Source: Thermoplasmatota archaeon
GTDB lineage: Archaea; Thermoplasmatota; Thermoplasmata; Halarchaeoplasmatales; Halarchaeoplasmataceae
Assembly (NCBI GenBank): GCA_018334835.1
Contig: JAGXLF010000006.1
Coordinates: 1 to 35,210 of the forward strand
Direction: 5' to 3'
DNA length: 35,210 nucleotides
The notes beneath the pieces are model-generated. The model did not search any database and was not told the origin of the DNA. It saw only the letters and a list, made by a program, of their open reading frames with translations. The translations under genes and the position numbers were made by a program. Every line of letters starts with the position of its first letter. Within the stretch, counting starts at the first letter, position 1. Below, one piece after another: positions 1 through 35,210 of this stretch.

Positions 1-59
1 TTACGAGGTTCAGCACTCAATGGCCTTTTACCATAAGCACGGCTTAGTGGGCTAGCAAC

Positions 60-290
60 CATATCATCTGCTGTTCCATCTTCAGTCCTCTCGGACAAAA
101 GATGTCCCTTTCAGGAGAGTTAGGTCAACTTTACACCCTGTCTTTTCAGGGCTAACTCCCGCCTGTTCTGCAGGAAATCTCTGATTTCCGAAGGAAAGAT
201 GGAAACTTCGTTTCCTGCGCTTCTTGACTTGATGTAAGACACCAACGAAACAGGACTTATCCTCAAACAGGATATACCTGTTCTCGGAAG
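60..290. other. Non-coding region dense in inverted repeats, possible structured RNA of unknown family
   Basis: Consecutive stem-loops: CTCTC(88-92)/GAGAG(115-119) with inner GGACA/TGTCC; AGTTAG(118-123)/CTAACT(152-157) with inner CCCTG/CAGGG; GCAGGAAA(170-177)/TTTCCTGC(211-218); AACAGG(249-254)/CCTGTT(277-282) with inner TATCCT/AGGATA. Short overlapping ORFs have no recognisable protein. Confidence 0.4.
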
Positions 291-333
291 GCATCTATAC
301 AAAAGGATTGAAGTTATTTATAATTGTGCTGAG

Positions 334-405
334 GGGGTGAGTGAAAGTGGAATCAAAGCAATTCATCTACGGGCTAGAAACCCATAGGGTTCTTGCTCAC
401 CCCTT
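334..405. repeat. Palindromic element: GGGGTGAG...CTCACCCC inverted repeat enclosing an AGAAACCC/GGGTTCT hairpin; possible IS200/IS605-type end
   Basis: Inverted repeat GGGGTGAG / CTCACCCC with internal hairpin agaaaccc-ata-gggttct. Minus strand reads CTAGCCCGTAGATGAATTGCTTTGATTC, which resembles IS605-type ends from memory only. Confidence 0.35.
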
Positions 406-654
406 TCTAAAAATATTGAGCTGATGGGTTTTTCCTCTAAATCATCCTTCTCGAGTCAAAACCCTCTATAATCTGTACGACCGATCTTTTCATCAACAGA
501 TCTACAGAAGACCTGATAGTCTTCCTCTCCACCCATAAACATAGTAATGACTATAATACTATAGACTGTAGTTTTTTGAAAACTAAGCAAATATCATTCC
601 TGAAAGTCTAGACACTCCTCGTATCTCGATGAGAGTATCCAAAAGACACTTCTT

Positions 655-957
655 ATGTGTATGATAAACAGAAAGAAAGTATTAATAGTTGCACAGAGAA
701 GATTCAATATAACGATGGTAACGATGAAAGAAGAACTGTTTGAAGAGTCGATGAGTGCCTGTAAGGCAGTGGCAGAAAGAGTCGATGAGATAGATGAAGA
801 ACTCTCATCTATCGAGATAAAGATGATGGTCGAAGAGGAGCTTGGGTATGGTCTAGACAAAGAGCAGATGCTCGTCTTGGCACTCACTTTCAAACATATC
901 GACAACCTATTCGAAAAGGCTGGGAAAAACACTGCATCGAAGATGATATACAGATGA
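655..957 (+). CDS. Hypothetical protein (start may be internal, MVTMKEELFEES)
   Basis: Acidic, charged 100-aa ORF typical of this genome; the antisense ORF is Ser-rich and low-complexity. Confidence 0.5.
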   Translation: MCMINRKKVLIVAQRRFNITMVTMKEELFEESMSACKAVAERVDEIDEELSSIEIKMMVEEELGYGLDKEQMLVLALTFKHIDNLFEKAGKNTASKMIYR

Positions 958-1030
958 TATCAAATATCATTTTTAGGAAATAATAGGCCGGCTATCATCG
1001 GAAGACAGCCGGATTTATCAAAAAATCACT

Positions 1031-1450
1031 TCACTTATGATGTTTTGGTGTGAGCACCGTATCTACGAAGTGTATGATCCCGTTTGATGCTTCGACGTCG
1101 GGTTTTATCACTTTCGAGTCGTTGACTCGTACACCGTTGGATGTGTCGATGGTTATGTCCTCTCCATTCATCGAAGTGGCTTTCTTCATCTTGGCGATGT
1201 CTTTTGATGTGTATTTGCCCCGGACCGTATGATAGTTGATCGTGTTTGCCAATTCATCTGGGTTCTCTAATAGATCATTCAGCTGATCGCTGGGTATCTT
1301 ATTGAAAGCGTCGTTAGTCGGTGCAAAGATAGTATAAGACCCTTTTCCTTCTTTTAACTCACTGAGATCCACATTCTCTAAAACATCCCATAATTTCTTC
1401 AATTCACCTTCGTCTCTCAAAGTATCTATTATATTCTTCATTTTTTTCAC
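1031..1450 (-). CDS. Fasciclin (FAS1) domain protein
   Basis: YTIFAPTNDAFNKIP ... INYHTVRGKYTSKDI ... VRVNDSKVIKPDVEASNGIIHFVDTVLTP matches FAS1 H1/H2 motifs; no signal peptide. Confidence 0.92.
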   Translation of the reverse strand: MKKMKNIIDTLRDEGELKKLWDVLENVDLSELKEGKGSYTIFAPTNDAFNKIPSDQLNDLLENPDELANTINYHTVRGKYTSKDIAKMKKATSMNGEDITIDTSNGVRVNDSKVIKPDVEASNGIIHFVDTVLTPKHHK

Positions 1451-1634
1451 CTCCTTTTATACTCAAATATATGAAATGGTTTAGCTAGTATATACGGGTT
1501 TCTATGAGTATTAAATATATTATTAGTTTAATGTATATTCTTGTCTCATACTAATATGGGAATCCAATCTAGAGAAATTTATTCTATCTATAACGAAATA
1601 CCTAAACATAGTTACGCTTTATATGGAATAATAT

Positions 1635-1922
1635 GTGCAGGAGAGTACCGCTGAAAGAATTTTTTCTTTCTCAGTCTTGACAATTCTTGATATACTGAAA
1701 GAACGATACGACCTTGACTCTCCTATCAGAAATAAACTGTCTTCTTACTATCTAGAAAGGGCTTTAATGCTCAGTCTAGAGGAAGAAAAAACGATAAAGG
1801 ACCTGAAAAAAGAAGTTGAGTTTCCATCTCACCAGATCTACAATAAACTAAGGAAACTTGAAGATGAAGGTAAAATAGAGGTCGATAGGGAATATAAGCT
1901 CAATAAATATAAAACGAAATAA
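1635..1922 (+). CDS. Small winged-helix-like protein
   Basis: TIKDLKKEVEFPSHQIYNKLRKLEDEGKIEVDREYKLNKYKTK resembles an HTH plus wing. Confidence 0.5.
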   Translation: MQESTAERIFSFSVLTILDILKERYDLDSPIRNKLSSYYLERALMLSLEEEKTIKDLKKEVEFPSHQIYNKLRKLEDEGKIEVDREYKLNKYKTK

Positions 1923-2028
1923 GATCTATCAAAGTCCTCTATCGGTTCAATAACCCCGCAATCTAAAGTTCATCTAAACCACACAAACTACTAATCACCC
2001 TTCACCTCTGTCCAAACAGGTATCATCG

Positions 2029-2664
2029 ATGAAGAAATTATACTTCGGTATCGAAGACGAAGACGGGGATATCCCGGGAAACGTATTTGAAGAAGGTGAG
2101 TTGATATCTTCGGTCTTGATACCATCCGAAGACCTATCGGACAGAGAAAAACCTGGAGAGGTAAAGATCAATGAAGACATGGAAGATAATCCTCTAGAAG
2201 ATGCGACCGAGATCGACCCGTCAGAATATCTAGTCAAACGGTGGGATGACGGAAAAGCCAAGCGGATATACTCTGGGATGATAGGATCTCTAGCAGACGA
2301 ATGGAAGGAGGTAGACTTCATAGAGATCTACGGGGACGGAAAGATATATGCTGATGAAGAAAAAGTCAAGGGTGATTTCACCACAACTCACGACTCTACA
2401 GTTCTGATAAAAGATGTTCAGGATATAGCCGAAAGAACAGACCGGGAACTCGAGAAGGAATATTTTCACTGCATACACTGCGGTAAAGAGATCAGGTCTT
2501 ACAGAGCTATAGAAGATGCGTTACCCGATGATTGGGTCATAGATCCCGATGAGACCGATAAGGAGAGCTATATGGAGAGAAGAGATGACGGTTCTGTAGT
2601 ATTGAAAGGGATATGTCCTGAGTGTGAAAAAAAGGAAAGGGATGAAAACCAGAAGCGAAGTTAA
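2029..2664 (+). CDS. Hypothetical acidic protein with C-terminal zinc-binding CxxC pairs
   Basis: ORF of 211 aa with CIHCGKEI...GICPECEKK. Confidence 0.65.
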   Translation: MKKLYFGIEDEDGDIPGNVFEEGELISSVLIPSEDLSDREKPGEVKINEDMEDNPLEDATEIDPSEYLVKRWDDGKAKRIYSGMIGSLADEWKEVDFIEIYGDGKIYADEEKVKGDFTTTHDSTVLIKDVQDIAERTDRELEKEYFHCIHCGKEIRSYRAIEDALPDDWVIDPDETDKESYMERRDDGSVVLKGICPECEKKERDENQKRS

Positions 2665-2721
2665 GTACCTATAATAGATAAAAAACGTTCTATGACTCGC
2701 GAGGATGATCTGAGTCGTCCG

Positions 2722-3585
2722 TCACAGTTCCTCTTTCAACTCTCTAAAAAATTCATCTTTAGCTTCTTTCTCAAACCACGGATAATGTCCACATCTATCC
2801 AAAATTATGAATTTGAAATCTTCTAGCACCTCGGAAAGTGGAGTCTTAACGCCCTCAGCTGGATGATGATCGTAGTCTCCATGGAAAGCCACAACAGAAC
2901 AATCTACGGACCGACTTTTCTTCAAAAGCTCACCGCTCCTCCTCAACTTCTCTGCCTCACGCCATACCTTTTCATTCACCTCTCCGATGACCTCCACGTC
3001 GTATTCTCTAGAGATTGTCAGGTCATAAGAACTAGCTTCCATTATCAGCTTGCCGTATTCCTTCATCACTCTATCTCTCTCATCTTTCCTATTTTTAAGT
3101 TCAAGGTATCTCTTTTTCTGAGCACTGTCCATGTGCTCTAAAAGAGACTCTTTCATACCTTCCACATATTCATCTTCAAAAGGAGGGCTCGATATCATGA
3201 TTATTTTATCCACTCTTTGTGAGTGCGCTGCGAATATCCAGGCGAGCCATGCCCCCCAGGAATGGCCGATCAAAGTCACAGTCTTATCGCAGAATCTTTC
3301 TGTCACCTCTCTCAGCCAATCAAGTTGTCCTGCGATAGAAACTTGATCGAGAAAGGGTTCGATCACACTGTTCTCCTCCGAAAGTTCCTCGGCTAGAGGA
3401 CCCGCATCGCCTAGAGCTCCAGGTCCACCGTGTATAACCACTACATCATACGGCGGATCACCATATCTTCTAGATCTGCTCATTTCACTCCGATCATATG
3501 TAAGGTGAGAAACGATAAATTCTTTTCCCGTTTTAAAGACTCGACTGATTTGAATTTCGTTTGGGTGAGAAATCCTAGATGGCAC
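2722..3585 (-). CDS. Alpha/beta hydrolase (proline iminopeptidase-like)
   Basis: HGGPGALGDAGPLAEEL oxyanion region, GHSWGAW nucleophile elbow, C-terminal CGHYPWFE His. Confidence 0.88.
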   Translation of the reverse strand: MPSRISHPNEIQISRVFKTGKEFIVSHLTYDRSEMSRSRRYGDPPYDVVVIHGGPGALGDAGPLAEELSEENSVIEPFLDQVSIAGQLDWLREVTERFCDKTVTLIGHSWGAWLAWIFAAHSQRVDKIIMISSPPFEDEYVEGMKESLLEHMDSAQKKRYLELKNRKDERDRVMKEYGKLIMEASSYDLTISREYDVEVIGEVNEKVWREAEKLRRSGELLKKSRSVDCSVVAFHGDYDHHPAEGVKTPLSEVLEDFKFIILDRCGHYPWFEKEAKDEFFRELKEEL

Positions 3586-3663
3586 GTACTGTGTCCGGGA
3601 GAGACGTTCCTAAGAGCTAGGGAAGACATAGGTGTAATATAGAACTATCCTCATCTCACTCTA

Positions 3664-4998
3664 ATGTACAGTGAAAACGATTTGATCCCCAAGAAGTACG
3701 CTGTGACATTGACGCTAGAGCCAGAGAGCGGAGAGTTAGAAGCTGAAACTGTTTTGACTCTTAATGTTAGATCAGACACGTCTATCGAATTCGATCTGCA
3801 CGAAATTTTTGAAATAAATTCTCTTAGGATCGACGGCTCCACGGTGGATCATTCAACAGAGGATAACGAACCCACCCCCGTAAATCCAGCGTCTAAAAAA
3901 GTGAAGATCGCAGACGGGTGGAAAGGAAACAAAGAAGAAACTGTAGAAGTTAAGATCTCTTACAGTGGAAAACTTAAGGATATCCCGGAGTTCGAGACAA
4001 TGGAGGATCAGAAGATAGGTCTTGACGACAGGATAACAGAAGATCATATAGAACTCGCTTGTTACTCAACATGGTATCCATATTTCGGTTTCGGATATGA
4101 CTTCGATATCGACCTCAAATTGGATCTGCCTTCTCATCTTATCTCCGTCTGTTCGGGCAGAAAGGTCAGTTCTAAGAAGGAAGGCGAAAGACGGATAGAA
4201 AGGTGGAAGGCAAGTAAAGATAATGACATCGTCGTGGTGGCCTCCCCTGATTTCAAAAGGCGTACTATAGATGGTCCCTTCGGTGAGTTCTCAGTTTACT
4301 ATACCCGATTACCGGAAGATTTCGTAAAAAAAGAGATGGAGGAGATAAGTCAGGCTATACAACTCTACCAGGATATACTCGGTAGATCACATATCTCCGG
4401 TACCGAGTTTAAAAATGTTTATTCACCGAAAGAGAAAGGGCAGGGTGCTTTCTCTCGAAGGGGGATGATAGTTTATTCAGAAGGATATATATTGGAACAA
4501 TTGGAAGAAGATCCGGAGATGTCTATATTTAAATGGAACGCCCACGAGATAGCTCACTTTTGGTGGAATATAGGCTCGGGTCAGAGTGATTGGATCAATG
4601 AGGCTTTTGCTGAATATTTTTCCACTCTTGCACTCGAAGAGATCATATCTGAAGATAAGCTCGAAGAATACATCGAAAAGTACGAGGAATTCGTGAGGGA
4701 ACTTCCCGAAGATGCACCCTCGATCTCAGAAGTCGAGCCGTACAACAGCGGAGATAACTACACGATCAGGTACTACAAAGCACCTCTCATGCTCCATGAA
4801 TTGAGATATAAGATGGGAAAAAAAGAGTTCATTAGGAGCTCAAAAGACTTCTACGATAAATACAAAGATACAGGTGTGAAAACATCCGACTTTAAATCAT
4901 TTTGGAGTGAGAGATTGGAAGAAAAAAACTTGACAAATACACTTGAAGGATGGCTCACTTCTAAAGGTGGACTACCTGATGACGCGGGTGCCGAATGA
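3664..4998 (+). CDS. M1-like gluzincin metallopeptidase
   Basis: HEIAHFWW...DWINEAFAEYFS (HExxH-x18-E); N-terminal beta-domain typical of M1 family. Confidence 0.85.
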   Translation: MYSENDLIPKKYAVTLTLEPESGELEAETVLTLNVRSDTSIEFDLHEIFEINSLRIDGSTVDHSTEDNEPTPVNPASKKVKIADGWKGNKEETVEVKISYSGKLKDIPEFETMEDQKIGLDDRITEDHIELACYSTWYPYFGFGYDFDIDLKLDLPSHLISVCSGRKVSSKKEGERRIERWKASKDNDIVVVASPDFKRRTIDGPFGEFSVYYTRLPEDFVKKEMEEISQAIQLYQDILGRSHISGTEFKNVYSPKEKGQGAFSRRGMIVYSEGYILEQLEEDPEMSIFKWNAHEIAHFWWNIGSGQSDWINEAFAEYFSTLALEEIISEDKLEEYIEKYEEFVRELPEDAPSISEVEPYNSGDNYTIRYYKAPLMLHELRYKMGKKEFIRSSKDFYDKYKDTGVKTSDFKSFWSERLEEKNLTNTLEGWLTSKGGLPDDAGAE

Positions 4999-5309
4999 TT
5001 CTTAACGAATCTTATAAAGGTCGTCGATCTATATTTAAATAAATACTTCTTTGTAAGGGGAAAGGTTACTAGTCTAACGATGACTTAAAGACCACAATAA
5101 AAAACGGGCTTATCATCGTGTTTACAAAGATGGTTTGAAAGATTCATGGCCCAGTAAATCGACATCTGTATGATCGCGGCAATAAACATAATAGAGTTAT
5201 TCCTTAGACCACATATCAGAGTAAATGACCTGTATCAGAAATCTTCAATATCTATCCATCTTCTGTCTCAAATAAGTATATATATCTCTAAGGTCATTTT
5301 TCCTACAGG

Positions 5310-5942
5310 GTGGATATGATGGATGAAGATCGATGGGAAGACATGGATCAGGAATACGAAGGAGTATCGACCTCTTCTTTCAAAAGACATATCGAGTGGA
5401 AGACCATCATTTCCATCATAACCGGCTTCGGTTGGTTGATATTTCTAGTTATCTGGCTCTTCTTCTACGCTTCAGACCATACCGTCTACCAGAATTTAGG
5501 AGTTATACTTGCTTCTATGATGGCCCTTTTCTTAGTCAACGGAACCGCATGGTCGGCAATGGGTAGAGGGAGCAAGTGGAGATCGGCTTTCACATCGATA
5601 ACGGGCTTCATACTGGGCATCTTCCTGGTAATCTGGCTGTTCTACTATGCATCTGACTATACCCTCCTTGAAAATATAGGTGTATTCTTGATTTCGGTTC
5701 TGATCGTCGGGGCTTTGAACAGCTTGATATGGATCCCCAAGAGTTCCTCAGTGGGTTGGAGAGCTGCGGTATCTGCGGTGTCCGGTATAGGATGGATCAT
5801 ATTTTTGGTATACTGGTTATTCGTGTTGAGTTCAGCCTATAATATCTATCAGAACATAGCGATATTCATCGTATCGATATTGGTCCTAGGTATGATCAAC
5901 ACGATCACATGGGTCACCTGGGGACTGCAGAAAGCATTTTGA
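5310..5942 (+). CDS. Polytopic membrane protein made of three homologous two-helix repeats
   Basis: Repeats: ITGFGWLIFLVIWLFFYASDHTVYQNLGV / ITGFILGIFLVIWLFYYASDYTLLENIGV / VSGIGWIIFLVYWLFVLSSAYNIYQNIAI. Confidence 0.8.
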   Translation: MDMMDEDRWEDMDQEYEGVSTSSFKRHIEWKTIISIITGFGWLIFLVIWLFFYASDHTVYQNLGVILASMMALFLVNGTAWSAMGRGSKWRSAFTSITGFILGIFLVIWLFYYASDYTLLENIGVFLISVLIVGALNSLIWIPKSSSVGWRAAVSAVSGIGWIIFLVYWLFVLSSAYNIYQNIAIFIVSILVLGMINTITWVTWGLQKAF

Positions 5943-5967
5943 GCAGACCAACACTTCTCCGACCTGA

Positions 5968-6729
5968 TCAACTTATCAACTCTTCGATCTCATCACGAGA
6001 GAACGGTCCTCCGTGCGCTGCGTAGAACCGTCTGATCTTCACATCAGAACTAAGCAGTTTTTTCAAGCTCCTCCCCGCTTCTTCTAAATCATAGGCGAAG
6101 ATCGGTCTGCCGGGTTTTGAAGATGATAATATACCGCCCATCACTAGGTCACCGACCACGGCTTCACCGTTCTCCAACACGATAGAGATCGAACCGGGCG
6201 TGTGACCAGGAGTATGGATCACACTACCTTCTAATCCCAGCTCAGAAAGGTCGAAACGATCACCTACTAATATATCCGGCTCTACTCCCTCACCTTCACC
6301 GCTGCCAAATAGGGAAAGGAAAAGTGAGAGTATCCTTCCTTTCAAACAGGTAGGAGGAGCGTCCAAAAAATCACCCTCTGCGATGTTCTGAACCTCCATT
6401 TCGTGAACTACTACTCGGGCTCCTGTCTTTTCCTTCAATTGTGGAAGAGAACCTGCATGATCGGGATGAGCATGGGTGATGATTATGGAATCTATATCGT
6501 CTGGTTTCAAACCTTCCTCTCCAACCCTTTCCAATATATCGTCAGCGAGTCCTGGGTTTCCCGTATCCACCAGGATGTTCTTTTCACCTTTTATCAGGAA
6601 TACCTTGACCGATCTCAAACTGATAGGGATTATCTCCGTCTCATTTTCCATCGACCTTTTTGTCTCCGAAATCATGTCATCCCCTCGATCAACTTTTTGT
6701 CTCATAGACCGAGCTGTCAACTCGACCAT
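5968..6729 (-). CDS. MBL-fold metallo-hydrolase
   Basis: IITHAHPDHAGSL, VIHTPGHTPGS, VGDLV. Confidence 0.9.
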   Translation of the reverse strand: MVELTARSMRQKVDRGDDMISETKRSMENETEIIPISLRSVKVFLIKGEKNILVDTGNPGLADDILERVGEEGLKPDDIDSIIITHAHPDHAGSLPQLKEKTGARVVVHEMEVQNIAEGDFLDAPPTCLKGRILSLFLSLFGSGEGEGVEPDILVGDRFDLSELGLEGSVIHTPGHTPGSISIVLENGEAVVGDLVMGGILSSSKPGRPIFAYDLEEAGRSLKKLLSSDVKIRRFYAAHGGPFSRDEIEELIS

Positions 6730-6942
6730 TCAGACCAGGGAAAAAACATATTTTTGATCATTTTAAATCTTCCGATAGAACTCACCTTGTCTTTCAATTA
6801 TAACTCATCCTCCGCTATTTCCTCAAAAAAAGCCCTCTTAGAGCTTCACTTCAGAGTTTTTAGTATTGTCAATGGCCACGGCATTAGCTATCTATTACAA
6901 ATAAAGAAATAGTTGACCCCAAAAATCTTTTTTATTACCCAA

Positions 6943-7353
6943 TCAACGTTTCCATTTATACTCCCGGCATTCCGGACAGTAATAAGATCCGGCTCCTTCC
7001 TTGTATACTAATTCGGTTCCACACTTTCCACACTTCTTTTCCCTACCAAATATACGAGAAAATATACCTCCATCATCCTCCGTAGTTTTATCTTCGACCG
7101 AGTACTTTTCGGTAGCGGTTTTTCTTTTATCCCTCTCTTCGACACTCTCTGACTCTTCCCAATCTATCTTTTTTGTGGGTTTTCTGAAGATGTGTCCGAA
7201 CATACCCCAGAAAAGAAAGATCAGAACCCCCGGGAGTATACTTGCCCAACAGACCAGTACTGAAGGTGAGAAGTAGTTAGTCAATACAAAATAGATGAAT
7301 ATAGGGAATCCTAGTAAGAACAAAAGCCAATAAAGCGCACCTTTTCTTCTCAA
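6943..7353 (-). CDS. Membrane protein with C-terminal zinc ribbon
   Basis: Two N-terminal TM segments, then CGKCGTELVYKEGAGSYYCPEC. Confidence 0.7.
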   Translation of the reverse strand: MRRKGALYWLLFLLGFPIFIYFVLTNYFSPSVLVCWASILPGVLIFLFWGMFGHIFRKPTKKIDWEESESVEERDKRKTATEKYSVEDKTTEDDGGIFSRIFGREKKCGKCGTELVYKEGAGSYYCPECREYKWKR

Positions 7354-7728
7354 TATATCTCCCCTCTTAGAGATAGTAGAACTCTATTTTTCTGTGGATA
7401 CATCTCACAACCCAGATTATTTATTATGCTTAGTAGTTATAAAGATTATCCCCTTTCTCCTAGTTGTACTAATAAGTTACTAAAATACTTCCCACCACTA
7501 GTTTAACTTCCACTATTGTTTCAATGCTCTGCTGTATCATCCTCTCTTTTGTATGCCATATTATCAATATTAAGTCTTTTACTAAATCATCGAACCTAAG
7601 CTAACAAAAGTATTTGTTGGAAAGTTTATAATATCCGGACCTGTTAAAACTCCTTACGAGTAATAGACGAAATTGAGTTTTGCGATCTGCATATCATCGA
7701 TAGATATAAAAATTTTGGAGGAAAAAAC

Positions 7729-9750
7729 ATGAGTGGATCATCTAAAAAAGATAAGAAGTATCCAAAAACTAAGCACGAGGATGTTGAAGAGGAATTACAC
7801 GGTGTCAATATCACAGATCCTTACCGCTGGCTGGAAGAAGATAGTGAAGAAGTCCAAGAGTGGACGGAGGAACAGAACGAGTACACTGAAGAGATCCTTG
7901 ACGATTCTATACTAGGAACTCTCCGTCCTCATCTCGAACTGGTAGTGGAACATGAAGAGTACGGTACACCGGTGGTTAGAGGAGATAGATACTTTCAGCT
8001 CCTCAGCGAACCCGACGAAGATCAGAGAAAGTTGGTAGTTCGAGAAGAACCAGACGGAGAATATCGCATTTTAGCTGATCCCAATGAATTCGAAGGCGTG
8101 GTTTCCCTGGATTGGTTCGTTCCCAGCCCCGACGGAGACCTGATCGTTTACGGGAAGAGCGAGGGTGGGACGGAACAGTATGACCTGACGGTCTTAGATG
8201 TAGAAGATGATTCAGAGGTCATGAAGATACCCGATGTAGGTCGATGTGGAGAACAAACTGTCGCTTGGCTAGACGACGGTTTCTATTATCAGAAAACGGA
8301 TCCTGAAGATCAACTGGATAAAGAACTCAGATATGCGGAGATAGATGGAAAGGATCATCTTATCACGGACGATCTGCCCCGCAAGAAGTGGCCTATCCTC
8401 TTCACAGACCAAGAGACGGACACGACTCTGGTAGGTATAGGTGAATTAGGTGGTGAGACAGAATTGTATCTTCTAAAAGACGGTCTCACCCGAATCTTAC
8501 CCGAACTAGAGGCCTCAATTAAGCTTCTCCTTCACAGAGGAAGATGTTATCTCCTTACGGATCACGAAACATCTCGATGGAAAGTTCTTTCGTGTCCTAT
8601 CGAGGAACTCGAAGATATTACGACAGATGAACTCGATACGACCATACCGGAAACTGAAAAAGTTTTGATGAATATCGTTCCTGCTAAAGACAGGCTCGTA
8701 GTTCACAGTTTAAACGATGCCGTCTCATCTATATCGATCCATTCTCTAAATGGAGAACATCTGAAAGAGATAGACCTGCCTTTAGCCGGCATCCCAAGAG
8801 GAGAACTCACGGGAAATGACAAAACACGGGAAGCTTATACGATCCTACAAAGTTTTGATCGTCCACCAGAGGTCATCCAGATAAATGCAGATTCTTACCA
8901 GTGGAACACCATCGATTCGGTCCAAATACCGGGCGATTTACCGGACCTGACTGTCGATCGTATCTGGGTCGGATCTACCGACGGAAAAGAAGTTCCAGCC
9001 TTCATAACGCACAGAGCCGATATTGAACCAAATAAATCTCCTACAGTACTTTACGGCTACGGTGGATTCAGGATTCCTCTCACACCTGATTTCAAAGCAG
9101 TAAGATTACCCTTCTTAGAAGCCGGCGGGGTTTGGGTGCAGGCCTGCCTCCGCGGAGGTCTCGAATTCGGTGAAGAGTGGCACGAGGAGGGCATGCGCGA
9201 AAACAAGCAGCAGGTCTTCGACGACTATTACTCCGTTGCTGAACATCTTATCCGATCTGGCATCAGCAGCGAAGACCAACTTGCCGCATGGGGCGGCTCA
9301 AATGGAGGATTACTAGTCGCTACAGCGATCACGCAAAGACCTGAACTCTTCGCAGGTGCAATATGCGCAGTACCTCTCACAGATATGCTGCGCTTCCATC
9401 GAACGTTATTAGGGGCTACATGGACCAAAGAATACGGTTCCCCTGAGGATGTGAAAACCTTCAAAGCGTTGAAAGAGTACTCTCCATATCATAATATAGA
9501 AAAGAGAACTTATCCGCCCACGCTGATCAGAACGGCGGTAGGCGACACGAGAGTAGACCCAGCTCATGCACGCAAGTTCGCCGCCCGTTTACAGAAAAAT
9601 CAAACGGACGATGCGCCTATCTGTCTTTGGACGGAAATCGATACCGGTCACGGATTAGGAAAACCGACATCGATGATAGTCGAGCAGTCGCTGCACGAGT
9701 TCGGTTTCCTCTTCAAATATCTTGATATCGATGTCAGCACTCTAGATTGA
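7729..9750 (+). CDS. Prolyl oligopeptidase (S9A family)
   Basis: DPYRWLEE N-terminal motif, propeller, GGSNGGLL catalytic Ser, AVGDTRVDP, DTGHGLGKP His; upstream GGAGG RBS. Confidence 0.95.
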   Translation: MSGSSKKDKKYPKTKHEDVEEELHGVNITDPYRWLEEDSEEVQEWTEEQNEYTEEILDDSILGTLRPHLELVVEHEEYGTPVVRGDRYFQLLSEPDEDQRKLVVREEPDGEYRILADPNEFEGVVSLDWFVPSPDGDLIVYGKSEGGTEQYDLTVLDVEDDSEVMKIPDVGRCGEQTVAWLDDGFYYQKTDPEDQLDKELRYAEIDGKDHLITDDLPRKKWPILFTDQETDTTLVGIGELGGETELYLLKDGLTRILPELEASIKLLLHRGRCYLLTDHETSRWKVLSCPIEELEDITTDELDTTIPETEKVLMNIVPAKDRLVVHSLNDAVSSISIHSLNGEHLKEIDLPLAGIPRGELTGNDKTREAYTILQSFDRPPEVIQINADSYQWNTIDSVQIPGDLPDLTVDRIWVGSTDGKEVPAFITHRADIEPNKSPTVLYGYGGFRIPLTPDFKAVRLPFLEAGGVWVQACLRGGLEFGEEWHEEGMRENKQQVFDDYYSVAEHLIRSGISSEDQLAAWGGSNGGLLVATAITQRPELFAGAICAVPLTDMLRFHRTLLGATWTKEYGSPEDVKTFKALKEYSPYHNIEKRTYPPTLIRTAVGDTRVDPAHARKFAARLQKNQTDDAPICLWTEIDTGHGLGKPTSMIVEQSLHEFGFLFKYLDIDVSTLD

Positions 9751-9792
9751 GTTATTGAAAAGCCTAGGTGATCCTGATCGATGAGTATCTTT

Positions 9793-10524
9793 TCAACCAC
9801 TTCGATACGTCTCTTTCAAGGATAATATTTCGCCTTTAAGTAAGTTTATCTTTTTCGATATCATAAAGGCATCATAGATATTGAATGCCCACAACCATGC
9901 GATAAATAAGAGTGCATGTAACGGCTCTAACAAGATGCCAAATCCATAATACGTCATATGAAGGTAGAAAAAAGCGATAGACTCGACGAGTATCATAATA
10001 GCTCCTTTAGTGTATTGGCCGTTATAGATCTGCCCGATGCCAGGGAATACCACCGACCCAAGAACGGCTTTGATAGTACTTTTTTCTGTATTCGAAGGAG
10101 AGATCCCTTCTTGATAAGCGAAATTAGGCACACTCGAATACGCATCATATATGAAGTAAGCCCATAGAAGTGCTATGAGTATTATCGGTAGAAATATGTA
10201 GGATCCACTTATATAGTTAAGAATATAGTGATGAGATATGACTCCTAGGAATAGGAAGATAAGCGATTTTTCAAGTTGATCGTTGTGTAGTTGACCGATC
10301 CCTGGAAAAAGAGCGGTGCCGATAGCTGCAGCAATCTTGTTTTTTCTATTTTTCAAGATGTGCCCGTACGATTTACCAAATTCCAACCCACAATTCGGGC
10401 ATTCCTTCGTCTTGCTAGTTATCTTTTCTGAGCAACCGGGACAGATATATTTATCTCTATTCTCCAATCTCGAAGATACACCGTCGATGAAGATCTCTTG
10501 AACTCTACCTCCTTCAGGCATCAA
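9793..10524 (-). CDS. Zinc-ribbon membrane protein with two TM2-like repeats
   Basis: CPGCSEKITSKTKECPNCG zinc ribbon; LFPGIGQLHNDQLEKSLIF and VFPGIGQIYNGQYTKGAIM duplicated modules. Confidence 0.75.
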   Translation of the reverse strand: MMPEGGRVQEIFIDGVSSRLENRDKYICPGCSEKITSKTKECPNCGLEFGKSYGHILKNRKNKIAAAIGTALFPGIGQLHNDQLEKSLIFLFLGVISHHYILNYISGSYIFLPIILIALLWAYFIYDAYSSVPNFAYQEGISPSNTEKSTIKAVLGSVVFPGIGQIYNGQYTKGAIMILVESIAFFYLHMTYYGFGILLEPLHALLFIAWLWAFNIYDAFMISKKINLLKGEILSLKETYRSG

Positions 10525-10689
10525 TATTTATAGGTTCCGCTAATTATAAAGATTTTTCCCATCGATAAAATTGAGATCATGGATGTTTTTCCCTTATCCC
10601 TCTCTAATAGCTTCAAGGAATACTTCTATTGTTCACAAATCGATAAGCTTTTAATGTACTTTCTACCATGTAGCTAGGAACTGATAAAA

Positions 10690-11004
10690 ATGAAATTCAG
10701 AACTCTCTTTATGGCTCATACACCAGAGGCTGAAAAAGAAGAACATAAAGCCAAGATCGAAACCGAGAAGTACGTGTTGTACGTGAACCTTGTCAGAGGT
10801 CAAGAGGAAGCCCTGAAGACTGCTGAGGAATATGCTGAGAAAGAAGGTATCCAGTCCATAATACTTTGCCCAGGATTCACACATGAAGATGTGGCCGAGA
10901 TCTCAGAGGCTCTCGATGATGTTGGTGTGACCGTTGCAAGAGGAGACGGCCCTAGTGGAAGAATAGCTAAAGAAGCTATGCAGAAAGCGGGATGGTTTGA
11001 GTAA
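10690..11004 (+). CDS. Conserved protein, DUF6506-like
   Basis: FMAHTPEAEKEEHKAKIET...LCPGFTHEDVAEISEALDDVGVTVARGDGPSGRIAKEAMQKAGWF; family name from memory. Confidence 0.65.
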   Translation: MKFRTLFMAHTPEAEKEEHKAKIETEKYVLYVNLVRGQEEALKTAEEYAEKEGIQSIILCPGFTHEDVAEISEALDDVGVTVARGDGPSGRIAKEAMQKAGWFE

Positions 11005-11341
11005 TTATCGGTGATTTCTAGCTTAAGATTTGCTCTCTCAATAAAGGAGACTTTTTCACGACCTGTAAATCTGCTCTACAAACACGATCTAGACCCTCCC
11101 GCTGAAAGTGAGTGTTTTTCACGTTAAAGCCGAAGGTTTCTTCGATTGTTGAATTGGAAAGAGGGATAGGATAGTTTTGAGGAAGTCTTCACGATTATAT
11201 TCTTCCCGAGCACTTCGCCACCGTCAGGCCTGAACCGACAGATGTGCATCCCCGTCCAAAAACTAATACAATCTTACAGGTCTAAAAAACAAGAAAAGAA
11301 AGGCTAAGGGATTTTTTATGTTTGCCTAGTGCTTGTTCGAA

Positions 11342-11620
11342 TCACTTACTCAGCGTGATTTCTATGGAAGAAACGTTCACAGTACCTCCTTCATCTCTAT
11401 CCAGCTCTTCCGTATCTGTGGTTATATCAGTTATCTCTGCATCCTCTACGAAACGTTGTCTGGTTATCTCCGCCACGTCTACGGCTTTGCTTATCGCTCT
11501 TCCTCTCGCCTTGATGCAGATCTCATCAGTGTCATTGAACTGCATCATGACGGCCTGTACGTAGTTCATCGTTTCTTTACTACCGATAAAGACAGTATTC
11601 TCATCGTCCATGTTCATCAT
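11342..11620 (-). CDS. albA: DNA/RNA-binding protein Alba
   Basis: [48 protein letters not shown] is the Alba signature. Confidence 0.95.
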
Positions 11621-11873
11621 CTCTTTTTTTGTTCATTCCTAGTGTTTAGGGGTTAATACGGACAGCCATATTAACTGTTTTGGTTTTAAAGAGGCTGTCT
11701 ACTTTATAGTGATTTTTGACTTTTGAGGTGATTATGAGATCTAGGAGGTAAGTCTGGCAAATATTTTCCTCCTTATCAAATCTACGCTATCACTAAATTA
11801 TTGACACACTCTATTTTTCCTAACATATTTATAGCAAGCGATCAATAAGATATTTTGAAAGCGAGGGAGTAAC

Positions 11874-13661
11874 ATGACAAGAAAGATCCTCGTCCTCATT
11901 ATCATCCTCTCTCTAATAATAGGCGGGACGCTGGTAGCGGTTAGAAGTGAGAGAGTCGATGGTGGAGAGGATGTGAGAAAAAACTTCGATAGTGAACCTG
12001 AATTAGGAGGATTAGCAGACTCAGCATGGCCAAGTTTTGGAAGGGATAAAAAGAATACAGGTTTGAGCCCTTACGATACAAGTCATATTGATGGAGCAGA
12101 AAAATGGAATTTTGAAACAGGAGAACCGGTCCGATCTTCACCATCCATAGGAGATGATGGAACGATTTACGTTGGCTCTGTAGATAACAATTTTTACGCT
12201 ATAAACCCGAATGGTACTGAGAAATGGAGCTTCGAAACGGGAGATAATATACAATCTTCACCAGCTATAGGCGATGATGGCACGATATATTTCGGTTCAA
12301 ATGACAACAATCTATATGCACTTAATCCCAATGGAACCGAAAAATGGAATTTCACTACTGAGGATTTCGTTAAATCTTCACCTACGATAGGTGACGACGG
12401 TACGGTTTATTTCGCTTCCAACGATAATCATCTATATGCCTTAAATCCCAACGGAACCAAGAAATGGAGTTTCAATCCCATATACGATTGTGATCATTCA
12501 CCAGCCATAGGAGATGATGGAACGATATATTTTGGTTCAGGTCTTGAGGAGCCAGAATTATTTGCAATACATCCAAATGGTACCGAGAAATGGAGCTTTG
12601 ATCCAGACTTTGGCGGTACTATGACCTCTTCACCTACTATAGCGGATGATGGCACGATCTACTATGGGTCTGTTGATGAAAACCTTTATGCTGTTACCCC
12701 AAATGGGACGGAGAAGTGGAATTTTAAAACCGAAGGTTCTGTAAGATCATCACCAGCGATAGATTCGAACGGTACCATCTACTTCGGCTCAGATGACAAA
12801 AATCTGTACGCATTGAATCCAAATGGGACAGAGAAGTGGAATTTTGAAACTGACTGGTACTTCCGTTCTCCCCCAGCTATCGGATCCGATGGTACTATTT
12901 ATGTCGGCTGCTACGATGACAATCTATACGCATTGAATCCAAATGGAACAGAGAAATGGAGCTTTGAAACTGAATTTCATATAGGTGTTTCTCCAGCTAT
13001 AGGTGAAGATGGAACTATTTACGTCGGTTCCTTTGACAACAACCTGTATGCGATCGGTCCAGAAGAATATGACTTGCTATTTTTAATAGAAGACCAAGAT
13101 GGCGATCCTATCGAAAATGCTACCGTGGAAGTAAGTTTTAACTCATATGCCATGGAAAATATTACCGACGCAAATGGCGAAGCGTTGTTCGAAGACCTAG
13201 AGCCTGAGACCTATGAATATGAGGTCACCCACGATAACTACGAGACTGAAAACGGTGAAGTTGAGATAGTGGACAAAGATGTTAAAGAAACTGTAGTCAT
13301 GGAAGAAACAGTGATGACTTACGATCTGACTTTCGAAGTAGAGGACGAAGATGGCGATCCTATCGAAAATGCTACCGTGGAAGTAAGTTTTAACTCATAT
13401 GCCATGGAAAATACCACCGACGCAAATGGCGAAGCGTTGTTCGAAGACCTAGAGCCTGAGACCTATGAATATGAGGTCACCCACGATAACTACGAGACTG
13501 AAAACGGTGAAGTTGAAATAATAGATCAAGAGAAAACTGAGACAGTCATAATGGAAGAGAAGGATGGTGATGATGGTGGAATACCAGGATTCACTACGAT
13601 GCTCTTACTACTGGCTTCCGTCATCGCTGTAGCTATCTACCGGAAGAAAAGTAGAAAATAA
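11874..13661 (+). CDS. Secreted PQQ-like beta-propeller protein with duplicated carboxypeptidase-regulatory-like domains and a PGF-CTERM-like anchor
   Basis: N-terminal hydrophobic signal; repeated SSPAIGDDGTIYFGS.DNNLYALNPNGTEKWNF; two IENATVEVSFNSYAMEN... domains; C-terminus IPGFTTMLLLLASVIAVAIYRKKSRK. Confidence 0.9.
   Translation: MTRKILVLIIILSLIIGGTLVAVRSERVDGGEDVRKNFDSEPELGGLADSAWPSFGRDKKNTGLSPYDTSHIDGAEKWNFETGEPVRSSPSIGDDGTIYVGSVDNNFYAINPNGTEKWSFETGDNIQSSPAIGDDGTIYFGSNDNNLYALNPNGTEKWNFTTEDFVKSSPTIGDDGTVYFASNDNHLYALNPNGTKKWSFNPIYDCDHSPAIGDDGTIYFGSGLEEPELFAIHPNGTEKWSFDPDFGGTMTSSPTIADDGTIYYGSVDENLYAVTPNGTEKWNFKTEGSVRSSPAIDSNGTIYFGSDDKNLYALNPNGTEKWNFETDWYFRSPPAIGSDGTIYVGCYDDNLYALNPNGTEKWSFETEFHIGVSPAIGEDGTIYVGSFDNNLYAIGPEEYDLLFLIEDQDGDPIENATVEVSFNSYAMENITDANGEALFEDLEPETYEYEVTHDNYETENGEVEIVDKDVKETVVMEETVMTYDLTFEVEDEDGDPIENATVEVSFNSYAMENTTDANGEALFEDLEPETYEYEVTHDNYETENGEVEIIDQEKTETVIMEEKDGDDGGIPGFTTMLLLLASVIAVAIYRKKSRK
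13098..13268 (+). repeat. 171-bp internal repeat, copy 1 (offset 252 bp to copy 2)
   Basis: Nearly identical to 13350-13520; about 3 mismatches by eye. Confidence 0.9.
13350..13520 (+). repeat. 171-bp internal repeat, copy 2
   Basis: Nearly identical to 13098-13268. Confidence 0.9.
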
Positions 13662-13799
13662 GGAACAGATTAGATTCAACTGTAGCAACGAGAGATAAAA
13701 ACCATTTCACCCTTCATTTTTCCTCCTCAATAGGAGGATTGGGTTAACAAGAAACCTGCGGAAAGAAGTGTATTGAACCGTAATGATGATGGACCCGTC

Positions 13800-13901
13800 A
13801 GAATCGAAGATTCTAACTTACCACTAATCGGAGATTAGTGGACCCAGCGGGACGAACAAATCGTTTACGATTTGTGAGCTGCTGGGATCTAAGATTCCAG
13901 C
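13800..13901. repeat. Cluster of short perfect or near-perfect hairpins downstream of tRNA-Ala
   Basis: AGAATC-gaa-GATTCT (13800-13814), CCACTAATC-gga-GATTAGTGG (13821-13841), ACAAATCG-ttta-CGATTTGT (13856-13875), GCTGGGATC-taa-GATTCCAGC (13881-13901). Confidence 0.8.
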
Positions 13902-13942
13902 TAGTTTTCAAATCCCGTGCAGGGACATCGAGTGAAACGAGA

Positions 13943-14015
13943 TGGACCCAGCGGGATTTGAACCCGCGGCCTTCACCTTGCAAGGGTGACGATCTTCCAA
14001 CTGATCTATGGGCCC
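13943..14015 (-). tRNA. tRNA-Ala (anticodon TGC)
   Basis: Minus strand GGGCCCATAGATCAGTTGGAAGATCGTCACCCTTGCAAGGTGAAGGCCGCGGGTTCAAATCCCGCTGGGTCCA folds as a 73-nt cloverleaf; loop CTTGCAA gives anticodon TGC; G3:U70 Ala identity pair present. Confidence 0.97.
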
Positions 14016-14182
14016 AGACGAGTATCTGGAGTGAAGGACGCATAGAGTTGAGGAATCTTCTTTGGTTCCTCTGTGATCTATGGGCCCTGAGCGAATATTT
14101 GCGAGTGTAAGAACAAAGTGTATCCTTTCCTCTCAATCTTACCTATAAGCTCTGTTAAAAAATTTCTCCCACAAAACGAATT

Positions 14183-14494
14183 TCAGCTCTTTAACACTAT
14201 CTCGATATGTACTTCGTCGGGAACCTGTATCCGCATCAACTGTCTCAGTGCACGTTCATCGGCATCGATATCTATTAGTCTTTTATGAACCCGCATCTCC
14301 CATCGCTCCCATGTCTCGTTTCCTTCTCCATCTGGCGACTTTCTGCAGGGAACTCTCAATTCCTTAGTGGGCAGAGGGATTGGCCCTTTCATCTCCACAC
14401 CAGTTCTATCGGAAATCTTTCTTATCTGTCCGCAGATCTCCTCAATACTGTCTGGATCGGTTCCGCTCAATGAGATTCTCGCTTTCTGTGCCAT
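14183..14494 (-). CDS. rps10: Ribosomal protein S10
   Basis: [93 protein letters not shown]. Confidence 0.97.
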
Positions 14495-14547
14495 GTACTT
14501 TTACCTCACAAAGAAATGATATAAAAGGGTTTTGTAGGAAAAAGTTT

Positions 14548-15828
14548 TCACATCTCTTTTTCTTCTATATCGATCACTTGACCAGCTGCAACGGTCTGAC
14601 CCATATCTCGGATAGCGAACCTTCCGAGTTCAGAGAACTCTTCGACTCTTTCTATCGAGAGATTTCGAGTGGGCATGACCTTCACAACAGCTGCTTCTCC
14701 GTTCTTCAAGAAGTCCGGGTTCTCTTCTTTCACTTCACCAGTCTTGGCGTCCAACTTCTTCTGAAGTTCCATGAACTTACACGCCACCTGAGCGGTGTGG
14801 GTATGGAAGACCGGGGTATATCCTTCGGTCACAACGCTCGGATGATCGAGTACGATTATCCTTGCCGTGAAGGTCTCCGCTACTGTCGGAGGATCATTTG
14901 CAGGACCACAGACGTCTCCTCTTCTTATGTCGTCCTTTCCAACACCTCTCACGTTGAATCCAACGTTATCGCCGGGTTCTGCTTTCGGGATCTCCTCGTG
15001 ATGTTCCTCGATAGATTTGACTTCACCAGTTGCATTCGCGGGCATGAAAGTCACTTTATCGCCCGGTTCCATAACTCCTGTTTCGATTCTACCTACAGGG
15101 ACTGTACCTATACCTGTGATGCTGTAAACATCCTGTATAGGCAATCTCAACGGTTTATCTATCGGCTTTTCCGGTACTTCGAAACCGTTTATGGATTCAA
15201 GGAATTTTTCTCCATCCCACCAGTCTATCTGGTGTTCTCCTTCTCTAGTGATGTTATGTCCTTTTAGTGCGCTAGTAGGTATGACGTTGAACTGACTGTC
15301 TTGATAACCCACTGATTTGAGCAGTTTAGTAACTTCATCTTTGACTTCGTTGAACCTGTCTTCGCTAAATTCTGGCTTAGTAGCGTCCATCTTGTTGATG
15401 GCTACGACCAACTGATCTACACCCAAAGTCTTTGCAAGGAATGTATGCTCTCTGGTCTGAGCCATAACACCTTCCGGTGCCGCGACGACCAATACCGCCG
15501 CATCTGCCTGTGAAGTCCCAGTGATCATGTTCTTTACGAAGTCCTGGTGGCCTGGTGCGTCTATGATCGTGAAATAATATTTGTCTGTATCGAATCGCTT
15601 ATGCATCACATCTATCGTAAGACCTCTATCTCTTTCCTCATCGAGCTGGTCCATAGCCCAGGCATAAGCGAACGTTCCTTTTCCCTTCTCTTCAGCTTCT
15701 TTCTTGTACTCCTCGATAACGTGGTCCGGTATCTCCCCAGTTTCGAACAGAGTTCGACCTACTAATGTGGATTTCCCGTGATCCACGTGACCTATGAATA
15801 CAAGGTTCATGTGTGGTTTATCTGCCAT
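14548..15828 (-). CDS. tuf: Translation elongation factor EF-1 alpha
   Basis: [43 protein letters not shown], and full-length aEF1A domains. Confidence 0.98.
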
Positions 15829-15876
15829 ATTTTATGCCTCCAATTATCTATCTGCTTCTCTTTAATAGGTTGCTCT

Positions 15877-15885
15877 ATTTATAAT
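15877..15885 (-). promoter_or_regulatory. Putative TATA box for EF-1alpha/S10 transcription
   Basis: Minus strand ATTATAAAT about 50 nt upstream of the EF-1alpha start; GGAGG RBS between. Confidence 0.4.
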
Positions 15886-15996
15886 TTTATCCTCGGAAGA
15901 ACCTTATTCCGAGCTTACACAGTGGAGGAAATACTTCAAATATTTATATTTGTTCCTCATATCTTCTTTTGTCGCGAGAAAAAGATAGGTGAAAGG

Positions 15997-16470
15997 ATGG
16001 TTTTAGATATAAGAAAAGCTAAGAAAGACGACCTGGATGAGATCGTTAAGATGTGGTACAGTCTGGCCTCTACTCATCAAAAGATGATGCGGGGTTATGA
16101 ACTCGCAGAAGACTGTCGAGAAAAATGGAAAAAATTCGTGGAAAATGGTCTTGAAAAAAAAGGTATGTGTACCTTCGTAGCTGAGGAGGGAAATCAACTC
16201 GTCGGGTTTTTGAATGTAGTTATACGGGAAAGGATCGGGATTTTCGAAGAAACCCATGTCGGGATGATATTGGATGTATTCATAAAGAAGGATAAAAGAG
16301 GGGAAGGTATCGGTACCCAACTCACTGAAAGGGCAGAATCATGGATCAGAAAAAAAGGTGTCAGTATCGCTGTGCTGACCGTTTCACCTGAAAACAAAAA
16401 GGCGGTGAAATTTTGGGAAGAAACGGGGTATGAAACCTATCTTCTGAAAAAGAGAAAAAAGCTTATCTGA
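15997..16470 (+). CDS. GNAT family N-acetyltransferase
   Basis: LDVFIKKDKRGEGIGTQLTERAESWIRKKGVSIAVLTVSPENKKAVKFWEETGYET; ATG at 15997 chosen because the upstream ORF extension overlaps EF-1alpha. Confidence 0.9.
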   Translation: MVLDIRKAKKDDLDEIVKMWYSLASTHQKMMRGYELAEDCREKWKKFVENGLEKKGMCTFVAEEGNQLVGFLNVVIRERIGIFEETHVGMILDVFIKKDKRGEGIGTQLTERAESWIRKKGVSIAVLTVSPENKKAVKFWEETGYETYLLKKRKKLI

Positions 16471-16473
16471 TCC

Positions 16474-17415
16474 TTATCTATCAAAATGATCATAACCTCT
16501 GCCGAGTTTTCTTTTCTCGCTGTTTATAAGATACCTTCCTTCTTCTAAGATCTTACCCACGACCACAGGATTCTCTCCCTCCATCTTAGAGAACCGCTCG
16601 CGAGGTATGGTGAAGACCAGTTCAAAATCTTCTCCTCCAGATAGTGCCCATTTCATGGGATCGATATCTAGGTCTTCACCAGTTTTTCTTGTTTTGTTTG
16701 AGATAGGTACCTTTTCTTTTTCGACTTCTGCGCCTACTCCACTTTCATCACAGATATGTCCGACTTCTGAAGATAACCCGTCGCTGACATCTATCATAGC
16801 GTTAACGTGAGGCGCTATCCTTCTAGCCGTTTTTAACCTGCATTTAGGTTGAAGATAATAATCGGTGTATCCTTCCTTTCCCGCTCGAAGTAGTTCCAAA
16901 CCCGCCCAACTTTTTCCAAGATCACCGGAAACACAGATAAGATCGTCTATCTCTGCATCTCCTCTCATACACAGATTTTCTTTTTCCACCTCCCCGATAA
17001 CTGCTACATTAATCGTTAAAAGATCGCCATGGGTGGTATCGCCACCTATTATCTTCATACCATGTTTTTCGGAAGCCTCGGCCATCCCATCGAAAATGTC
17101 TTCGGCGAAGTTCACTTCTATATCGCCGGGAAAGGCGATGGATACGAGACCCCATTTGGGTAAACCTCCCATAGCCGCGATATCCGAGATGTTTACTATG
17201 ATAGACTTCCACCCGATCTGCCAGGGTGTCTGCCAGTCAAGGTTGAAGTGATCTCCTTCTACCAGCATGTCCGTTGTCATCAGAGTGTAATCTTCTCGTT
17301 TTTTCAAAACAGCACAATCGTCTCCAATCCCTTTGTAGACCTCTTCATCACTTTCGAACTTGTCGGCTATCTTTTCTATCAGTTTAAATTCTCCGAGGTC
17401 AGATAGTTTATCCAT
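16474..17415 (-). CDS. thiL: Thiamine-monophosphate kinase
   Basis: GEFKLIEKIADKF...GIGDDCAVLKKREDYTLMTTDMLVEGDHFNL...NISDIAAMGGLPKWGLVSIAFP; AAGGAGA RBS before the ATG at 17415. Confidence 0.95.
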   Translation of the reverse strand: MDKLSDLGEFKLIEKIADKFESDEEVYKGIGDDCAVLKKREDYTLMTTDMLVEGDHFNLDWQTPWQIGWKSIIVNISDIAAMGGLPKWGLVSIAFPGDIEVNFAEDIFDGMAEASEKHGMKIIGGDTTHGDLLTINVAVIGEVEKENLCMRGDAEIDDLICVSGDLGKSWAGLELLRAGKEGYTDYYLQPKCRLKTARRIAPHVNAMIDVSDGLSSEVGHICDESGVGAEVEKEKVPISNKTRKTGEDLDIDPMKWALSGGEDFELVFTIPRERFSKMEGENPVVVGKILEEGRYLINSEKRKLGRGYDHFDR

Positions 17416-17416
17416 G

Positions 17417-18082
17417 TTATCTCCTTTTGACCTCATCTATCTTTTCCTCAAAATAACTTATCCTTTCGGAAAGTTCCCCTTCACGGGTCACACTCGATAT
17501 GGCACATATCATGTCGAAAGCCTCTGCTAAAGACCCTAAATCATCTTCGTCTATACCACCTATAGCTGCAGTCGGTATCTCTACGGATTCGGCTATCCTT
17601 TTCGCACTTTCAATACCCAATTCAGGACAAGTGTCTTCCTTGGTTTTCGTTCTGAAGATAGGTCCAACTGCCATGTAGTCCGCTTCCTTCTCTGATTTTT
17701 TAGCCTGCTCAAGCCCATGGGTAGAGACGCCGATCAGTAAGTTTTCTGCGAATCTTTTCACTCGGTCCGGAGGTAGATCGTTTTGACCGAGGTGTACACC
17801 ATCTGCTTCTGCTGCTAGGGCTAGATCCACCCGATCATTAACTATCACAAGAGCCTCCCTCTCACATATATCTTTGATACTCAAGAGATCTTCATACTTT
17901 TCTCTATCATTCTTGGTTTTCTCACGATACTGAATGACCTTCACCCCATTCTCTACTGCGATCTGAACCTGGTCTATCAAAGATATGTTGGATTCATTAT
18001 CCGTTATGTAATAATAATTTGCTTTATTCAACAAATCCTTTTTGTCCATGGAATAGATAATCTCAGGATCGATTAAAAGCAT
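17417..18082 (-). CDS. thiE: Thiamine-phosphate synthase
   Basis: YYYITDN...VIQYREK...VIVNDRVDLALAAEADGVHLGQNDLP...IGVSTHGLEQA...YMAVGPIFRTKTK...AIGGI. Confidence 0.93.
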   Translation of the reverse strand: MLLIDPEIIYSMDKKDLLNKANYYYITDNESNISLIDQVQIAVENGVKVIQYREKTKNDREKYEDLLSIKDICEREALVIVNDRVDLALAAEADGVHLGQNDLPPDRVKRFAENLLIGVSTHGLEQAKKSEKEADYMAVGPIFRTKTKEDTCPELGIESAKRIAESVEIPTAAIGGIDEDDLGSLAEAFDMICAISSVTREGELSERISYFEEKIDEVKRR

Positions 18083-18112
18083 TTCGTTCCAAGCAAGGTA
18101 TACTGATAGACT

Positions 18113-19054
18113 TCAACTCAAAGATCTTATGGTTCTAAAGAGTTCGTCTTCTTCAATTGGGTCGATCTTTTCTCCTTCGAATATCACACTAGGTTCGCCA
18201 TCTCTAACTTCACCGATCACCTTCCCTATCTCCAGGTCTATAAAGTCGGGGACTGTGGCTAAAAGGCATCCGGAGGAGATTAGTCTGAACGGATCTAGAC
18301 TCAATTTATCGCATATCTCAACGCTGATCTCTTTTAACTCCGGAGTTGAATCTATGATGAATTCGTTTTCAGACGCGTGCGCCATCTCGTAAAGACCCTG
18401 AAGGACTCCCCCTTCAGTAGGATCGTGCATCGAACTGACCTTATCTTTGATCTTCAAAGCGGAGTCCACAACACTGATCTCGTCTCTCAAAGATTTTGCC
18501 TCTTCCAAAACCTTGCTATCCACACCTTTTCTTTCCAATTCCATATAAAAATCAGAAGCCAAGATCCAAGTTCCTTCTAGTGCGGCCTCATCTATCTGAA
18601 CTATCTTATCGCCAGGCTCAGAACCTTTGGTGTATATTGGCCTTTTTGTGATCCCCAACAGAGCGGTCGTGATCAATGGATGATCGATCTGTTCTATCAT
18701 CTCAGAATGTCCTCCTACGATATCGATATCGAGGTCTCGAGATGCGTCATATAGGTCGAGCATAACTTCCCTGATCTCATCTTTCGGATGATCGATAGGA
18801 AACTGGGTGGTAAGAAGAGCCCATCTAGGAGATGCTCCGGAGACAGCTATGTCATTTGCCGCTATATTGAGGGCTAACCACCCTATGTTATCTATCGCAC
18901 CTGATATCGGATCAGAATGCGCAACCATGTAGAAATCTCCAAGATCCACAACGGCAGCGTCTTCACCGTAGGCAGGTCCCATAACCACATTTTCATCCTG
19001 TATTTCCTTATCAAATATCAGATCATCCATCAGTTCCCTGCTCAGTTTTGCCAT
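18113..19054 (-). CDS. AIR synthase-related (PurM/HypE/ThiL superfamily) protein
   Basis: GPAYGEDAAVVDLGDFYMVAHSDPISGAIDNIGWLALNIAANDIAVSGASPRW...DPTEGGVLQGLYEMA; start set at MAKLSRELMDD because the longer ORF overlaps the upstream gene. Confidence 0.85.
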   Translation of the reverse strand: MAKLSRELMDDLIFDKEIQDENVVMGPAYGEDAAVVDLGDFYMVAHSDPISGAIDNIGWLALNIAANDIAVSGASPRWALLTTQFPIDHPKDEIREVMLDLYDASRDLDIDIVGGHSEMIEQIDHPLITTALLGITKRPIYTKGSEPGDKIVQIDEAALEGTWILASDFYMELERKGVDSKVLEEAKSLRDEISVVDSALKIKDKVSSMHDPTEGGVLQGLYEMAHASENEFIIDSTPELKEISVEICDKLSLDPFRLISSGCLLATVPDFIDLEIGKVIGEVRDGEPSVIFEGEKIDPIEEDELFRTIRSLS

Positions 19055-19067
19055 TTTATCACGTGTT

Positions 19068-21545
19068 CTACATAGAGATAGGTATGCTTTCCATCTCCTT
19101 TTCCACTTTTTCTGCCATCGAGTTTTCTCCGCTGCCTGAAAATGAAAGTATCGCTTTTCTATAATTTTCGGCGATCCCATCCTTGTTATCCTTTTTTTCC
19201 TGTACTTTTGCCATGGAAAAATAAGTCAAGCCTAGTTTGTATGACGCTCCTATTTTTTGGTAAATGGATATTGACTTGTTGTAGTGTTCCTCCGCTTTTT
19301 CCGGCCGGTTTGCGATATTGTAAGCGTTTCCGAGCAAGGTGTGTGCCATCGCTTTCCCATCTTCATCATCGAGTTCTTCCAGAAGTTCTTTTGCTTCTTT
19401 TCCCGTCTGGATCGCTTCCTCGACCTTTCTTTTTTCAAGGTAACACTCCGTCAAAGATATAAGAGCTGATGCTTTCACATCCCTGTAACCAAATTTTTCA
19501 GAAGTATCGATCGCTTCCTTCAGATATTCTTCTGCGCTGGTGAGCTCTCTAAGTATTGTGTAAAAAGAACCTATCTCTTTTAGGCCTCCGATCCTTTTGT
19601 ATGTTTCTTTTATCTGCTGCCAGTGTTTCAAACCATTTCCAAAATAGTGGATCGATTCATCCCAATCTCCTTGCAGTTTCTTTATCCTAGCCATAACAAA
19701 ATAGGCTGTGGTCAAGAGAGAGTGTTCATCTTTTTCTAACGTGTCTATCGCTTTGGTAAGATGATCTTCAGCTTCTGTATACTTCCCTCTTTCACTCGAT
19801 AGTGAACCCTGTCTGAAGAAAATCTTACCGATCAATTTTTCCTTTTTTGATTTCGTAGCGATATCTTCTGCAGCTTCTATAGCCTCCTCATATTCAGAGA
19901 AAGCTCCTTCGTAGTCATTCTGCTCTTCCTTTGTAGATGCTGAACCCATATATGCTTTTGCGACAAGAAATGGGTCTTCATCAGACTCTATTATTTTCTT
20001 ATATGTGCCTAGAGCTTTCTGGTGCAGATTTTTTTTCCTATACGCCTCCGCTTTGATGAAGATAACAGAAAGATCCTGATTATACCCCTCGAACTCATCT
20101 ATCATTTCTATGAGCGTATCGTAATATCCCCTTGCTAGTAGGTATTTTCCTTCATCATTCATACATTCTTCAAAAGCCTCGTATTTCTTCGCTTTGAGCA
20201 GGTGGTATAGTTTTTCTATAGTGTGCTCTTCTCCTCTCGAAGGTTCATCGATATAATGATCAGAAGCTATTTCGTGAAGCCATCTCTCTTCTCTAGAGGT
20301 TAGATGAGGTGCGATCTCTTTTTTAATGAGGGGATGGACATATATATTCTTCTCAACTTTAGTGATGTCTACCAAGGGTGTATCTATGAGATTTTCTACC
20401 ATCTTAGAGGTTACAGGTTCCAATCGGGATAGAGCTTTTCTGTTCACGGGCTCTCGAAAAGTTGAGAGTAAAGCTAGAGCTAGATATTCTTCTTCGGTTA
20501 GATGATCATTTAATACATTTTCCAAGGAATCGATACCTTGTGAATAAAAATCTCTTAAAACATTCAAAAATATATCAGTCGAATTCAGCATAACTTTGTC
20601 TTCTTCAAATGAAAGATCGGGATGATCAATCTTTCTAGATATAACGAATCTAGAATGATCAGTTTTCTCTTTTAGAGAGATCATGTCCTCGATGATATCA
20701 GAAAGGTTCTCATTAGTATGGATGTCATCAAATATGAAGACCATCTTTTTTTCTTCGATATCCTCTAAGAAGTGGTTCAGTCTTTCTTTTCTTTCCAATT
20801 TTTTAGCAGATTTCAGATAGGAAGAAAGTTTATGCTGTCCACAATTTTCAAGAAATTCCGCAAGTTCTGTCCAAAGCTGCATCGGATCGTGGTGACTCCT
20901 CACGTCGAAGTAAAATACATTGTTACTCTCCCTTATCCTATCAGTTAATTTACTGAGAATAATGGTCTTACCACTCCCTTCTTCTCCGATAACTGATATG
21001 AGATCATTTCCTTTTTCCCAGATTTCCATAAGTTCCTCAAACTTCGGATGTTCTTTTTCGACAGCGAGGGGCAAATCCTTAAGATGTGATTCGAAAGAAT
21101 CCGTTAGTTTCTCTTCTTTGAGTTCGAATGAACCATATTTTTCGATCCTCTGGATTATATCTAGTAAGGAAAAGTTGGTCTGAAAGTAGGCGTTGATCTC
21201 CCCGAGCTTGATGAGACTTTTTTCTTTTTCAGAGGATATATCGACTTCTGTATTGACCATTTTTTCTCTGGTATCTTTTGCCTCTTTGAAGCCCTTGTCT
21301 GTCAGGAAATAAGCCTTTCTTTTCTGTTTTTTGTTTTTTATCCTCCGGGTCTCCTCTCTCAATGAACCCTCTTCGACAAGTTTTCTTACGGCATAAGATA
21401 CAGTGTTCTGCTTCAGACCCAACTGCTTCGCTATCCCCTCTTGAGTCAATTCTACGGGGAGTACATATCCTTCTTCGTTCCCGTAGTGATCAAGTAAATG
21501 AACGAGTACTTTTTCCTTCGCTGTAAAATTTGTATCCATATGCAA
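19068..21545 (-). CDS. wHTH - P-loop ATPase - TPR protein (STAND-like regulator)
   Basis: N-terminal winged HTH (ELTQEGIAKQLGLKQNTVSYAVRKLVEEGSL), Walker A GEEGSGKTIILSKL, Walker B KMVFIFDDIH, C-terminal TPR array. Confidence 0.88.
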   Translation of the reverse strand: MHMDTNFTAKEKVLVHLLDHYGNEEGYVLPVELTQEGIAKQLGLKQNTVSYAVRKLVEEGSLREETRRIKNKKQKRKAYFLTDKGFKEAKDTREKMVNTEVDISSEKEKSLIKLGEINAYFQTNFSLLDIIQRIEKYGSFELKEEKLTDSFESHLKDLPLAVEKEHPKFEELMEIWEKGNDLISVIGEEGSGKTIILSKLTDRIRESNNVFYFDVRSHHDPMQLWTELAEFLENCGQHKLSSYLKSAKKLERKERLNHFLEDIEEKKMVFIFDDIHTNENLSDIIEDMISLKEKTDHSRFVISRKIDHPDLSFEEDKVMLNSTDIFLNVLRDFYSQGIDSLENVLNDHLTEEEYLALALLSTFREPVNRKALSRLEPVTSKMVENLIDTPLVDITKVEKNIYVHPLIKKEIAPHLTSREERWLHEIASDHYIDEPSRGEEHTIEKLYHLLKAKKYEAFEECMNDEGKYLLARGYYDTLIEMIDEFEGYNQDLSVIFIKAEAYRKKNLHQKALGTYKKIIESDEDPFLVAKAYMGSASTKEEQNDYEGAFSEYEEAIEAAEDIATKSKKEKLIGKIFFRQGSLSSERGKYTEAEDHLTKAIDTLEKDEHSLLTTAYFVMARIKKLQGDWDESIHYFGNGLKHWQQIKETYKRIGGLKEIGSFYTILRELTSAEEYLKEAIDTSEKFGYRDVKASALISLTECYLEKRKVEEAIQTGKEAKELLEELDDEDGKAMAHTLLGNAYNIANRPEKAEEHYNKSISIYQKIGASYKLGLTYFSMAKVQEKKDNKDGIAENYRKAILSFSGSGENSMAEKVEKEMESIPISM

Positions 21546-21654
21546 TATAGTTTACACTTAGATACTATATGAAATTTTTTGATATTTCGACCGTTTAGCT
21601 AAAAATTCAAAAGAAGATAACATTTATTTACCCATTATAAGGTACGCTAGAGTC

Positions 21655-23079
21655 GTGAAAGAAAAAGCAAAACGGCTAGCTCAGAAAATCCAGTGCTACG
21701 ATAAAATCCAGATAGTCTCTCACATAGACGCCGACGGTATCACCTCCGCAAGCATAGCTCACAAAGCTCTCGAAAGAGCCGATAAAGATATAGATGTAAA
21801 ATTCATCAAGCAGCTCGATGAAAACGAGATAGACACCTTGAAAGATCGTGAGAACGGATTGATATGGTTCACGGATCTCGGTAGCGGGCAGTTGAAAGGT
21901 CTCGAGGACATCGATTGTATCATAACAGACCATCATGAACCTCAAGGTAAAACGGGGCCTCCGAGCTTAGCGGAACGTGAGAACATCCTGAGCTATGGAA
22001 ATTCTGACATTCTTGAACTAAATCCTCATCGATATGGGCTCGACGGGGCCAAGGAACTTTCGGGTTCTGGTACCACCTATCTTGTCGCTAAAGAGATGGA
22101 TAAAAGTAACAAAGACTTGAGTAAATTGGCCGTCATAGGCGCTGTGGGGGACCTTCAAGCGGCAGAGAATAACGAGTTGATCGGGAAGAACAGGGAGATA
22201 TTAAAAGAGGGGATAGAAACGGGAGTAGTCGATAAGAAGATAGAGACTACGCTATATGGTATCGAGAGCAGACCCCTTCCGAAACTATTAGAATATGCTT
22301 CAGATCCTGTCCTACCTGGTTTGACAGGAGAAGAGTCCGCCTGCACCAATTTTTTGGTTGAGAACGATATACCCTTAAAGGAAGGAGAAACTTGGAGAAG
22401 ATGGTACGACCTTTCCAAGGAGGAGAAGAGAAGTATATTATCTGGCCTAGCGAAGAGGATGCTGGATAGAGGATATCCTGTAGAATACGCGGAAAGTCTC
22501 GTCGGGGAAGTATACGAATTCCCTGACGAAGAAAGAGGCACTATGCTCCACGAGGCGAAGGAATTTTCTACCTTGTTGAATTCATGCGGTAGATATGAAA
22601 AGGGAGATATAGGTTTAAAAGTCTGTTTAGGAGATAGAGAAAAAAATCTTAAAAAGGCGAGATCACTGCTCAAAGGCCATCAAAAAGTGCTTGTAGACAG
22701 TTTGCAGTATGTTGAAAACATCGGCGTGGAAGAAAGAGAACACCTTCAATTCTTCCATGGGAAAGACGAGATCCCAGATACCGTTGTTGGTACTGTCGCA
22801 GGTATGCTTCTCAGCTCTGGCGATGTGGAAAGAAGGTTACCAATCATCGCCTTCGCAAAGTCAGAGGAACGAGACGGAGTTAAAGTATCATCTAGAGGTA
22901 CAAAGCGACTTGTTAAAAAAGGACTCGATCTTTCCTCTATAATGTCTAAATGTTCGAAGAAAGTCGGAGGAGAAGGTGGAGGCCACGATATCGCCGCTGG
23001 AGCTTTGATACCCGATGGTAAAGAAGAGGAATTTTTGGGGGAAGTCGAGGATATGATAGAATCCCAGTTACAGGGATAA
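21655..23079 (+). CDS. DHH-family phosphoesterase, archaeal RecJ-like
   Basis: SHIDADGITSASIAHKAL, ITDHHEPQ, LSGSGTTYLVAKEM, C-terminal DHHA1-like GGEGGGHDIAAGALIP; GTG start. Confidence 0.9.
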   Translation: MKEKAKRLAQKIQCYDKIQIVSHIDADGITSASIAHKALERADKDIDVKFIKQLDENEIDTLKDRENGLIWFTDLGSGQLKGLEDIDCIITDHHEPQGKTGPPSLAERENILSYGNSDILELNPHRYGLDGAKELSGSGTTYLVAKEMDKSNKDLSKLAVIGAVGDLQAAENNELIGKNREILKEGIETGVVDKKIETTLYGIESRPLPKLLEYASDPVLPGLTGEESACTNFLVENDIPLKEGETWRRWYDLSKEEKRSILSGLAKRMLDRGYPVEYAESLVGEVYEFPDEERGTMLHEAKEFSTLLNSCGRYEKGDIGLKVCLGDREKNLKKARSLLKGHQKVLVDSLQYVENIGVEEREHLQFFHGKDEIPDTVVGTVAGMLLSSGDVERRLPIIAFAKSEERDGVKVSSRGTKRLVKKGLDLSSIMSKCSKKVGGEGGGHDIAAGALIPDGKEEEFLGEVEDMIESQLQG

Positions 23080-23082
23080 CAA

Positions 23083-23871
23083 CTACTTTTCTTTTCTAGC
23101 CACTGCCGCAACACTCTCTTTTTCCGGTTTATATTCGCTCGCCATTTTCATTCCAAGGATAAAACCGGAGAATGGAGTATTGACAACCTCTCCGGCAAGA
23201 GTACCTATCTCTTCGCCCTCTTCTACATGATCTCCAGGTTCTTTTTTGGGTTCGAAGTATCCTTTATGATCTGGTCTTATCCTTTCATAGTATTCATAAT
23301 AGGAAACTGCGGCTTCATTTTGCCTCTCTTCAAACTTTTCATCGAAGATGAAGGAAAGAACGTGTTTTTTTACCATTTCTAGTTCATCTCTATAACGTTC
23401 AGCGCCGCCTGCTTCAATGATCATCGAAGGAATCTCTAGGTTCGATGTTTCTATGAACAACTGTCCACCTGTACCTCCTGTCTGGACCGCATTTTCTAAA
23501 CCGATCTTTTCGCACAGTTCTCGGTTATAATCTTTGTTTAGATCGGTCAACATATATGGGACACACCAGCTATTTTTCCCATAAGTATGGAGATCGATAA
23601 GCTGATCGTAATCTTTTGCTTTTTGAAAAATACGATGAGCTATAAGTTCGGACTTTGTCCCTTTCTTATCTCCTGGAAAGATGCGGTTGAGATCCTTTCC
23701 GTCTTCGGGGTTTTCCCTCTGTTTATTCTCTACAGCTTCGAGGTTGACTTCAGGGATCACTTCTACCTCTTTGATATCTCGGCTTTCAACCCATCCTTTT
23801 ATCTCCCTAGCTATAAGAACAGAACCGATCTCGGCGCCGTGGATCCCCGCGGTAACGAGTGTCTTTTTCAT
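23083..23871 (-). CDS. Succinylglutamate desuccinylase/aspartoacylase family (M14-like) protein
   Basis: TAGIHGAEIGSVLIARE...NRIFPGDKKGT...LIDLHTYGK...; C-terminal PGDHVEEGEEIGTLAGEVV biotinyl-like segment. Confidence 0.88.
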   Translation of the reverse strand: MKKTLVTAGIHGAEIGSVLIAREIKGWVESRDIKEVEVIPEVNLEAVENKQRENPEDGKDLNRIFPGDKKGTKSELIAHRIFQKAKDYDQLIDLHTYGKNSWCVPYMLTDLNKDYNRELCEKIGLENAVQTGGTGGQLFIETSNLEIPSMIIEAGGAERYRDELEMVKKHVLSFIFDEKFEERQNEAAVSYYEYYERIRPDHKGYFEPKKEPGDHVEEGEEIGTLAGEVVNTPFSGFILGMKMASEYKPEKESVAAVARKEK

Positions 23872-23954
23872 CGGTCTTTCTTATCACATCATCTTATTTT
23901 ATAATTGTGCTAAAGAAGAAGAATTTTAACTGAGTATGACTATTGAAAGAAAAG

Positions 23955-25589
23955 ATGAAAACCGTACTTGGTGTCCACGATGGTCATGATGCAGGTGCAG
24001 CATTGATCCATGGCAAAGAGATCTACGCCGTGAATGAAGAGCGGCTAAGTAGAGAAAAATATCACCGTGGATTTCCTGAAAGATCGATCAGAGAATTGAT
24101 AAGAGTTTTAGAGATAGAAACACAAAATATAGACAAGATAGCTGTGGCGGGCATCTATAGAAAGAAAAAGCGCCTTTTGAAGATGAAACATGGGGTGAAA
24201 GAGATCCTAGGAAGTTTTGAAGGGGATATAATAACTGTTCGTCATCACAGGGCTCATGCCGCTGGAGCTTATTTTACTTCTGGATGGAACAGATGTATCG
24301 TTTTAACGATCGATGCCACCGGTGACGGTCTTTCTTCTGCAGTATATGTCGGAAAGAATGGAGAACTGAAGAAGATAGCTGAATCGTCATATCTTGACTC
24401 GGTTGGAGATTTTTATGCATCTATAACTGAGATGCTTGGGTTCGTTCCGATGAGACATGAGGGAAAGATAATGGCCCTTGCAGGCCATCAACGGGGGAAA
24501 AACTACCACGATTTTAAAGATGCCGTGGAAACCAAAGGTCTTGGATTTGAGAATCATCTGGAGACTACAGGATCAGAAACGGTGAAAAAACTCTCTAAGA
24601 ATATTGATTTTCCACTGAACAGAAAAAGGGAATGTTCTAACGTTCTGCGAGAAGATAAAAGAGATCATGAGCTCTGGGACAAAGCTGTCAAGACGGCGGG
24701 CTCAGCACAGAACCATCTAGAAAAGGAGATAAACAAATTATGTGAGAACTTAAAAGAGGATGAGGATATTGAGGGGCAAAAAAAGATATGCTACTCCGGA
24801 GGGGTGGCTCAAAACGTTAAAGTTAACAGGAGAGTAAAAGAGAATTTTGATGAGTGTTGGGTATTCCCTCATATGGGTGATGGTGGCCTAGCTTTAGGTT
24901 CTGCTTTCAAGGTGTATTCTGATCTAAAAAACGAAACAAAGTATTGGGATTGGAAAGAAAGTTGTGATAACGTATATCTTGGTCCTAAATTCAGTTCTAG
25001 CCAGATAGAAAAAGTTTTGGTTGAGAAGGATGATATTGATTTTGAGATCATTGATGATAAATCCGAGATCATATCTTCCTTATTGGCTAGTGGGAAAATA
25101 GTCGGATTATTTCAAGGTAGGATGGAATACGGACCTAGAGCGCTAGGAAACAGGTCTATAATTGCTAATCCTTCAAAGATGGAAACTAGAGAAAAACTAA
25201 ATAAGATGTTGGGCAGAGAGCCATTTCAGCCATTTTCGCCCACTATTTTGAGGAAACATGCGGATGATTATCTTGAAGACACTACTCCAAATAAATTCAT
25301 GACAATGTCTTTCGATGTAACCGAAAAGGCGAAAGAGCAAATAAAAGCTGCTACCCATATTGATGGTACTTGCAGACCTCAGATACTAGAGAGAAAAGAC
25401 AATCCTCCCTTTTATGATATAATAAAATGTTTTGAGAAAAAAACGGATATTGCAGCTGTTCTTAACACCAGCTTCAATCTTCATGGAGAGCCGATAGTTT
25501 GTACTCCAAAACAAGCTGTAGATGCATTCAAAAAGATCGGACTTGATGCTTTGGCGTGTGGAGAATTTCTAGTGACAAAAACAAAATAG
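23955..25589 (+). CDS. NodU/CmcH-family carbamoyltransferase
   Basis: GVHDGHDAGAALIHGKEIYAVNEERLSREKYHRGFP, VRHHRAHAAGAYFTS, TIDATGDGLS, GRMEYGPRALGNRSIIANP, FQPFSPTIL. Confidence 0.95.
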   Translation: MKTVLGVHDGHDAGAALIHGKEIYAVNEERLSREKYHRGFPERSIRELIRVLEIETQNIDKIAVAGIYRKKKRLLKMKHGVKEILGSFEGDIITVRHHRAHAAGAYFTSGWNRCIVLTIDATGDGLSSAVYVGKNGELKKIAESSYLDSVGDFYASITEMLGFVPMRHEGKIMALAGHQRGKNYHDFKDAVETKGLGFENHLETTGSETVKKLSKNIDFPLNRKRECSNVLREDKRDHELWDKAVKTAGSAQNHLEKEINKLCENLKEDEDIEGQKKICYSGGVAQNVKVNRRVKENFDECWVFPHMGDGGLALGSAFKVYSDLKNETKYWDWKESCDNVYLGPKFSSSQIEKVLVEKDDIDFEIIDDKSEIISSLLASGKIVGLFQGRMEYGPRALGNRSIIANPSKMETREKLNKMLGREPFQPFSPTILRKHADDYLEDTTPNKFMTMSFDVTEKAKEQIKAATHIDGTCRPQILERKDNPPFYDIIKCFEKKTDIAAVLNTSFNLHGEPIVCTPKQAVDAFKKIGLDALACGEFLVTKTK

Positions 25590-25603
25590 TGACAAAAACA
25601 AAA
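25570..25603 (+). repeat. Two perfect tandem copies of TAGTGACAAAAACAAAA (17 bp)
   Basis: 25570-25586 and 25587-25603 identical; spans the carbamoyltransferase stop codon. Confidence 0.97.
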
Positions 25604-25657
25604 GGTTGATAGAAAGATACATATTAGAAGAATCATATTAACCTCTTAGGGTGTATC

Positions 25658-26428
25658 ATGAATAAAAACGAAAATAAATTCAAAAAATTGAGAAGATTCA
25701 ATGGATTCATGGCGATCCTACATTTTGTTCAGGGCGTTCTGATGTTGTACCTGAGCAACGACTTCGCCATAGAAGTTACCTCTTCTTACATAGGAGGGCC
25801 ACCTGGAACCAGCGTAGAGTCGCTGCAAACTAATATCCTTTTCGAACTACAGATCGGACCGGCAGTGGCTGCATTCTTATTCATGTCCGCGATCGCTCAC
25901 TTCGTCGTTTCTACATTCGGGTTTAAATGGTACAAAAGGAATCTTAAAAACCATGTGAACAGAGCCCGCTGGATAGAATATTCTTTTAGCAGTTCATTGA
26001 TGATAGTGGTGATAGGCATGCTTGTCGGGATAACCGACATCGGATTTTTAATAGTTTTATCTCTGGTCAATGCCTCGATGATCCTCTTTGGATGGCTTAT
26101 GGAGACTTACAACCAAAGAACTGAGAAGGTCGTTTGGACACCTTTCATATTTGGATGTATAGCAGGGGTGGCCCCGTGGATAGCGATAGCAGCTAAACTT
26201 TTAACCATCAGAGCTTACGCCGAGGTAGCAATCCCAGATTTTGTCTTATGGATATTCGTATCGATAGCTATATTCTTCAACATATTCGCATTGAACCAGC
26301 TATTGCAGTATAAAGGTGTCTGGAAATGGAAAGATTACCTTTATGGAGAGAAGATGTATATCGTTCTGAGCCTCGTCGCAAAATCGGCTTTAGCCTGGCA
26401 AGTTTTTTCTGGAACACTAGCCGGCTAG
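25658..26428 (+). CDS. Heliorhodopsin
   Basis: Seven hydrophobic segments; RWIEYSFSSSLMIVVIGML with E107, NASMILFGWLMET, FFNIFALNQLLQYKGVWKWKDYLYGEKMYIVLSLVAKSALAWQVFSGTL with the Schiff-base lysine at K242; His22 and His81. Confidence 0.96.
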   Translation: MNKNENKFKKLRRFNGFMAILHFVQGVLMLYLSNDFAIEVTSSYIGGPPGTSVESLQTNILFELQIGPAVAAFLFMSAIAHFVVSTFGFKWYKRNLKNHVNRARWIEYSFSSSLMIVVIGMLVGITDIGFLIVLSLVNASMILFGWLMETYNQRTEKVVWTPFIFGCIAGVAPWIAIAAKLLTIRAYAEVAIPDFVLWIFVSIAIFFNIFALNQLLQYKGVWKWKDYLYGEKMYIVLSLVAKSALAWQVFSGTLAG

Positions 26429-26477
26429 ATTTAGGTGAAGTGAAACTCCGATCGACCTTCATTTCCGCCCTTAAACA

Positions 26478-27917
26478 TCAATTGAACTCCCGTATAGAGA
26501 CCTTATTCGTTTTGGGATCTAGGATTGTAACTTTAGCAGGTTCCGGGTGGATGTCTCTCATCTTCTGATATTCCGTCTGTGTCTGCCAGGAGGACGCATT
26601 CACAAGAACTGTGCCGTGGTAGTCGTCTACAGCACACCTGTGGATATGGCCTGTAACGAATATATCCGGTACTTCTTCTATCGCCAAGTGATCTTTTTCT
26701 TCTGGAGCGATAGAGGTCTTCTTCCCGTATACAGGAACTAGATGCCTTCTTTTCAACATCTCTCTCTGAGCTGTTATCGGGCTCTCTTGGGTAACTTGAG
26801 GTAACATATCAGAGAGATCGTTTATGCTGTTACCGTGATACATCAGGATCTTCACACCCTCGAGTTCTATCAAAGAAGGATTCCCGAAGAACAGTACGTT
26901 TTCTGGAAACATCTCTCTTATCTCTTCAGGTAAACGGGGTTGAGGTTCAGCATTCCTCACGATATCGTGGTTACCTGGGATTGTGATTATCGTCAGATCA
27001 TCCCTTATAGCTTTGAAAAGCCTGGCCGCCTCTCGGTACTGCTCGTGGATATCGATGATATCCAGCTCTTCTTCTTGATTCGGGAAGATACCTATCCCAT
27101 CTATAAGGTCGCCGGGGATGATCAAGTATCTTATATTTTCGGCTTCATCAGAATTTATCCATGATGTAAAGTCGTCCCATCTATCCTTTAAGAAGGCGCT
27201 ACTCCCTACGTGGATATCTCCTAAAAAGGCGATCCTACCGGAGAAATCAGGCTTTGCTTTATCGTTCAACTTCGGTACATCTGGTCTTTTTATCTCTTCT
27301 ATCGCAAATGTGTCTTCGAAATCACCGTTGTTTTCCCACATCTCCCCTTTTGCAAGTATCACCTCGTCTTCTAGGATATTCTTCGTGTAGGCTTCGCTAT
27401 CGCTGGAGATAAAACCTCTTATCTCACCACTTTTATCTTCCAGAGTCAAGACTTTATTTCCGTTGGAAGTAGAGTGTATATCTCTAACCATACATATCGT
27501 AGAGGCTTCTCCTGCCCTTCTTGCTATTCTGTTTATGGGCCTAGCTTTTTTCCCCTCTCTTCTCTCTCTTATTATAGACCTCAGTGTTTTGAACCGGCTT
27601 TCAAAGTACTTACTGAAATCGTCTATTCCTCCAGTACATGTGGAATTTCCAGAGATGTCCTTCAACACTTCTATAGCCTCTCTAGGGTCACGGTCTTTCC
27701 GATCTGATCCTGGGCTTTTCTCTTCAACATCTTTTAAAACATCGTCTACAAAGCAGGAGATAGTCTCTTTACAAACTGGAAAGGGAAGTTTGTCTTCTTT
27801 CTCGGTCAGTTCCTCGATCACCTTGGAAGGCTCCTCCAATTCCTCTAGATATTCCATGGCTTCAGGAGTAAGAACCGTATTGTTCTTTGCGAGTTCACTG
27901 ACTATCCGGTCGCGCAT
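26478..27917 (-). CDS. polB: DNA polymerase II (family D) small subunit DP1
   Basis: OB-fold region followed by calcineurin-like motifs GDIHVGS, PGDLIDG, IPGNHD, YHGNSIND, GHIHRC; archaeal DP1 pattern. Confidence 0.95.
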   Translation of the reverse strand: MRDRIVSELAKNNTVLTPEAMEYLEELEEPSKVIEELTEKEDKLPFPVCKETISCFVDDVLKDVEEKSPGSDRKDRDPREAIEVLKDISGNSTCTGGIDDFSKYFESRFKTLRSIIRERREGKKARPINRIARRAGEASTICMVRDIHSTSNGNKVLTLEDKSGEIRGFISSDSEAYTKNILEDEVILAKGEMWENNGDFEDTFAIEEIKRPDVPKLNDKAKPDFSGRIAFLGDIHVGSSAFLKDRWDDFTSWINSDEAENIRYLIIPGDLIDGIGIFPNQEEELDIIDIHEQYREAARLFKAIRDDLTIITIPGNHDIVRNAEPQPRLPEEIREMFPENVLFFGNPSLIELEGVKILMYHGNSINDLSDMLPQVTQESPITAQREMLKRRHLVPVYGKKTSIAPEEKDHLAIEEVPDIFVTGHIHRCAVDDYHGTVLVNASSWQTQTEYQKMRDIHPEPAKVTILDPKTNKVSIREFN

Positions 27918-28048
27918 CTCGATCAGGATGCCATAGATTTTGGCCTATTAATCATTTTTTATATCTTTGGACGAAAATAGTGTGATCGGTATTTTTAAAA
28001 GGCAAATGATTTATAAGACCCGCCTATGCATAGACTAAGGGATTACAA

Positions 28049-29272
28049 ATGAAACTGAACTTTTTAGGTGGTGCATCAGAAGTTGGTGCTTTATCGATGG
28101 TGATGCACCAAAATGATGTATCGTTGATATTTGATCACGGTTTGTTACCGGATGATCCTCCTAAATATCCGATGAGGCCACCAATAGTTGATATGGGTTT
28201 CTTGAGTCACTCTCATCTTGATCACTGTGGGATGCTCCCCTCTTTACTCAGACAGAACGATATCCCGATACTTTCCAGTCATCCATCGGTTGAAGTCGCT
28301 GAACTTCTCCTTTACGACAGCTTGAAGATAGCTGATATCGAAGGGTATCCAAAACATTACGAAAAGATAGACATCAAGAACACGAAGGCTGCCTTCGATA
28401 TCGTAGGTTTCAATTCGAAGAGGGATATAGGTGGGATGGAAGTTGAGGTACACTCGGCAGGACATATTCCTGGTTCCAGCATGTTCGAGATCAAGAGTAA
28501 AGAAGATACTCTTTTCACGGGGGACATAAATACCAAGAATACTAGACTTCTCTGGGGTTCACATCCTGTAGAATGTGACAATCTTATAATGGAGACGACC
28601 TATGGAGGAGAGAACCATCCTGAGAGAGAAGAGACCGAAAAGAAATTTTTAGATAAAGTCGATGAGACTCTTGAAAGAGGCGGACAGGTGATAGTGCCCG
28701 TTTTCGCGGTCGGTAGAACTCAGGAGATATTGATGCTGTTGGACGATAGAGATTACGACGTTTGGTACGACGGCATGGGAAGAACGGTCAGCAGGATATA
28801 TCTGAATCATGAAGGATTTTTGCGCTCTCCGAAAAAGCTGAAAAAAGCCCTCTCTAATGCGAATGAGGTCAAATCTCCTTCGACTAGAGAAAGAGCGAAA
28901 GATGGTGAAGTGATAGTCACGACCAGCGGGATGGTCGAAGGAGGTCCTGTATTGGAGTACCTTAGGGAGATACGGACTGATCCGAACAGTTCTATACTAT
29001 TGACGGGATATCAGGTAGAAGGAACGAACGGTGAAAGACTCTTGGAGAACGAGATGATCAGAGATAGTGGAGCGACCCTTCCTGTTGAGTGCGATATCGA
29101 GAGATATGATTTTTCAGCACACGCGGGCCATGAAGAACTGGTCGAATTCGCGAAAGGATGCAATCCAGAGAAAATAGTATTGTGCCACGGAGATAAACGA
29201 GAAGAGGTAGCCGATGACCTTTCGGAATTTGAGATCTATACTCCTCGAGAAGGAGAGGTAATAGAGTTATGA
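28049..29272 (+). CDS. MBL-fold/beta-CASP nuclease (archaeal CPSF/RNase J-like)
   Basis: FLGGASEVGALS, LSHSHLDHCG, HSAGHIPGSSMFEI, FTGDI, VIVPVFAVGRTQEIL, CHGD. Confidence 0.92.
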   Translation: MKLNFLGGASEVGALSMVMHQNDVSLIFDHGLLPDDPPKYPMRPPIVDMGFLSHSHLDHCGMLPSLLRQNDIPILSSHPSVEVAELLLYDSLKIADIEGYPKHYEKIDIKNTKAAFDIVGFNSKRDIGGMEVEVHSAGHIPGSSMFEIKSKEDTLFTGDINTKNTRLLWGSHPVECDNLIMETTYGGENHPEREETEKKFLDKVDETLERGGQVIVPVFAVGRTQEILMLLDDRDYDVWYDGMGRTVSRIYLNHEGFLRSPKKLKKALSNANEVKSPSTRERAKDGEVIVTTSGMVEGGPVLEYLREIRTDPNSSILLTGYQVEGTNGERLLENEMIRDSGATLPVECDIERYDFSAHAGHEELVEFAKGCNPEKIVLCHGDKREEVADDLSEFEIYTPREGEVIEL

Positions 29273-29328
29273 TATTTCTGTGATATTCGATACATAAAAT
29301 ATTTTATAGAGTATTTCTCTTAAACGGC

Positions 29329-30225
29329 ATGGTTATGCGGGAATTGTCCTTGATCAGATTAGTCATAGGAACTTCCTTTTTACTTGTAGCTTCTCTAAAG
29401 GACCTTAAAACTCGTCGAGTGCCAGATGAACTTTGGATAATTATGGGTTCGATCGCCATGGGGATCTTGGGACTTGAATTGCTTTTAATCAGAAAGGTGA
29501 ATTGGCAGTACTTTTTGATCTTTATCCCGATCGTTGTGATCTTTTTAGAAGCGTTTATAGATAGACCTCCCCTCTTTTCCGATGGGAGATTGAATCCGTT
29601 CGTTCTCGGATGGTTGACTCTTCCCCTGATAGTGTTCATATACATGATCAATGTCTTTGGCAGTGATGTTCTATTCTGGTCTTTGACCATGATACTGGCG
29701 GTCATGTTGTTCTCCTTCATCCTCTATTTCTTTTACATACTACACGGAGGGGCGGATGCTAAGGCTGTTATAACGCTCGCTATACTTCTCCCTTTTTATC
29801 CTGAAATCCCTGGACTGACCAATCATGCCGTTTCCCCTGAAGTTGTTTCCAGTATGGAGATCTTTTTCCCGTTCACGCTGATTATACTTCTTAATGCATC
29901 GCTCATTGTTTTGATCTTTCCTGTCGTCAACTTCATCCTGAATATGTATAAGGGGGATTTAGACATACCAAAGATGTTTTTTGGATATAAAAAGAGCGTG
30001 AGTAAGCTCGAAGATTCCTTTGTTTGGCCGATGGAGTATTATGAGGACGGGAGATTGAAAACCGAACTTTTCCCTAGGTCTGGAACAGATGAAAGGATCG
30101 AATCTCTGAAGCAACGAGATATGGAAACTGTTTGGGTGACTCCAAAGATCCCATTCATCCTTCCCATATCCATCGGTTTTATCATGTCATTTATAATAGG
30201 TAACCCGATACTATATCTTATGTGA
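29329..30225 (+). CDS. A24-family prepilin/preflagellin peptidase-like membrane protein
   Basis: SLKDLKTRRVPDELW and HGGADAKAVITLAILLPFYP (conserved Asp motifs), multiple TM segments. Confidence 0.85.
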   Translation: MVMRELSLIRLVIGTSFLLVASLKDLKTRRVPDELWIIMGSIAMGILGLELLLIRKVNWQYFLIFIPIVVIFLEAFIDRPPLFSDGRLNPFVLGWLTLPLIVFIYMINVFGSDVLFWSLTMILAVMLFSFILYFFYILHGGADAKAVITLAILLPFYPEIPGLTNHAVSPEVVSSMEIFFPFTLIILLNASLIVLIFPVVNFILNMYKGDLDIPKMFFGYKKSVSKLEDSFVWPMEYYEDGRLKTELFPRSGTDERIESLKQRDMETVWVTPKIPFILPISIGFIMSFIIGNPILYLM

Positions 30226-30279
30226 ATGAACTTAGTTCGATAGTTATCTCGTTTCTCGGAGGTAGATAATAAAATCTTG

Positions 30280-30295
30280 CGAAAGGTTTAAATAA
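30280..30295 (+). promoter_or_regulatory. Putative BRE/TATA upstream of gar1-tfb
   Basis: CGAAAGGTTTAAATAA; an alternative TATA (CTTATAAAG) lies at about 30312. Confidence 0.4.
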
Positions 30296-30360
30296 CACGT
30301 CCTTACCTACCCTTATAAAGATTCGAAACAGACTATATATGTACATGGAGGGCCAACGGA

Positions 30361-30594
30361 TTGAAGATAGAAGGTAAGATTGAAACAATATCAGATCACG
30401 AAGAGATCATCGCTAGGTTTTTAAAACTCCCTCAAATAGGTGCTTCGGTCTTCGATAATAAAAAGAAATTCATCGGTGAGGTCGGGTGGATATTCGGTCC
30501 CGTTGAAAACCCTTACGTGGAAATAAAACTGAACATAGATTCGAAAAAAAGGCTCACTATGATGAGAGAAAAGATATATGTGGAGGAGATATAG
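30361..30594 (+). CDS. gar1: H/ACA RNP Gar1-like protein
   Basis: LPQIGASVFDNKKKFIGEVGWIFGPVENPYVEIKL; TTG start; directly abuts TFB. Confidence 0.9.
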   Translation: MKIEGKIETISDHEEIIARFLKLPQIGASVFDNKKKFIGEVGWIFGPVENPYVEIKLNIDSKKRLTMMREKIYVEEI

Positions 30595-31548
30595 ATGAAT
30601 GAGGAAATCGAGATAGAAGAGGAAGAAAAGAGTGCCGTGGAAAAAGTCACTGAATGCCCTGAATGCGGCAGTAGACATCTTGCCCAGGATTATGATAGAG
30701 GAGAATTGATCTGTGAAGATTGTGGTCTCGTTATAGATAATCAATACATCGACGAAGGTCCAGAGTGGAGAGCTTTTGACATGAAACAGGAGGAGAAAAG
30801 AGCGAGGACAGGAGCTCCCATGACGGAGATGGTCCACGATAAAGGCCTTTCTACCAGTATCGATTCTTCCAATAAGGATTCTTATGGGCGATCGATCCCT
30901 AGCAAAAAGAAGGCTCAGATATACAGGCTGAGAAAGTGGCAAAGGAGGATCAGAGTTTCGGACGCCACGGAAAGGAACCTTGCTTATGCCCTAACAGAGA
31001 TGGACAGGATGGCGTCGACCATGGGTCTCCCCAAGAATATCAGAGAGACTGCAGCAGTTATATATAGGAAAGCGGTGAAAAAGAACTTGATAAGGGGTAG
31101 GAGTATAAACAGTGTGGTGGCAGCTTCGCTTTATGCCGCCTGTAGAAAGGCTAACGTACCGAGAACACTCGATGAGATAGCGGAAGCGACCTCCTCTGAT
31201 AGGAAGGAAATAGGGAGAACATATAGGTTCCTCAGCCGGGAGCTGATATTAAAATTGAAGCCTACAAAACCTCAAGAATATCTGAGTCGGTTCTGCAGCG
31301 AACTAGACCTAAGCGGAAAGATACAGAAGATGGCAAAAGATATCATCGATCAAGCCGAAGAAAAAGAGCTGATATCAGGAAAAGGTCCGACCGGTCTAGC
31401 CGCCGCTGCGATATACATAGCTTCCATCAATGGCGGAGAAAGAAGAACACAGCGCGAGGTCGCCGATGTCGCTGCGGTCACGGAAGTGACGGTAAGAAAC
31501 AGATACAAGGAATTAGTAGATAAACTCGATATCGATATAGAAGTCTGA
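30595..31548 (+). CDS. tfb: Transcription initiation factor TFB
   Basis: [27 protein letters not shown] zinc ribbon, B-finger region, two cyclin repeats. Confidence 0.98.
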
Positions 31549-31568
31549 GTACGATTTTCCAAACCAAA

Positions 31569-31587
31569 TTCTTTTTTTCTTTTTTTT
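31569..31587 (+). terminator. Poly-T tract terminator after tfb
   Basis: ttctttttttctttttttt about 20 nt after the TFB stop; archaeal oligo-T termination signal. Confidence 0.6.
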
Positions 31588-31725
31588 ACATTTTATAGAG
31601 GTTAGAATTTATTACGTTATCTAGAACAGTTAGAGGTTGTTATTATACTTTATTAAGTTTTACCAAAAAACTTTAGTAATGGTACAAAAAGATTATATAG
31701 AATAATCTTGCGTTTGTTTTCCATC

Positions 31726-34700
31726 ATGGAGAAATATATCATGAATACGCCTCGAAGACGGTTGCGTAAAGCCTTTTTTCCTTTGTTGATCTCTACTCTT
31801 CTTGTGGCCTCTGTTTTCTCTTCAGGGATAGTTTTAGCTGAAGAAAATGAAGACAAGATCGAAATCCTCATACACAAGCAAGGGCTAGACTTTGAAAAAT
31901 TGAGTGTCAGACAAGAATTTTCTGTAATAGAAGAATATCATGAATTTGCTTTAGTCGAAACCACCGAAGAAAAGAAACTCACTTTGATGAGAGAAGGACA
32001 TATTATCGAGACTCTAGAAAATAAATATCATGTGGGGTTGCGTTCTTATTCTTTTAATACAGATGAGGGAACACCAAAAATACCTGAAAATCTTAAGATA
32101 GAAAAATATGCTGGCCAGGAAGAAGGTACCTACATAATCCAATTCATCGGTCCGATCAAAACCGAATGGAAAGAAGAACTCAAAGATATGGGAGTGAGTT
32201 TTCATGAATTCAGGCACAGGTACAATTACATAGTGAAGATGGACCCTAGCATCGAGAGAGATGTTGAAGACCTTAATTTTGTAAATTGGGTCGGTATATA
32301 TCAGCCCGCCTACAAGTTCGATCCCGGATTACTCAAAAGGTCGGATCCCGTAAATATAGAAATATCAATATTTGATGGGTCTAGACCGGAAAGTCTAGAA
32401 GGCAAAGAGCTTGGCCTTTCAGAATCTCAGTTCATCCCTGAAAAGGGTCGAATAACAGGTCAGGTAGAATCTGGGGGGATAAAAAGATTAGCTAATCAAC
32501 CTCATGTTCTTTCTATAACTGAGGAAACAGAAGAATACCAACTTTACAACTCAGATGCAACATGGGTAACAGAGACCGATCAACAAAACTATCGAAAAAT
32601 GACTGAAGATGGTATCACAGGAAATGGAGAACTGATCACCGTGATGGATAGCCAATTGTACATGGAAGATGACTGGATCGGAGAAGGTGTACACGAGGCG
32701 TGGGAAGACCCTGACGGCAATTCTGTAGGAGACGATCATCGCAAGGTCCAAGCTTGGTACGTGCCTGGAGATTCCAGTGCAAAACTAGAATACGGTGTTT
32801 ATCACGGCACTCACGTGACAGGTACAGTATTAGGTAACTCTCCTTCGTATGGTGAATACAGTAATAATGATGGTAATGCTCTCGAGGGACGGCTGATTTT
32901 TCAGGATATAGATAATGAAGTGTATGGTCTCAACCTTCCTTCAGATATGTACAATATGGGTTGGGGCGACGCTTACGATAGAGACTCTAGGGTTCATACG
33001 AACAGTTGGGGAGGAGGAGACGGCTACGGCGGTTTAGGTCTTGAGGCTGACGAATTCCTCTGGGATCACAAAGATTTCAATATTCTTTTTGCGATGGCTA
33101 ATTCTGGCCCCGATCCAAACACACTTTCTCAACAGGCTGAAGGGAAAAACGTGATCAGTGTGGGCTCAGTTAAGAATTATCCTTATCAGGAAAGCGTTTC
33201 TTCTTTCAGCAGCAGAGGTTATGCGGACGATGGCAGGATAAAACCAACTGTGATGCACGTGGGTGAGAACGTCGTCTCAGCGAATCGGAGCTATGATGGC
33301 TATCAATCTCTAAGTGGAACGAGTATGGCGACGCCCGGCATCGCAGGCCAAGTTGGTCAGATCAGACAGTACTTCGGAGAAGGTTGGCATATAGGCGGTA
33401 TTCCTAATGAAGGGGAAGGTTTCCAACCGAGCAACGCCCTTGTCAGAGCTACATTAATCAACGGCGCAGTTGAGATAACAGGTGAAGGAGCTTACCACAG
33501 CGATGAGATGTTTCCGAACAAAGACCAAGGGTATGGTAGAAGTAAGCTAGACCGAGTTTTACACCTTGAAGGAGATGAGAGGGAGTTGGAAGTGTTCGAT
33601 TCATTGGATGAAAATGTAACTCTTGATACTGGCGAGAGCTGGAGCATGAACTTTGAAGTCGATGATCCCTCACAAGAACTTGAAGTCGCTTTAGCTTGGA
33701 CAGATCATCCCGGGTCGAGTGGTTCTAATGAGAGCAATCCAGCGATCGTCAACGATCTCGATCTTGAGTTAAATACGCCAAATGGTACAAGATATGTAGG
33801 TAATGCATTTACGGGATATAATCCCGGTTACTCAAAGGGGAATCCAACCAGCAATCCGTGGAACGGACAGCGCGATGGGGAATTTGATGGATTGAACGTG
33901 GAAGAAAACATCCTCTTGATTCCAGATCAGAACGGCGTTGAAGGAGGTACTTACGAGCTGACGGTCAGTGGTCATAACGTTCCCGAAGATACACAACCTT
34001 TTGCTATTGTAATAAGCGGCGGACTCGGTTCGTCTGAAACTTCTAAATCACCTTCCATCGAACTGACAAACCCGAAAGAAGGAGAAACTTGGTATTCTGG
34101 GGGGAAAGAAGACATCACCTGGGAAACTGAAAGGGGCGATGGATCCTTAGAAGATGTCGATCTGGAATACTCTTCAGATGGAGGCGCTTCCTGGTCGTCT
34201 ATAGCTCAAGGTGTTGAGGACGATGGCGTTTACACATGGACTGTACCTGAGATATCTTCTAGTGAAGCGAAAATCCGGGCGACCGTCTACGATAGTAACG
34301 ATCTTAGCGATGAAAACGTTAGTGGTCTGTTCACCATTGAGGAGAAATCTAGTCCACTCAAACCGACTAATCCGGAGCCTAAAGATGGAGCTACGGGCAT
34401 AAATGCTGATGTTAAATTGAGTATTTACGTAGAACATGAAGATGGCGAGGATATGGACGTGTATTTCTATGATGCCTCCGATGATAGCCTGATTGGAAAG
34501 GATGAAGGAATACCTTCAGGTTCACGCTCTTCTGTAGACTGGATAGGACTGGATCATGGAACTATTTACGAATGGTATGCTGAAGCTGATGATGGCAAAT
34601 CAAGTAACGTATCTGGTGTTTGGCAATTCACAACTATAGAAGAGCACATCCTTACGATCGAAACTATAGGTCAAGGTAGTATCGATCCTTCCGAAGGGAG

Positions 34701-35210
34701 TCATAATTATACACATGGTGAAGAGGTTAACTTAACAGCTGTTCCAGATCAAGGTTATGAATTCGATGGATGGACAGGTGACTATACCGGCAGTGAAGAT
34801 AACATCACCATAACTATGGATAGCGACAAGGAGATAACTGCTCACTTTGAAATCAAGACTTATGAACTTACTGTAAATACAGTTGGAGAAGGCTCTGTGG
34901 ATGTAGAACCTGAAAAGATGGAGTATGAACATGGTGAAGAAGTTAACTTAACAGCTGTTCCAGATCAAGGTTATGAATTCGATGGATGGACAGGAGACTA
35001 TACCGGCAGTGAAGATAACATCACCATAACTATGGATAGCGACAAAGAGATAACAGCACAATTTGAAATCAAGACTTATGAACTTACTGTAAATACAGTT
35101 GGAGAAGGCTCTGTGGATGTGGAACCTGAAAAGATGGAGTACGAACATGGTGAAGAGGTTAACTTAACAGCTGTTCCAGATCAAGGTTATGAATTCGATG
35201 GATGGACAGG
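31726..35210 (+). CDS. Secreted S8 subtilisin-like serine protease with C-terminal Ig-like and InlB B-repeat-like domains (incomplete at window end)
   Basis: Manual translation from ATG 31726 (or 31741) gives an open frame to the window end: signal MNTPRRRLRKAFFPLLISTLLVASVFSSGIVLA; GELITVMDSQ (Asp), YHGTHVTGTV (His), LSGTSMATPGIAG (Ser); HGEEVNLTAVPDQGYEFDGWTGDYTGSEDNITITMDSDKEITA repeats. Absent from the ORF track, apparently because it has no stop in the window. Confidence 0.95.
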   Translation, partial: MEKYIMNTPRRRLRKAFFPLLISTLLVASVFSSGIVLAEENEDKIEILIHKQGLDFEKLSVRQEFSVIEEYHEFALVETTEEKKLTLMREGHIIETLENKYHVGLRSYSFNTDEGTPKIPENLKIEKYAGQEEGTYIIQFIGPIKTEWKEELKDMGVSFHEFRHRYNYIVKMDPSIERDVEDLNFVNWVGIYQPAYKFDPGLLKRSDPVNIEISIFDGSRPESLEGKELGLSESQFIPEKGRITGQVESGGIKRLANQPHVLSITEETEEYQLYNSDATWVTETDQQNYRKMTEDGITGNGELITVMDSQLYMEDDWIGEGVHEAWEDPDGNSVGDDHRKVQAWYVPGDSSAKLEYGVYHGTHVTGTVLGNSPSYGEYSNNDGNALEGRLIFQDIDNEVYGLNLPSDMYNMGWGDAYDRDSRVHTNSWGGGDGYGGLGLEADEFLWDHKDFNILFAMANSGPDPNTLSQQAEGKNVISVGSVKNYPYQESVSSFSSRGYADDGRIKPTVMHVGENVVSANRSYDGYQSLSGTSMATPGIAGQVGQIRQYFGEGWHIGGIPNEGEGFQPSNALVRATLINGAVEITGEGAYHSDEMFPNKDQGYGRSKLDRVLHLEGDERELEVFDSLDENVTLDTGESWSMNFEVDDPSQELEVALAWTDHPGSSGSNESNPAIVNDLDLELNTPNGTRYVGNAFTGYNPGYSKGNPTSNPWNGQRDGEFDGLNVEENILLIPDQNGVEGGTYELTVSGHNVPEDTQPFAIVISGGLGSSETSKSPSIELTNPKEGETWYSGGKEDITWETERGDGSLEDVDLEYSSDGGASWSSIAQGVEDDGVYTWTVPEISSSEAKIRATVYDSNDLSDENVSGLFTIEEKSSPLKPTNPEPKDGATGINADVKLSIYVEHEDGEDMDVYFYDASDDSLIGKDEGIPSGSRSSVDWIGLDHGTIYEWYAEADDGKSSNVSGVWQFTTIEEHILTIETIGQGSIDPSEGSHNYTHGEEVNLTAVPDQGYEFDGWTGDYTGSEDNITITMDSDKEITAHFEIKTYELTVNTVGEGSVDVEPEKMEYEHGEEVNLTAVPDQGYEFDGWTGDYTGSEDNITITMDSDKEITAQFEIKTYELTVNTVGEGSVDVEPEKMEYEHGEEVNLTAVPDQGYEFDGWT
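34645..35210 (+). repeat. Tandem 216-bp (72-aa) repeats in the subtilase C-terminus
   Basis: Copies start at 34861 and 35077 (exact 216-bp offset, few substitutions), preceded by a more divergent copy at about 34645. Confidence 0.9.

Follow-up and report, generated by a model that had tools for sequence, protein, structure and literature searches.

The gene at positions 25658..26428 on the + strand of the window (the whole 35,210-nucleotide stretch that was analysed) encodes a genuine canonical heliorhodopsin (HeR) of 256 amino acids in a halophilic thermoplasmatote, and this HeR is probably a light sensor or regulator that transports no ions and most likely takes its retinal from the brine. 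The open reading frame, its length, and every motif quoted in the original prediction were present on that strand. The HMM search proposed with that prediction matched the Heliorhodopsin profile over its full length: PF18761 aligned residues 11-254 of the protein (P0001) with profile positions 1-242 of 242 at an E-value of 5e-100 and 334 bits against a cut-off of 26.7. In addition, the NCBIfam HeR equivalog NF038020 scored 341 bits against a cut-off of 100. Both scores are far past chance and establish the proposed identity. The nearest solved structures by sequence in a PDB search were TaHeR (1.9e-76) and 48C12 (3.6e-71). The type-1 rhodopsin family PF01036 was not among the Pfam matches of the protein, nor was it found in the genome that carries the window or in the family, in scans in which no control genome gave a match either. 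The protein starts MNKNENKFKKLRRFNG and has no cysteine ahead of TM1, so that an N-terminal CxxC zinc ribbon is absent.

An AlphaFold model built from 26 aligned HeRs (pLDDT 91.8) backed the seven helices claimed earlier. The model showed the seven-helix HeR fold with a long beta hairpin in ECL1 (strands 37-45 and 56-65). Its best 10 fold matches in the PDB were all heliorhodopsins, with type-1 rhodopsins far behind; the TM score against TaHeR was 0.91-0.94, and the rmsd to 6IS6 was 1.7 Å. As judged from homology, the N-terminus would lie inside the cell, in the inverted topology. Alignment with TaHeR and 48C12, which had been suggested as a check, placed K242 and E107 exactly at the positions of the Schiff-base lysine and the counterion (K241 and E107 of 48C12), as had been claimed. 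The S-xxx-K motif in TM7 is formed by S238 and K242, and E107 is the glutamate counterion in TM3. Residues H22, H81, R104, E107, Y108, S111, G145, E149, W174, F207, S238, and K242 were invariant in 46 aligned HeRs; among these, the three additional residues singled out in the original prediction, His22, His81, and Ser238, match those of TaHeR and 48C12.

Upstream of the gene, an A-rich archaeal TATA-like box, AAAGATACATAT (25613..25624, + strand), was located 45 nt ahead of the start codon; a probable ribosome-binding site, AGGGTG (25648..25653, + strand), immediately precedes the ATG. In 9 of the 13 HeR genes of the family, a box with at least 10 of 12 positions matched precedes the start by 29-48 nt. 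The mean best match was 10.6/12 versus 8.5 (sd 0.22) in mononucleotide shuffles, a comparison that is indicative only, since the consensus was derived from the same sequences that it scored and the shuffles preserved single-nucleotide composition. The sequence GAGGG, which is akin to AGGGTG, was found upstream of HeR at four related loci (L002, L003, L004, and L007). Read from these upstream sequences, the HeR gene is probably transcribed on its own. In comparisons of the gene with five relatives, pN was 0.15-0.18 and pS was 0.79-0.86, with synonymous sites saturated. Therefore, the gene is under purifying selection.

The host belongs, by its taxonomy label, to Ca. Halarchaeoplasmataceae, the named members of which include Ca. 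Saliniplasma and Haladaptatiplasma. Members of this group are described as halophiles that inhabit the sediment of soda-saline lakes, probably follow a salt-in strategy, and use organic carbon, CO, and H2 (PMC11332174). HeR was found in 13 of the 16 family genomes and in 48 of 200 sampled genomes of the class. The close relatives of the window HeR (74-78% identity) were those of Thermoplasmata from soda lakes and salt lakes. In the HeR tree, the family sequences fell into two clades, one containing the window gene and the other nearer to TaHeR-type sequences, a split that may reflect either two acquisitions or an old divergence. A viral origin of the window HeR was rejected; viral HeRs occurred on only three contigs and showed 40-46% identity. 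A separate observation concerns positions 1770-2525 of locus L006, a 4.4-kb contig binned as a Halanaerobiaceae bacterium: the HeR encoded there belongs to the window clade (66% identity), which reflects either transfer or mis-binning.

The HeR gene lies in an archaeal housekeeping neighbourhood, as originally described, and both the profile matches and the annotated neighbours agree with this description. The upstream neighbour encodes a NodU/CmcH-type carbamoyltransferase (23943..25589, + strand; PF16861 and PF02543), and the convergent downstream neighbour encodes the small subunit of DNA polymerase D (26478..27917, − strand; NF003118, 520 bits against a cut-off of 445); both were judged to stand outside the HeR system. 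Other window genes encode an EF-Tu-family GTPase, tRNA-Ala, thiamine-pathway enzymes, a RecJ/Cdc45-type DHH protein, a beta-CASP nuclease, a prepilin peptidase, and TFB. No phototrophy gene was found among these annotated neighbours, in line with the earlier statement that the surroundings bear no sign of phototrophy. The order carbamoyltransferase-HeR recurred in L004/G010 only, and the neighbours differed in all other relatives. When the genes flanking HeR were clustered, for the named relatives as well as the 13 loci of the family, no gene recurred beside HeR across the lineage, and an operon partner was rejected. The neighbourhood consists of housekeeping genes and is not conserved, so it does not imply an operon partner for HeR. 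Two further frames in the window were recorded. One (19068-21545) encodes an 825-aa protein that combines a winged helix, a NB-ARC/STAND-type ATPase, and TPR repeats; the L004 neighbourhood contains a homologue as well. The other (31727-35210) is a long open frame that, by eye from its sequence, looks like a secreted subtilase-type protease; it has near-identical C-terminal repeats and continues past the window end.

Retinal and carotenoid genes were searched for in the window, the genome, and its relatives. The annotated genes of the window bear out the earlier claim that it contains no retinal biosynthesis gene. BCD (PF15461, blh/brp) was not detected in the own genome or the 16 family genomes, even at lenient thresholds, nor above the cut-off in 200 class genomes, nor in a phylum scan or in 33 genomes that were mostly named relatives. 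These scans contained no genome with a known blh and no positive-control genome matched, although the PF15461 model itself detects the Blh of Pantoea soli (74.9 bits); the own genome (G000) is 83.6% complete, which limits statements of absence. Two sub-cut-off BCD matches were not counted: one (L092) is in a protein that looks MarC-like from its translation, and the other (L093) consists of short frames with stops. Carotenoid oxygenase (RPE65) was not found above the cut-off in the family, and CrtYcd-type lycopene cyclase was found in 0 of 16 family genomes. On the other hand, phytoene synthase was found in 2 of the 16, namely the own genome and G015. In the own genome, a crtI-crtB-UbiA cluster is located on contig C39 (L070, 220-3450), with its crtI matching the CrtID equivalog (699 bits against 640) and its UbiA prenyltransferase matching PRK12875 (330 bits against 205). 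The whole-genome search for blh and crt genes that had been proposed earlier gave no match for blh or lycopene cyclase and a positive result for crtI-crtB-UbiA. Contamination was ruled out as the source of the cluster by the same gene order in G015 (L071 and partly L072; 74% and 68% identity). Such a cluster without a cyclase is presumably a C50 (bacterioruberin-type) carotenoid pathway, and acyclic C50 carotenoids are its predicted products in the own genome. Lycopene cyclase was present in three HeR-bearing Thermoplasmata genomes on the TaHeR side (L017, L019, and L039; loci L094-L099) and adjoins crtI in two of three loci. BCD was not found in these genomes; therefore, the final known step towards retinal would be missing from them too.

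Alternative functions were weighed against the residues and the gene context. At the positions of Ile199 and Phe203 in TaHeR, the proton-transporting HeRs of giant viruses carry Glu191 and Trp195 (PMC9448325). The window HeR belongs to the same protein family as V2HeR3, a point in favour of light-driven proton movement, but the hallmark Glu191 and Trp195 (V2HeR3 numbering) are replaced by Ile203 and Phe207 (placed via I199 and F203 of TaHeR). TaHeR shares this pattern and gave no sign of transport, and such a function is highly improbable for the window HeR. Because Ile203/Phe207, Gln217, and Glu231 are all as in TaHeR, the window HeR is predicted to be non-ion-transporting. HeRs elsewhere regulate the products of adjacent genes, such as glutamine synthetase (PMC9529153), photolyase (PMC9769723), and an ABC transporter (PMC11109279), and this precedent raises the question of whether the NodU-type carbamoyltransferase is regulated in the same way. 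The two genes lie on the same strand with a gap of 68 bp, and the order is kept in L004/G010 with a gap of 51 bp. However, the rest of the genus and the family do not keep this order, and the TATA box and the SD-like site separate the two genes; regulation of the carbamoyltransferase is unlikely.

No known retinal-making gene was detected in the own genome, so any source of the chromophore is putative. Aurantimicrobium minutum makes retinal without blh or other known genes and has a C50 pathway (PMC7734400), so that the lack of known genes is no proof of auxotrophy. This precedent, together with the crtI-crtB-UbiA genes on C39 and in G015, is what speaks for retinal being made in the cell by a novel enzyme, for example from C50 carotenoids. 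Nevertheless, the other HeR-bearing family genomes have no phytoene synthase and, since a CrtYcd-type lycopene cyclase was not found in the family, there would be no ring from which to form retinal; we consider this route unlikely. The sediment habitat, the anaerobic lifestyle, and the undetected retinal genes would also fit an apoprotein in dark sediment with a light-independent structural role or none, but the invariance of K242, the counterion, and the pocket residues and the purifying selection on the gene make this improbable. Exogenous retinal has been proposed for HeR carriers among Bathyarchaeota (PMC7110647) and Luna-1 actinobacteria (PMC12422013), and the uptake of external retinal would be the simplest reading for the window HeR.

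A working photoreceptor is favoured because the chromophore residues are intact, the gene is under purifying selection and has its own promoter, and HeR is retained in 13 of 16 genomes. We infer that the protein is photoactive, binds retinal from outside, and signals through a partner. It would be an N-in, seven-helix retinal protein with a Schiff base on K242 and E107 as the counterion, whose cytoplasmic face may move against a partner encoded elsewhere; its retinal would most likely be taken from the brine, where Halobacteria and other retinal makers may be the producers. The wider proposal, that an anaerobic halophilic family has kept a retinal-competent HeR without retinal synthesis and mostly without carotenoids, and depends for its light sense on the retinal of others, is a tentative one that we regard as close to evenly balanced. 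The function of HeRs is unsettled in most organisms. Archaeal HeRs and retinal auxotrophy have both been published as ideas, and the window HeR leaves the definition of heliorhodopsin unchanged. A conserved opsin without a detected chromophore pathway offers a clean setting for testing retinal scavenging in archaea, and the lineage removes the adjacent-gene shortcut to the signalling partner of HeR.

Among known systems, TaHeR of Thermoplasmatales archaeon SG8-52-1 (PDB 6IS6, 7CLJ, and 7U55; 53% identity over 244 aligned positions) shares with the window HeR the counterion, the lysine, the non-transporting TM6 pattern, and the fold (TM 0.91-0.94). It differs in the sequence and length of ECL1 and the TM5-6 loop, and has Leu in place of W146; furthermore, lycopene cyclase occurs in some TaHeR-side relatives, unlike in the window family. 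The actinobacterial 48C12 (PDB 6SU3 and 6UH3; 51% identity over 243 positions) has the same pocket residues with nearly equal numbering, and differs in being bacterial. The HeRs of Ca. Saliniplasma halalkaliphilum and of the soda-lake Thermoplasmata B1Sed10_20 and T1Sed10_119m (74-78% identity) form one well-supported clade with the window HeR, whereas their neighbourhoods, except that of T1Sed10_119m, differ from that of the window. In Bathyarchaeota (PMC7110647) and Luna-1 (PMC12422013), too, HeR occurs where the known retinal pathway is incomplete, but both belong to other lineages, and crt genes are kept in most Luna-1 genomes (PMC12422013), in contrast to most members of the window family. 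The Zn-ribbon-HeR fusions of Thermoplasmatales and the MORN-HeR fusions (PMC8612252) have the HeR core and monoderm hosts in common with the window HeR. The window HeR differs in that no carotenoid or photolyase gene adjoins it and its 256 residues start at the core with no N-terminal extension.
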